From NCBI GenBank assembly GCA_036245525.1, contig BTPG01000005.1:115115880-115179879 (forward strand): a stretch of DNA of 64,000 nt, written 5' to 3'. Below are positions 1-64,000 of this stretch, in pieces. The stretch comes from Semisulcospira habei (Eukaryota; Mollusca; Gastropoda; Semisulcospiridae). The notes beneath the pieces are model-generated. The model saw only the letters and a program-made list of their open reading frames with translations. It ran no database searches and had not been told where the DNA came from. A program made the translations under genes and the position numbers. Positions within the stretch are counted from its first letter, which is position 1. The number at the start of each line of letters is the position of its first letter.

Positions 1-2
1 TA

Positions 3-377
3 GTTGAGTATGTTGGACTGAGATCAAAAATGTATTCTATACTGCACCAGAAAGGTAGTCAGTCGAAAGCCAAAGGAATTAAAAAAACAGCAATAAAAAA
101 TAAAGACATACGTCATGAACATTACAAGCAAGTATTAGATGGTGCATTGATGCCTGATTATCCAAACAAGTCATTGAGATCAAATAAACATAATCTTGAA
201 ATGATCCAAACACATAAGAAATCACTTGCAGTTGGGGACACGAAACGTGTTTTTCACACTAAGGAAAAAGCTTATGCACCAGGTCATTACAGGCTCAAGT
301 TATCTGAAGACATTTGTGATGAACTGGTTGATGAATTAATTGATGACTTAGTTACTGAAATGAGTAACGGTGTCTGA
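3..377 (+). CDS. Protein-primed B-family DNA polymerase, C-terminal end (5' partial)
   Basis: The frame is open from base 3 and enters the window in mid-gene; the first in-window ATG at 30 is internal, not the start. The first residues, VEYVGLRSKMYSI, followed by a Lys-rich KAKGIKK block, match the segment that closes Polinton/Maverick PolB proteins: YxGLRxKMYS, then a KGVKK-type motif and a charged tail. The enzyme would copy the element from a protein primer. Only about 124 of more than 1,000 expected residues are visible, so no catalytic motif can be checked. The gene is convergent with the integrase and their 3' ends overlap by 30 nt (348-377). The identification rests on family knowledge of this C-terminal signature and on the neighbouring genes. 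Confidence 0.85.
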   Translation, partial: VEYVGLRSKMYSILHQKGSQSKAKGIKKTAIKNKDIRHEHYKQVLDGALMPDYPNKSLRSNKHNLEMIQTHKKSLAVGDTKRVFHTKEKAYAPGHYRLKLSEDICDELVDELIDDLVTEMSNGV

Positions 378-1313
378 GGGAATAATCTGTAATTCTTCTC
401 TGACAAATGCCCTCTGGGGTGCAGGGTCATACAGATAATATATTGTTGCGTCTGCGCCGGGAATTATTTTTTTTATATTGTGTACGGATGTTGACCAGAT
501 GGGGTCTGTTGCCCTGCGTCTGTCGTCGTTCTCAGCCTCCCCTGGCTGATATAAATATCTCACCTGTTTAGTAAACAAGCTTGTGTCTGGAGGTGGGGTT
601 GGTCCTGTTTTTGGCTCTGTAATTGTTTTCAATTTAATAGCATCAGCAGGTTTTGGGTGTCCTTCATTGTTCATTGCTTTTATCACATGTGGTAATCGCT
701 TAACCCACTCCGTGTTACGGGTGTCATGCATGAGTTCCTTAGAATACTGGTAACTGAAAAGTCTTTCTGATAACTGTTTGTTAAAGTTCTCTACAATTGC
801 CTGTGATCTGTGCACGCCTGGAATACCACGTCTGACCAGTACGCCATGCTTCGCAAATAACTGATTAACAGCACCTTTGAATTCTGATCCATCATCAACC
901 TGCACTAGTCTGGGGTATCTTAAAGGGCCTCGACTATATATTTTTGTTAAAGCAGTAGCAACTGTACTGGCTGTTTTGTCAGATATGGGTTCAGCGTCTT
1001 TGTACCTTGAAGCTATGTCTACGACAGTTAATGCGTACTTGTATCGTTTCTTTCTTATTGTGTCATGCGGAAGAAACAGGAGGTCCATTTGGTGCGTGTC
1101 ATTAGGTGTTGTGTTCTCAAAATGGGGTCTAGATATCTTTCTTGGAGCAGGAAGATATATCTGCCAAATTGCTTGTCTCTGTAACCATTGTTTGACCTGA
1201 TTGAGTGTTATATCTCCGCCCACAGCGGCATGTAATTTTTCAATAGCTGTTGCTCCTTTCCAATAGCCTGATGGAGAGTAATATATTTTTGATAGTTTAT
1301 TTTCGGCTGCCAT
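348..1313 (-). CDS. Retroviral-type (rve) DDE integrase of Polinton
   Basis: This integrase would insert the linear element DNA into host chromosomes. From the ATG at 1313 it has 321 residues. The rve core shows catalytic Asp in HQMDLLF (about residue 77), Asp in VQVDDGSEF (about 140) and Glu in QAIVENFNKQ (about 175), a D,D-35-E-like spacing. The N-terminal LSKIYYSPSGYWKG stretch is the usual start of Polinton integrases. For that reason I prefer the internal ATG at 1313 over the one at 1349, which would lengthen the overlap with the upstream gene. A basic region and possible chromodomain-like tail follow the core, but I cannot assign a chromodomain. It overlaps the upstream membrane-protein gene by 17 nt and the polymerase 3' end by 30 nt. 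No catalytic residue is missing. Confidence 0.95.
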   Translation of the reverse strand: MAAENKLSKIYYSPSGYWKGATAIEKLHAAVGGDITLNQVKQWLQRQAIWQIYLPAPRKISRPHFENTTPNDTHQMDLLFLPHDTIRKKRYKYALTVVDIASRYKDAEPISDKTASTVATALTKIYSRGPLRYPRLVQVDDGSEFKGAVNQLFAKHGVLVRRGIPGVHRSQAIVENFNKQLSERLFSYQYSKELMHDTRNTEWVKRLPHVIKAMNNEGHPKPADAIKLKTITEPKTGPTPPPDTSLFTKQVRYLYQPGEAENDDRRRATDPIWSTSVHNIKKIIPGADATIYYLYDPAPQRAFVREELQIIPSDTVTHFSN

Positions 1314-1731
1314 TTTTTCTAGCAATGAAAACTCCTGTAAAATAAACAAATGTCATTCCCACTAGAACAAAGATTATCTCTCCATTTCTTTGTTGTGTGC
1401 TTGGTTTGTAATAGTCACTTAGTTTTGGTTTCGGGATAGTCATGTCTTCACCTGTGACAAGAAAATATTCCCTGATTGCTTCGTCTGTATTTGAAAACGT
1501 ATGTTGTGCGTGACCTTCAAGCCTGAGTTTTTCATTGATGAAATCAAGTTTCTCAATTCTTTGCTTCTCATAATCCTGTTGGGCTTGAGCAAGTTTCTCA
1601 GATGCTTCATTGTGGCGTTTCAATTCTTCTGCAGATTCTTCTCTACCCATTTTTGAAAAGAGATAATTAGAGCCACTAAATGCCAGAGCATTAACCATAG
1701 CACCTCCAATCATAATAGCTATCGTTGCCAT
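1297..1731 (-). CDS. Polinton membrane protein with two TM segments and a coiled coil
   Basis: The product has 144 residues and no known function. It has an N-terminal hydrophobic, Gly/Ala-rich segment (about residues 3-25), a charged, probably coiled-coil middle rich in Glu, Lys and Gln (about 30-70), and a second hydrophobic segment near the C-terminus (about 117-137, GEIIFVLVGMTFVYFTG), ending in a basic tail. This layout suggests a small virion or assembly membrane protein. Its ATG directly follows an AAATAAAAAT leader, as in the neighbours. It lies between the integrase and another small membrane protein, all on the minus strand, and overlaps the integrase start by 17 nt. The function is unknown, and the membrane topology is inferred from hydrophobicity only. 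Confidence 0.8.
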   Translation of the reverse strand: MATIAIMIGGAMVNALAFSGSNYLFSKMGREESAEELKRHNEASEKLAQAQQDYEKQRIEKLDFINEKLRLEGHAQHTFSNTDEAIREYFLVTGEDMTIPKPKLSDYYKPSTQQRNGEIIFVLVGMTFVYFTGVFIARKNGSRK

Positions 1732-1739
1732 ATTTTTAT

Positions 1740-1970
1740 TTACATAGAAATATTTTCGGGAATAATTCCTTGCTTGACAAGAAAATCTTTTGTCGCAATC
1801 GACGCTGTAACGACTACAATTAGCTTAGCACTGTCTTCGAAATCGAGTCTACTCAAGTCTGCTGATTTCATTTTGAGTAGACTTTTCCCCAGCATAGAAT
1901 AAGCTACTGCTAATCCACTTATCACGGCAGAGTGATACACAAGGTTCATCATGTTCTTTGAGTCATTCAT
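1740..1970 (-). CDS. Small Polinton protein with two hydrophobic helices
   Basis: A 76-residue protein with two hydrophobic stretches (about residues 8-28 and 46-63) separated by a short polar loop with LKMKSADLSRLDFED. Similar short proteins with an LKMKxADLSxLDxED loop occur in Polintons of aquatic invertebrates, as far as I recall. No function is known. The ATG follows CTTAAAAA, the A-rich start context shared by the element. It is separated by only 8 nt from the next membrane-protein gene downstream, so the two may be made together. It could be a virion membrane component or a small pore-like protein, but neither can be shown from sequence. Confidence 0.75.
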   Translation of the reverse strand: MNDSKNMMNLVYHSAVISGLAVAYSMLGKSLLKMKSADLSRLDFEDSAKLIVVVTASIATKDFLVKQGIIPENISM

Positions 1971-2007
1971 TTTTTAAGGCAAGAAAAATTAAAATAATAT
2001 TTTTTAT

Positions 2008-2466
2008 TTACTGCATATAAAATGGGTCAACGGCTTTGGATGTTACTGGTAATGTGGCGACTTCTGGTTTTGTTTTTGGAGTGTCTGATTTTTTGGTCAC
2101 TGTACGAGTCTGTGGTTTGTATTTTTTGTATAATTGATAACCTACGTAACCAAATCCGACAACAAATCCGGCAACTATATATTTTGTTGTTTCAGGGTCA
2201 GACTTAGTTGTTTGTCTCTCACTTTGATGAAGGTGTCCTGTCGGTGTCAGTCCTGACGGTAGTGACAGTCCTGACGATCCTGACGCCTGGTCAGTCACAT
2301 GAGTCTTTTCTGTTTGTGCCTTAAGCTGTAATTGTTTTTGCCTATTATATTCAGCTAATCTTTTTCCAGCCTCAACCCTGCCTGGACTTTTAGTCTTCGT
2401 CACAGTTTGAACCTGTGTCAAAACTGGACTGGGGTTCGGTTGTGGAGTCGTCTGGGTTTCGTCCAT
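2008..2466 (-). CDS. Polinton single-pass membrane protein with basic motif
   Basis: This 152-residue protein has a Pro/Thr/Gln-rich N-terminus and then a basic helix with GRVEAGKRLAEYNRQKQ (about residues 29-45). A low-complexity Ser/Gly/Thr linker follows, then one hydrophobic segment (about 96-112, IVAGFVVGFGYVGYQLY) bounded by KKYK, and a Lys/Thr-rich tail. The xxAGKRLAEYNR motif is recurrent in Polinton proteins I know, but it has no assigned role; the positive charge would suit DNA or lipid contact. Its start lies inside the upstream gene (77-nt overlap), so unlike its neighbours it lacks its own A-rich leader and may depend on reinitiation or an internal start. The function is unknown. 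Confidence 0.75.
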   Translation of the reverse strand: MDETQTTPQPNPSPVLTQVQTVTKTKSPGRVEAGKRLAEYNRQKQLQLKAQTEKTHVTDQASGSSGLSLPSGLTPTGHLHQSERQTTKSDPETTKYIVAGFVVGFGYVGYQLYKKYKPQTRTVTKKSDTPKTKPEVATLPVTSKAVDPFYMQ

Positions 2467-2923
2467 TTTCTTCTGCAGTAAAATTTATTTTTGAGAAATC
2501 AATATGACTCCCAGTAACAAGAAGGGTTACGACAGGTGCAAGGTAATTTCCGAACTTGTAAAACATGACACATGCTAATTTGCCAATTGAACTTGAAACA
2601 ATAGGATTGCTTTCAAGGTCGTGTGAAAGACTGTCACTATCCACAGGTAGAAAGTGACTCACTGCTTTTGTGTATAGACATACAAGAGATCGACTCAAAT
2701 CACGAGTCATTAGTGAAGCAATGTGGTTTTCATATTTTGAATGAAGCTTGATTAGCTCATCAGAGGTAAGAGATTCAATATCCTCTGTTGTGTATTGTCT
2801 ACCCAGATAAGCCTTTGATTTGCCTGAGACAATTACAGACAAAAGACGCTGTTTCTTAGAGTCTAAGTCTTTGTTCTCTACAGCATTGATATCATTCAAT
2901 AGAAGGATTTCATCAGGGTTCAT
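2390..2923 (-). CDS. Conserved Polinton protein of unknown function, acidic tail
   Basis: A 177-residue protein. The N-terminal 60 residues are polar and helix-rich. The middle (about 50-145) contains DIESLTSDELIKLHSKYEN, TRDLSRSLVCLYTKAVSHFLP and GNYLAPVVTLLVTGSHIDF, a pattern I recognise as a family recurring beside the packaging ATPase in invertebrate Polintons. The last 30 residues are strongly acidic and polar. There is no signal peptide and no clear membrane span, though the GNYLAPVVTLLVTG stretch is hydrophobic. It lies between the ATPase (28 nt upstream) and a membrane protein it overlaps, within the capsid-gene block, which suggests a virion or packaging role. The biochemical role is unknown. 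Confidence 0.78.
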   Translation of the reverse strand: MNPDEILLLNDINAVENKDLDSKKQRLLSVIVSGKSKAYLGRQYTTEDIESLTSDELIKLHSKYENHIASLMTRDLSRSLVCLYTKAVSHFLPVDSDSLSHDLESNPIVSSSIGKLACVMFYKFGNYLAPVVTLLVTGSHIDFSKINFTAEENGRNPDDSTTEPQSSFDTGSNCDED

Positions 2924-2950
2924 TTATATTGTTATTTTAAAAAACAAAAA

Positions 2951-3562
2951 TTAATTTACTAACCCATACCCTGTGGGCTGATCTGTCTTTAAAATGAGCT
3001 TTAGATGCTTAGTTGATTTCAGTTTATTTTTTACATCATCACGTTCATGCTTATTTGGTATGACATCATTCTCTCTGAGACAGTCTTCAAAGCTGTCACG
3101 GTCCTTACAGTAAAACAAACAAATAAACTTTAACTGTTCTCGAAAATCTTTCAGTACAGCATTATATTTCTGAGTGAGAATCCATACACTTACATTTGCG
3201 TGTCTGCCACTGAAAGCAAGTTCTGCTAGAGTGTTTCTCTTCTTGACAATGTCTTTCTCTGCTGAGCAGTCATCAACAATAAACAATGTTGGCTGTCCTT
3301 CAAATTGCTTGTAAAAATATTGTAGGTAGTCATTCAGTTTTTTCTCAGGGTCGACTAAGTATATGTTGCTGTCAGTCCAAATGAATAAACGGTTGTGATA
3401 AGCTTTGTTGTGTTTAATAGTAGGACAAAATATTACAATGTTTTCAAAATGGTGGATGTATCTTGTTTGTAAGAGGTTAAGTACAAATTCAGTTTTACCA
3501 CACCCTGTGGCACCACAAAACAATCCACAGTGTGGGTCAAGGGTCATTAAGCTCCGGTTCAT
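2951..3562 (-). CDS. A32/FtsK-HerA-type genome-packaging ATPase
   Basis: This ATPase would drive DNA into the preformed capsid. From the ATG at 3562 it has 203 residues. It shows a Walker A P-loop GATGCGKT (residues 17-24), a hydrophobic strand ending in Walker B LFIVDD (93-98) and a downstream WILTQKYN strand carrying the polar sensor Gln typical of A32-like ATPases. The length of about 200 residues fits the minimal Polinton, virophage and adintovirus packaging ATPases. An ATG 36 nt upstream (3598) would overlap the capsid gene; I chose 3562 because it directly follows TATTAAA and leaves a normal 19-nt gap. It is downstream of the major capsid gene, the usual morphogenesis-block order. Confidence 0.94.
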   Translation of the reverse strand: MNRSLMTLDPHCGLFCGATGCGKTEFVLNLLQTRYIHHFENIVIFCPTIKHNKAYHNRLFIWTDSNIYLVDPEKKLNDYLQYFYKQFEGQPTLFIVDDCSAEKDIVKKRNTLAELAFSGRHANVSVWILTQKYNAVLKDFREQLKFICLFYCKDRDSFEDCLRENDVIPNKHERDDVKNKLKSTKHLKLILKTDQPTGYGLVN

Positions 3563-3581
3563 TTTAATACACAATATAATT

Positions 3582-4868
3582 TTAATATATGTGTCCACTT
3601 AGTCTACTGTCTTGTATATTGAGTTGTGCGTCATAAATTAGATACAAATATATGTTTATGGCTGCAGCAGTTTCAACCTTCTTTTGTATCTGAATTGTAA
3701 TCCCATCACTACCATTCTCGACAGTTCGTCCTGACCCATGAAGATAATCATCATCTGTACTGCGAAGGTCTAGCCACAGTGCATACTTGTTTGTAAGGTA
3801 TTGTCCGATCCTAACATCATACAGATGTAGATCTTTGCACGCAATGTTTGCAGGTTTATCTCTAATCCTTCCTCCTGCAAAATACTTTGTGGTTTCGTCA
3901 TAGTGCTGATAAGGTAACATTCCTGAAGCGTACACTTGATTAGGGCGGCCTTCAATTGTACAGGACAAATGTGTAATCTTAGGATTGTAGAATTTTTCTG
4001 AATCTCTTTTGTATGGACTCACCGGTTCAACAAACAACATAAGAATACCTTTCAGTGACCTGGCAGGCGTGTTCAAGTTTATGTTCCACATTGGGTCGCT
4101 TTTGTCTTTGGGTATTAAACTATGCCTAATCACACGGTCATAATAAATTGGAAGTCTTGACTGGTACTGATTTTGTATGAGTCTGGCTAGTTCAATATGT
4201 GTGACAATTTCATATTCCAAGGAAATGTTAGAGATCTTATATGTTGCATCTGTGGCAGATGATTTTATAACTTTGGAGTAGTCATTGAAAGTTAGTTCAA
4301 AGCTCAGACGGTCATTCAGTGCCCCTTGATAATAAGGCAAATGAGCTGTTAGGATTTCAAACTCAAGTGGAATGTAGAATCTGGTTCCATATGTTTCTGC
4401 TATAATAACTTCCTTTGGTACCCCAGTAGTTGTTTTGTCTCCGGCATTGATTCGAAGTTTACCAACGTTATCAGACTGTATGCCTTGGTAAACACGGTCT
4501 TCTCGTTCTTCTCTTGTGAGCCAAAGATCCTTGTAACAGTAGAACACATCTGAGTCATCAAGACTAAACACTTCCTGTCCTTCAAGTTTTACTTTAATAG
4601 TTCTAACAATTGCTCTGCCAAGATTGTCAACCAGTGTTCTGTTCACATCTGCGTCTGATGATAGTTCAATATTAAATGCTAGGCGTGCAGTGCCAGGAAC
4701 AATAACGTCACTGGGACCTAGGTTTGGAAACTTGACTGTAAGTGTTTGATTCTGGTCTATTGTACTTGGATTGTTCGTGATGACGATTGATTGTCTTATG
4801 CCCTTAACACCCAGGGGCTCACGTAGTTTTCTGTATGGGTCTAACTTTGATCCGTAAGACTGTGTCAT
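3582..4868 (-). CDS. Major capsid protein, double jelly-roll (hexon-like)
   Basis: The product has 428 residues from the ATG at 4868. An in-frame ATG at 4883 is also possible, but the one at 4868 directly follows ATAATAAAA. It matches the Polinton PY/hexon family that I know. Key blocks are the N-terminal strand with NNPSTIDQNQTLTVKFPNLG, the NLGRAIVRTIKVKLEGQEV strand, SDVFYCYKDLW, LPYYQGALNDRLSFELTFND, a middle linker YDRVIRHSLIP, FYNPKITHLSCTIEGRPNQ in the second barrel, KYALWLDLRS, and a C-terminal strand ending LIYDAQLN. Two similar-sized beta-rich halves fit the double jelly-roll fold. This protein would form the pseudo-hexameric capsomers. It is immediately upstream of the packaging ATPase and diverges from the membrane-protein gene at 4909. 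Confidence 0.94.
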   Translation of the reverse strand: MTQSYGSKLDPYRKLREPLGVKGIRQSIVITNNPSTIDQNQTLTVKFPNLGPSDVIVPGTARLAFNIELSSDADVNRTLVDNLGRAIVRTIKVKLEGQEVFSLDDSDVFYCYKDLWLTREEREDRVYQGIQSDNVGKLRINAGDKTTTGVPKEVIIAETYGTRFYIPLEFEILTAHLPYYQGALNDRLSFELTFNDYSKVIKSSATDATYKISNISLEYEIVTHIELARLIQNQYQSRLPIYYDRVIRHSLIPKDKSDPMWNINLNTPARSLKGILMLFVEPVSPYKRDSEKFYNPKITHLSCTIEGRPNQVYASGMLPYQHYDETTKYFAGGRIRDKPANIACKDLHLYDVRIGQYLTNKYALWLDLRSTDDDYLHGSGRTVENGSDGITIQIQKKVETAAAINIYLYLIYDAQLNIQDSRLSGHIY

Positions 4869-4908
4869 TTTTATTATGCACAATAAAAAATAATAAATTA
4901 ATAAAACA
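4869..4908. promoter_or_regulatory. Divergent 40-bp intergenic region between capsid and membrane-protein genes
   Basis: Only 40 bp separate the divergent start codons at 4868 (minus) and 4909 (plus), and the stretch is almost pure A/T. Each ATG is immediately preceded, on its own strand, by an A-rich run (ATAATAAAA and ATTAATAAAACA). Any core promoters for both genes must overlap here. I infer a compact promoter/leader arrangement; no experimental motif is known for this element. Confidence 0.45.
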
Positions 4909-6168
4909 ATGGCAGCGGGAGGATTTAATCATGAAGATTTTGAAATGGATGACACGTATGATTTTGGTAATACAACAGATATGACAGATATGACAGATAT
5001 GACTGGTACAAGAAATATTTACAGTTTACGTCATGAACTTTTAGAAACCAAAGTGAACTCATTTTATGATCATGTTGGTGGCCGCCCAGACAACGTAGAC
5101 CCTAATCAGTTTGAACTTGATGGCAAGGGTCATTTATATTTAAATACTGTTGACAAAGGAAAAGTACTATTGACTAACAAAAAAGACCCTAGTAGGTTTA
5201 GGGCTTTAAGTACAATAAAAAATGAAGGTGGTGTTGGTGCCTTGCGTCAACTTGGAATTGGTGGGTCTCCTGTCACGCCAAGACTGGCTAGTGCGCTTCA
5301 TGACACACAAACAAAGTTGCCAACAGGGCAAGAGATTGAAATGGCACCAGTAACAAGCCTACCAGAAATAGCAAACACAGTGATACAAGAAACTTCATTT
5401 ACTGAAGGGCAATTAAATGACGCTATGAAAACAATAGACGACCCACCTTTGTCAATGAGGGAGATTATGGGATTGGATAAATCACTGCAGACAATAAGAG
5501 GTGAGATGGTTAATAATCTTGCCAAACTGGGAGAGCTTGATAAACACATAGAACGTGAAAAAGAGAAACTGGCTACCGCAGACAATGGAAATCTTGACAC
5601 AGAAATAAAAGAAAGAATACAGCACAGATTAAATGATTTGCAGATAGAAAGATCTGGACGGTTAGAAACAATTAGTATTGGAAGACAAAAACTTAAAACC
5701 CAAGTTAACAGAATTAGAGAAACTATTCAGAAAATACTTCACGAAGACACTACTCTGGCTGAGAGACTAAAAACACTTTTCAGAGAACAGGGTATTACAA
5801 TTGCTAGTTTAATTACTGCTCTGGGATTTATTATCAGTACTTTTGTGTTGGCTGTCTCCGGTGCTGGTGGACCCGGTGGTTCAACACCGCCAGCCCCGGC
5901 ACCACCAACCCCGGGTCCCCCACCACCAACTGACCCAAAAGATTTACAGTCATGGGTAAAAAAACAACTGTCTCACATATCAGACTTGCTAAAAAAATTG
6001 GCTCTGAAAGCAGTGGACGCGTTGCCTGGCATTATAGGCTCTGTTGTCAGCTGGTTGATTAGTACAGCGGCAAAGGTAGTTGGGTTTATGGCAGAGCATG
6101 TGTGGGTCTTTTTGGTTACAGTAGGAGGGTTGATGGTGGGTTATTTAATGAAACAGATAAAGAAGTAA
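4909..6168 (+). CDS. Large Polinton membrane protein, coiled coil plus two TM regions
   Basis: A 419-residue protein of a family common in invertebrate Polintons, role unknown. From N to C it has an acidic start with four MTD-type repeats (DMTDMTDMT, about residues 24-33), a globular part (about 35-110), and a long charged coiled coil (about 187-283). A hydrophobic helix follows (about 295-320, ASLITALGFIISTFVLAV), then a Gly/Pro-rich hinge (about 320-344), and a second helix-rich hydrophobic part (about 366-415) containing ALPGIIGSVVSWLISTAAKVV and a terminal membrane span. The hairpin-plus-coil layout resembles virion membrane or membrane-lysis proteins, but this is inference. Its 3' end overlaps the convergent gene at 6145 by 24 nt. 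The ATG follows AATAAAACA. Confidence 0.85.
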   Translation: MAAGGFNHEDFEMDDTYDFGNTTDMTDMTDMTGTRNIYSLRHELLETKVNSFYDHVGGRPDNVDPNQFELDGKGHLYLNTVDKGKVLLTNKKDPSRFRALSTIKNEGGVGALRQLGIGGSPVTPRLASALHDTQTKLPTGQEIEMAPVTSLPEIANTVIQETSFTEGQLNDAMKTIDDPPLSMREIMGLDKSLQTIRGEMVNNLAKLGELDKHIEREKEKLATADNGNLDTEIKERIQHRLNDLQIERSGRLETISIGRQKLKTQVNRIRETIQKILHEDTTLAERLKTLFREQGITIASLITALGFIISTFVLAVSGAGGPGGSTPPAPAPPTPGPPPPTDPKDLQSWVKKQLSHISDLLKKLALKAVDALPGIIGSVVSWLISTAAKVVGFMAEHVWVFLVTVGGLMVGYLMKQIKK

Positions 6169-7404
6169 TACTCCTAATCCAGTGAGGCCTATTACCAATG
6201 CAGTTCTTTCCGACTCATGTGTGTCAGGGGTTGGTGTTGACTGTACTGGTTGTATGAGTGTCGGTGTTGGGGTTGGGGCCGGGGCCAGGGGTGTTACCGT
6301 CTGTAATGATTTTAATGACTGAACATGTGTGGTTGTTGCTCCTAAGTTTACAGATTGATTGAGACCGAGTTTTTGACCAACACCTGCAACAACTATTTCA
6401 TTATTATAATTTGTTATTGTACCCATTTGGAGTTGAAGGTCTGATGGCAACATGTATAACCCGATTCCAACTACAAAGTCAACTTTTGATCTGGCATATC
6501 TGAGTACGTCTTGATAGCGCTGTATGCTTGATGGGAGATCTACTGTTGAATTTACTGAATCTTCAAGATTTGCAAGAAACTGTTTTTGTGCTTCAAACTT
6601 TCCACTTCCATTCAAAATGTTTGATTTTGTTAGTGATTGTGCACCTAGTATACACCAGACATATGTTCTGATAGACTCATTGACGCGCTCGACTCCTGCT
6701 TGAGTAAACCCGTCAGATTTATCTAAAATAAATGTGGTCCATGCGTTTGACTGCTTCTGCTCTATTGATCCTATCCAGACTTGTGATTTTGATGAGAATG
6801 AAGTGTAACCAGGGTAGTAATCTTGAGGGTATTGTCTGTGACTCATAGCATAATACAATGTACCCATGCCTTTGTGATCATCAAGTTTTTGTGTGAAGTC
6901 ATACCGGGGACTGATGTTAAATTCATTACAGATGCGTTCAAACGCTTTCATATCCATGGGGTTGTTAAACCTGTTGAAACTGGATTCAGTGGGCAGTGGT
7001 GTATGAAGTTCTGACAGTATACGTCTAAGCTGGTAATAAACATGGAAACGATACACAGATCTAATCAGTTTGTTTGAGTGATTCAAGTGGTCTGTAAATG
7101 AAACACCACAGCCTGTAGTTGAACATAGTATTGCAAAGTTGAGTTGGTTTTGAAACATCTGTAGTGGGCTTGAAGACCACTTTCTTGCAGTTGAGTCATC
7201 TGTTATTGGAGGGTTTAGGTAATGGTCAAACGGATTTGGTACTTTCACTTGGAATAGGTCTTGTACGCTTGCGTCCGACACAGCTATGTCGAGTTGATTT
7301 AGTTGAATTATTTTCTGTTCATAAGTAGGTGCAACATTATATTTGGCATCCATATTAAATTGAAATGCGTTTGTTGTGGTAATGGTTGGCGATTTAAATT
7401 CCAT
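6145..7404 (-). CDS. Conserved Polinton protein with C-terminal membrane anchor
   Basis: A 419-residue member of a family I recognise in Polintons of corals and molluscs, with no assigned function. Recognisable blocks are LNFAILCSTTGCGVSFTDHL (about residues 88-107), VYRFHVYYQLRRIL, NAWTTFILDKSDGFTQAGVE, ESIRTYVWCILGAQSLTKS and KVDFVVGIGLYMLPSDLQLQ. A Pro/Thr-rich linker (about 372-395) leads to a C-terminal hydrophobic anchor (about 401-419, LVIGLTGLGVLLLYLF). Such a tail-anchored, otherwise soluble protein could sit on the virion surface or on an internal membrane. It is convergent with the coiled-coil membrane protein (24-nt overlap) and diverges from the penton candidate across only 24 bp. 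Confidence 0.85.
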   Translation of the reverse strand: MEFKSPTITTTNAFQFNMDAKYNVAPTYEQKIIQLNQLDIAVSDASVQDLFQVKVPNPFDHYLNPPITDDSTARKWSSSPLQMFQNQLNFAILCSTTGCGVSFTDHLNHSNKLIRSVYRFHVYYQLRRILSELHTPLPTESSFNRFNNPMDMKAFERICNEFNISPRYDFTQKLDDHKGMGTLYYAMSHRQYPQDYYPGYTSFSSKSQVWIGSIEQKQSNAWTTFILDKSDGFTQAGVERVNESIRTYVWCILGAQSLTKSNILNGSGKFEAQKQFLANLEDSVNSTVDLPSSIQRYQDVLRYARSKVDFVVGIGLYMLPSDLQLQMGTITNYNNEIVVAGVGQKLGLNQSVNLGATTTHVQSLKSLQTVTPLAPAPTPTPTLIQPVQSTPTPDTHESERTALVIGLTGLGVLLLYLFH

Positions 7405-7428
7405 CCTTTTTTATATGAGATAATAAAA
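7405..7428. promoter_or_regulatory. 24-bp divergent start region
   Basis: The start codons at 7404 (minus) and 7429 (plus) are separated by only 24 bp of A/T-rich DNA (TATATGAGATAATAAAA on the plus side). With so little room, leaders must be very short or transcription must begin inside the opposite gene. This is an inference about promoter compactness; no mapped signal exists. Confidence 0.4.
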
Positions 7429-8139
7429 ATGTTTATTACCTTAACAAATCTTGACACAAGCAAACCAGTGTGGTTAACTAATGGGATTGATAATCGAGAT
7501 GGTAGCAAGGCTGCAGCTATCCATGAATTGTTCTACACAGTAAAATGGTTTAATGTTGAGGATGATATATATAATAAAGTAAATTTAGATGGTAAGACTG
7601 AAGCTTTACCACCCGGGTATTATGACTTTTGTACTATAGCTGAATGGTTTCAAAGTAAATTTAAAATTAAAGCAACTTTAAATCCAGCTAACCTACTTGT
7701 TACATTAGAATTTCCGACACAAAATTGGTTAAGGATCTCAGATAAATTTGCATATTTACTTGGATTTTATATTGATGAAGATTGGTATAGATCAGATGAT
7801 ATTGATGAATTTGAGTTTGGTATTATAACAATGAAGACCAAAAAACTTAAAATAACTGGAAAACGTCCTGTCAATTTGTCAGTACACACAGTGCTAAATG
7901 TTTATTTGAAAGAACTAAACACATCTGAGAATGTTCACAATGGAAAGCCTTCAACTTTGTTGAGATGCTTACCTACTGGAACTGCACCGTATTGTGAAAG
8001 TGTAGTTGTTAGATTTCCTAATTTGCAGTTTAAGAAATTAGGTTCTAGTTTCTTTGAGTCACTGAGTATATCTGTAACTAATCAGGATGACAAACCAGTT
8101 CTTATGCATGATTTTAGTGTTGTGTTGGAAATTAACTAA
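7429..8139 (+). CDS. Candidate minor capsid protein (penton, single jelly-roll)
   Basis: From the ATG at 7429 the product has 236 residues. Upstream in-frame ATGs (from 7303) would run through the divergent gene, and 7429 directly follows GATAATAAAA, so I chose it. The protein is beta-rich and close to the length of Polinton and virophage minor capsid proteins. Features are LPPGYYDFCTIAEWFQSKF in the first half, then ISDKFAYLLGF, a GKRPVNLS turn, LLRCLPTGTAPYCESVVVRFP and a C-terminal SLSISVTNQDDKPV strand pair. The order of a positioning LxxGxYxF start, a YLLGF middle and a final VTNQD strand is what I expect for the penton of this group. It should occupy the capsid vertices. The assignment is by size, predicted fold and neighbourhood, so it needs a structure check. 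Confidence 0.65.
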   Translation: MFITLTNLDTSKPVWLTNGIDNRDGSKAAAIHELFYTVKWFNVEDDIYNKVNLDGKTEALPPGYYDFCTIAEWFQSKFKIKATLNPANLLVTLEFPTQNWLRISDKFAYLLGFYIDEDWYRSDDIDEFEFGIITMKTKKLKITGKRPVNLSVHTVLNVYLKELNTSENVHNGKPSTLLRCLPTGTAPYCESVVVRFPNLQFKKLGSSFFESLSISVTNQDDKPVLMHDFSVVLEIN

Positions 8140-8160
8140 TTTTATTTTTGTTTATAAAAA

Positions 8161-9036
8161 ATGAGTGGTGGTCCAAAGTCGAGAATCATACCAGTTGCAT
8201 GTCCAGTAACAGAATTGAAAGATTTGGCAGATGTACAGGATTTTGAGAAGGAGGGAGAAATTGGAGAAATATATGGTTTTGAACTTGATTCCTATGGCAT
8301 GTACAAGAGGAAAGTAATTGTTGACATGAAAGATGGTGAAAAACAGATTCCTAAACTTGGTCAGCTACGTGATGTTACTGTACCTACTCCACCTGTAAAT
8401 AATTCGCCCTACAACTTAATACATGTGGGAAATAAGTGGGTGGTTTCACCTGTACCTGTTCCACCACCCACAATTGACTGGGACATAAAGTTGGAATTTA
8501 TTAGTCCTTATGTATACACTGATGACGAAGGTGCCTTAGTGTTTAGGAAGGTTGTTAACTCGGGGCCGCTTATTGTAAGTCTTGTTCCAAGCTTTGCCCC
8601 AGACAACAATAGCAGAGAAAAACTGAAAGTTGAAAATTATGAGAAACGGAGATATCTTCTTACAACTAGAAAGGGTAGATCAGATACTTCTGTTGTGTTT
8701 ATGCCAGCAAGCTTAGTCATGGCTAGAGAAGTGACAATAGTATTTGAAATTATCATGAAATCTGTTGCTACTGCTAAAGAGGCTCAAATTGCACAAGGAA
8801 TTAAACTTACATGGGATGAAACAGTAACAGAATCATCAAAGGTCTTTATTGCTATTACAAAAAATAATGATGTTATTAATGTTTCGAGCAGTGTTCCAGC
8901 TGTCAAGGTGGTGGTTGACAAAACAACTTTTGTTCGTCTAACTTACATAAACCTTGAACACATTGATCTTGTTGCATTTTATTATGCCAGCAAATTGTAT
9001 ACTTTTGAAGAGTTGCAAAATGTAATTGCTGATTAA
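8161..9036 (+). CDS. Polinton protein of unknown function, beta-rich
   Basis: A 291-residue protein I do not recognise with confidence. It has no signal peptide and no membrane span. The first half contains a Pro/Val-rich linker (about 75-103: VPTPPVNNSP, then PVPVPPPTIDWDIKLEF). After that come alternating hydrophobic and charged strands, including KVENYEKRRYLLTTRKG, SLVMAREVTIVFEIIM and a C-terminal LVAFYYASKLYTFEELQNV. The Pro-rich spacer joining two beta-rich parts would suit a fibre, vertex-associated or cement protein. It stands 21 nt after the penton candidate and shares its direction and A-rich ATG context (TTATAAAAA), suggesting related expression. The function is unknown. Confidence 0.7.
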   Translation: MSGGPKSRIIPVACPVTELKDLADVQDFEKEGEIGEIYGFELDSYGMYKRKVIVDMKDGEKQIPKLGQLRDVTVPTPPVNNSPYNLIHVGNKWVVSPVPVPPPTIDWDIKLEFISPYVYTDDEGALVFRKVVNSGPLIVSLVPSFAPDNNSREKLKVENYEKRRYLLTTRKGRSDTSVVFMPASLVMAREVTIVFEIIMKSVATAKEAQIAQGIKLTWDETVTESSKVFIAITKNNDVINVSSSVPAVKVVVDKTTFVRLTYINLEHIDLVAFYYASKLYTFEELQNVIAD

Positions 9037-9066
9037 ATAAAAAAAAATATTTGTCAATAAAAAAAA

Positions 9067-9753
9067 ATGGTAAACTTCTATCCGCAACTACCAACGCTTG
9101 ATCCGACTGAAACAAATGTGACGACTAAAACAACACTTGCGCCTGATCCACATATGCCAATTGCTTCAGATAAAACATTACAGACAGATGCATTCAGATT
9201 AATAAATATTACAGAAGCTTTGAAATATTTGGAGAGTGAGGAGGCTAAGTACTCACGGTGCAAAAGGAGGTATAAGTCAGTATTTAATTCTGTTCAAAAC
9301 ACTTCTATGGCTATTGGTGCAGTTTCAGCTTCATGTTCTGTAGGGGGTATCGTTCTGTTCGCCACAGGAATTGGGAGTTTGGCTGGAATAGCAGTTGAGG
9401 CTGTTAGCGTTGCTACATGCCTGGCTTGCTTTGGTTTGGAGGCCTTGAACAAGAGGTTTCACACAAAATTACAGAAACATGAAGCATTGAGTACGCTTGC
9501 TGGTGCAAAGCTGAGCAGTATGAAACTTATTATCAGTAAGGCATTAAACGATAATTTTATTGATGACGAAGAATTTAAGAGAGTCCAGGATGATTTAAAT
9601 AATTACAAGAAACAAAAATCTGAAATACAGAATAAGATGCGTAGTCAATCTCCCGTAAATGTTGAAGAACTGAAGGCTAGTTTTTTAGCAGAGGGAAAAA
9701 AGATAGGGGTACAGGAAACCACAGAAAAACTACACAATCTTTTAAACAAATAA
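9067..9753 (+). CDS. Conserved Polinton protein with Gly/Ala-rich hydrophobic hairpin
   Basis: A 228-residue protein of a family I know as a recurrent but uncharacterised Polinton product. The polar N-terminus is followed by a basic segment (YSRCKRRYKSVFNSV, about residues 61-75). Then come two closely spaced hydrophobic, Gly/Ala/Val-rich stretches (about 80-128, ASCSVGGIVLFATGIGSLAG), then LQKHEALSTLAGAKLSSMK and a charged coiled-coil tail (NDNFIDDEEFKRVQDDL). The hairpin would insert in a membrane or disrupt one, so a membrane-active entry or scaffold role is possible; this is inference. The ATG follows a long A run (CAATAAAAAAAA). It is 27 nt upstream of the 30-residue late-domain peptide. 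Confidence 0.8.
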   Translation: MVNFYPQLPTLDPTETNVTTKTTLAPDPHMPIASDKTLQTDAFRLINITEALKYLESEEAKYSRCKRRYKSVFNSVQNTSMAIGAVSASCSVGGIVLFATGIGSLAGIAVEAVSVATCLACFGLEALNKRFHTKLQKHEALSTLAGAKLSSMKLIISKALNDNFIDDEEFKRVQDDLNNYKKQKSEIQNKMRSQSPVNVEELKASFLAEGKKIGVQETTEKLHNLLNK

Positions 9754-9779
9754 AAATCAGATTTGGTAATCGTTTATTA

Positions 9780-9872
9780 ATGTCATACACTTCACAGAAA
9801 AATGCCATGCCACTTACAACACTTGTGCCTGATTATTTAACCCCATCTGCACCACCACCAGAGTACTACTGA
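9780..9872 (+). CDS. 30-residue peptide ending in PSAP and PPEY late-domain motifs
   Basis: A short reading frame follows the last long gene by 26 nt. It encodes 30 residues starting MSYTSQKNAMPLTTLV; the last ten residues are LTPSAPPPEYY. These contain PSAP, a TSG101/ESCRT-I-binding P(T/S)AP motif, directly followed by PPEY, a PPxY motif bound by NEDD4-family WW domains. Such paired motifs are known from budding proteins of enveloped viruses. The frame keeps the element's direction and ends just before an A/T-rich run. Against it are the small size and a start context (TTTATTAATG) weaker than its neighbours'. It could also be a 3' exon of a spliced transcript from the upstream gene. The role in ESCRT recruitment is inference. 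Confidence 0.5.
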   Translation: MSYTSQKNAMPLTTLVPDYLTPSAPPPEYY

Positions 9873-10157
9873 GAAAAAAAAGTTTTTTTATTGTCCTTGT
9901 ATCTTGTCAAATCTGACCGAGTAAGTTGTGACTTAAGTCAAGTTGTTGTAAGAACTTAGGGTAAGTACTTGTAAGAACTTAGGGTAAGTACTTGTAAGAA
10001 CTTAGGGTAAGTAAATAATAAGTTCTTATGGCAACACACTTAAAGGTTACCTCTGCAGGTTCCTAAAAGTTAGTTGCAACTTGTTAATAAGTATTAAGTT
10101 TCACTTGGCATCACTTGATCAGGTTCATGATTAGGTTTTTATAGAGACAATAGTTAT
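9873..10157. other. Polinton right flank, no gene
   Basis: No reading frame of note. It holds a T/A run after the last peptide, the 23-bp tandem array, and A/T-rich DNA in which the element's right terminal inverted repeat may lie; the boundary cannot be placed without the left end. Confidence 0.5.
9948..10016. repeat. 23-bp tandem repeat, about three copies
   Basis: The unit GTAAGAACTTAGGGTAAGTA plus CTT recurs at 9948, 9971 and 9994, the third copy drifting at its end. Position just beyond the last Polinton gene suggests subterminal repeat DNA of the element. Confidence 0.9.
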
Positions 10158-10365
10158 AGAGAAAGATAATAGGAGACCCGTAAGATAATCAGATCAATAA
10201 GGCCGCATCAGTCATACTCATCACTTTTAAAAAATCAAAGGGTTGATTCAGAATTAACGGGGGTAAAATTGGGGTCAAAATTTTGATATTAAAAATGGCG
10301 TAAATTAATGACTGATGCGGCTCTATTGAATTCATTGTCTTACGGGTCTCCTATTATCTTTCTCT
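10158..10365. repeat. Inverted repeat (palindromic MITE-like), arms of about 58 bp
   Basis: The left arm begins AGAGAAAGATAATAGGAGAC and includes GCCGCATCAGTCAT; the right arm is its reverse complement with a few mismatches, separated by about 90 bp. It could be a small foldback element inserted beside the Polinton, or part of its terminal DNA. No convincing target duplication was seen. Confidence 0.8.
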
Positions 10366-10869
10366 TACCTGCGTCTACACTACACTAAATACACGTGTCA
10401 GCATTCTTGTGGGTTGTACAAATGACAATAAGTGGTTAGGTTAGGGAATTTTAAGTGTCCTTCGAACTGAAAAAGGTTATTTGATGTTGGGACTATGCTG
10501 AGCAAAAGACGATCTCGGTTGTTCAGAAAAGTGAAGGATTTGGGACTACACTGTGCAAATGACAGAAACAGGAAACATATTTTGTTTGAAGTACTTGCAG
10601 TGCAATTAGTAGGTATGACATTTCCAAAAGCCAAAACAAAAATTAACATTTGAAGTAAAGCAAATATGATATTTAGGCGAATAATGTGTAATATTAAAAT
10701 AAATTATATTTGCAACAAGAAAGTCAGTAAAAACATAACGATGTGATCAGCTGTTCTTTTTTAAGTCCTTCTATTTATATAAGGGACTTTTTAGGATGGG
10801 TATCGGTGGGGGAATTTAATAGCATGTCCATGATGTCAAGGGATGGCGGGCAGGCCTAAACCTCTGACA
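10366..10869. other. Non-coding DNA, nothing recognised
   Basis: A/T-rich sequence without a supported gene or repeat. One phrase resembling GGGACTACACTGTGCAAA recurs near 15,550, so it may be a fragment of a dispersed repeat. Confidence 0.5.
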
Positions 10870-10957
10870 ACTGAAGTAAGAAAATAAAAATTAAGTCATG
10901 TCTAGTTACACTAACCTCGTTGCTGAATGAACATTTGGCGCGAAAGGCCTTATGTGT

Positions 10958-11029
<72 letters not shown>

Positions 11030-11780
11030 ATGTGTGTGCATATGTATGTAGACACAAGAATCTCAGATCATTGATCTACGAAAGAGCTTGAAACTTAACG
11101 AAATACTTTATTAAAGGGGTGGCTAAGAAAGCCTCCGAGCATGTTGTAACTGGAAGTCTCATTGAAGACATAAAAGACATTTATAGAAAGTCGGTTGACC
11201 CAGATTAGAGTCCGTAATTTCTGTCATATATACTTGAAATTTTGGATTTAGCTAGTTTGGACAAAGACATTGGATGAGTTTGTTAGCCAGCTTTGTACCT
11301 CTTCCAACATTTTGAATAATAATTAATTGATTTTTGAATCCACTATATACTTTCATCAAACAGACAGCCACAGAAGAATTTGTATGAAATGAAGTCAGCC
11401 TTGGAAGAGGCTGCATGCCTTTTGGATGAGTGACATGAAACATCAATTTCGTCACTGCGTACGCGGCGGCGTGAGACTAGCGATGCCATGACGTCAAACT
11501 TATAGTGATGTCATTTTGCTGCTCGTGCTATTTTTCTTCACAATTTCTGTCGCTACACTAGCCCACAGAGCGTACTAATGGCGGGAAGTGCTGTTTGTCC
11601 GTCTTTGTTTGTGTGTGCTTGCCTGTGTGTTGATCAGAGGATGGTTTAGAAAGGAAGGAAATGGATCAGGAGGATAAGCTTAACAATATGAACAACTGTG
11701 AATGTTCCTAAAAGAAAAACGCATGTGAGCCCCAAACAATACGATAGACTTTCAGATGAAATCCTCATCTTGTTCAATAG
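10870..11780. repeat. Dispersed repeat R, copy 1
   Basis: The segment has a (TG)n tract, then a part with GAGTCCGTAATTT and TTGTACCTCT, then CGTACTAATGGCGGGAAG and AACGCATGTGAGC, ending GATGAAATCCTCATCTTGTT. The same phrases in the same order occur at 53,990-56,960. No protein is seen; the family is unknown to me. Confidence 0.7.
10951..11041. repeat. (TG)n microsatellite
   Basis: Nearly uninterrupted TG dinucleotides over about 90 bp. The His/Thr-rich frame on the minus strand is an artefact of this tract. Confidence 0.95.
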
Positions 11781-12151
11781 GAGATATTTCAACATCAGGA
11801 TCAGGTCAAAGCCAAAAGGTAGACACCCGTGACAGGGAAGACAGCTTTCATATAGAAGGGACCTTGTGGGTTATGGTTTATCCCATCTTTGGTAAAAGAG
11901 CAAGACCGGTCCCACCCAGGTATGCATCCGGTCACTCTGGTCCCGACGCCTCAAAATATCCGAGCAGAAGAATGTGAAGCACTCGGGGGCGTTTCGATCG
12001 GTATTCGTAGTTAGTAACTACAGGCTCCGATTTACTCATCATGGAACCGGCCTACAATTCGCAGTCCATTTCTTGGTGTCTTCCTCTAAGTGTGTCGCAT
12101 TTAATTCCTTACATAAGGACATGTTATCCGTGTAGTCCTTGCATGTAACTG
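11781..12151. other. Non-coding DNA, nothing recognised
   Basis: No gene, RNA or repeat with support. The short frame at 11,756-11,977 has no recognisable domain. Confidence 0.4.
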
Positions 12152-12315
12152 TAGTCCTGACGCGGCATTATTGATGTCCAGTATGGTCGCTTTCAAACCC
12201 TTGCAGTATTCCTGACGCGGTGTTATTGATGTCTAGTATGAACGCTTTCAAATCCTTGCAGTATTCGCGATGCGGTGTTATTGATGTCAAGTATGATCGC
12301 TTCAAATCCTTGCAG
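12152..12315. repeat. 55-bp tandem repeat, three copies
   Basis: Copies ending TCAAAxCCTTGCAG start near 12152, 12207 and 12262 and share CGGTGTTATTGATGTC with a few substitutions. Confidence 0.88.
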
Positions 12316-13341
12316 GGTCCAGTCTTGTGTCGGGATCCGATTGTATCGCCGCGTCTTTTGTTCCCTCGGCGCTTGTGCCTGTCAGTTCCAAGGTCATTTC
12401 CTGCTCAGCGGGGCTTAGCCGCGATAAGACGCAAGGAACCGTTGGGCGGAGTTTGCGTGTATCGACGTGGGAGTCATGTTCTTTGTTTATTAATCCGTCC
12501 GTTTTGACGGATCAATCCCAGACTTAGTGTCGTTGTTGTTGTTGATTCTCCGTGTATTCGTGTTTGTAGACGATGCCGGTTGTTTGTGTGGCTGTGTTGC
12601 CTTCCATGCGACAGACTAGTGTTTCTAGTATTGTCCTCTGCGTAGGTGGTATGCAGTGTTGCCGTGGTGCATATCTCACAGTTGATGCTTTAAAATCAGC
12701 TTAATCATAGCTGTTGCTGCTGTTTTGGTGTGGCTGTCGTTTCGTTGATTGCTGTTGTTGCCGTTGGCTTGTTGGGCCGCCTGAATTGTATACCGTTTTG
12801 GTGGTAGGTGCCGGGTTTTGTCGTTGTAGAAGGGCCTTCAATTCTTCGAGTGCTTCACAGAATAGTTGGCCTCGCTTGTTGCGAGCGTTCCAGTCCTCCT
12901 TTCACTTTTGTGCGCTTTAGAACGGGTTCTTTGTGACCAGTGTTGCCTGGTGTTGTACATTAAAGTTGGTGCTGCGTAGTTTTGTGGTCGGTGTGAAGTA
13001 GACAATGTCCGTTTCCTCTATTCCTTAGTCCGTGTTGTAGACAAAGTGGCTTGCCTTTCTCGTTGGCGGGAGGTAAGTCTTTTAGCAAACAGTATGACGT
13101 CATAGCGTGTAGCGATTCATGACAGATGTCTCTTCAGTAGAGGGTTATGCCGTGGGGGGCTGCAGGGCCGATTGTTGGCCTCAGTTGAGTAGCTGGCTCA
13201 CACGTGTCTTGTTAAAGCAGCAGAAAAATAGGATCGCAGTGTAGTTTGTCGCTTGTTCTAGCTTGTCGATCGTGTGGTGTTAAATTTTCCACCTGGATTT
13301 CCAGCCTTGTGGGGGACGTGTTACTTGGTGGTTTTCGTTCC
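12316..13341. other. Non-coding DNA, GT-rich, nothing recognised
   Basis: The plus strand is rich in GTT/GTTG words. Several open frames of 60-95 residues overlap in different phases and lack domains, so none is called. Confidence 0.4.
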
Positions 13342-13640
13342 ATCCACTTTTTTTCAGGTGTGGGGAGTGCGTTCCAACCACCCTATTCTAGGTGTGGGAG
13401 TGGGTCTCAACCACCCTATTATAGGTGTGGGAGTGGGTCTCAACCACCCTATTATAGGTGTGGGAGTCGGTCTCAACCACCCTATTATAGGTGTGGGAGT
13501 CGGTCTCAACCACCCTATTATAGGTGTGGGAGAATGGTCGAAGAGCTCCTTCTTGCTTGTGGTTTTCTTGGTTGTATTCGTTCCATCCACCCTTTATCAG
13601 GCGTGGGGAATGGGTCTCAACCACCCTGTTTCAGGTGTGG
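13342..13640. repeat. 33-bp minisatellite
   Basis: Clean copies of a unit beginning CCACCCTATTATAGGTGTGG start at 13378, 13411, 13444, 13477 and 13510; diverged copies flank them at about 13,342 and 13,588-13,640. Because 33 is a multiple of three, several frames on both strands stay open through it. Confidence 0.93.
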
Positions 13641-14066
13641 GAAACCATCGATGACTTCCTTCTTCCTTGTAGTTCTCCCTTGACATAGATGTCTTGGGTC
13701 TTGATCGCCGTTTCTGGCGGAGTTAGGGAGTTAATGGTGAACTGATGCAAGACGAATCAAAGCCTCAAACTATAGAATATAATGTATTTATGTCTGAATA
13801 AAAGGTAAGATTTGTCCGTAACACGACTGACAGTTTCGTAAGACAACTGACAGTCTTATAACACGACTGACAGTCATCTTGTCAGTCATGTTGTGATTTA
13901 CATCACAATAAAGGTACAGAATATCTTCTTGTTTCACAGCTTGCAAGCTGTTCAGCTTAATATGCATCTTCTTTTAGTGAAGCTTACAATGTGACCATTA
14001 GAAACACAGAATGAGCATACCCACAGCTCTTCGTGTCTTTGGTAACAAGAGTACCATCAGCTGTTA

Positions 14067-14565
14067 AGGCCCCCATACACGAGCCCAGTTTTGAGGCCGA
14101 TTCCCGATCAGTTTTCAAATCGGTAGGTGATCGGGCCGGACTAAAAAACGTGTGCACTACCACACTGACATTTCCTGACTTGTTTAGCAGACCGGTTTGA
14201 ACCGAAGATCAAAGTCGTACCTGTTCTGCAAAATGACTGCTAGTTTTGACAGTGATGATGATGTGCTTGCATTATCAGCAGTTTTGCATCATATTCGGGA
14301 AGAGGCGTGCGAAACATCAGCGGCAACGGTACTGATCACAACAGGCATGTTCCGCCATTTGCAAACTACGACATGCTTTGCGAGACGCGCTCTGATTGGT
14401 TGAAGCTTACAACCGGGGCCGAATCGGATCGGGAAAATAGAGCAGGTTCTAGACACCCGATTCCCAGCCGATTGGGACTGGATTGGATAATTGACGTCAT
14501 CCGATCGCAATCGGATCGGAATCGGCTTCAAAATCGGGGCACAACCAGCTCGTGTGGCGCGGCCT
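14067..14565. mobile_element. PIF/Harbinger-like MITE with TTA target duplications
   Basis: The element is bounded by TTA on both sides (14064-14066 and 14566-14568). Its ends are inverted: AGGCCCCCATACACGAGC on the left against AGGCCGCGCCACACGAGC read inward from the right, followed by matching GATTTTGA/GCCGATTC-type subterminal words. A 3-bp TWA duplication and a terminus of this type fit PIF/Harbinger. The 499-bp interior has a short frame with an acidic FDSDDDVLALSAVLHH start. It may be a relic of the parent's protein, but no transposase catalytic domain is present, so the copy is non-autonomous. Confidence 0.85.
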
Positions 14566-14569
14566 TTAG

Positions 14570-16590
14570 TCGTATTACCATAGTTACTTATGGCTATAGC
14601 AAGGTTTGTAAATCCAACTCGTATTTCTTATCCTTCTTCGTCTTCTTTTCGTGGGAACATTCTGCCCAGATTGAAGTGGTCCACAATGCACTTCTTGACT
14701 CATGTGCGATAGCAAAAGTAAGTCTATGAAATGGGCCAATGGTCATCTGTCCTTCGTTAACTTTAACGATGGTATTTTCCATTCAAGACACAGACTTCAA
14801 ACGTGGCCCAGGCCAGACCTTTCTAAACGTACCAATTTTAGTGACCTCTCTCAAAGGTCAGGGTCACAGTGAATCAGGAAATAAACAAGCAATATTTTGA
14901 CAAAAGACCTTTTTTTCCTCTAATACTATTCACAACCCGAAGCCCAAACTTGGTACAAAGACACCTGATGGTAAGACCTTCCTATACATACTAATTTGGA
15001 TGTCCCATCAGAAAGGTCAAGATAAAAGAGATCAAGAAATAGGTATGTCAACAGGTATGTGGATTCATATAAAAATGTTTCCAACAAGTTTTGAATAAAG
15101 TGGTTTTCAGACTGACTTTCTCTCATCTGAAATTTTGAGTAAATTTGAAAATCAGTCGTATAGTTCAAGGGATCCTAAATATGAGTTACTTACTGTAGGG
15201 GTTAGTCAATGAACATCCATAAGTAACATAAGCCATTGCATGCAGCTGACATGACTTGGTGTAACGTGTGTTGTGTTTGTTGTTCCCATAAATGTTCGTG
15301 TTGATAAACCTCATAATATGAAATAGTCAACATTCTACCCGGAGTATATTTTAGCAAAGCCAAACGCATTCTGTCATAACAGACACTTTTCCTTTACCAC
15401 TATCATACTTCTTTTTTCCGGCATGTATCTTCATTACACCTTTTAATGGAATTAAAACTAGTTTATTGACAGTATTTTACTGTATATTAAAATCAGACAG
15501 CTACATAATGAATAAGTGTAACAATTGAACATATGCTGGGGGGCAGCGATTTTTGCACAGTGTAGTCCTACATTCTTCACACCAGAGGCCATCTCGGCGC
15601 AACGGTGACCATTCCTGCACATTGTAGTCCCAACATCTGGCACCCTTTCAGCTCGAAAGAGACTAAAATTCCCTAATTTAAACACAGAATACCACTTGTA
15701 CAACCCGCAAGGATGTTGAAAAGTGCATTTAGTGTAGTGTGGACACTGTTTTGCAGCAGAATCTGTCTCAACAAATTGTACACGTTATCGATCAAATTTT
15801 GCACACCAAAAGGTCACCGATTTCTTCAAATTATGACAATTTCCCGCCAGCTTTCGAAATTCTGCAAAGAGTTGCAGGTATTCCAATCTATTTGCAGCTA
15901 GCAGATGTTTGAAATGAACATCATCGACTTATATTTTGTCAGATAACAAGCATAAATTGCAGCCTAGTGGGTCGTTGAGGACGTAGTCCCGCCTTCCACA
16001 CCGTAGTCCTGTCTACATACCCTGTAGTCGTGCTGTTAGTGATTGGGAAAGGGTAACGAGACTAGAATAATGCATTGCCTGGTAATAATGCGCGAGTAAA
16101 AATTCAACAATTTGCAGAAGGCGATGGCTGCACCTGCAATATAAAGGCAAGTGTGTGCTGGTCTGTAATTTTGAACCATACGGCTCGACGCCGCAAGATT
16201 CAAAATGACGGGGTCATCATATATATCTACCCGCATGCTGCCGCTATATCAGAATTCCTCTTTCTGGAACTTTCCATACGAAACTCTGTGACTTTCAGCA
16301 CCGAGTACAGAACACGGGCCAAGTGTGATCACAGGAGCTGTGCCCGACCCTTGTGCTATCATGGTCGGTCCGTGTGATCGCCCGCACCCCCCCCCCCCCC
16401 CCCCCCAACACATACAAACACACACACACAAACACAAACACACACACACCCTGCGGCAAATGCGTAAGTTGTATTAGCACATTATAGTGAAATGGGGGAT
16501 TTTCGCCTCCCGCTGTGTACACGTTCCGACACTCAAATATAGTCTCATCAAACGTGCAGCACCTCCACAATGTACGTAACCTACTTTTAC
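14570..16590. other. Non-coding DNA with scattered repeat fragments
   Basis: No supported gene. It holds a single arm of the GTGCTGGTCTGTxATTTTG hairpin family near 16,150, repeated phrases with TGTAGTCC near 15,550-16,020, and a poly-C run at about 16,387-16,406 followed by an (AC)n stretch. Confidence 0.5.
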
Positions 16591-16660
16591 TGTGTGCTGG
16601 TGTGTGATTTTGGACCTTACGGCTTGCCCCGTGAGGTCCCAAATCACACACCAGCACACA
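16591..16660. repeat. Palindromic hairpin, family D
   Basis: Arms TGTGCTGGTGTGTGATTTTG and its near-perfect reverse complement are separated by a short loop. Related hairpins or arms lie at 20,045, 20,928, 25,092, 31,210 and 32,840. Confidence 0.88.
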
Positions 16661-17006
16661 TACAGACGCAGAGTGACGGACGGTAAGTGCGCCTTGCTCT
16701 AAAAACATTTACCATATTTCGCAACGCACGCTCTCAGGTAAGACATCCTTTGCTGTGTTACGCATTCGCGAGACGGGTGGCTGAGGGCACTCGATAATCG
16801 TCTGGCCGATTCACAGCCGTCACGGGTGATTCACACAATGGCTAACCATCCGTGACACGCAACGCCGCCAGGATGGAACCACAGACACAATGGCGAGCCA
16901 AATATGGCACCAGTGTATTGCGTGTTTCCTTTGATCAGTACTCTGAGCATTTAATCCCAATAATTCCTCTCGACCCGTGATGCAAATGATGTCGATCTCT
17001 GCGAGT
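16661..17006. other. Non-coding DNA, nothing recognised
   Basis: No gene or repeat with support. Confidence 0.4.
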
Positions 17007-17068
17007 AAGAGGTATTGATTCTCATAAGCCCCTGCGCCTGCAGGGGCTTATGAAAATCTGTGCCTCTT
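17007..17068. repeat. Palindromic hairpin, family A
   Basis: Arms of the type AAGAGGxATxGATTCTCAT/AAGCCCCTGC face their reverse complement. Other copies occur at 19,475, 24,141, 26,525, 26,687, 28,841, 30,936, 31,476 and about 58,610. Confidence 0.88.
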
Positions 17069-17154
17069 GCTGATGGAATAATGTGATAAGCCAACGTAAA
17101 ATAGGGCAATTCCCATCCTTGGGCCTTGAGAATTTACTAAATGGGGCTCTTCCA

Positions 17155-17155
17155 C

Positions 17156-17186
<31 letters not shown>

Positions 17187-17230
17187 GTAATAATTATATA
17201 GGCGCTTTAACCAATTCTGTGAATCGGCTC
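17155..17230 (-). repeat. LINE 3' tail fragment with (AAT)n
   Basis: Read on the minus strand, an AAAGCGCCTATATAATTATT phrase runs into TTA/TTATT repeats. The same GCGCTATA-to-(TTA)n arrangement closes the CR1/L2-type LINE at 50,383, so this is probably a short 3' LINE relic or a SINE sharing that tail. Confidence 0.6.
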
Positions 17231-17320
17231 AAAGCACCGGGAACTGAACCCAGCACGCATGCTTACGTGAAGCACACACATTCACTATGAAGACAAACAC
17301 AGTAAAAGACGAACACTTGA

Positions 17321-18164
17321 CATATATACTGACTTCCATTTAAAACGCGAAAAGTGTCTGTAAGTGTACCCGCAAACAAAGAGCCACCCTGACAGCAAAA
17401 CAAGAAAATTATATTTGTTGCTTACTTCAGATGTTCAGCCTACTGACCGAGCTACCTTCACACAAAAATTGGATGAGTTATCGCCCATGGCTACCTTGGA
17501 GGACACAGGGTTTCATTAGTGGTGAAAATAAGCAAAACTGGACACACTCTGTGAAGCAAGTTTCCTGTGATATGTTTTAACACACAAGTTGTGTGGATTG
17601 CTTATGACGTTATTAACGGCCTCGAACAAAATTTGAATCGAAAAATTTATTGGAGAACCAGAACTTCCGGTGCACATCATTTTCTTAATAAATCTTATTT
17701 GATTTAATGTGAATTACTTTCAAACCATTTTTTTATGCTCCAGTGACTGACATAGAGATATAATCAGGTAAATATGGCCGCTAACCTAAAAATAAAAAAC
17801 TTTTTAATTTTCATGTTTGTAGGTCATGTTGATTATTTAGGTGCCTTTGACAAACGAAAAGTAGGTCAAGACCAAATCTGCCGGATTTTCATGCACACAG
17901 ACCCTAGTGACACTGCACATTGGTTGGCTTTCAGCTATGTCCACTGCAGATGCTCTCCATTTCACTTTCAATATCCTGTGATGGTAGTGTCACTGATGAC
18001 GTCATAAGTCATCGATGTGCGGTTTTTGAGACTAAACATTCTATTTGCACACGACATAACACACTCTTCATAACATTTTCTAATAAATGAGGTAAAAATA
18101 ACCCGGATTAAAGCATATTTACGAAGAAAAGCGTTATGGTGAAAAATTCGCGTTTCTTTTGTTG
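17321..18164. other. Non-coding DNA, insertion within copy Y
   Basis: No gene is supported; the frames at 17,774-18,177 lack domains. Absent from the corresponding place in copy X. Confidence 0.4.
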
Positions 18165-18180
18165 ATACGTGGTGCAAAGA

Positions 18181-18550
18181 GTCAACTCAGCTATAGAAGT
18201 TTCGGAGGAAGAACCGAAGTACCCGGTGAAGGAACCGCCGACAGTAAGTCCTAATTAACCCTTTTAGCCCCGGGATCCGGCAGCAGGAGATGGATTGATC
18301 ATGACAATTCAAGGGTAGTGCCAGATGAGCACTACCCTTGAATTATCATGATCAATTCATCTCCTGCAACGTATGCATAGTCATTAGGCAACACCACCAA
18401 AATTTGAGAAATGGGACCTTGGGGAGTTGGGGGTAAAAAGGTTAACGGTGACAATTACTAGAGGAGAGAAGTCCGACGCCGCAACCGGGTATCGAACCTC
18501 GCACCTTTACCATTGACGGCAGGCGCTTTACCATTGACCCCACGGACCAC
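18181..18550 (-). mobile_element. tRNA-derived SINE, interrupted by a MITE
   Basis: Read on the minus strand, the head at about 18,550-18,484 carries a polymerase III B box (GGTTCGATACC) and a decayed A-box region. The body continues leftwards to about 18,181 and is split by the TTAA MITE at 18,259-18,441. It aligns throughout with the uninterrupted copy at 21,890-22,123. Confidence 0.7.
18259..18441. mobile_element. Palindromic TTAA MITE (family B), filled site
   Basis: The element is flanked by TTAA at 18255-18258 and 18442-18445, with inverted ends CCCTTTTAGCCCC and GGGGGTAAAAAGG. Inside is a long hairpin with GATGGATTGATCATGA and AATTCAAGGGTAGTGCCAGA arms. The matching empty site, with a single TTAA, is at 22,016-22,019 in the sister repeat. 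TTAA targets and CCC-starting ends are typical of piggyBac-type elements. Confidence 0.85.
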
Positions 18551-18860
18551 ACCAAAATGAAGCCATGATCTCTGCAAGCATGAGACAGATTCTCATGAGC
18601 TCCTGCAGCTTGCCGATGAAATGGACTGGATGAGCCACCGTAGATGTAGACCTACCTGTATAACTTGTGCACTTCCAGAAAGTGGCTCGACCACGACAAT
18701 CTTAGGGGCACCTTTAAGCCGTTTAAATTTCATGTGACTTGACTATAGGCCGATTTTTTAATGTTTTACAAATTAACAGGAGAAAATGCAATATATTCGA
18801 AGATACATCTGTCCCTTCAGGGCATGGGAATCAGAAGAAGCAAACCCTGTTAACAAGTGT

Positions 18861-18930
18861 CACACTGGTTGTCTCAATCGATTCGCTACCGCTGGCCAGC
18901 GGTAGCGAATCGATGGAGACAACCAGTGTG
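18861..18930. repeat. Palindromic hairpin, family C
   Basis: CACACTGGTTGTCTC and GATTCGCTACCGCTGG face their reverse complement with one mismatch and almost no loop. Relatives lie at 25,325-25,392 and, decayed, at 22,430, 28,616 and 29,429. Confidence 0.92.
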
Positions 18931-19008
18931 AGCAAGAGATGGTTGGTTAGCAAAGGCATACACCAGGCATTAAACTCACAAACTGGATACACTCCAAGCT
19001 TCGAATAA

Positions 19009-19474
19009 AAAACACACCTTGCGTATAGTACAATGTTTCTTTTGATACATGAAACTTCGGGTGGCCGGAGCTCACATACCTCACGCCCAACCTTTACTTG
19101 TGAATGCACAACTTGTATTTGAACATTCCAGTTTCTGCTTTTCATTTTCAACTGCTATGAACCATGACATTAAAAATTCACCGAGACAGAAATAGAACGA
19201 TTCGAGAGTCGGAGTGAAAGTTACCTTTAATGCTTTGATCGACAATGGCTATAACAATTTAAATATCGTTAGATTCTATTATAAACTCCCAGACACATTA
19301 AAATTAACACTTTTGCTTTCAAAAGTCTAAAATAAAAGGGTCCAAATTAAAGCGCCATACTTATCTTAGGCATGATTAGCCCAGCTTCTGACAGTAAACC
19401 CGAGGACGTAAGCAGAAGAAAGGAAATATTGTAGTTCACTAACAGTCGCTGGCCAATCCCGACCCATCTGAAAA
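19009..19474. other. Non-coding DNA, nothing recognised
   Basis: No gene or repeat with support; part of the insertion that separates the two matching blocks of copy Y. Confidence 0.4.
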
Positions 19475-19531
19475 AGGTATAGATTCTCATGAGCCCCTGC
19501 AGGCTGCAGGGGCTCATGAGAATCTATACCT
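19475..19531. repeat. Palindromic hairpin, family A
   Basis: A perfect inverted repeat of AGGTATAGATTCTCATGAGC plus CCCTGCAG around a two-base centre. Confidence 0.92.
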
Positions 19532-19973
19532 CTTGCTGACAGAAATCTGCTCCATCTGCATCATCAGATTGAGGGAAATCAGCGTGATTAAGCCCTAGGA
19601 AAAGAGATCGATAATCTGTTGACACAGTCGCCCCTGTGGCGGGTCAACCACTGCAGTCAAGATCACAGCCAACATCAACAGATGTGCAGCGAACATGGGA
19701 TAGACAACAGGTCACACAAACGGGCCCATCACCCGAGGAACACAGCTGTAAATTGGACACTAAGGTGTTCAATCTTACGAGCCTCGGCTTATGATGGTCT
19801 ATGTCTCGTTCGGGTTGATGACTCACGAGGCTCTTAACCAATTACATTATTGCAATTAGCTGAATGAGTGCACGCGTGCAGGTCAGTTAGTCCCTTGCTA
19901 GCTCTACACTGAATATTCGTGAATATAATATAATGTACTTGTGCGATGTGTGTGTGTGTGGGGCTGTGGGGGT

Positions 19974-19996
19974 GGGGGGGGGGGGGGGGGGGGGGG
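19974..19996. repeat. Poly-G tract
   Basis: An uninterrupted G run of about 23 bp. Confidence 0.9.
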
Positions 19997-20044
19997 TTGC
20001 GGGGGCCTCAAAACGACCTCTTACTGTGGATGAATCAAGGCATC

Positions 20045-20115
20045 TGTGTGTCGGTCTGTGAATCTGGACCTTACAGCCTTCAGCCGTATGGTCCATAATC
20101 ACAGACCACCACACA
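20045..20115. repeat. Palindromic hairpin, family D
   Basis: TGTGTGTCGGTCTGTGAATC-type arm faces ATAATCACAGACCACCACAC, with a GGACCTTAC/GTATGGTCC inner stem. Confidence 0.75.
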
Positions 20116-20240
20116 ACCGACGGAGTGCAAAAACGCCGGTTCGGCGACTTCAATGCTAGGAGTGCATGCGTGGGGTATAATCTGTAAGCAATTTCAATGC
20201 ATTCATTGAGGTCCACTCCGTCTGTAACTGCAAAAGCACA

Positions 20241-20360
20241 GGGGTCAGTTGCGCGAGTCAGCTTAGTCCTGCGCCAGCCAATAAGCAAGGTGCTCCGCTA
20301 TAAGCGGAGCACCTTGCTTATTGGCTGGCGCAGGACCAAGCTCACTCATGCAACTGCCCC
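20241..20360. repeat. Near-perfect 120-bp palindrome (family F)
   Basis: The inner 71 bp (20266-20336) are a nearly perfect inverted repeat of GTCCTGCGCCAGCC, AATAAGCAAGG and TGCTCCGC. The symmetry continues outwards with a few mismatches to GGGGTCAGTT on the left and its counterpart on the right. I saw no second copy in the window. Confidence 0.93.
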
Positions 20361-20927
20361 AAGCGCATGTCTGATTTCGTCACCAGTCTGTAAAGGTGAT
20401 ATCTACTGCGGCCGAAACTTTCTGAAATGGGATTACCACGTTCTAACATGTCAGAATGAAAATGAACAGAACGGTAGCACATGTACCATTGTTGATGTCC
20501 TTGATGGCGCTGTGACGGTGATGTGGAAGAGGTGGTGGTGGTGGTGATAGCTGGCCCGTTACGTGCTTGCTTGTTTTTGAACACTGTCAGCTTTGATGAA
20601 GCAAGTATCACGTAGTTTCTGTCGAAGTGTCAGTGAGAGTGTACAAGTCCCTTCTAAACCGAATCCCCCTGCAGCGCGGATGAATCATAAAAGGTCAAGG
20701 TTACTTTGAGTAAACGCCTGTGGTAATCTTAGTCTCCTACGCTAACAAACCTGGTCAAAAAAACGAGCAAACAAGACGCTTTGATCCTCATGAGCCCCGA
20801 CAGCTGGGAGGCACTTGAGCGTCTGTGCTCCCTGCAGAAGGTGAGCATTTGCCGAAGGCGTGTTTACATGACATCACATGTGGATGTGTCCAATTTGTTT
20901 CGGCCTAAATTTAAGAACACATTATGT
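20361..20927. other. Non-coding DNA, nothing recognised
   Basis: No supported gene. A short GGT run sits at about 20,530. Confidence 0.4.
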
Positions 20928-21209
20928 TGTCTGTGATTTTGGACCTTACGCCACAAGACGTTCGGTTCAGAATCACAGACCAGCACACGCCTTCTATAAG
21001 GTCCAAACTCACAAACCAGTACACGGTCACTATGTTCGCAGCCGAACAGAAATTACGACCTACTTCACGATAATTTTTTAATACTGGCATGTTGTAGTAC
21101 GTGTAATTGGTTTTTGTGTGAGAATACATTAGTGTATGATTTCTGCGCCCGTCTGCGTCAGTCACTTGCGATGCAAAACAAAGTGTTTTTGTGCGGGTTT
21201 TGTGTATGT

Positions 21210-21223
<14 letters not shown>

Positions 21224-21254
<31 letters not shown>
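21224..21254. repeat. Poly-G tract
   Basis: About 31 G residues after a (TG)n stretch; the homologous place in copy X also has a poly-G run (22,892-22,914). Confidence 0.92.
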
Positions 21255-21259
<5 letters not shown>

Positions 21260-21620
21260 CTTAACCTCCTTAAGCATGCTGCCACCGGTACTGTAAACAG
21301 CACCGGTGGTTGCATGCACATGGGGGTTAATAAGAGCATGTGACATATCAGTGTCACACGCTTGTAAAATTCACATTGCGCTCCCATGCCACATGCATAC
21401 ACCGTTACGCACATCATGGGGTCACAGGTCACACATTTCGTGATCTGGCTTGACTGACGCTAACTACACGCTCTGTCGTTAAGCTACAAATACCTGAATT
21501 TACTAATTGTGTGAACTATTCGATTGCACCATAAAACAAAAGACAAATGATCAAAGGCATCAACTAATTAACAGATGTGTTCTGAACAGATAAATTAGGC
21601 GTCTTGTCAGCCGATGTAAT

Positions 21621-21639
21621 GAGAGAGAGAGAAAGAGGG

Positions 21640-21715
<76 letters not shown>
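21621..21715. repeat. (GA)n microsatellite
   Basis: About 95 bp of AG repeats, at the position where copy X instead has (TG)n plus GACA repeats. Confidence 0.95.
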
Positions 21716-21718
<3 letters not shown>

Positions 21719-21889
21719 GTTGAGGGTCGTCAAATACCGTCAAGCAGTAGCACATTTTTATCAATTTGTAGACAGTCAGTTTTCAACATCCAGGAAGCGC
21801 GCACACTCACGTGAAAGACACGCATTCACTCTGAAGGCAAACACAAAACAAAAACAAATACAGGACATTCACGTGGTGTGAAAAGTCAG

Positions 21890-22123
21890 CTCAGCTATTG
21901 AAGTTGTATTTGAAACAATGTTTATAAAGTGGCTGCAGCTGGAAACCGGTACTAAAGTGGTGGGAGAGGAAGAGCCGGAATACCCAGAGAAAGAACCGCC
22001 GACAGTAAGTCCTAATTAACGCTCACACTTACTAGAGGAAAAAGTCCGAAATAACCGGGTATCGAACCTCGCACCTTTACCGGCATTGATGGCAGGCACT
22101 TTACCACTGCGCTACGGACCGCC
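21890..22123 (-). mobile_element. tRNA-derived SINE, intact head
   Basis: On the minus strand the head reads GGTCCGTAGCGCAGTGGTAA, a polymerase III A box, then about 35 bp later AGGTTCGATACCC, a B box. This is a tRNA-like promoter. A non-tRNA body follows to about 21,890. It lacks the acceptor-stem complementarity of a working tRNA. A partner copy is at 18,181-18,550. Confidence 0.75.
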
Positions 22124-22891
22124 CCAACATGAATGTGTGATCTCTGCAAGCATGAGACAGATTCTCATGAGCTCCTGCTGCTTGCCGATGAAATGGACTG
22201 GATGAGCCACCGTAGATGTAGGTCTACATGTATAACTTCTGCACTTCCAGAAAGTGGCTCGACCATGCCAGTCTTAGGGACACCTAGGTCAAGGCGTTTA
22301 AATTTCATGCGACTTAACTAGAGGATGATATTAAAACGGTTTTACAAATTAACAGGAGAAAATTCGAAGATACACCAGTACTTTCACGGCAAGGGGCTCT
22401 GATAAAAACAAACGCTGTTAACAAGTGTCACACTGGATGTCTCCCTCGATTCGCTACTGCTGACCAGCCGGTGTGTCTAAGAGCATGTGCATTATAAATA
22501 CCGTAATTGTTATTTTTATTATATGGTTGGTTAGCAAAGGTATACACCAGGCATTAGACTCACCAACTGGATACACTCGTGTGCTGCACGTCTTTCTCCG
22601 TCCAGACTCACAGACCAGAACACGCCTTCCGCAGGGTCACCCAGACTCGCAGACCAGCAAACGGTCACGACGTTCACAGCAACAGAAATTATCACCTACT
22701 TCACGGTATGTTTCTTTTATACCGACACGCTGTAATTGGATTCTGTACGAGAATACATTAGTGTATGATTGCAGCGCCCATCGGCGTCAGTCCTTTGCGA
22801 TGCAAAATGAGCTTTTTAAAAAATTTAATATTTATTTTATTTTTGTTTTTTAATTTTTATTTATTTATGTATTTATTTTTATTTTATTTTT

Positions 22892-22914
22892 CAGGGGGGG
22901 GGGGGGGGGGGGGG
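22892..22914. repeat. Poly-G tract
   Basis: A G run inside copy X, preceded by a T/A-rich stretch of about 90 bp not present in copy Y. Confidence 0.9.
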
Positions 22915-23284
22915 CGGGGAAAGGGCGGGGGGAGAGGGGGGGTCATTTAATCCCTTGTGCATGCTAAACAGCACGGGTGGCAGCATGTACAAGTGGGTTA
23001 ATGAGAGCCTGTGACATATCACTGCCACGCTTATAAAATTCACATTGCACTACCATGCCACATGTATACACTGTTACGCACATCATGGGGTCACAGGTCA
23101 CACATCTGGTGATCTGGCTTGACTGACACCAACTACACGCTCTGTCATAAGCTACAAATACCAACATTTACTGAATGTGTTATTCAATAGTAACATAAAA
23201 CTGAAGTCAAATGATAAACGGTATTAACTAATTAGCAGATTTGTTAAGAAATGATACATTAGGTGTAAATGTGTCAGCCAATGT

Positions 23285-23435
23285 TATGTGTGTGTTTGTG
23301 TGTGATCGTGTGTGTGTGTGTGTGTGATCGTGTGTGTGTGTGTGTGTGTGTGTGATTGTGTGTGTGTGTGTGTGTGAGTGAGACAGAGAGAGACAGACAG
23401 ACAGACAGATAGACAGAGAGAGACAGACAGAGGGA
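23285..23435. repeat. (TG)n and (GACA)n microsatellite
   Basis: TG repeats broken by GATCG/GATTG, then GAGA/GACA repeats. Confidence 0.93.
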
Positions 23436-23490
23436 CGTCAAATACACGAGGTAGCACATTTTTATCAATTTCTAGACATTCAGTTTTCAA

Positions 23491-24140
23491 CATCCAGGAA
23501 GAGATTCAAGAACAGCAACTGACAGTCAAGCTGTAAAATACCCACCAGATGGGGTGCCTGTGGGCAGCTGATCTGATCCCCTCAAAGAAAAGGCAATCCA
23601 ACAGGCTGAAGCACCGCACGCAACAGTTGTTTCAAAGTTAAACAAGTCAGAATGCACTCTTAAGACGCAGTTACCAGAATTAGCCTTCACAGACAAATGT
23701 GAAAATGTATGTCCACAAACACAGTCTTTAGGACAACTTCACTGCTGGAGGCTTTGTATTTAATATTTCTTCAGCAAAGCTTGACCGCAAGTCCGCTTAG
23801 AACCACCGTCAGTGATGCAACTAAGTCCACATAAAATCACAAAAGCAGTTCAAACCCTGAACTGACACGCACGAATACAAGTGCAGTAAAATTATGACTT
23901 GCCACAGTTACGATTTCTTTCACAGACAATCCGTACACAGTACAGCGGGGTTTTTTTTGTTTTGTTTTTTTGGTGCCGTGTCTGTATACAGCAGCAGACC
24001 CTGGAAGACAAACGGAAAGACGGAGGGCATCGCCACACGATGGATGAAAAAGCTCCGCAGTGTAAACGCTCGCTGTACAATCACAGACTCAGCCACGATA
24101 ACTCCTTCTATCCTACAAGCAGAGACGTAAAGCCCAACTG
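23491..24140. other. Non-coding DNA, nothing recognised
   Basis: No supported gene or named repeat; overlapping short frames at 23,890-24,160 lack domains. Confidence 0.4.
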
Positions 24141-24202
24141 CAGGAGGCATAGATTATCATGAGCCCCTGCAATGCAGAGGCTCATGATAATCTATGCCTC
24201 CT
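24141..24202. repeat. Palindromic hairpin, family A
   Basis: CAGGAGGCATAGATTATCAT and GAGCCCCTGC face their reverse complement around AATGC. Confidence 0.92.
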
Positions 24203-25091
24203 GAACATGGAAAGGCCTGACTACGACTACAAATTCTGTCTGCGTTGGCGCGGCCCAGCATAGCTTGTACAGGGGGAACAGATCGATAGTCTAATCCCAC
24301 GCTGATATGCCGCCGCAGGCCTTCAATGATGAGGCATAGATGTAAACTTCCACTGCAATATGTTGGCACAGCAAAGGCGAGAACACACGCCTTCAATGAT
24401 GAGGCACAAATGTAAACTGCCAATGCAATAAGTTGGTACAGCAAAGGCGAGAGCATGCGCCTTCGCTGATGAGGCACAGACGTAAATTGCGGCTGCTGAA
24501 TAGTCTTGAACGTGTGTTTATACTGTTTCTGCTTCAGGTCATAACCAAGATGCTAAAGTATGTAATATGGGGCCAGTTTCTTATAAAGCACCACTTTTTG
24601 TGCAAATTTCCAAACTCTAGTAATAATATACAGCCTGCCAAAATGGTCCATGTGCTCCCAGCACTGACTTTGCTATTGGAGATGGATTCAGTATGATAGG
24701 TCACTAGTGACGCCAATCAGTAGCACGCCTGGGGACCAAAAGCAAACTTAGATAATCTGAAATTTTTCTTGAGCTGTCGTATTAGTCAATCCGATTCCCA
24801 CGACTTGTACGCTGCCCTTACCTGACAACTAACCTGAAAATGTGAGCCAATAATAGACAAAATGGGATAATGCTACGTTATGATGTTCTTAGGCTACCTC
24901 ACTCGATTCGGTCCGGTGTGACCAGCTCTAAGACTGAAACATCCAATCCAGCATTTCCCGAGCAGACTGATTCAGCTGTCTTTGTCTGGCCGTGTCGCTG
25001 GCAATACTTCCCTGTATAGGAAGAGCGGGGCAGAATATTTGTACTCTGGTCTGGGATTTGGGCCTTGCGGCTGAAAAGGGCTAAATACTGT
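24203..25091. other. Non-coding DNA with a short internal duplication
   Basis: A phrase with CCTTCAATGATGAGGCA...TGTAAACT recurs about every 70 bp at 24,319, 24,391 and 24,460. Otherwise nothing is recognised. Confidence 0.5.
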
Positions 25092-25150
25092 GGGTGCTGG
25101 TCTGTGATGTTGGACCGTAGGTAAGGTCCAAAATCACAGACCAGCACGCA
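25092..25150. repeat. Palindromic hairpin, family D
   Basis: GGTGCTGGTCTGTGATGTTG faces CCAAAATCACAGACCAGCAC across a short loop. Confidence 0.88.
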
Positions 25151-25324
25151 AATGCCAGTCCCAACGCTGATGACTGTCTCTACCACGTGTAGCGGTCTGG
25201 CCCTGTCGTGACTCAGACGAAAGGCAGCAGCAGCAATAACACTAGCTACGCGACCACCGGATAGTCCCCGTGCCCCCAGTCAGAACGCCAAAACCGTTTA
25301 AGACTTGGACTCCACAGCCACTTT

Positions 25325-25392
25325 ACACTGGTCGTCTACCTCGATTCGCTACCGCTAGTCAGCGGTAGCGAATCGAGGGAGATAACCAGTGT
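25325..25392. repeat. Palindromic hairpin, family C
   Basis: ACACTGGTCGTCTACCTCGA and TTCGCTACCGCT face their reverse complement, almost perfect. Confidence 0.9.
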
Positions 25393-25834
25393 GCGGCGAC
25401 AGGCGAGTCCCCAAATGAGATGTCCAAGCTAAAGAAGTCATCGTCGGACTATGAAGTCTGGCTCTGTCAAGACTCTATTATGTTTGATTTCGATGATTAC
25501 TTAATTTTGATTTCATTCCAGATGGTGTCTGGTTCAGGACGACTCTCTTCTGCCAGATGTGTTTTCTCGAAACCAATTCTGATCACTGTTTTGGGGTTTG
25601 CTTTCTGGTTTGTTTGTTTGTTTGTCTGGGCCAAGACCATGCCAATTCCAAATTGTCCAGTTTATCTTGTCTGACAGTACCTCTCTCAGACGAAAGGCCC
25701 TTAATCACAAATCAGCACCCACGTTTGTCTACTATCTCTGTCGAGGAGTGTCCAATCAACTGGCCTAAGGATAGTATGGGATGAAAATGTATGAACGGGA
25801 TCTGATCGTTCACCGATTTAACTAGTTATTTGTA
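25393..25834. other. Non-coding DNA, nothing recognised
   Basis: No supported gene; the two overlapping frames at 25,420-25,784 have no domain. Confidence 0.4.
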
Positions 25835-25838
25835 TTAA

Positions 25839-25920
25839 CCCGTCCAGTCAGCAGTGCTTTCTGTCGAGGTGATTCCTGCAGGAATTACCTCGACAAAAAG
25901 CGCTACCGACAGCCAAAGAG
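25839..25920. mobile_element. Palindromic TTAA MITE (family E)
   Basis: TTAA at 25835-25838 and 25921-25924 flanks an 82-bp hairpin with TTTCTGTCGAGGTGATTCCT and its complement, meeting at CCTGCAGG. Related hairpins lie at 36,085, 44,600 and 45,372. Confidence 0.75.
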
Positions 25921-25924
25921 TTAA

Positions 25925-26524
25925 GCCCCTTCGCCACAATGCAATAACATAAACATTATGATATCTGATCCAAACTAAAAGAATGTTTTCTTTCTTATAG
26001 TTTGGGGTCAGATATCAGATATCCACCTTAGTGTCCAACTCAAGGCCAAGCAACAGTAAAAGCAGTAGTACCAATAGTATTAGTGCTTGTCAACAAGTGT
26101 TGTTTTTTTTTTGGTACTGTGAAGCAAAACCAAAGCTGTCAACAGAGTCATTGTCACACACAGCGGCGTGACAAACCGTCTGTGAAGAGACGTCGCGGGC
26201 TACCGTATGTAACAGTCCTACGGCAGTCTCACGGGGACAAACGGAAGGGGCGAGGCAAACTCTTCACCCACCATCACCTCACCTCCTCAACTTGATGAGA
26301 AAATACATGTATATATGGAAAAAAAACCACCGCAGCTGAAACAGGCATCATTTCTCATAGTCCCCTGCAGCGCGCACATGGGTTAATTAGTATGTATGCT
26401 TCTAGCAGAAAGAAGAAACTGGCTGTGAGACTGATGCGATAAACTCTAGTCTACATCCACCATCACCTCCCATTTCTGAGAAGCAAACGTGAATAAAATC
26501 TAGCTACCATCATTGCCGCAAGTG
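25925..26524. other. Non-coding DNA, nothing recognised
   Basis: No supported gene; a GGTCAGATATCAGATATC phrase near 26,007 is partly self-complementary with one at 25,961. Confidence 0.4.
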
Positions 26525-26580
26525 GCATAAATTTTCATGAGCCAATTCGGCGGCAGGGGCTCAAGAGAATCTATGCCTCT
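26525..26580. repeat. Palindromic hairpin, family A
   Basis: GGCATAAATTTTCATGAGCC faces an imperfect reverse complement ending CTATGCC. Confidence 0.75.
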
Positions 26581-26686
26581 TTCAGTGGCCGGGCTTGGCT
26601 GCGGGCCCGCAGAGCTATACTCTACCTCCGCCATGACCTCATTTTTCGAAAAAAAAAAGTAAGTAAATTTGGCGTCGACTGCTTCT

Positions 26687-26736
26687 GCAATAGGCGTAAA
26701 TTCTCATGAGGGCCTCATGACAATTTATGCCTCTTG
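26687..26736. repeat. Palindromic hairpin, family A (short loop)
   Basis: GCAATAGGCGTAAATTCTCA faces its complement at a GAGGGCCTC centre. Confidence 0.75.
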
Positions 26737-26912
26737 CTGGTAGAAGGGTCAGGTGGAGAGTGGCTGTGAGAACGCAGGGCAGATAAAGTCTGCATTTTGC
26801 ACCAGGCCCCTGCAGTGTGTTCATTACGCAAACAAAAGATCCCATTTTGAGGGATCCGCGAGATCAGTCAAGAAGGAGCAGGAATAAGGTGCGTGGGAGA
26901 TTTATCCGGCCT

Positions 26913-27030
26913 GTTAACCCTCTTCATCCTGATACAATCACTGCTTGAAATAAATCTGACTGATAGTTCATGGGTGGTGCCGGGCGCCAAGCTATTCTGG
27001 CAACACCCTTGAAATAAAGCGGTTGATCTA
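26913..27030. repeat. TTAA MITE family B2, partial
   Basis: It begins TTAACCCTCTTCATCCTGA and carries the GGTGGTGCC/GCCAAGCTATTCTGG hairpin core of family B2, but its right end is not recognisable. Confidence 0.6.
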
Positions 27031-27173
27031 TCTAATCTCCTAATCAGTGGTGTAGCCTTCTTGGGACAATAAGCAAATTTCACAAAATCATCCTCAATAT
27101 GTAACGGTTTAAATCAGAAAATCAGACAGATACTTGTCCTGCTGCAACACAATCAAATTTCACTTACAGTTAC

Positions 27174-27321
27174 AATCAAACCTGCTTAGGCAGCCCCCTC
27201 TACACAGTGGCCACCCATTTATACCAGCCAGCCAAGAAGTATACCGCCCCTTCACTGTCACCTGTCTACAGTGGTCACATCTGTTCTGTCCCTTAAGTGA
27301 CCTCTACATGCAGGTTTGACT
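27174..27321. repeat. Short TIR element, pogo/Tc1-like ends
   Basis: CAATCAAACCTGC on the left faces GCAGGTTTGACTG on the right, with matching GTGGCCAC/GTGGTCAC words inside. The ends resemble those of the longer element at 48,090-49,203. Confidence 0.5.
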
Positions 27322-28732
27322 GGATAAGCAACTAAAACAAGTGTTCATGTTTTATGTAACAATCATTTGCACTTGCACACAAAATACAATCATAGCATAG
27401 TTATCATAGCAATTAGAAAATTACCTATCAGTGTCATACTACTCAGTACATACAGTACTGATGTGAAAACTGGTTCCTGTGCCATCCAAAACAGCACAAT
27501 TCCATGGAAGAATGAATAAATATTTCAGGAAAAAAAAAGCTCCTTCAAAAACACTTGACAATTACGCAATAGTGTGTTCCAGAGGGTCCTAAAACAAAAT
27601 TAAAAGAGATGTGAAGTGCCATCAACAGTTTCAGTACCTTGGTCCCCAGACATGAATCTTAACCAGTACAGCTCCAGTTTTTATCCACACTATTTTGGAA
27701 GATGCCAGGACAGGTTCAGATGGAGATATGGAAATCTCTTGCTTGATTTCTACCCAGCTGGAAGTCTGCAGCTAAGGCTGTCTTTAACCATCTTAACCCA
27801 GCTGGCCACATTTCCAAAATTTTGGAGGTCTCACATAACGACTATGTACCAGTTGCAGGAGATAGATCGACCATGATAATTCAAGTGTTGCAGATGGATC
27901 GAACATGTTAATTCAACGGTAGGGCAAGATTAGCTTGGCGCATGATCTGGTTCTACCATTGAATTATCATGGTTGATCCATCTGCTGCTGTAGGGTGTCG
28001 GGACTAAATGGCTTAAATTCCAAATGGCTACTGTACTAGGAAAAGAACCAGCTGAATTTAAACGTGTTGGAGAACATGGACATTTGTCTGATTTTTAGCG
28101 CATGGCCAGACCTTGAAGTTAAACTACTCATGACTCTACTGGTGAAGCCTGATGCCTCATATCAAAACTCTCTTTTGAAACAAAACAATAAGCGTTGATG
28201 AAAACGTGTCGAGGCATAACTCATTTCCCTAATACACGCATTTGTTAATTAGAACACTGCATGCCGTGCCAATATCCACACAGTACACAGTAATGAAAAT
28301 GCGCCAGGGAAGAACTCATTTCCATATGGTAATCGGGCCAAATCCCCAATTTCTACGGCGGCTGCGGCTGTCTCAGATGTGAACAAGTGAACAACAGGAC
28401 CGAAATCACCAACAGCACGCCAGTTATACTTTAATTTTGCCACAAAAGGTACCTAACCCACGCAGCCCTGGTGCACCAACCACCGCAGTCGGATCCATCA
28501 TGATAGTTCCACGGTAGAACTTACAAAATAATAATAGCTCAGCTGCTAGGGAAAATGCAAAGCTGACTTAGAAATACCGTTGCACTGTCACAGCTGTTCC
28601 AACTCAAGCAACGTTTGTCACGCTGGTTGTCTCCTTAGATTTGTTCAGCGGCAGCGGATCGAGAGAGAAAAAAAGCAGTGTGAGTGTGCTGGTTTGTGTG
28701 TATTGGTTTGTGGCGCTCTTTTCAAGTCAGAC
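27322..28732. other. Non-coding DNA with one hairpin
   Basis: No supported gene. A family B hairpin lies at about 27,850-27,995 and a decayed family C arm near 28,616-28,685. Confidence 0.5.
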
Positions 28733-28736
28733 TTAG

Positions 28737-28971
28737 CCCCTTGACTGCCAGTGGACGCGGATTTCGCGCCTGAAACCAATGCACACTGACTGGCATTCGC
28801 GTGAAGAACTCAAACGTGGGCACACAGCACACAGGACTAACAAGAGACATAAATCCTCATGAGCCCACGCGACAGTGGGGGCTCATGAAGATTTATGTGT
28901 CGCGGGGGGCTCATGAGGATTTATGTCTCTTGCAGATGGGTAGCACTCACCTAATCCCGCCAGCTAAGGGG
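28737..28971. mobile_element. TTAA-type MITE, family A, triple-armed hairpin
   Basis: The left end reads TTAGCCCCTTGACTGCCAGT and the right end GGGG-TTAA, so one flank is TTAG (mutated). The inner hairpin (28,841-28,932) has three arms: two ATAAATCCTCATGAGCC-type arms and a third in between, as if one arm was duplicated. Confidence 0.6.
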
Positions 28972-28975
28972 TTAA

Positions 28976-30819
28976 CTATCACAAGGTTCGTACCTAGAAC
29001 CACTGTAATCCATCCCCCCCCCCCCCCCACCCCTTCGAAGCGAACAATAACAGTTTACACGCAAACCCAATTCTTGAATGATAACTGAGAGAAGCGAAAG
29101 ATGGTGGCATGGGGGAAGGGGTGACAGGAAATTGAAATGCGGCCAACAGCCAGTGGCTTCTTCACTGATCGATACACACCCAATATCTCATGATCGGCAG
29201 CGCACAGAAGCCCGCCCCTGCCTTAACCGTCACTGAAGTCAGTCTGAATAGGAATCCTTTTGGGAATACTGAGACCATATCACGTAGACAAACAACGCCC
29301 CCCCCCCCCCTCCCTCCCCTCCCCCTGTCCCTCCCCCTCCCCCAATCACCCACCATACAAAGACAAACATACGCCAGTAAAACATACACAACTCTGCCTT
29401 GGCACAAGAAAACAAGTGATGGATCAACCCACACTGGTTGTCTCCCTCGATTTGCTGTGCTGTTCAGTGCAGCAAATAGAAGAAGACCACAAGTGTGGGA
29501 TCAACAATGATGTTCTAGTGTGCCAGAATAGCATGCGGCTATGAGGCAAATTCCAAAAAGCTAGATTCTGTCACCACCCTCGAGGTTGATCATTTTGCCG
29601 AACTGGTATGCAGTCTACCATAAGGCACCCTGCATAAGCCACCACAAAGGGAGATAGGCGGCCATGACAGTTCATGGATAGTGCCACATTACATGTACAT
29701 GTACTTGGAAGCCTAGTGCATGGGAAATTGCCATGCTAATCAGACAGTATCCCTGAACTATACTGGCTGACAAAAGACTCATAAGTTAGTTAGTATTCTG
29801 GCAACAGTTATTTGGGTTTAGCGCCGAGCAGGCAACTAAGGCCATCTCACAGCGGGGACTCAGAAGTTGGTCAGACTAATGCACAGTGTTTGTGGTTCAA
29901 ACATTAAAGGGAGAAAATTAAAATTTAAGAGAGGCAATCTGATTTAGGAATAACTCCTATTGATAACTGTTACACCTCAAGCTGTCGCACACCCCAGCCT
30001 GTGCACAAGAACCTTTCCGGTCTTGAGTAGTCTCGTAATGGAGGCATGCCCCTTGGTGATTGGTTGATCATTTGGGAAGGCGCAATTTACAAGCTGACTT
30101 GTACAGATCTTGATCTAGATCTGGAAAATTAAATGACGTTTTAATGGATCTTGGTTACAGAAAGCTGACTCAATTTAGCGGTAAGCAGAAACAAATCTGC
30201 AAAAGGCACACAGTCTGAAATGACTTAATAACAAAAAAAAAAACATTATGTGGGCGCTCTTTTGCTTATTAAAGTTATTTCAAACAAACTTATCTTTAAA
30301 ATTGTCAAATCTGCACCACGTTTTAAAAATGTTTCACATATATGTCCACTGGTCACGTGATGAATTTGAGACCGGAAGACCTTTTGTGCAAGGGCTGGGG
30401 CATGCCACAGCTTGGGGCGTAACAATAATGCCTCCCAGAGTTCTGAAAGTCATTCCAGTTTGTCCTACAAGTTGTCAGATGATCAAACATGATGACAATT
30501 CACAAGTGAGAAACACACTGCTACAAAACCAACAGACAAGACAATGGCAGCAATTAGATTAATAGACTATCAATAATCTCTTATTAATAAATCATTTGCA
30601 CAGCGCCAACAAACACCACAGCAGTCATGCCCTGTTTGCAGAAGCACATTATGGAGAAAAGCTCCAGAGAAATGCATCATATGATAGAAGAACGTGCATG
30701 ACATGCAAGAATAGAATTTGGACAGGGTTCCAGGGACCTGGCCAGGCTTACAACTTTTACATCAGACTTTGTGGACATAAAATGCCAAAATGAACCAAAG
30801 TGATGCAAAGAGCCTCAAC
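28976..30819. other. Non-coding DNA, low-complexity C runs
   Basis: Poly-C tracts at about 29,012 and 29,299 and a decayed family C hairpin at 29,429-29,500. No supported gene; the Pro-rich frames come from the C runs. Confidence 0.5.
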
Positions 30820-30823
30820 TTAA

Positions 30824-31038
30824 CCCCATCACTGCCAGTGGACACAGACTGGTTTTTGAAATCACTGTACATTCAATGGCAAAGATCTTTATCCGTCAAA
30901 TACAAAAGGAACATAGATGCAGATGGTGGTTTTCGCAAGAGGCATAGATCCTCATGAGCCGCCGCAATTGTGGGGGCTCATGAAGATCTATACCTCTTGC
31001 AGCTGGGTGGTGTTCACATTTTCTTGGCAGTGAAGAGG
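30824..31038. mobile_element. Palindromic TTAA MITE, family A, complete
   Basis: TTAA at 30820-30823 and 31039-31042. Inverted ends are CCCCATCACTGCCAGTGG and TTGGCAGTGAAGAGG. The central hairpin (30,936-31,000) is the AAGAGGCATAGATCCTCATG family A palindrome. Confidence 0.8.
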
Positions 31039-31209
31039 TTAAAAAGCTCTAGGTATATTGGAGATCAGCACTTCATGGTGCAGTTTGTGGCTCTTTGACT
31101 ACTTGGGCAGTTTGTGACTCTTTGACTACTGCAGCAATTATTGTCTGTAAATCCGTATGACACACATTTGTAAGTATTTCCTTTCACTGTACTGTACACT
31201 ACCAGAAAT

Positions 31210-31280
31210 GTGTGCTGGTCTGTGATTCTGGGCCTTATGACCTAGAGCCACAAGTTCCAAAATTACAAACCAGCAAACAT
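31210..31280. repeat. Palindromic hairpin, family D
   Basis: TGTGCTGGTCTGTGATTCTG faces an imperfect AAAATTACAAACCAGCA. Confidence 0.75.
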
Positions 31281-31475
31281 ACATGCACTCTCCACAGCCA
31301 GAGATGGCTTCTCATTTCACGAAAACTGGTTACGTTCCTTGGCCTGCTACCCATCATGCATAGTGGACTGGATCAAGAATGGTCTTTAAAGCGTCTAACT
31401 AGTCGCATGCAGAGAATTTGGCATGCCCCATTTACAGGCAAAGAACAATTCCTCCCTTCAGCTGTCCCTCCCAAT

Positions 31476-31540
31476 GCAAGAGGCATAGATTCTCATGAGC
31501 CCCTGCAATGCAGGGGCTCATTAGAATCTATGCCTCTTGC
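31476..31540. repeat. Palindromic hairpin, family A
   Basis: GCAAGAGGCATAGATTCTCA and TGAGCCCCTGC face their reverse complement around AATGC, nearly perfect. Confidence 0.92.
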
Positions 31541-32438
31541 AAGTGAAAGGAGATGAATGAGGGACACTATCACAATGGAACAATCATGGCTGGTCCGATG
31601 GGCATAGAATTCCTGCATATTCAGAGGCCCCCGCACAACCTAATGAATAACAACAATCTGCCAAAATGTGATGTCAATGGAAATCTCTCTGAAAATGTGC
31701 AGTCACAAGCTTGGGCTCCCATCAGCTAACCACTTTAGAAATGCCAACAGTCAATATTTTCAGGGCATCCATGCAATGGTGGGCAAGAAGTGGGCATACA
31801 AGGTTGCAAAAATCAACAGTGGGAGATAGCGTAGAAGCGACAATGTTGAACATCTATTGTCAGACTTCTGGAATGCCCAGATCAACATTTTCATGTATCT
31901 TTCTACTGCCTCCCCCATACAGCACTGACAGTGATAATAAAATGTCATAATGTCACACACACAGACACACGCACCCACACATGCACACACAGAGGTGATG
32001 AAAGTCTAAAAATATAGATACCAAGAGTCAAAAGAAAGCAATTCATTGGCCCGTCAAATGAAAAGCTGCCCACGCTCTTTTGAGCTCCAGATTATTAGTA
32101 TTTACCTTAGTTTAAGTCATTATGTCTTACTTGTGTGTTTTATGTTTCTGTGAGTGAAAGGAAATTTTCCATTTTATGCTTGTCGTTTTATGGACAATAA
32201 AGTTTACTGAAATTAATTCAATTCAATTTGAGGTCATGAGCTTTGCTACCTCTTACGGAGTTTAAATCACCCAAAGCATTTTCAAGTTGCCATATGGAAC
32301 CCTTTTCATCACCCTTGTGCACAAACACAAATCCCCAAGCTCTAAAAATGTAACATGCACATGCATATAAAAAACAGACATTTACATGCATGCATGCACA
32401 CATATACTACAACTACAGCACAGAAACAGGGCACCTAC
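31541..32438. other. ArfGAP1 intron 6 or downstream DNA
   Basis: No further exon could be recognised. An AATAAAG-(AATTC)n-like phrase at about 32,195-32,230 resembles the 3' end of a retroposon. Confidence 0.45.
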
Positions 32439-32495
32439 CTTTTCAGAAGCAGCAGAGGCAAACTTGGTGGCTCCTACCGCAAATGTTGACCAACC
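32439..32495 (-). CDS. ARFGAP1: ArfGAP1 exon 6
   Basis: Encodes 19 residues, [19 protein letters not shown], part of the ALPS membrane-curvature motif. Acceptor TTGCTTCAG and donor GTAGGT; 57 nt, phase 0 at both ends. Confidence 0.9.
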
Positions 32496-35400
32496 CTGAA
32501 GCAAATGCAAGCACCATGTAACATAAATATCTTAATTAGCCCATAAAAAAAGCCCTGATGTGCTAGACAGGATGTGAATCAACCATGAAAGTTCAAAGGT
32601 AATGTCAGAATAACTTGGCGCCTACAGGTGCCAAGCTATTCCGACACCACCCGTGAACTATCATGGTCGATCAGTCACCAGAACTGTGATGTAGCCCTTG
32701 GAGGAATAAATATCTAAAAAATTTAAAATTAGATGTACGATAGACCTCAAAAGATATCAAAATAAAATGTCAGCCTCAGGATGTAACGAGTTAGTAATAG
32801 TACAGACAAAATAGTATGCCACACAGGTTGAACATTATGTCATAAGGCCCAAAATCACAGACCAGCATATGTGGTTGCACAGAACTCTGCTGCATTGATT
32901 ACTGCTGTGTGTTAACTGACTCTGGTAAGTAATGAAGTACTGCAGTATTTTGATATCAGAATTGTTTATAAGGATACATAAACACACACATGTATGCACT
33001 TTTCATCAGAATGATAGAATGAAGAAACATCCAACACCATACTGGTTAAGTAGCTCATCAGGTACACTTCACTTCTTTTGCCAATGGACGTGCCCAAAAA
33101 AGGCAAGCATAGCTGATGATCTACTTGTATTTACATCTCAAACTTAAAATATAAAAAATTATAGCTGATAGTATAGCTGATAATCTACCTAACAGGTGCA
33201 GTGTATGGTGTTTCCTTCATTCTAAGGTATGCATTTTTCAGGGAAAGAAAATTGTAAAGGCAAGATGCAGCTCCCAAATTATCATAATACTACCTGTATT
33301 CACATTTAACAATTTAAATTAAAAAAATAACACTTCAAAGTCTAAATGTGAACATATTCACCTTACAAAGTAGGAGATGCATAGCCAAAATAGTTCAAGG
33401 GTAGTGACAGATTAGCTTGGTGCATCAAAGAACCCTAAAACTATCATGGCCGAGCCAACTCCAACATATGGTACACAGTTTTCATATCCTAGGTGTCCTT
33501 CAAAGTTGTGAAATTATTAATTCTAGATGTAAATTAGTCCTTTTAAATTAATATAAAAACATTTCTCATATGCCAAAGAAACTGAGACTCACTGACTGAA
33601 GTGATGACATTGTGTTCTCAAAAAAGTCATCTTTCTTTGCAGGCTCAACGGTGCTGCCAAACCCAACATATTTCCCACCTTGACTGGGTGGTAAATGGCT
33701 GAAAATGAGACAAGTGAAGTGAAACAGTTAACCCATTTGGCTGCATTACAGCTGGATTTGGATCGACCATGTTAATTCAAGGGTAGTGCCAGATTACATT
33801 GGCGCCAAGCTAATCTGGCACTACCCTTGAATTAACATTGTCAATCCATCTCCTGCAACTGGGTGAATCTACAAAATCAAGCTACATAATCATGTTGCCC
33901 TGTTATACAACTTACAAGCCAAAGGTTAGCATCTGTGATGAAGCTCTATGCCCACGCATAGAGTTCACACAGGGTTTTTGAGTTGTGCTGTCTTGTCAGC
34001 GGTGTTTTGTGTAACGGGTATGCACGAGGTTTCGTGCAATGGTGATGAAAACGATCTGCACGGAGTTTTAGGCCGCAGCTCAGTCTAACCAGAGCGTTAG
34101 ATTATTCAGTATGGGATATTCTTTCAGTGACGACGGACGCATGTGGATATGCTAGCCGTTTTCCATGACTCTGAGACCTAGATTTCAGGAATGTTATTTA
34201 TATGTATTATCGACAGCTACGGGGTTAAAGGTAGTATGCGTTAGTAAGATTTAGTCCAGTTGTGTAGCATTGATATGGTTCAGTTATGTCGGTTTAGAAT
34301 TGGTCGAGATAACCGATTTGCCTATGTAGTTATTTACCGAGATGGATAACTAAGGAATGTGAGGTGTGTATGCCCAAGTCATTATGAAGGTAGTACGTGG
34401 TTGTGTTAAGAATCTTTTCTAATGTACTTCTAATTTTTCTAACTTTTCTAATGTAATTTCCGTGTATCGCGCGTGGGTCAGGTTATAGTCTGTTTCAATG
34501 TAGAGACTGAGTTATGGTGTGTTGCAAATTTAGTCTGTTTTATGAAGCACGAGTGTGTGAATGAACGTTTAGATTTATTTTTATCAGCCAGTTTACGTCA
34601 TGTACCTCATATCATCCAATATGTGTGTGTTTAGCGTTATGATATTAGGACTTTTTGGTACAGAGTTTTTGTGCGGAGCGGAGCGACGTGACGCCGAGAC
34701 GTCACAGTCAACAGAGGCTGCCGCTGGAGGGATGCGAGAGACTTGGTGCCAAGATATCAACGTCAACAGAGGCTGCGCTAGTGGAGCAAGTTGAGAGGAC
34801 GTCCACAGTTCTGGAAACGTGGGACTGCTTCAAGGAACGCGTGACAAGAGAAACTGCACGCCTAGATGTGAAGAAACGTGCAAACGAGACAGAGTGATAA
34901 CAGCAGTGAACAGGTTGGATAATGAGGACTTGTACCTAACCTGTCTTTCACTATATTGTGTGTGGGAGTGAGTGTGAAGTGTTAGATTGGTTGGTTGGTT
35001 GTATATTGCTTAACGTCCCGACAGCAACAAGACTTTCTCAGAATGTGCCTTTTTGTTAGTTAAGTTTAATTAGTAAACGGCCATAGTGAAAAGAGAAATA
35101 GTGTTTTGCGTATACTGCACGAATGCGGCCGACTGAGTTAGTGTTTGTGTATGCACCCGTTGCGTTGTGAGTCTGTGCGTGCGACTGGATTGAAAGTCTG
35201 CGTACGTTTCAGCATCTCTCCAGACAGCACTGGAGCTTCAGAAAAACACTAAAAGATAATACAACACTATAATATATTGTACACAAAGTAGATACAAACT
35301 GCACTACAACTGACTCAGATTAAATCAACAAATGTGTACACACAACACACACACACACGCAAAGCAAGAATGAGCTAGAGACAGAGAGAGAGAGAGAGAG

Positions 35401-38400
35401 AGGAGAGAGACAGGGAGAGTGAGTGATGGGCTAAGGGGAGTTAACTGCAGAGCAGATTCTCACTGATAGTGACACCATACTTACTCTGGTCTGTTCGCAT
35501 TTTCTGCCTGAACTCTATCAAAGAACTGAGTTTTGTGTGAATCAATGTACTCTCTGCAACAACAATGTACAACAGCAGTAAGTGTGTTGTTTTCACAATA
35601 AATGTAATGTACGCTTGAATATAATACATGTATACAAATTGTGGTGCTGCACTGTGGTGACGCATCTTCACTAGGGAAAGAAACCCAAATTTTCCCTCGT
35701 GGGTCAATAAAGTTGTAATATAAAGATCAGCAAGAGCCATACATCCTCATGAGCCCCTTACAGCTTGCGGTAGGTGCATGAGGATCTTGCATGTGGGCTT
35801 CTTACCCTAATGGAGTCATCAACAAATCTGACATGTACTGTTCATGATAATTAACCCTTATCATTCGGAATACACCAGTGTGTGAAATAAGTTTGACTAA
35901 AATAGTTCAAGGGTGGTGCCAAAATAGCTTGCTATTCTGGCACCACCCTTGAACTAAAGCCATTTGTCTGTGTCCTTATCTGTGAGTACTATAATGTAGC
36001 TTGCATATGGCAGTGTACAGATTTGAAGCTTTAGCCTCAGTATGATATGGGTTAAACTGATGGACTAGTCAAAACTAATAACCCTCTGTCACTAGCGGTT
36101 TTTGTCACTATCATTCCTGCAGGAATCATTGTGACAAAACTCGCTTCAGACAGCCAAATGGTAAAACACTCATAATATGACTATGACACAAAAGCTATAC
36201 AGCACAAATTTACTTTAAAAGATGCAACTACCAATTAATTTAGCAATACCTGCAATTGTCACCAAAAAGTTAAGACTTAACTATGAACATATCATAATTA
36301 TGACGTGTGCCAAAAAACAAAACCACTCCACCACTTTAAAATGTATTAAAAAATGTCAAGCACTTCAGCAGAGCTCAAACAGTTCAACTCAAACATCGAT
36401 AGCATGATGACCCCGCCCCCCCCCCCCCCCCCCTCCCCCCCAAAAAAAAAAAAAAAATAAAATAAATAAATAAATAAAATAAACCAACCACCAAACACCA
36501 CGCATTCCTTTTTTTAAAAACATACTAATTACTCCAGTCCCACTCACTTCGACAGAGGCTCAGAATCCTGGTACCCAGAATTAAACTGTCCCAGCTCGGC
36601 AGCACTGTTGCTGTGGTGCACCCCAGACCCCGACCCGAACCCCGAGTTGACAGCAGAGAGACGGGAGGTAGAGCTAGATGATGACAAACGTGGTGAGAAG
36701 GCCACATAGTCACGGGCTTTTGAGGTCTCTATGCTCCATGCCTTTCCCTCAGCTTCTGTGGAAATCTGAAAAAGAATCGAGAAACTCAATGAACCCTAAG
36801 GTCAAAATTCCTAGATCTGTGAGTTGTCCTTAAAAGATTACAGCACAGTTCAGGAGATAAATTGACTAGGATACCTCAAGAGCTGTGCCAGAATAGCTTG
36901 ATGCCTATAGGCAACAAGCTATTCTGGCACCTCCCATGATCTATCCTGGTAACTCCATCTTCTGATGCAAAGCATTTAACCCATTTAGCCCTGGACCCTG
37001 CAGCAGAAGATGGATTGATCATGATAATTCAAGGCTCCTACAACTGGTCGCTAGACAATGCCACCAAACGTTTGGAAATGCGGCTGTGGGGTTAAGACAG
37101 TTACTTAATTTTTTGCCAACTAAGTCATTTTTCTGTATTATATGCTCTTCTACTAAGTAATTTTGTTGAGTTCATTTATGGATCTGGTACGCGTGCCAAA
37201 TAATGGCTTGTAACGACACATTCAGTGCTAAAAGTAGCCAAGCAACCGCACTGCAAGCGAACCTTGGGCAGATCTCACCGCATATAGTGTTCTAGGGGAT
37301 TTAACCCATTTAGCCCCGAGTCCCTATAGCAGGAGATGAATTGACCATGATAATTCAAGGGTAGTCCCAGATGAGCTTGGTGCCTTTTGGCGTCAAGCTA
37401 ATCTGGGACTATCCTTAAATTATCATGGTCAATTCATCTCCTGCAACTGTTGGTGTTACACAGTCGTTTGATAGCACCTTCAAAATTTGGGAAATGTGGC
37501 CGTGGGGTTTAATGGGTTAATTTCACAGCAACTGAAGCTGCCATGCATAGGCAAAGAGCTACGAGAGCAGTACAGGTGTGAATGCATTACAATGCACCTA
37601 CCTAGTCAACATTACACTCATAGTCACATCCAATTATTATTTTTCTTTATCTCTCTTGTGACAACAGAAGTCAAAAACAAATAAATCAATCGTAGCATCA
37701 GACTCTTGTGTCACCGTTAATTCAGGCAGTCTGTTGGGAGTTCTTTCTGCTGGTTCTCACGCTCTTCCTCTCCCTCCACTTTGGTATCAGTTTAACCCAT
37801 TTAGCCCCAGGACACTGCAGCAGGTGATGGATTGATCATAATTCAAGGGTAGTGCCAGATGAGTTTGGCGCCTGAAGGCGCCAAGCTCATCTGGCACTAC
37901 CCTTGAATTATCATGATCAATCCATCTCCTACAATTGGTACATAGTCATTAGACAACGCCTCCAAACGTTTGGAATGGAGGCCGTGGGGTTAAGAGGGTT
38001 AAGGCCACTTTATAAATTTTAAATACAAGCGATCAAAATTTCCAAAACTGTAATACCCTTCACACCATGTGAGTGTCCCGTTTTTGTCTTGTGCTGTGTT
38101 TGTGTTCAGAGAGAAAGGCAATGCCTAAAAGTAGGCATTTTCCCACATTTGTCCTGTGAACCTAGACCTTCAACAATTGTAAATTCTATTTACTTATTTC
38201 TTGATTCCATGACCTTGACCTTTGAGAAAGGTCGCTGAAATTGGTACTTTTAGAAAGGTCTTGCCACAAAGTATCCTTGGGCCAAATTTAAGGACTGTGG
38301 CTTGCATAGCATCACAGAAAAATTAATTTTTCTCTAAAATGTATTTTTTTGAAAAATACTTACCGATGACATTACTAACTGGAAGCTTCGCTTTGCATGT

Positions 38401-41400
38401 CAATTTTAGCTCAAAAAACTTACCGTGATGCCCTCTAAGGGAGGCAATTACTGGTGTGCCATTACCAGGGCACTCCCGAGTGGCCGACCGTACTACTGTA
38501 TCCGGTGGCGCACTCACCCTTACTCGCCAGTATCTGAGCCTTAACTCTAAGCGGCAAGCGGGGTAGGAGGGAAGGACGTCTTCTCAAAATCATTACCGAT
38601 GACATTACTAATTGGAATTGCGAATAAGAGGTGGGAGAACACCTCCCATTGCCGCCGCTGAAGCGCAGAATCAAGGCCCCTCCCTACGCGCCCAATCCCG
38701 ACAATTTTAGCTAGGCGAACCTAAGGCGCCTGAGGTGCCGGGAGGGAGCGCTGCGCCGGCGAGATGACCTCCGCCAGGCCCAGGTTGATGCGCCGGCCGG
38801 ATAGATCTCGTAGGTAAGGAAGATGAGAGAAGACTCGATCCGTCAACCCACGGTTGCCACAGTATCCCTCTCTGCCACCGATGCTCTCTGCCACTGTTCA
38901 GACGTCCTACCTGAAGGTCTGGATGCACATGGTAGGCTTGCTCAGGCCGAGCTCTTGTGTGGGGACCGAATCACCCACGTAGCCAGCAGGAGATTGTCTG
39001 TGCTGAACGCCTCGTCTCCCCGGGGCCAAGGACAGGAACGGCGCGAACATCCTAGTCGTAGCGGCTTAGAGCTGTGCAGGCACAATTAAGGCCCTGAAGG
39101 TCCTGTGTCCGTAATCCCGTGCCTGATTCGTCGCCCTGAGGGTCAGATGAAGACGACTTGTGGGTTGTCGCCGGAGAGGAGTTCCTTGCCAAGAAGGCAG
39201 TGTCCGTAAGCAGCTGTGAAGCTCCATAGGTCCTCCATTGGCGACATGAGGGACGTACCGAAGGCATGTAACACACTGACAGGAGCTGTGGCAAGTGCAA
39301 CCAGAAGCAGGTCTCCTGGTAATGTCCCACAAAGAACGCGGCCAACTGGGGTTGGTAAGGTCCGTGGGGAAAACCGCTCCGTGGCGCACCGAGCCTGGAG
39401 AATGCCCACTTACCTTCGTAGACATAACGAGAGGCGCTCCTCCTGGCTGCAGAACTCGCTTCCACCATAGCCCCCGCAAAGCCTCTAGCAGAGAGGGATT
39501 GCAGGACAACATGTGTAAGACCTCAGAACCTCTGGGCACGGGTGGAACAGCCGTTGCCTTGGCTGCTTGAGCACCGTACTTGTCGCAGACGGCACCCGTG
39601 AAGGGTACGTCGCAAGAACAAGAAGTGTGGTCCAACTCTTGGACCAGCTGCATGGCTCCAGTAGTCCCAGAACCGTAGGAGGAGACGCACAGCGAAGCCT
39701 GTAGTTCGGTCTTTGACAAAAGGACAGACCCACAGAGATTCTCGATGGCGAGCAGAGTAGCTGGAAGATATCTGGCCGTAGCGACGATTCCAAGTGCAAC
39801 CGGGCCTCGAAGAGGCCTAGCACATCCCTAGTGCACGTCGATCTTCCCAAGAAAACCAGCTGCAGCGCTTCATCTCCAACCAGTTGAAGTGACTGCCTTA
39901 GGGGAGACGATCCGCTGCGGTGCTAGCAGGTCCAACAGTCTACCCAAATGTAAGGCTCCGAGTGACGCATCTACTCTGCACTGAATCCGTCCTACTGGAA
40001 GTCCTACTCGAACATGATGGCCAAGAATTCAGTACCTCGCTGGAACCCACGTGAAGGTACCACGTAGGATGTGCCCCGTAGAAAAAGGAGCCTAGTCGAC
40101 GAAGAATCGCCTGCAGGAACCTCTGCCGGCCGCCAAGTGCTCGCCAACTGGTTCCGTAACAGTCTGACATCCAGCTGTAAAGAAGTCCTGGAGACGCGCC
40201 GCTGCCCTCAGCGCTATGACCGTCTCCATCTGCCGCGATGCCGAAAGAACTTGTTCCAGGCTGACAGGTCGAAGATCGATCGCCATTTCCGCCGGCTTGG
40301 GTACGAGCAAGAGTTGACTGTATTGCCGAGGAGTCGGAACGCCGGACCACCTCTATGGTTTACCACTGTAAGGTCCTGCCACTCTGCCGTCATGTCCCAT
40401 CTCCCAGTACTCGCGACCCCAGGATGAGTGCTTCCACAGCGTCATCTGTAAACAGGAAAACTCTTGTTTTATCCTCGTCAGTGACCACTGGCTGCGCCCT
40501 GCCTGCACCAACGCGCTCTCATCCACCGCCGGGCGGGTACCTGCATAACAAAGCTGGTGGGAGTGAATCCATCCTTTCTGGTCAAAAGTGCCCGAGAAGA
40601 ACACCAGCTCTCCAAGTTGTCTCCACGCAGAAGTGCGAACGCCTCCGCTAGGAGCCGAAACCTGTCGGTTGAGGAGGAGACTTGTAGCGCTTGGCCGCCG
40701 TGGAGCGAAAGACCAATGCCATGGCCCTACTTACCAATGTGACGACGGGGGGCAGCGCTCTGGCGAGAGAAGGATGCAAAGAGACGGAACGCCTCGTCCA
40801 ACCAGGTGCGCAAGTCTGAACTGCATCTATGAACATGATGGCGAGTGATGCTGGCCCACGCAGTGACGTTGGTCGGACCACGTCCTCTCCCAGCGCTGAC
40901 ACCTAGTCCTACTACTTACGAAGGTAGACTGCCTACCTCCTCGTCATCTGCCGCACGGTGGGAAGCGGCTGCCACTGCCGGTCCCAGGACCGCGCCATCG
41001 GTGTCACAGAGCCGTCGCCTCCGTCCACTGGCTGCCATCCGACTAGCTCCGGAGCTGACGTCAAAACTGCGCCTCCGCGGAAGAGTGGTCCCTGCCAATC
41101 CAGCCCGAAAATCTGCTGCGGTCTGCCGGCATGGCCTGTGTCAGTGTCCCTGGAAGGCTGCTACGTCCAACGCCGTCAACCGTGCGACGCCGGTGCTGAC
41201 CTCAAACTGTGTCTGCGGAAGAGAGGTCCCTGCCAACCGGCCCGAAGATCTGCTGCAGTCCGGCGACATGGCCTGTGTCGGTAACGGTGTCCCTGGCAGG
41301 TGACTCCGTCCACCAGCTGTCCACTGCGCTACCCCGGCACTTACCTCGAACTGCGTCTCCGCTGAAGAGTGGTCCCTGTCAATCCAGCCCGAAGATCTGC

Positions 41401-44400
41401 TGCGGTCCGTTGACACGGCCTCCGTCGGTGTCCCAGGAAAGGAGGCTCCGTCCCACAGCTGTCACCTGCGCGACCCTGGAGCTGATGTCGAACTGCGTCT
41501 CCGCGGAAGATTGGTCCCTGTCAGTCCGGTCAGACGAGCTGCCGCTGTTTTCCACCGTGACTGCGTTGACTGAATAGTGGTCCCTGCCAATCCCCTGAAG
41601 CCTGGTGTCGAACGAGGTCTGTTGTCGCGACACACTTGAACTTTCCCGCCGATCTGGAGAAGAGGATAAGGATAGATGAGACATCATCACGAACATGGAG
41701 TCCAAACTGTGCCGTCTCTCTGCGCCGCGAGCGCTCCTTCGAACTTGTCCATTCCTGTGTATGCAAGACGGGGGTTAGTCAGCCATTTCCACTGGTGGAG
41801 CGCTCCTATGGCTCCACCCTTAGAAGTAGGTACCCCGAAGGATACTCCCTTGGCCTGATCTTCCTCCAATCCTCCCTGTGTCTGCCAAACGGGGTAAGTA
41901 CTAGCGTCTGCCCTCGGCAGGAACCCATCTAGTCGTCCATATCACTGACTCCATCCATACCGTAGAAGCGGTTGTCAGTGCTGGTGGAGCGCTCTCCATG
42001 GCTCCACCCTTGAAGTAGGTACCCCAAAGGATACTCCTTTGACCTGATCTTCCCCAATCCTCCCTGTGTCTGCTGACAGGGGTGCAGGAACCGCCCGTTT
42101 ATCAGCCAAGTACTGACTAACCTCATACCAACCGAAGGCGGTAGTCAGATAATTGCCGTGACAAGAAGCACTGTCCGCCGGTCCGAGAAAAGGAAAGATG
42201 ACACAGCACCACGAGCATGGTGTCCTCCACGCGCCGAACCCGAGTGCTGTGATATCCTTTGATCGCCTTTCATACTTCTAATATAGGATGGGGGCTACCA
42301 GAACCTCGGAAGCGAGGCCCCTCCCCGTCTTGTCGGCCATTGCACTGACTCCATCCAAACTGAGGAAGCGGTAGTCAGTGCTGGTGGAAGGCTCTCTATG
42401 GCTCCACTCTCAAAAAGGAACCCTGAAGGTTATCCCTTAATCCTTATGGCCTGTCTTATCGGCGACTTAACTATATTCCCCTTTGAGCGTTGTCCTGAAG
42501 TTGCGACCCTCTTCTTCCTCTTCCTAATACCGGCGCTGACTCGACCAACGGCCATAGGGTCCAACGGGCTCAGGGGGTGATTCCCCGCAACTGCTGCCTT
42601 ACTACTTTTTATTCCTTTTCCTTGCCAGGAAGGCATGTAAGAGACCCAATCCGTGCGGGGAACCGAGCTCCAAACACCTGTTTGCCACAAGGTGGAGCCC
42701 AGAAACAGGCGGATGAGCTCAAATGGTGCTATGCGAGATGCTTCGCTGTCCGCCGGCCCCGCGTGAATCTCGTCCGCTGCCTGCCTTTAATAATATCCAA
42801 CGCCCGCTGGGGAACGTGGCAGCTCAATATTTAGCACCGGAGGGGGCAGCAGTCCCCTCTTTGTGCCCGACAAGCACACGATATCCAAAGTTTCACTCCT
42901 CTTCGCTTCATCTCTATGGCTGCGGTCGATATCAGCTGACGTACAGGTCTCTCTCTGCATTAGCAGGCCCACAGCTGCGACCAAGTTCCTCCTTCCAGGC
43001 CACGCAACGAATGCAAGGTCGACTGGAGGGACAGCCCAAGTAGTGAAGGCAGACAACGTGTACATCATTAGGCCATTAAGGGAATGCCACAATTGGTGCC
43101 AGTCCTCACCTAAGCACTGTAACATAGGACAGACAAAAGGCCAATACGAGCGCTCGAAGCCTCCTCGGAGGGTCCGAATCCCCGGTCAGTCTTGTACAAA
43201 CAAGCAAGGGCCAAGATTTAGTATCAGTTTCAGCCCAATGAATCAAATTTCAAATACAACAATTTTGAATTTCCAAAAACTTCCGTAGCTCGCTTGAGCT
43301 TGCCCTTAGCACCACGTGAATGTTCTGTGATTATGTACAGAGTGAGAGTGAAAGCGCGTGACACGTGAGCGTGCTTGTTGGGTTCATGTCGCGGCGGATA
43401 ATGCGCTTATTATTATTAAGATGCGACCCGGTAAAAAAAAATATTATGCCCGCTGAGGTTATAGTAACCGAGGCTTTACCTTGTCCTACGTGCGTAAACC
43501 CCAAGACCCAACATCAAACACCAATCCTTGCACCAAACCACACACAAACAGAGGAAACCTTCCTTCTCTTTCTTTCTTTTTTTTCCACAGTAAGTCCTTG
43601 TGAGCAGAGTTCACCAACTACCGTCGGAGCACAAGTACACACAACCGGTCTGACTCAGCAAGGCTCAGATACTGGCGAGTAAGAGTGAGTGCGCTACCAG
43701 ATACGGTAGTACGGGAGGCCACTCGGGAGTGCCCTGGTAATGGCACACCAGTGATTGCCTCCCTTAGAGGACGTCACAGTAAGTTTTTTGGGCTAAATTT
43801 GACATGCAAAGCGAAGCTTCCAGTTAGTAATGTCATCGGTAATGATTTTGTGGAAACGTTAAAGTTTACTACAGACGACGACGGACAGGTGACGGTGGAC
43901 AGAAGACGGCAGACAGATGAACATGGACGAACAGATGACCACTTGCAATTTAACCCTTTTTCATCCCAACACACTGCTGCTTGAAATAAATTTGACTCTG
44001 ATAGTTCAAGGGTGGTGCCAGAATAGCTTGGCACCTCAGGCTCCAAGCTATTCTGGCACCACCCTTGAACTATCAGAGTCAAATTTATTTCAAGCAATGG
44101 GTGTATCAGGATGAAAAGCGTTAACCACAACCCTCACTCCATCCCCCCAGGACTTACTTTATCTCTGTAGAGAGCAGCAGCCTTGCTGTTGTACTTTTCC
44201 TGAAGTGACATGCCCTCATGGTAGTCCGACTGTGCATTAAAGAAGTCACGAGCTTTCCTGTTGCCACCCACCTTCATCTTTTCCAGCTCTATATCCTTCC
44301 ATTTGTCCATGGACACAGAGCGCACAAAACTGCACAAAAATACATAAACAGTATGTACAATTTAACATAAATTAAATTACCACTACCAGTAAATAAATAT

Positions 44401-46746
44401 ATAAACAATGAATGGATTGGATGGATGGACAGATTCTTCCATCCATCCAAAAATATGTAAGATTTCTGTATAACATCAATAAGCAGAAACAAAGGAAGCT
44501 TCTTGCCAGTGTGATAAAGCCGGAGGCTATACATCTTTTCCCTTCTGTTTTAGTTTTAGAACTAGATTACTGCTTATTAGGTCTTATTCTAACAACATCT
44601 TTAGCCCTTTGCGTGTTGACAGGAATCATCGCGACTGAAACTGCTACCGACACGTAGAGGGTTAGTCACAGCACGTAAGTTCTCTTACCTGAGATGCACA
44701 CCAAGACCCCTGTGTTTGCCAGAACATTCCAAACAGATCCAGATCCCATAGGTCACGCTGACCCACTGAGGATTGTGAGAGTTGCACTCAAAGCAATTCT
44801 GCAAAAGAAAAGGCAAAGCCAAATAAAACACCTGTTACATTTATAAAAACTTTAGATTTCAATTTAAAAATTCAAATAAATGCAGCTCTGTGCCAGGTGA
44901 CATTATTTCACTAAAGTCTAAATATAAGGAGAATCATTAACTCTTTGCCTACGGATGGCAACTTCAGCCACTATAAGATTAATTTCTGTAGAACACTACT
45001 GGTGGCGAAATTAGCTCAGGCAAGGTTTGCTTGTCGTACATTTGCTTGGCTATTTTGACTGCTGAATGTATCATTACAAGCCTTTACTTGACATGTGCAT
45101 TGGATCCAAAAATGAACTATTAACTCATTCAGCCCTGACACACTACAGATGGGTCGACCATGATAATTCAAGGGTAGTGCCAAATTAGTTTGGCGCCTGT
45201 CGGCGCCAAGCTAATCTGGCACTGCCCTTGAATTATCATGGTTGATCCATCGCCTGCAACTAGTGCATAGTCAGATGATGCCTCCAAAATTTGGGAAATA
45301 CCGCCGTCAGGCTGAATGAGTTAACAAATTACTTTAGTTGCAGAGTACATAATATAGAAAAGATACATAGTCCTTTGCGTGTCAGTAGCGGTTTTAGTCA
45401 CGATGATTCATTGTGACTAAAACCGCTACTGACACGCTAAGGCCCCGGGTTAGTAGGCAAAGAGTTTAAGGAAGTGGATGTACTGACGATGAAACTGTGA
45501 AGTGAGTGAAACTGACCAGTGTCATCAAATTTACTTTAAATAACTAAACCAAATAACCCACGGCCACACTTTTCTCTCCACGCCATGCATGTAGAATGTA
45601 TACCTCAGTGCTACAGCGAGGCTCTGAATTTTTAAACTCCTCTCTCTCAAGAGAGAGAGAGCACCAATGGTAATGAGGTGATCGACACCTATATCCCTAG
45701 TAGCAGAAGGTCTTCAGGCCGACAGCCACAGCGGGCCTGCGCACAGCTGTGCATGGGCCCACTGCGGCCATCGGGGGCTCGAGGACCTTTGCTTACTGAG
45801 ATTTACCTGAGTGGCCACTGAGCGCGGTCGACGGGGTAGGAAGTTTGAGAACTTATTTTAACCCCCTTAACTGTCTCATTATCATGGCAGTTCTCATGGA
45901 GAGGTTGCCTGTGTGTGTGTGTAAATCTATCACGTAAAACGAAAGCAAACCAACACCTGCATCTGTCACAGAAAACACTACGTGACACCATTTCAAACTC
46001 TTTACAGTCTGCCAGGTCAAGGGTGAGGAGAACTTCACACAACAGATATTGACTGGAACAGCCTTACCAACAGCATTGTGCCTGCCAAGAGTGTTGACAT
46101 ATATTGGCAATACCCCATTACATTTTATTTATATGCCTGTCATACTGACGTGCAGGTAGCCTGACAATACACGCTTATTCTTACTGTGTGACTAAGTGAC
46201 AGGCATACAATCGGATATTTTGCTGAAATACATTCATGGAAAGGCTCCTCCCAGTAACAAGATGCAGACTCCTACATCCCCAGTTGTCTGCAGTGGTTGT
46301 TGCCATGCAATGAGCAAAACTCATGACCTGCCATCAGATCTCTGACCTCAAGTGCTGACCCGCTGATTTGATTATACCTCTTTCGATAAACGGATTACAT
46401 TAATTCATTATTGTGATTGTATACTTGGCTGCAGTAAATTGTAAAGTTAACTTATTCAAACTTTATTAAGGACAGGTGTTGCCTCAGCAGCCGATACGTG
46501 GTTTAATCAGACAGCTTTACTGTAGTCATTGTCTACCACTCAAAGAGAGGAAAAGTTATTTTATAAGTCAGTTTCAGTTATTTTATAAGTCAGTTTCAGT
46601 TGTTGGTACTATGAAAAAAGAAAGCATCGTTCGTTCCATCGCCATCTGCGACGGTGACGAAATCAAAATTTTGAATTGGAACTTACATTATTGTCATCTT
46701 TAACCTTCAGGTCTTTGAGAACTCTTCTTGTTCTTGGGCTAGCCAT
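32439..46746 (-). CDS. ARFGAP1: ArfGAP1, ADP-ribosylation factor GTPase-activating protein (six exons found, 3' incomplete)
   Basis: Minus-strand gene with exons 46746-46687, 44798-44689, 44329-44158, 36765-36548, 33698-33593 and 32495-32439, all joined in phase across AG/GT sites. ArfGAP1 stimulates GTP hydrolysis on Arf1 at the Golgi and controls COPI coats. Exons 1-3 encode the ArfGAP zinc finger: CFEC then CLEC (C-x2-C-x16-C-x2-C) followed by the arginine finger in [10 protein letters not shown]. Exons 5-6 encode YVGFG and an ALPS-like curvature-sensing helix (NTMSSLQS then [19 protein letters not shown]), rich in Ser/Thr/Gly with few charges. The exon borders match those I know for vertebrate ArfGAP1. 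Exons for the C-terminal part were not found in the window. Intron 3 (7.4 kb) contains a DIRS element. Confidence 0.93.
32566..32680. repeat. Palindromic hairpin, family B2
   Basis: TCAACCATGAAAGTTCAAAG faces its complement across a GGCGCCTACAGGTGCC centre; intronic. Confidence 0.75.
33372..33460. repeat. Family B hairpin, truncated
   Basis: AGTTCAAGGGTAGTGACAGA with TTAGCTTGGTGC, then a shortened right arm with ACTATCATGG; in ArfGAP1 intron 5. Confidence 0.6.
33593..33698 (-). CDS. ARFGAP1: ArfGAP1 exon 5
   Basis: Starts after TTTTCAG and ends before GTGAGT; 106 nt. It encodes [19 protein letters not shown] and [15 protein letters not shown], the conserved YVGFG block and the first half of the ALPS motif. 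Confidence 0.92.
33728..33870. repeat. TTAA MITE family B, right end decayed
   Basis: Begins TTAACCCATTTGGCTGCA and includes a full hairpin with AATTCAAGGGTAGTGCCAGA and GGCGCC centre; the right TTAA is lost. Confidence 0.7.
33871..35380. other. ArfGAP1 intron 4, unassigned
   Basis: A 1.3-kb stretch free of the hairpin families. A frame with CGGAGCGGAGCGACG origin (34,600-34,897) has no recognisable domain. It could be one insertion, such as an LTR or exapted repeat, but I found no termini. Confidence 0.4.
35381..35413. repeat. (GA)n microsatellite
   Basis: Short AG run. Confidence 0.85.
35890..35970. repeat. Palindromic hairpin, family B2
   Basis: AGTTCAAGGGTGGTGCCAAA faces its complement with CTTGCTATTCTGG, short centre. 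Confidence 0.8.
36413..36482. repeat. Poly-C/poly-A tract with (AAAT)n
   Basis: A C run, then an A run, then AAATAAAT repeats; in ArfGAP1 intron 4 close to the exon 4 donor. Confidence 0.9.
36548..36765 (-). CDS. ARFGAP1: ArfGAP1 exon 4
   Basis: Acceptor TTTTTCAG, donor GTGAGT, 218 nt, ends in phase 2. It encodes [20 protein letters not shown] and a Ser/Gly-rich linker. The E-G-K/R-x-W-S motif corresponds to the block just after the GAP domain in vertebrate ArfGAP1; the linker is divergent as expected. Confidence 0.9.
36850..36965. repeat. Palindromic hairpin, family B2
   Basis: AGCTGTGCCAGAATAGCTTG and its complement flank a GCCTATAGGC centre; ArfGAP1 intron 3. Confidence 0.8.
36978..37100. 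repeat. TTAA MITE family B, internally deleted
   Basis: TTTAACCCATTTAGCCCTGG and GGATTGATCATGATAATTCA are present on the left and TTTGGAAATGCGGCTGTGGG on the right; the second hairpin arm is missing. Confidence 0.75.
37305..37516. mobile_element. Palindromic TTAA MITE, family B, complete
   Basis: TTAA at 37301-37304 and 37517-37520; ends CCCATTTAGCCCC and GTGGGGTTTAATGGG; central hairpin with AATTCAAGGGTAGTCCCAGA. ArfGAP1 intron 3. Confidence 0.87.
37796..37998. mobile_element. Palindromic TTAA MITE, family B, complete
   Basis: TTAA at 37792-37795 and 37999-38002; ends CCCATTTAGCCCC and GGGGTTAAGAGGG; hairpin centre GGCGCCTGAAGGCGCC. Confidence 0.88.
38360..38542 (-). repeat. DIRS-like inverted terminal repeat, left arm
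   Basis: Reverse complement of 43660-43842 with few mismatches. The similar frames seen in both arms (containing [11 protein letters not shown]) are by-products of the repeat. Confidence 0.9.
38707..39468 (-). pseudogene. DIRS-like tyrosine recombinase remnant
   Basis: In different frames on the minus strand I see RYVYEGKWA with downstream LAAFFVGHY (39,052-39,468), the start of the core-binding domain, then [10 protein letters not shown] in another frame. Near 38,750-38,830 is [18 protein letters not shown], the region that in DIRS recombinases holds the catalytic Tyr (consensus of the type TSFYLRD). Several frameshifts separate these blocks, so no working enzyme is encoded here. The identification is by order and motif; I could not locate the HxxR box with confidence. 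Confidence 0.65.
39485..40604 (-). pseudogene. DIRS-like reverse transcriptase/RNase H remnant
   Basis: A minus-strand frame (39,485-39,850) ends [17 protein letters not shown], near-identical in layout to PRQ/RQPLFHPCPERLLLHAW of the second element, the closing block of DIRS RNase H. Upstream frames at 39,940-40,604 carry further short matches in several phases. Stops and frameshifts are frequent. Confidence 0.55.
40960..41560 (-). repeat. About 140-bp tandem repeat in the DIRS-like element
   Basis: The phrase CCAGCCCGAA(A/G)ATCTGCTGC and its variants recur at about 41,096, 41,234, 41,378 and 41,520, with shared TGCGTCTCCGCxGAAGA. Repeat units differ by 5-10%. Confidence 0.85.
41787..42430 (-). 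repeat. Imperfect repeats in the DIRS-like element
   Basis: GGTGGAGCGCTC...ATGGCTCCAC with GGTACCCCxAAGGATACTCC recurs near 41,790 and 41,980, and in part at 42,380. Confidence 0.75.
43660..43842 (-). repeat. DIRS-like inverted terminal repeat, right arm
   Basis: Reverse complement of 38360-38542; ends GTTAGTAATGTCATCGGTAA. Confidence 0.9.
43953..44120. mobile_element. Palindromic TTAA MITE, family B2, complete
   Basis: TTAA at 43949-43952 and 44121-44124; ends CCCTTTTTCATCC and GGATGAAAAGCG; very long hairpin with TTGAAATAAATTTGACTCTG arms. It ends 34 bp before the ArfGAP1 exon 3 donor. Confidence 0.87.
44158..44329 (-). CDS. ARFGAP1: ArfGAP1 exon 3
   Basis: Acceptor TTTGTGCAG, donor GTAAGT; 172 nt, enters with a split codon and ends in phase 0. 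It encodes [19 protein letters not shown] and GGN, then [16 protein letters not shown], which closely match the C-terminal half of the ArfGAP catalytic domain. Confidence 0.96.
44600..44662. repeat. Family E hairpin, partial
   Basis: TTAGCCCTTTGCGTGTTGAC on the left faces GACACGTAGAGGGTTAG on the right; the central arm pair is shortened. ArfGAP1 intron 2. Confidence 0.6.
44689..44798 (-). CDS. ARFGAP1: ArfGAP1 exon 2 (zinc finger)
   Basis: Acceptor TTTTGCAG, donor GTAAGA; 110 nt. It encodes [20 protein letters not shown] and [16 protein letters not shown]: the four zinc-binding cysteines and the catalytic Arg of the ArfGAP fold. Confidence 0.97.
44799..45119. other. ArfGAP1 intron 1, nothing recognised
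   Basis: Plain A/T-rich intron sequence before the next MITE. Confidence 0.5.
45124..45320. mobile_element. Palindromic TTAA MITE, family B, complete
   Basis: TTAA at 45120-45123 and 45321-45324; ends CTCATTCAGCCCTGAC and GTCAGGCTGAATGAG; hairpin centre GGCGCCTGTCGGCGCC. Confidence 0.88.
45372..45445. repeat. Palindromic hairpin, family E
   Basis: CCTTTGCGTGTCAGTAGCGG and TTTTAGTCACGATGA face the complement ending ACACGCTAAGG. Confidence 0.85.
45446..46686. other. ArfGAP1 intron 1, nothing recognised
   Basis: A GAGAGAGAG run at about 45,647 and a 20-bp direct repeat (TTATTTTATAAGTCAGTTTC) near 46,556-46,597 are the only notable items; no other exon or element. Confidence 0.5.
46687..46746 (-). 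CDS. ARFGAP1: ArfGAP1 exon 1 (start)
   Basis: Encodes 20 residues, [20 protein letters not shown], matching the MASPRTRxVL start of ArfGAP1. Donor GTAAGT follows directly. The start codon at 46746 faces that of TAF2 at 47139. Confidence 0.96.
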
Positions 46747-47138
46747 TGTGTGATCTTGTCTGCGTGAGGAGGTGAACAGCTAATTTAATATCCCAGGTCA
46801 GTAAACAAGCGACTATGCGATGCTGAGGTGTCAATCCTCCATCTTGACGTCATCAGATACAAAGGCATTAAATAAAATAGTTTCGTACATATTTTTTTTA
46901 TTATTGAAGTAGCCGTATTCCTGGTGGAAATGAATGCAAGTCTACTAATTTTTGACTTTGTCAAAATACGTATGTTTCAAGTCAATAAGTACGACTGCCA
47001 CGTCTATACATTTATGCGGCTTTTATTTAGCTAGCTCTACGGGAAATTTTCAAAATGGCGACCCCCATAGACGCGATTCTTTGAACTAAACATAAACGAT
47101 GTAACTGTACCGGTATCTGTTGGTGCAAAGAAAGAAAC
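46747..47138. promoter_or_regulatory. Bidirectional promoter region of ArfGAP1 and TAF2
   Basis: The two start codons are 392 bp apart and diverge. The region holds a perfect CRE, TGACGTCA (46845-46852), next to a YY1-like CCTCCATCTTG, and a second YY1-like AAAATGGCGAC at 47052-47062. No TATA box was seen near either gene. This layout fits a TATA-less housekeeping bidirectional promoter; transcription starts are not mapped. Confidence 0.7.
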
Positions 47139-47184
47139 ATGAAGCGCGACGCCAGAGTAGACTTAACGCGGCCTTTTAAGCTAG
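47139..47184 (+). CDS. TAF2: TAF2 exon 1 (start)
   Basis: ATG at 47139; encodes [15 protein letters not shown] and one base of the next codon, ending before GTAATG. The RPxKL motif supports both the start and the border. Confidence 0.82.
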
Positions 47185-50100
47185 GTAATGAGATGCATTT
47201 TTTTAAACATGCAATTTTTGCACAGTATTGTGCTTGTTTTTTGTCCGTAGACGAACAGGCCGGGGCATAACACACCTAATATGCTTTACGCATTCAGTGG
47301 CCAATTGACGGAATTCTCATTGACTTGAGTGAACGCAAAGTAAGCGTTAGAAATAGTATACACACGGGCATACAATGACCGGTTTAAACCCCGGAGACCG
47401 CTACGGTAGCCAGGCAGGCCTAGCCGGAGGCACCGAAACAGCAGCTGGCCCCCAACACGTCTCCCTCTCCCCCCAGCCCACTCACCCTTGACCCTTCCCC
47501 AGTTTAATAACCAGAAGTAAGAATTAAGTTGTTTTTTTTGTTGTTTGTTTGTTTTTTTGCACACCACCAGCAAACCCAGCAATAATGGTCAATTGGCTGA
47601 CCATGGCAGGGAAACAAGAAGAAGAAGAAGAACTTCACTTGAAGTTGAACTTTATATTTTGTTGCCAGTGGAGCATTTTTATTTTTGCTAATTTGTAGGC
47701 ATTTAGAGTAGAGTAGTGTATGTAGAGCAAACTTCCATACTCATGTCTTCTACTCTAAATGCACATAGCGTTTTTGGCTTCCCTTTTACACACTCAGTTG
47801 AGTGCATCTAGCCACACCCAGCAAAGACGCCAGAGAATGTTTGTCCTGACGCCAAGTCTTTGGCGTCGAGACAGATCTCCAGCCAACTAAATAATTTACA
47901 GACACATTAAGATACACTAGACATTTTTCATCCCTTTGCAGAGAAATTTACTGACTTTTATGTTTGTGTTGTTATTTTGTTTGAAATAAATTGTAACATG
48001 TATGCTGTTACTCTGCAGCTCACCAGACACTATGTATCAAGGCAATCAACTTTGAGAAACAATTTCTGATTGTGAGTATTTTGTTTATGCAGTAAAACCT
48101 GCTATGAGTGGTCACCGCTGTTGCCAAGCAAAAGTGGCCGTAAACGGCAGGTGACCGCTCACGGCAGATACGATGTAAATGGACCCAGAAGCACCCAGAA
48201 ATGTAAATCTGCACTAACTTATCCATTACTAGAGTTTGTGTATGCTACAGTGCACGTTTGCGGCCTTCGTGTGTGTAAACTCCTCACAGTTAAGACAAAA
48301 GATGTGGAAAGAATACATGTAATGCTTATGTACATTGTCCTTGTAAAATGTTGAGCATTTAAACACTTGCACTTCAAAGTCAGTGCAGCTTCATTTTGTC
48401 GCCACATTACTCCCAATGAAAATGGAAAAACCCTATCAACTCGTAACTGCCCGTGTAAGTTTCAAGCTTAACAATCAGTCTCCGTGGTGCATACCAACAG
48501 AAAGATATGGGAAAATTGCTTACTTGTAACAGTGCTTACTTATAAGTGAAAGCATTGGCATGTTTACGATATTTGCAACTGTGACATACCAGTGTATCTC
48601 TTACGGACACAAATCTTTGTCAGTCTATCGTAGTTTCCGACATTAATTACGTTTTCTGTGCATGCATAGTGATGGCTACAGCCGTTGTGTCGGTTATTTA
48701 TGCACCTATGGGAACTTGAGTTTGATACACTCACTCACAGACCCCAAGGTGTGTTAAAGTCTATGCCTCTAGTCTTGCAGATGAGCGTTTTGCGACGTAG
48801 GTGTTCTATTCCCCCAGTTAATTGTCGGTCCCATTGATATACGCTGCCCCTTTCACGAGGTGTCTCACTCTCAACCCAGCGTGAAGCAGATGACACGCGC
48901 CTGTCATTGTGTAACAACATGGCACTCGGCTTTGTCAAAGTGTGTAGCGGCTGGCGCAGTGTTGAGTGAGCAGTCATTGACCCATTGCGCGTGATGGCTT
49001 TACCGCGCCGGTCTGGCCGTGGCTGTAAATTTCAGGTATTTTTTTGCGTTTTTGGCTCCGATACCCTGACTGTTGGCCGCGTTCAGCAGGTGAACATATA
49101 ATTCAGGTACTTTATATAGTAAACATCGTCCGTACATCGTGAAAGTGACCGTAAATGGCGGGTGACCATAAAATCCAGTGACCGTTCAAAACAGGTTTTA
49201 CTGTAACTTGATTTTGAGTATTTTGTTTAGAACTGTACTGCACAGGATATCATGTCACATTGGTATGAAGCAATTTTAGAAGGCAGTATTCTTTTTTTTT
49301 ATAGACCTCAAAGTTCATCTGATTGTTACGATTGTGGTTGTGTTGTTTTGTAAGAGCATGGATGTATTAATCGTAGGAAACGATCCGATATTTATTTGAG
49401 CTATCATGGTTATGTATCACGTACCTTTTCAGTAAGATTCTCTATCGTTCGTGTAGAGTGGAATTGGCTTTGTTATGATATGCTAAGTTTAGTCCGGAAG
49501 CTTCTGGCAAAGTCGCACGCAGAAGAGCGGTCGATTTTTGTTATGCGTAGTTTTGCTGAGAATAGATTAGAACATTCGAGCGAATTCGCGCTCTGTCGAG
49601 TGACCTTACATGTGACGTCAAACTGTAGGCAACTTTTTGAAACACAGTATCAAAGCCGCTCTAATATTCATAGTCATAGTTGTTTTCTGTACGCGTGAAG
49701 TTTGCAGCCAGTAAGTTGGTATTGTGAAAGGTCATGAACAGTCTGCCATACTCTTGTGTGACGTCATTACACACTGGGATTTGGGGCTGAAATTAGCAGT
49801 CATATTTTTATAGACTATTGTAGTTCATTCTAGAAAGTTCTTTTTATTTAATATTTATGAGTTTCGGTTATGTGTTCCGTTCTGATTGGTTGCGTTGTGT
49901 GAATTCCTTGGATTATTCTGGAAAGTTTTTGTACTATAAAAGTTTGTGCTGGGAAGCACGTTCGTACATTGTCATGCATTGTCAGTTGTAGGGACACACA
50001 GTTTATCACAGGTACGTGGCCCGTATAGGGTGTACATCGTGAGAGACGCAGCGTAACGGTGGTGTACGTTGTATGAGAAACATTGTGTCACCAGTATTGA

Positions 50101-53100
50101 CATTTTGCAGAGGAGACATTGTATCAGTGTTAGTGCATTTGGGGAATGCATTGTGTGGAGATCGCATCGCTGAAATAAAATATTGTTGGAACTGTTACTC
50201 CAGTGTAGTCTACATCCTTAAGCTACGTGTGACGGGTTGCAGCTGAATTAAGTTTATTTAAAAGAACCGTACGTGCGTGCGTCTGGTGTGATATCATACT
50301 ACGACGACTACAACTCAACATGTAACACTGATTATCTGCTTTTTATATTATAGGTCATTGAAAATACATGTAGTGCTTTTATTAATAATAATAATAATAA
50401 TACATAGTTCTTGTATAGCGCTGTTCTCCAGGAAAACACTGGACTCGGTGCACATGCACAACAGCACACCCTCTCTCTCAGACACACGCTCAATTATACA
50501 CTACTTTAAACCACCCCATCTCTTCCCAACACCTTACATTCACTTCCTCTAGGATCAGAATAAAAGGCAGTCAACAGTTAGCTAAAGATGAGCTAAGTGT
50601 TAAATGCCCGACAGAAAAGAAAAGTCTTTAAGTGAGCTTTGAACTGCGACAATGTGGGCAGATTCCACATTTCAGTTGGCAGGGAGTTCCACACACTTGG
50701 GGCTAAAAAGGTGAAAGAACGCTCCCCGACAGTTTTCATGTTAAGCTTCGGGATCTTTAAAAGTTTTACACTAGAGGAACGGAGGGTGCGTGATGGCTGA
50801 TAAACAGACAGCTTGGCAGAAAGGTACGGCGGGAGAGATCCGTCAAAATGCCGAAAGGCGAAAATTGCAATTTTGTACTGGCAGCGAAATTTTACGGGCA
50901 GCCAGTGCAGCTGCTTCAGTAGAGGCGTAACGTGGTCTCTCTTTCGTTTCTTCAAGATGAGACGCGCCGCATTGTTTTGAATCATCTGCAAGCATGAAAT
51001 TGGATCTGCCGGCAAACCTGCCAGTACAGAATAGCAATAATCGAGCCTGGACGTAATGAATGCATTTACAAGTCTTGACGCCGCACTTTCTGTGAGATAC
51101 GGTCTTAGGGAAGAAATTCTGCGCAGCTCAAGGAAACCAGCTCGGCAGACGCTACTGATATGATCATGCATGGAGAACATCGAATCATTCTTCACATATA
51201 TTTGACACAGTTCTGGAAGGGAACACTGCAGCCACCAATGTTTGCGAACTCGTTGTTAATCAGACCTAGGCGAGACTGAGAGCCAACAGGTATGACTTCG
51301 GTTTTGTCGGTGTTAAGCTTAAGTTTGTTGCTTGTCATCCAGGACAGGACGTCATCTATACAACACTGTACACTCATCTTAGCGGAGCTGAAATGGCTAG
51401 GCGCGCTACTTCTTGGACAATTCAGTATCGTCAGCATACTTGTGAAAATCACACTCATGGGCGGCAATTACATCAGACAGAGGTTGTGAATATAGAGTGA
51501 ACAAAACAGGCCCTTATACGGAGCCCGGAGGGACTCCACACAACAAAAGACTAGAAGCAGATAGCTGGCCATTAACAATAACAGCCTGAGAACGATGCTT
51601 AAAGTATGAAGTGAACCAGGCCAGGGCAGTACCATGATGCCAAAGGTCACCTCTAACCTCTTCAGCAAAACAGAATGATCGAGCGTGTCGAATGCTGCAC
51701 TGAGGTCCAGCAGAGCAATGAGAGAGACAAGTCTCTTGTCTGCCTTCACTAGCAGACCATCCAGGACGCTCAGCACAGCAGTCTCCGTGCAGTGATCCTT
51801 TCTGTATGCCGACTGATGCATTTCTAACAGACCGTTTCCAGACAAATGGCTTTGTAGCTGTTTCAAAACAACCTTCTTCAAAATCTTTGAAATAAACGGA
51901 AGGTTAGAGACAGGTCTAAAATTCTTCAAGTCGTTTGGGTCCAGTCTAGGCTTTTTCAAGAGTGGTATCACAACAGCATGTTTAAACTGAGTAGGCACAG
52001 CACCTGTAGAGAGAGAGGCATTAACTATGGTGATAATCAGTGGGAGGAGCTCATCGATACACTGTTTTATGATTACTCTGGATTACTGTTTTATGAGGGA
52101 CGTGGGCAAGGGATCAAGCACACAACTCTTTGTTGTTGACTTCATAATAAGTTCGTGGATCTCCTGCTCAGTCACTGGCTCGAAGCGAGACAGTGAAGGG
52201 CCATTATACACACCAAAAGTAGGGGGATCACATGAACGCGAGCCTAGTTCAGAGCGGATGTGCTTAATCTTATCTGATACAAAGTCACAGAAACGTTGAG
52301 GAAGGACAAGGCTTGACAGATCCGTCGGAAGGGGCGTGGTACAGGGCTTGCCCTGCAGCTCACTGAAGACTGAGAAGAGTTGCTTGGACGACGAGCTGGA
52401 GTCGATCCTGTCCTGGTAGAACTGTCTCCTGGCAGACTGTATGACCACTGTTACTTCGGTCCTCACTTTCACGTAGATCTGTCTGTGGACAGTCAGACCA
52501 GTCCGTCTCCAAAGACGCTCCGCGCGTCTCCGTCGGCGGCGAGCTTCCCTGACGTCATCGGATAACCACGGGGCGGATTGTCGGTGCCTCACCAGCCTGG
52601 TGACAGTGGGGGCGTGTCGGTCGAGCACCTGTCGAAGCCTGTTGTTGTAGGCATCCAGGAGCTGCTCAGGCTCCAATGTAGGTGACTGACACAAATCTGT
52701 AGCTGCTGCCATCTCCTTTACCTGGGCCTGAAAATCAGCGGACGAAATATTGCGAATGTTTCATGACGTCACGAGTCGTTTATGGGGGCAAGGTCTGGTA
52801 ACTGCAATAGTGCAATCGACGACACTGTGGTCAGAAAGATCAGGATAGTCCTGCACTGCTTTAAGGGACAACATGCTGCCCACGCTACGGACCACCACCC
52901 AGTCGAGCGTGTGGCCGCGCTTATGTGTAGGGACGCCAATAAGCTGCGCCAGATTGTGATTGCTCAGCATAGTCTTCAGCCGGCTCACCTGGCAGTTAGT
53001 ACTGTCATCAAAATGAAAGTTAAAGTCACCTAGGATGGAGAAATCGCAACACAAGTTCACGTATCGGCACAACAGCTCCGGGAATTCCCGAAGAAAAATG

Positions 53101-54102
53101 GAATCAGTCAGTTTATTGCGCCTACTCGGCGGCGGCCGGTAGAGACAAACAAGGGTGATGGAGGTAAGGCTTACTGAAAGTTTAAGCTCAATAGCCTCCA
53201 TCGATGTAAATTCAAGTGGTCTTAAAGAAACGTTGCAAGAAAGAGCTGACCTGATGACAAAACCGATGCCACCTCCTCTCGATCCAGTGCGGGGAAACGA
53301 TCGGAAATCATATCCCGCCGGGGTTAGAGTAGCGATGCAGGCCTCATCTCCCTGGGGATAAAGCCACGTCTCAGTCAATATCACAATATCGGCATCGTGG
53401 TCAAGGATCAAGTCATGAATTTCAGAGGCTTTCTGACGAACAGACTGCACATTGAAAGACAGCACCTTTATGTTGTTGCGTCTGTGTGTTTGTTTACGAA
53501 CGCCGCCGCGTTGTATCCGCTTCCTCGGTATTAACAGTACTATTGTTAGTTTTCTGGAGCTGTGTCAGAATTATAACTTTTGGTCCCATAATGACTGTCG
53601 GTGCCACCTGGGTAAATGAGATGCATAGCAGTTGCCTGCTAGTTTATTCATAACAGTCAAGGTCTGAAAATCTGACCAAAAGACATGCTTTGGTCACAGC
53701 TCAAAACAACAACTTTGACTTGTTTTTTTCTATCAACTTTCAATAAATCAAATTCAGATTTAAAGAACAACTGTAAAATCAATCTGACATCAGTACATTT
53801 AGGCTACAGTCATGCCAACAAGTACATGTACATAACTTTAGCATACTCATGAACACGTGAGGTTACCTGTATTTGCCTTCTGTGCCATTCTCTTTTTATG
53901 GTGATATCACTGATTTTTGTCTACTGTATTTAAAAAATACGGTCAACTTTGAAATGGGGCTGGGTCGGAGCACATTCTGAAGCATGCACATGATGTTTTT
54001 GACATGCAGCGCAGAAATTCTGGCAAAGAAGTAACACGATAAAAATGACGTCACGTCTAGCTACGCAAACCTTGCTAGAGAATGTCTTTTTGGTGCCAAG
54101 CA

Positions 54103-54174
<72 letters not shown>

Positions 54175-57100
54175 ATGTCACAGTGACTAGAACCCACGTT
54201 TATCCTAAGACATAAGACATTTATTTACCAAGTAAAACGTTACAAGGATTTTTGTGTGACATGGCGACAGTAAAATACATCCTCACTTACTACACATGCA
54301 TTCATCATGACATACACTCAGTCGTCCTGTGTACAGCACTAAGATAGATAAACACAATATTACACACATCAGTCTTATGTCACAATCATGGAATCACGTT
54401 GTTCCATGGATGGTGATGAACTGAGTACAGCTTCTGGAAAGAAACTGCATCTGAATCGAGAGGTTCTGGCTTTCAAAGCACGAAACCGCCGGCCAGAGGG
54501 CAGAGGCTCGAAGAGATGATTGGCTGGGTGTGACAGATCGCGAACGATTTTTCCTGCCTTCCGTTTCATACGTGTTTTGAAGATGGAGGCGACAGATGGA
54601 AAGTCGCAGCCAGCTATTTTGGAGGCAGTCTTAACAATGTGCTCGAGCTGGTTCTTTTCTGTTGCGGTTGTGCTGCCATACCAGACAGTGATAGAGAAGC
54701 ACAAGGTGCTCTCTATCACCGCGCGGTAGAACTGTGCCATGATACCTCTTGACATACCGAGTTTCCGCAGCTGTCTCAGAAAGTGGAGACGCTGTTGGCA
54801 CTTTTTCACAATGGCCGTAGTGTTATTGTCCCAACCCAGATCGCTTGAGATGATGGAGCTGAGAAATTTAAACGAGTCGACTTGTTCTACGGTTTCCCCA
54901 TTGATGACAAGGGGCAGTATCGGGACTTTGATTTGACGAAAGTCAATCACCACCTCTTTTGTCTTTGAGACATTCAGTTCCAGGTCATTTTCCGAGCACC
55001 AGTCGACCATTCTCCGAACCTCGATACACAGTTTCGTCGGCATCAGACAACAGGCCTTCAAGGGTGGTATCATCGGAAAATTTCAAAATTTTCACAGACG
55101 GGGTTGCGGAGACACAGTCATTTGTGAACAGGGTAAAGAGAAGCGGAGAGAGAACGCATCCTTGTGGAGCGCCAGTGTTAAGTGTTACCGTGGCAGAGTG
55201 TGAATTGTAGAGTCTTACGACCTGAGGACGGTCCAGAAGAAAGTCAAGGATCCAGTGACATATGGAGGGGTGAACATTGAGGTGAACGAGTTTGTCGAAA
55301 AGCTTGTGAGGGATGATGGTGTTGAAAGCACTGGAATAGTCAATAAACAAGACTCTGGCATAGGTGCGTGGGGTCTCCAAGTGCTGCAAGATGAAATGCA
55401 GGCCCAGTGCGACTGCATCATCTACTGACCTGTTCGCTTGGTAGGCAAACTGGAGTGGGTCAAGCAATTGCCCCGTGGATACCCTCAGGTAGCGAAGAAC
55501 AAGCCGCTCCAGGACTTTCATGGCAACAGACGTCAGTGCCACGGGGCGATAGTCGTTCAGCTGGGTGACCTTTGACTTCTTGGGAACAGGGACGATCACG
55601 GACGACTTGAAGCACCGCGGCACCGACATCTGTAGAGAGATATTGAAGATATCGGTGAAGACAGGAGCGAGCTGGTCAGCACAGAACTTCAAGGCAGCCG
55701 TAGACACGTGGTCGGGACCCGAGGCTTTCCTGGGATTCTGTCTCTGGAAGAGACGTTTTACCTAAGCTTGGAAGTTTAGGATATTGTTCCTAAAAGAATT
55801 ATCTCCGGGCTTTTTTTGGGGGGATTTTTTTTATTAAGATGCTTATTGGTGAAAAAATGGCCATTTCACAAACGCCGGTTGATCCACACTGGAGTCCGTA
55901 ATTTTCTAACTTTTACTAGATATTTTGCGTATAGCTAGATAAAAGGGAGATATTGAATGAGTTCGCTAACTAGCATTGTACCTCTAGAAGTTTTTGAGTG
56001 ATAATTAAATTTATTTTTTAAAAATATGTTTTCACGTTTGGGGATTATTTTCATGAATTATATGGGTTAATCTTAAAACAATTGAATCTTTTTTATGAAA
56101 AAAACAATCTTCTCATTAATAATCGCATGATTTTTTGTATACGGTATTTACATAAGCCTACAGTTTGTCTCGGCTGTCGGGTACGATTAGGTCATTTGTG
56201 ACCTGTTTGCCCTAGGTGCGAAAATCAGACAGTGTTCTGTTCCACTTTTTCTTGGTCATTTGTAAAACACCTAACATAACTTAAATTTTTCTTTTACAAA
56301 AAAAAACAAACTATCTTCTCATTAATACCCGCATGATTTTTCATAAACAGTGTTTGCATAAGCCTGCTGTTTGTCCCAGCCCTGGGGTAGGATTAGGTCA
56401 AATTGTGACCTGTAAGCCCTAGGCATGAAAATTAGCAAGAAAATTGCAAAGTTGATTCTCTGATATGTCAAATGTTAGTACTGCGATGAGTGACGTATAA
56501 CATCGAGTCGTCACTATGAACACGGCGTGGTGAGACTAATGATGCCATGACGTGAAGCTTGAAGTGACGTCATTTCACTGCTCATGCTATTATTCTTCTT
56601 CAGAATAGCTATGCTACACCAGACCATGGAGTTTATGAATGGCGGGAATTGCCATGTGTCCGTCTTTATTTCTGTTTGCCAGTGTATGTGGATCAGACAG
56701 AGGGTGGGTTAGAGTAGAAGGAGATGGATTCCTGTCACTACATGAGCCCACAGAGCGTACTAATGGCGGGAAGCGCCATGTTTCTGTCTTTATTTTTGTG
56801 CGCTGACATAACTAGAGGAGAGAAAAGGATCTGTGTAATAAACCTAAAAATATGAACAACCCTGAATGTTCATAAAAGATAAACGCATGTGAGCTCCAAA
56901 CAATACGGTAGACTTTGGGATGAAATCCTCATCTTGTTTCTCTTTGAACTTACACTGTTACAGTGTGAACTGCATACATTGCGAAAACTAAAAGTGTGAA
57001 AATGAAAAGATTAGAAATTATATAACTAATGTAGCCCCTGTTGTCTCGCCTGAACAGATTTGATGTCCTCCTCGAGCCTGGTAAAAATTTATTGAGCGAA

Positions 57101-57776
57101 ACAGTAAATTCATCTGTAGATTATGCTAGTCACCATGACTGGAAATGAAAGATGCTGTTGGTCTGGCTGGGGTTGTTTTCAGAAAAACATGTCCTACCAT
57201 TCTTCAAAGTTTCTTTTTAGTTTTGGAAGCATTGTGGCATTACGTTTTCATTTCATGTCCTGCATGCATATTTTCTGCTTTGTCACTCATGGCCATTCTG
57301 GTCATATGCTGTTCATGAGACTTTTGTTTATTTCGACTTGCCTTTATTGTTGCTCTCATATTGTGTCATGTCTGATCAAGACAAGGACTATTTAGAAAAA
57401 TTGAAGTGTAATTATTTGTTTGAATATAAGTAAACACGAGCTGTTATACTATGAGTATAACATGAAAACATACAATAGTGTTCTTCTTCTTCAGCGTTCC
57501 CGACAATAGTGTTCCAAATCAGCCATGTTGATTTTTTTTGCTTAATAGTGATTGTTTGCAAATAGCATTAAACAGTTATCGTATTACACACAATTATCTA
57601 CAGCTAGAGGAAGGTTTCCAGTTGAGTATGTACAGTGGGTTTGAGTATCTTTGTAACAACTTTGTTTTATAAATAAATATTTAGTGCTGTGTTTTGTTTC
57701 CAGGGTTATGTGGAGCTCACCATCCATCCACTGCGAGTTGACCTCAAGCAGGTCAAGCTCAACAGCAAGCAGTGCA
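47139..57776 (+). CDS. TAF2: TAF2, TFIID subunit (first three coding exons, 3' partial)
   Basis: Exons 47139-47184, 48019-48071 and 57704-57776 join in phase. TAF2 is a TFIID subunit with an aminopeptidase-like fold that helps recognise initiator DNA at promoters. The joined N-terminus shows RPFKL, then [13 protein letters not shown], then [10 protein letters not shown] and [11 protein letters not shown]. These match the KLTHQ-CINxINF, G(F/Y)VELTI and KLNSKQC blocks near the start of metazoan TAF2. Donors are GTAATG, GTGAGT and a weak GTATCC; acceptors CTCTGCAG and TTTCCAG. Intron 2 is 9.6 kb and filled with transposons. Later exons are beyond the window or unrecognised. The gene shares its promoter region with ArfGAP1. 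Confidence 0.88.
48019..48071 (+). CDS. TAF2: TAF2 exon 2
   Basis: Acceptor TCTGCAG, donor GTGAGT, 53 nt. It completes the split codon and encodes [17 protein letters not shown], matching the conserved HQ-x-x-CI-x-x-INF block. Confidence 0.88.
48090..49203. mobile_element. TIR element in TAF2 intron 2, pogo/Tc1-like ends
   Basis: CAGTAAAACCTG on the left is matched exactly in inverse on the right (CAGGTTTTACTG). The subterminal parts also share GGTCAC, GCCGTT/CCGTAAATGGC words. No transposase is recognisable in the 1.1-kb interior. The flanks carry a 20-bp near-duplication (see findings). Confidence 0.6.
49324..50327 (+). mobile_element. Solo LTR with 5-bp target duplication
   Basis: The element begins TGTTACGATTG and ends ACATGTAACA, giving perfect TGTTAC/GTAACA ends. 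It is flanked on both sides by CTGAT (49319-49323 and 50328-50332). Inside, a TATAAAAG box (about 49,936) is followed about 240 bp later by AATAAA (about 50,176), the expected promoter and polyadenylation order of a plus-strand LTR. No internal genes are present, so it is a solo LTR left by recombination. The length and 5-bp duplication fit Gypsy or BEL/Pao families; I cannot choose. Confidence 0.85.
50593..51195 (-). pseudogene. LINE C-terminal RT/thumb region
   Basis: 200 residues open, with [54 protein letters not shown] and [10 protein letters not shown], the standard C-terminal series of CR1/L2 LINE ORF2. Confidence 0.9.
51195..51998 (-). pseudogene. LINE reverse transcriptase, frameshifted
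   Basis: The first frame (51,998-51,468) has [33 protein letters not shown] and [20 protein letters not shown], the RT palm with its first Asp, then shifts frame. The second part contains KYADDTEL with the catalytic YADD at 51,438-51,427, in a frame continuing to about 51,192. At least one frameshift lies between about 51,690 and 51,440. Confidence 0.88.
52083..52712 (-). pseudogene. LINE ORF2 linker between endonuclease and RT
   Basis: Contains [19 protein letters not shown] and [20 protein letters not shown], then [13 protein letters not shown], the usual spacer between endonuclease and RT in CR1/L2 elements. Confidence 0.85.
52761..53465 (-). pseudogene. LINE apurinic endonuclease (EEP) domain
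   Basis: Contains [23 protein letters not shown] (catalytic Glu), [20 protein letters not shown] and a terminal [10 protein letters not shown] (catalytic Asp-His). All main motifs are present, but the frame is separated from the RT. Confidence 0.92.
53467..53989. other. TAF2 intron 2, nothing recognised
   Basis: The 5' end of the LINE fades out by about 53,540; beyond it only plain A/T-rich sequence is seen. Confidence 0.45.
54107..54171. repeat. (TG)n microsatellite
   Basis: Uninterrupted TG repeat of about 65 bp, at the place where copy 1 of repeat R also has one. Confidence 0.95.
54375..55073 (-). pseudogene. LINE RT C-terminal part
   Basis: Contains [54 protein letters not shown] and [18 protein letters not shown]. 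It is out of frame with the upstream RT palm; the shift lies near 55,020-55,070. Confidence 0.9.
54985..55762 (-). pseudogene. LINE RT palm
   Basis: Contains [70 protein letters not shown] and [12 protein letters not shown]; the catalytic box is FSDD in place of the usual FADD. The reading frame is open upstream of the first Met, confirming 5' truncation. Confidence 0.9.
56961..57703. other. TAF2 intron 2 end, nothing recognised
   Basis: A/T-rich intron before exon 3; the frame at 57,123-57,395 has no domain. Confidence 0.45.
57704..57776 (+). CDS. TAF2: TAF2 exon 3
   Basis: Acceptor TTTCCAG. It encodes [20 protein letters not shown] and SKQC, matching the VELTI and KLNSKQC blocks. I end it at TGC-A before GTATCC, a weak donor; an alternative border a few bases away is possible. 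Confidence 0.85.
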
Positions 57777-57783
57777 GTATCCT

Positions 57784-57970
57784 TTAACCCATTACATCTG
57801 AGGCTGATTTAAAAAGGCTACATTACAGATTAGGAGATAGATCAACCATTTTAGTTAAAACGTGGTGCCAGAAAAGCTTGGCACCTGAGGCGCCAAGCTA
57901 TTCTGGCACCACCCTTGAACTATCATAAATTTATTTCAAGCAGTGGTGTGTACCAGGATGAAAAAGGTTG
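57784..57970. repeat. TTAA MITE family B2, right flank mutated
   Basis: Starts TTAACCCATTACATCTGAGG 8 bp after the TAF2 exon 3 donor; hairpin with GGTGCCAGAAAAGCTTGGC; ends GGATGAAAAAGG-TTGA. Confidence 0.75.
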
Positions 57971-58562
57971 AAATACATCTAAATTACTTAATTAGAGACA
58001 AGATGGCAGCCATGCAACACCTCCTGGCTGCCAGCTCCGGCAGAAATGGTCGTCACCGGCAGTATTCTAGCAGACATTGTACCTTCGTTTGATATACGAT
58101 GTCAGGCCCTGCAATGCTGCATCACGACCGGTATTTATTTTTGATGACTTTTGGCAATTTGATGTGCTGTGACTATTAATTGGATTTTATATTTTTATCC
58201 GTCCACTGTGCGATGCTGGGAGTTGATACACACTGATTCTTATTGTACCATGCAGATATCAGAAGAACAGCGCGTGTTATGCTGTGGCAATACAACCAAC
58301 ATGCTTTCCTCCCCTTTCATCATCTCAGGATTGGCTCTTCCCACGCCACGCTCATCATCACTAGTGCATTCAACGAAGCCAGTACCACAAGCTTCAGGCC
58401 CCACATTCCAGCCGAATAGTGTGATGACAGACACCTCCCAGACGCAGTGACAGTGTTTCTAACAACAGCTTAAAGTACTCTTATTCTTATTCACACACAT
58501 TATACTACGCGTTAGTCTGTTGATGTCTACTCATAAAATTCATGTTCTGGCTGAAATGTGTA
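57971..58562. other. TAF2 intron 3, nothing recognised
   Basis: The open frame at 58,169-58,450 has no known domain, and its complement is also open; not called. Confidence 0.4.
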
Positions 58563-58566
58563 ATTA

Positions 58567-58991
58567 GCCCCTTCACTGCTGAGAAAAAGTGAAACACAAT
58601 CCACCTATAAGACACATATCTAGATCCTATTGAGTCCCCACAGTTGCATGGGCTCATGAGGATCTGTGCCTCTTGCTGATGCAACTTTGTGTATGTGTTA
58701 CCTGTACTTGAACAGTTGGGGCTCTTTAACAGATTTAACCCTTTTAGCCCAAAGGTCCCATTTGTCAAGTTTTGGAGGTGTTGCTTAATGACTATGTACC
58801 AGTTGCAGGAGATGGATTGACCATGATAATTCAAGGGTAGTGCCAGATTAGCTTGGCGCCTTCAGGTGTCAAGCTAATCTGGCACTACCCTTGAATTATC
58901 ATGGTTAATCTATCTCCTGCTGTAGTGACTTGGGGCTAAATGGGTTAACAAAGATTCGAGAAACAGTCTGCATCTACTGGCAGTAAAAGGG
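58567..58991. mobile_element. TTAA-type MITE family A with a nested MITE
   Basis: Outer ends are TTAGCCCCTTCACTGC and GGCAGTAAAAGGG-TTAG, so both flanks read TTAG. The inner family A hairpin is at about 58,610-58,675. A complete family B MITE (58,739-58,944) sits in its right half. Confidence 0.65.
58739..58944. mobile_element. Palindromic TTAA MITE, family B, complete, nested
   Basis: TTAA at 58735-58738 and 58945-58948; ends CCCTTTTAGCCC and GGGGCTAAATGGG; hairpin with AATTCAAGGGTAGTGCCAGA. Confidence 0.88.
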
Positions 58992-59419
58992 TTAGTTGTT
59001 GGGCCATCTTTGCTTATTAACCCATTACATCCTGAAGGCAGAAGCTGATTTGTTTCCTCAAAACACATTACCGATGACATGACTGTCAGGAAATAGTCTA
59101 CTTGCTTACCAATTTTAGCCTAAGACCCAAAGGGTCCCCCCAGGAGGCTCTCGGGGATCCCTAACAGGGGCGAGAGTAGCCTCCCCTGCCCATCCGGTCA
59201 CGTGCCCAGTGGTGTCTCCTTTAGCCAGTTGTCTACATCGCTGTTAGCGTTCGGACGCTTTTACCTGAGCCTCTGTCCCTTGGATAGACTGTGTACGGTT
59301 CGACCGTCCCTTACCGGCCTGCCTTCGCCTAGCCTCTCGTCTACTGCTTCTGGCGTGGCCTCCGTCTTCGCTGTTAGCCCTCGTCTGTGCCTCATGCACT
59401 TGGCTGGCCCTGGAACCTT

Positions 59420-60250
59420 CTAGGCTTCCGTCGCGCGGGCTTGTGCTTCGTCACCCTGCCATTCCGCCATGGACAGGTAAAGTCTCGGTCTCGCCTGGCT
59501 GGGCCGGACATCGGGCTTCGCTCGAGCTACTGTTGTTTTCTCTCCGCGTTTCACGGGGAGTTTCGAGTGTTTCTTGATTTCGAAGCTTTAAATGGCGGGG
59601 TTCGTTACCCGCCGCCGGTCGCCTTTCATGTTTGGGTATGGGTTGCAGTTACCAAGTGCGCCTCTCCCCAGTACGGCGACTTCTAGTGACCTACTGTCCG
59701 GTACTTTGTGCTTCGTCACTCGGCCGTTCCGCCATGGAAAGGTAAAGTCTCGGCCGCTTCCTACATCTCGCCTGGCTGGGCCGGACGTTGGGCTTCGCTT
59801 GAGCTACTGTTGTTTTCTCATTGCATTTCACTGTCAGTTTCGTGTGTTTCTTAAATTTCAAAGCTTTAAATGGCGGCGTTGTTACCCGCCGCCGGTCGCC
59901 TTTCATGTTTGGGTTTGGGTTGCAGTTACCAAGTGCGCCTCTCCCCAGTACGGCGACTTCCAGTGACCTAGTGTCCGGTGCCTGTGCTTCGCCACTCTAC
60001 CGTTCCCCCATGAAAAGGTAACGTCTCGGCCGCTCCCTACGTCTCGCCCTGCGGGACCGGACGTCGTGCTTGGCTCGGACTTCTGTTTGTTTTCTCTCCG
60101 CGTTTCACGGTGAGTTTCGCTCATTACTTACTTCGGAGCTTTACCTGGCGGTGTTAGTTGCCCGTCACCTTTCATGTATGGGTATGTGTTGCAGTACCAA
60201 GTGCGCATCTGCCCAGGACGGCGACTTCGTGGCCTGGTGTCTGCCACACA
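59420..60250 (+). repeat. About 275-bp tandem repeat, three copies
   Basis: The phrase GCCTTTCATGTTTGGGTxTG with GTTGCAGTTACCAAGTGCGC recurs at 59,621, 59,898 and about 60,168. Each copy also has CTGTTxTTTTCTC and a CCATGxAAAGGTAA phrase. Confidence 0.88.
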
Positions 60251-60474
60251 GTCTGTCGACCGGGTGCCGCCTGCTCCTCTGTCATCGGCTGCGCTGGCTG
60301 CCCCTCTTGATTGGAGGTTCTCGGTCTCTACTCTGGTTCCACCGCCGAGCGACCCGCGACTTTCCGCCTTCCTGGGGACCTCCCGCGGCACGGTGGGATT
60401 GTTCAAGCTCCCCTCGGACTTGGGATACCCACACCTCACGTCCCTGGTAAGTTTGTAGCTTTTGTAGACGCGTT

Positions 60475-60960
60475 AAGCCCGCTGACTCCTCCGGCGAGTC
60501 GCCATGCCGGCTACGTGCCCCCCTCCTTAAAACAGGAGCCCCGGGCACAGCGACCTTGTCGCCTTTAGTTCACACGTCGGCCTTCGGCCAAACCTTAAGC
60601 CCGCTGACTCCTCCGGCGAGTCGCCAAGCCGGCTACGTGCCCCCCTCCTTGAGCCCCGGGCACCGCGACCCTTGTCGCTAATTCGTTAAGCGTCGGCCTT
60701 TGGCCCTTCTTCTAAGCCCGCTGACTCCTCCGGCGAGTCGCCTAGCCGGCTACGTGCCCCCCTCTTTGAGCCCCGGGCACCGCGACCTTGTCGCCCGTTA
60801 CATACAAAAAAAAAGAAGAAAAAAAAAAAAAAAAAGAAGAAGCTGACGCTTGGCCTCGCGGCCCCTCCTAAGCCCGCTGACTCCTCCGGCAAGTCGCCTA
60901 GCCGGCTTAGTGCCCCCCTCCATGAGCCCCGGGCACTGCGACCTCTGTCGCCTGTTAGCA
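60475..60960 (+). repeat. About 120-bp tandem repeat, four copies
   Basis: AAGCCCGCTGACTCCTCCGG recurs at 60,475, 60,597, 60,714 and 60,870; the last gap is longer because of a poly-A/GAA insertion at about 60,806-60,842. Confidence 0.9.
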
Positions 60961-61718
60961 GACGCATCAGCCTTGCGGCCTCTCCGTCTAATGGTGCCCC
61001 ACTCCTTGAGAAGGAGCCCCGAGCACTGCGACCGCTGTCGCCTGTGAGTACACACGTTGGTCCTTCGGCCTCTTCGTCTAATTGTGCCCCGCTCCTTGAG
61101 AAGGAGCCCCGAGCACTGCGACCACTGTCGCCTGTGAGTAGACGCGTCGGCCTTTTGGCCTCTCCATCCAGTCGTGCCCCGCTCCTTGAGAAGGAGCCCC
61201 GTGCACTGCGACCGCTGTCGCCTGTGAGTACACGCGTTGGCCTTTCGGCCCCTTCGTCTATTCGTGCCCCGCTCCTTGAGAAGGAGCCCCGAGCACTGCG
61301 ACCGCTGTCGCCTGTTCGCAGATGCGTCGGCCTTTCGGCCTCTCCGTCTAGTCGTGCCCCGCTCCTGGAGAAGGAGCCCCGAGCACTGCGACCCCTGTCG
61401 CCTGGTTCTAGGCGTGTGGGCCTTAAGGCCCCCCCTTCTAAGCCCGCAGACTTCTACGACCAGTCACATAGCCTGTTACGTGCCCCCCTCCTTGAGCCCT
61501 GGGCACCGCGACCCTTATTGCCTGTTGGTACCCTAGTCGGCCTTTGGCCCTCCTTCCAACCCGCTGACTCCTCCGTCGAGTCCCCCAGCCAGCTACGTGC
61601 CCCCTCCTTGGGCCTCGCGCTCTGCGTCTGGTTCGTCCTTCACGTACCTCGGGACTTCGGGCCGTTTCCCCTGGCGCCTACGGCCTTTCCACCGGTTCTC
61701 GTCTGTTCACCGAAGTGA
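60690..61718 (+). CDS. Repeat-bearing open frame in the DIRS-like 5' half (gag-like candidate)
   Basis: The frame is open for about 342 codons without a clear start codon. The core is a 30-residue unit, APLLEKEPRALRPLSPVSxR followed by VGLSAxPSSR, repeated five times over an exact 90-bp period (units at 60,991, 61,081, 61,171, 61,261 and 61,351). Upstream, the 120-bp repeats read in the same phase as a diverged form (KPADSSGESPSRLRAPL). A Lys-rich stretch comes from an internal poly-A run. In DIRS elements the gag-like protein is encoded upstream of RT, so this may be its repeat region. No gag domain or zinc knuckle was seen, and GC-rich repeats can keep frames open by chance. Confidence 0.4.
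   Translation, partial: ASAFGPSSKPADSSGESPSRLRAPLFEPRAPRPCRPLHTKKKKKKKKKKKKLTLGLAAPPKPADSSGKSPSRLSAPLHEPRALRPLSPVSRRISLAASPSNGAPLLEKEPRALRPLSPVSTHVGPSASSSNCAPLLEKEPRALRPLSPVSRRVGLLASPSSRAPLLEKEPRALRPLSPVSTRVGLSAPSSIRAPLLEKEPRALRPLSPVRRCVGLSASPSSRAPLLEKEPRALRPLSPGSRRVGLKAPPSKPADFYDQSHSLLRAPLLEPWAPRPLLPVGTLVGLWPSFQPADSSVESPSQLRAPSLGLALCVWFVLHVPRDFGPFPLAPTAFPPVLVCSPK
60991..61440 (+). repeat. 90-bp tandem repeat, five copies
   Basis: TGCCCCGCTCCTTGAGAAGG starts repeat units at exact 90-bp steps from 60,991 (actual phrase begins 3-4 bases later in each). No indel is seen between units. Confidence 0.93.
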
Positions 61719-62299
61719 AGCTACGTCGCGCTCTGTTAGCGCTTGGATGGGTGCCCCTTGGGGTACGCCCAGTGCAGTGGGGATCGACGTCTTCGCCCTC
61801 GTCGCCTGGATAGTTGAGGCGCCCGACGTTCGTCGCCCGCCCGCTCGACTCACTCTGGTGTCCCTGTCGACCTTCGCCTTGTGCTCGGCGCTGTCGTTCT
61901 CCTCGGGACATCCTCTTCCCTGCTCCCTTCGCCTCCAGCGTCTCCCCGACCCTCTCCGGTGGTTGACTCGGCGTCCTGTGTTTGCCGCTGGCCTGCTGGC
62001 GTCCTAGCCTTCGGCTCCCCGGTTCGCTGGCCACTCGCTCCCCTTCGTGCTCGCTGCCTCCAGTGGTTCCGCCGGCGCTCGTGCTTGCGGCAACCCTTCC
62101 CAGCTCTAGCGGATCTTCCGCGTGGCTTCGAACCCTCCGCCCCTTGCCTTCCTTTGTTCATGGCAGCCTGGCTCCTTCCTGACCATCTCCCCTGATGCGA
62201 CGTCGCAGCTCTACCGTGCTCCTGTGGGTACCCGCGTCTTCGGCCCTGCCTGGCAGTCTCTGAAGGAACCCTTCTAGGCCTGTGGGCCCAGCGCCACCC
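61719..62299 (+). other. DIRS-like element, GC-rich, unassigned
   Basis: Long overlapping frames on both strands reflect GC content; none shows a domain. Confidence 0.4.
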
Positions 62300-63890
62300 T
62301 TGTGGATTGAGTTCCCGCCCCTTCGGACCAAGGCCCTCGCCCTTCGCGCGCAGGTCTCCGCTCTTCCTTGGGAAGTTGCGATGCTGCTCGTCGCTCGGGC
62401 AGCTCCCCCGCTTCGGACCCTTCACATTGCCTTCAGCCCTTGGTCGTCGCCGCCAGCCTGGACCTACCCGTTGCTTCTATGCGTCCCCTGCCTCCCGCCC
62501 CCGCCGTTGTCTTTGCTTGCCGTCGACGGGACCGTTTCCAGCTCGGCCCCTCCGGTGTGGTCTCCCCCTCAGCCCTGGGTCCTTGCGTGGATCGTGGATG
62601 CCTTGGTTGCCCGAGACCTTCGATCTTCCGCCAGCCGTTCTCCTCCTTGGTCGACCTGCTTCTGCGGTATCAGTCAGTGGTCCCGCTTCGTAGGGCAGGG
62701 ATGCTCTCCTCCTCCGGTTTGCTCGCCTGGTCGCCCTGGTCAGCGCCAACAGTCCGACCTCTCGCCTCTCGCCTCTTGTTCACCTGGAGATGGATTTGGT
62801 GACCGACCGCAACTTGGTGCGTCTTCACGAGCCTCGGATCCAGTTCGTGCCTTCTAGCCCGCGGGTAGCTGCAGACGCGGCGGTCCCCTCCTGACTGCGG
62901 CTCCAGGTCCTCCTCCTGATGAGTGCGGCGGCTGATCTCCTTCCCTCGGTCTTCTGTACTCTGCCTCTGGAGCCGTCCTCCGGCGTTCTCTCTACCCTGG
63001 TGCCGATCTCTCCTTGCTGCAGCCCATCGGCTTCGCTGGACGGACATTCTTGGCTCAGCTCCCGGATTCCCCCTGACCCCGCCACTGCCCGTCTCTCGCT
63101 GCGTCGTTGCCGGTCTCGACGGTTGGGGCGCTCTCCTTCTTCCGAATTTCGCTCGTCGGCCGGCCGCTGGCCCGCGAACCTGGCTTCGCGGCACGTCAAC
63201 CCCCTGGGACTGGTTGCAGTCTGCAGGCCCTCGGCGCTTGGCAATACAATCTTCGGACTCAGGACCTCCTCGTCCTTCCGACAACCCCTCATTCGTGGCT
63301 TGCCTTAGACGCAGGAGGAACCCGCTCTCCCGACCTCTGCTTCCTCCTCTATCGCCCCCTTCGCTGGTGCGAGGACAGCGACTTCTCCCTCCCAGCCCGT
63401 CACACTCCGGGTCACCTGTTCGTCCTGGCAGCCTACCTCTTGCGACGGGGGCAGCTTCTTCACACGGATTGCGCCCTACGCTGGGACATCCTTCGCTGGT
63501 TCTGCGCTCGTTGGAAGACCCCCCCCCCTTGTTCTCTTCGCCACGACGTGGAGCTCCGGCTTCCCCTCTCCCCGTTTCCTGACCCCTGGCCTGGGCAGTC
63601 GATGCGCTTCGATCCCTTGGGACAGTCTGGTCGCTTACACCTACCCTCCGGCGGTCCTGGTCCTCATGTCCTGTTCAGCCTCCGGGGATGCAACGCAGTC
63701 CTTCTCCTGGTGGCCGTTCTCCCGGACCGGATCGTGGACTTCCGATCTTCCCAGTCTCGCCACGGGCTCACCCTCCCTCTTCCCACCCCCGCACGATGCT
63801 CGAGCAGCGCCGACAGCCGCTCTTCCACCCCTGCCCCGAGCGACTTCTCCTACACGCCTGGCGATTGTGCGGCAAGCTCTCTCTGCTGAG
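62300..63890 (+). pseudogene. DIRS-like reverse transcriptase/RNase H remnant
   Basis: Motifs are spread over three frames. TWRWIW-like and HLEMDLVTDRN phrases at about 62,780 correspond to the late RT block usually reading YLGMxID. LDGWGALLLP at about 63,120 and HVNPLGLVAV at about 63,198 match the RNase H start (xGWGAxL, then HINxLEL). SPFPDPWAWAVDALRSPWDS at about 63,575 and LFHPCPERLLLHAWRLCG at about 63,820 match the closing part. Frame changes between each pair of motifs show that it is decayed. The assignment comes from motif order, which is typical of DIRS elements. Confidence 0.65.
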
Positions 63891-63924
63891 GCTTCTCGAG
63901 TGCGACTGCGGACGCTATCGCTTC

Positions 63925-64000
63925 AGCCCGCAGACCTTCTACCAGACGTGTCTACGAGGGAAAGTGGCGTGCTTCGTGCCTGGTGCTCTGACCGCCGCCT
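63925..64000 (+). pseudogene. DIRS-like tyrosine recombinase, first residues (cut by window end)
   Basis: STRRVYEGKWRA, the usual opening of the core-binding domain in DIRS recombinases, is followed one frame away by LRAWCSDRR. The same VYEGKWA motif opens the recombinase remnant of the first element. The rest lies beyond the window. Confidence 0.6.

Follow-up and report, generated by a model that had tools for sequence, protein, structure and literature searches.

The window, that is, the whole 64-kb stretch of DNA analysed here, contains a PSAP motif directly followed by PPEY. This motif pair is real, lies within a Polinton-type element and is under selection. On balance we read it as the C-terminus of a longer alternative form of a SLATT-like membrane protein, which would be produced by −1 ribosomal frameshifting and would serve membrane-dependent release. 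The usual model of a Polinton particle is a naked icosahedron. A membrane route for Polintons would become directly testable through a conserved membrane protein that carries ALIX-, TSG101- and NEDD4-type signals, and such signals would tie Polintons either to release of the iridovirus type or to entry of the adenovirus type. A budding signal dosed by frameshifting, if true, would be a new use of recoding; to our knowledge, the dosing of budding signals by an HIV-type −1 frameshift is known in no DNA element. Polinton together with late domain returned nothing in open-access full text, a coverage that leaves out most subscription papers. Polinton and ESCRT co-occur in open full text as single mentions of ESCRT, and in a further open full-text search neither Polinton nor adintovirus appears in the best 10 of 462 matches. 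The papers returned for Polinton together with ribosomal frameshift include a proposal for the Penton gene (PMC11071296).

The Polinton-type element

The element is about 16.3 kb long. Its description as Polinton-like in the first-pass annotation is supported by two genes on the minus strand, an rve integrase (348–1313; PF00665, E 2.1e-11, 44.4 bits against a cut-off of 32.6) and an A32-type packaging ATPase (FtsK/HerA-A32, 2951–3562; PF04665, E 8.2e-15, 55.4 bits against a cut-off of 22.8). Comparison with seven other copies places the right end at window position 10365, where the copies diverge, and comparison with three other copies puts the left end outside the window, 5.9 kb to its left (L009:2058). 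The shared ends are unusually short at 8 bp, AGAGAAAG/CTTTCTCT, and a 6-bp target duplication was read by eye in three of the four compared copies. Polintons, or Mavericks, have long terminal inverted repeats and a 6-bp target-site duplication and measure 15–20 kb. No long terminal inverted repeats were found here beyond the shared 8 bp at the sensitivity used, and for this reason we call the element Polinton-type. The right end forms an imperfect fold-back with 58-base arms (10158–10365), and a similar left end was not found.

A large frame with the motif YTDTDS lies just left of the window. The 1036-residue part of this ORF that was examined matches no polymerase family in Pfam or PHROGs, where its matches are to endonuclease VII only, and it has no match among PDB sequences. 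The endonuclease VII-like stretch in the polymerase-like frame (L009:4892–7999) covers residues about 428–472. For the other ORFs of the element, among which the double-jelly-roll capsid protein and cysteine protease of Polintons would be sought, no Pfam match was obtained. Three further element proteins (1297–1731, 4909–6168 and 6145–7404) have two, two and one strongly hydrophobic segments, respectively, the last one C-terminal; such segments are not expected of a plain icosahedral particle.

The best 40 of 2533 first-look candidates for 9700–9900 are all identical, and by its copies the element is evidently young and abundant. One copy, L001, is a mosaic with many differences from the window in 8184–9657 and none in 9658–9942. 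This pattern suggests an exchange between element lineages, although L001 was picked by its identity in 9700–9900, which contributes to it. In another copy, L011, the left flank near base 2502 reads like the left end of the element in reverse complement, which suggests insertion of one copy into another.

The motif pair and its reading frame

Translation bears out the 30-residue ATG frame on the plus strand (9780–9872), which ends LTPSAPPPEYY. PSAP, of the TSG101 type, is encoded at 9843–9854 and PPEY, a PPxY motif of the NEDD4 type, at 9855–9866, both with their letters checked; several relatives have PPDY in place of the latter. Their assignment to the late-domain type is likewise supported. 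A P[ST]AP/PPxY pair with the motifs at most 8 residues apart occurs once in all six frames of the 64-kb window. The mean expectation is 0.017 pairs per window in 60 first-order Markov sequences, and both motifs appear in 0.18% of 200,000 shuffles of the peptide's own 30 residues; the pattern for these Markov and shuffle tests was chosen post hoc, when the pair had already been seen.

The −1 frame around the peptide is open from 9681, with 63 residues from stop to stop, and overlaps the 3′ end of the upstream gene. That gene, which the first-pass annotation had described as a hairpin gene, is real and extends from 9067 to 9753 on the plus strand. The proposal of a dedicated peptide standing on its own was not supported, since the ATG is not conserved and the different families retain the −1 frame from the last part of the upstream gene onwards. 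The motif pair is thus probably not a stand-alone 30-residue peptide. An origin of the peptide by duplication of the hairpin tail was considered, with 17 of 18 bases common to 9130 and 9816, and rejected, since TPLVPDY or SLAPNY stands at this place in related copies.

The SLATT-like hairpin protein and its family

The ORF, an AlphaFold2 model, hydrophobicity and homologues together indicate that the upstream gene encodes a SLATT-like two-helix membrane protein of 228 residues. The model, computed with 22 sequences, has a mean pLDDT of 77 and contains helices at residues 34–100 and 103–162. Hydrophobic stretches are found at residues 80 and 101, in the centres of two long helices. Residues 1–33 form a disordered N-terminal tail, in which YPQL (residues 5–8, at 9079–9090 of the plus strand, letters checked) is a motif of the YPxL/ALIX type.

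A six-sequence profile of the hairpin protein finds 25 proteins at E ≤ 0.01, and of 8000 scored candidates 6534 are matched by a wider family alignment. In the structural comparison, uncharacterised proteins from invertebrate iridescent viruses rank first (E 7e-8 to 3e-6, at TM-scores near 0.5 and with large rmsd). Lower in rank are SLATT-named two-helix proteins of giant viruses (E 0.02–0.4). The NCBIfam profile SLATT_1 gives weak matches in 5 of 22 family members at E ≤ 0.1, the best at 2.2e-4, and the window protein is not one of the five. No SLATT profile is present among the 25 listed of 34 matched Pfam families, the best PDB match by fold has an E of only 0.1, and no relatives were found among the viral contigs scanned. 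A link to Baculovirus E26 was not used, as a single relative, P0027, lies barely over the Pfam cut-off (25.5 against 25).

Among the 22 aligned members, 21 have YPx[LIV] in the tail and 12 have P[ST]AP there; the count covers 22 of the 26 family sequences (P0020 is without a tail; P0022, P0024 and P0025 were left out as near-duplicates). The 17 representatives at less than 70% identity have 16 and 11, respectively, against shuffle means of 0.55 and 0.10 and maxima of 5 and 3 (20,000 shuffles, relatedness ignored). Neither motif occurs in the protein bodies of the family. Given their frequency in the 22 tails, predicted motifs of the ALIX and TSG101 types characterise the hairpin protein family as such. 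Four members have the two in reverse order, and they overlap in P0012 and P0017 (PSAPPLYPSL and PSAPPIYPVL). Both are also found in 102 of 111 further listed relatives, most of which plainly form one lineage. Within the lineage of P0012 the tail MSEQNIIPSAPPLYPSL recurs in very many proteins, and P[ST]AP, PPxY and LYPxL overlap in it; 81 of the 111 listed relatives show this overlap. Tail P[ST]AP is absent from the window protein and its closest relatives P0002–P0004, and also from P0009, P0015, P0016, P0019, P0021 and P0023. In the branch of the window the tail retains YPQL alone.

The proposed slip site

Copies of the region were compared in 101 rows, of which four (L021, L062, L069 and L070) were not located. 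Two duplicates among these rows (the window equals L007, and L001 equals L045) leave 99 copies, 95 of them located. A duplicate-free set of 48 located copies (of 51) was chosen independently of the peptide and combines 27 of 30 found by hairpin DNA, 9 of 9 found via P0003 and 12 of 12 found via P0006, the last two sets having been fetched from 150 matches each. Left out of the 48 are the biased sets, 40 picked by identity in 9700–9900 and 9 by DNA that includes the peptide. The extension-bearing DNA all comes from one genome, and outside relatives are known as proteins only.

The −1 frame has stops just upstream and opens at 9681–9687, where the gene reads AG[T TTT TTA]. The heptamer U_UUU_UUA at this position of the plus strand lies in the zero phase of the hairpin gene, reads TTTTTTAG together with the next G and is the proposed −1 slip site. 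It is found in phase in 95 of the 97 located rows, and in 46 of 48 within the independently picked sets. The two copies without it, L088 and L091, have broken extensions too. The preceding codon is AGT in the window's family and TCT in others, with AAT and TTT once each, and is always T-final. Since 32 of 93 comparable codons in the hairpin gene likewise never vary, conservation of the slip-site codons is mild evidence when taken alone. No stimulatory RNA structure was found 3′ of the heptamer in single folds without pseudoknots (z +1.2, −0.01, +0.57 and +0.85), and a consensus fold of 16 sequences has no downstream structure. Because the codon evidence is mild and no downstream structure was found, we limit our claim to a heptamer that would work like a −1 frameshift signal, perhaps at a low level, and do not class it as a two-part signal. 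Two other candidate slip sites, U_UUA_AAC (9741–9747) and GGGAAAA/AAAAAAG (9693–9702), were rejected since they are not conserved between families.

An inverse relation between tail motif and slip codon was seen by eye in the protein alignment. Where the tail has P[ST]AP (P0005–P0008 and P0010), Lys or Glu occupies the place at which the slip needs a T-final codon; where the tail lacks it (the window, P0002–P0004 and P0009), there is S, T or D, followed by F-L at the slip position. P0011 is an exception with both the tail motif and R-F-L. With 11 sequences, few and related, we take this correlation as a lead.

Conservation and selection in the extension

The −1 frame encodes an extension of 61 residues plus stop on the plus strand (9687–9872), which overlaps the hairpin gene to 9753. 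In 35 of the 48 copies chosen independently of the peptide, the frame runs without a stop from the slip site through P[ST]AP and PPxY, and the extension or a motif is broken in 13 of them. With the biased sets included, frames open to both motifs number 83 among 97 located rows, which between them give 31 distinct products. After removal of duplicates, the heptamer is present in 93 and both motifs are open in 81 of the 95 located copies. Products of other families end, for example, in SYSSQRDVTPFTPAYLMPSAPPPDYY and KYSSQRDVMPAHLMPSAPPPEYY. Conservation of frame and motifs in relatives, one of the two tests on which the first-pass annotation had staked its claim, was thus found, among relatives all in the same genome. 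At the site of the 9780 ATG many copies read TTG, CTG, TTA or TTT, and 6 of the 31 distinct products contain no Met.

Measured between frame-independent anchors, the hairpin stop and the extension stop stand in the same phase in every one of the 29 haplotypes from the window's family, at four distances from stop to stop (113, 119, 122 and 125 bases). In other families the phase is lost in 2 of 21 fetched copies (L101 and L103) and the hairpin end is altered in L104; some of these copies have stops, single-base losses or a lost motif. For the last 14 codon columns the pN/pS ratio is 0.19, compared with 0.67 for the columns preceding them, in a set from which 9 of 61 rows were excluded (3 not located and 6 with the frame broken or replaced) and which is somewhat conditioned, the anchor demanding a PP..YY-like end. 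That the lengths of the 52 copies in this set are all multiples of three results from anchoring them in a single frame and carries no weight as evidence. With both motifs required (14 representatives), the ratios are 0.14 and 0.58. Over the 28 of 30 copies used for this comparison, diversity at 9849–9872 falls nearly all at third positions of the −1 frame, and behind 9903 it is about 0.11. These substitution patterns indicate that the motif end is under selection at the protein level. In the first third of the extension, pairwise comparison within the window's family gives 670 non-synonymous and 0 synonymous differences, which arise from few events, and protein-level constraint is not clearly indicated there. 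A near-invariant nucleotide block of about 60 bases (9712–9771, plus strand, 28 copies) includes third positions and spans the hairpin stop; its conservation is accounted for neither by the −1 protein nor by RNA structure.

Proposed mechanism and alternative explanations

In the mechanism that we propose, ribosomes on the hairpin gene would occasionally slip back one base at U_UUU_UUA (9681–9687). The product would have 268 residues, namely hairpin residues 1–207 and a 61-residue tail rich in Arg and Lys that ends PSAPPPEYY. Anchored by the hairpin, the protein would have both its ends facing the cytosol. The normal form would display YPxL of the ALIX type alone, and the rare frameshifted form would add P[ST]AP of the TSG101 type and PPxY of the NEDD4 type, bringing three late-domain types onto one membrane protein. 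These motifs may recruit ESCRT to the membrane bearing the hairpin protein, which in turn could drive release of particles across the membrane by budding or quasi-envelopment. In this chain we infer frameshifting as the expression route, the topology, the binding of ESCRT and the egress. A wider proposal, which we put forward tentatively and consider rather doubtful, is that Polintons are ESCRT-dependent and membrane-released, either enveloped or quasi-enveloped. The SLATT-like protein would then act as their adaptor for budding through signals of the ALIX, TSG101 and NEDD4 types, with an HIV-type −1 frameshift setting the TSG101/NEDD4 dose in one branch.

The main rival for the route to the extension is splicing, because TTTTTTA is followed by G. 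The −1 stretch might be a 3′ exon with TTTTTTAG (9681–9688) as its acceptor, joined from an upstream donor to another exon, and the spliced protein would end in PSAP and PPxY. The T6 and the following AG are retained together with the heptamer, and the RNA structure that would back frameshifting was not found, both of which speak for this reading. The donor speaks against it: the first-pass annotation had raised splicing to the upstream gene, and our search of 11 representatives found no conserved GT of the right phase in the hairpin gene; in the gene preceding it, where 3 of 5 sequences could be aligned, there were only poor donors. We regard splicing as less likely than frameshifting, and as unlikely in itself. 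A further acceptor, at 9795 (TTCACAG), was rejected; it is present in the main subfamilies of the window's family, and the L070/L075 type and most other-family copies that keep the frame have CAA. Translation of a micropeptide from the ATG at 9780, or from a near-cognate codon there, is improbable. The window and many copies of its family do have the ATG, and several others have TTG or CTG at its site, but further frame-keeping copies have TTT or TTA, 6 of 31 products are without Met, the frame of both families is open from the hairpin-gene overlap on, and position −3 of the ATG is T, unlike in eight other element genes compared. That a functionless proline-rich stretch arose by chance is very improbable. 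Short motifs do arise readily and the element has other proline-rich stretches (family D3), but chance is contradicted already by the codon-position pattern, besides the 0.017 pairs expected per window, the pN/pS of 0.19 across families and the constant phase in all 29 haplotypes.

A different kind of rival concerns the task of the protein. It is compatible with frameshifting or splicing, and its likelihood is not to be added to theirs. The same protein could act in entry, by endosomal escape or trafficking, or as a SLATT-like pore, and would recruit ESCRT or NEDD4 for purposes other than egress. We consider this a serious possibility, though not the leading one; by analogy, an entry role fits the motifs as well as egress does. 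Adenovirus entry involves recruitment of Nedd4 by the PPxY of protein VI (PMC2841620), and endosomal escape has been proposed for SLATT proteins of Polinton-like viruses (PMC12220804). On the other side, YPxL, P[ST]AP and PPxY together make up a full release set, as used for example by an iridovirus (PMC4880917), and iridovirus proteins are the closest neighbours by structure. Hepatitis B virus has been reported to release naked capsids by way of Alix and a NEDD4-family ligase (PMC11389946), and by analogy this would be another alternative to budding.

Comparison with known systems

A comparison with the late (L) domains of enveloped viruses shows P[ST]AP, PPxY and YPxnL in the disordered ends of a membrane-associated protein in both cases, with the motifs conserved amid turnover of the remaining tail. 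The differences are that the present protein belongs to a Polinton, that two of its three motifs lie in a −1-frame extension and that its binding and budding functions are predicted ones. An iridovirus, tiger frog virus, reportedly employs Alix, Tsg101 and Nedd4 for release, with three different viral proteins named, whereas one protein family is involved here (PMC4880917). The hairpin protein is also linked to iridoviruses by its structural neighbours from invertebrate iridoviruses. With the SLATT proteins of Polinton-like viruses it shares the two-helix membrane architecture and a related virus group; in the available part of that source late-domain motifs are not mentioned and the role proposed is endosomal escape (PMC12220804).

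The heptamer U_UUU_UUA is the slippery sequence of HIV-1, and the −1 signal of HIV-1 likewise has it in phase with an open −1 frame (PMC12789967). Unlike retroviral −1 signals, the present one would belong to a DNA element, has no stimulatory structure that was found and would add budding-type motifs instead of enzymes. Protein VI belongs to adenovirus, a virus of the DJR lineage. It resembles the present protein in carrying PPxY on a virus protein and differs in acting in entry, with no P[ST]AP or YPxL reported in the available part of the paper (PMC2841620). The adintovirus Penton concerns another gene with cysteine-rich ends, and the text of that paper has no L-domain terms (PMC11071296). 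A hypothetical −1 frameshift has been proposed for it; as in the present case, a slip by −1 close to the 3′ end of a gene of the Polinton class would yield an alternative C-terminus. Candidate envelope glycoproteins are mentioned for some adintoviruses (PMC11071296).
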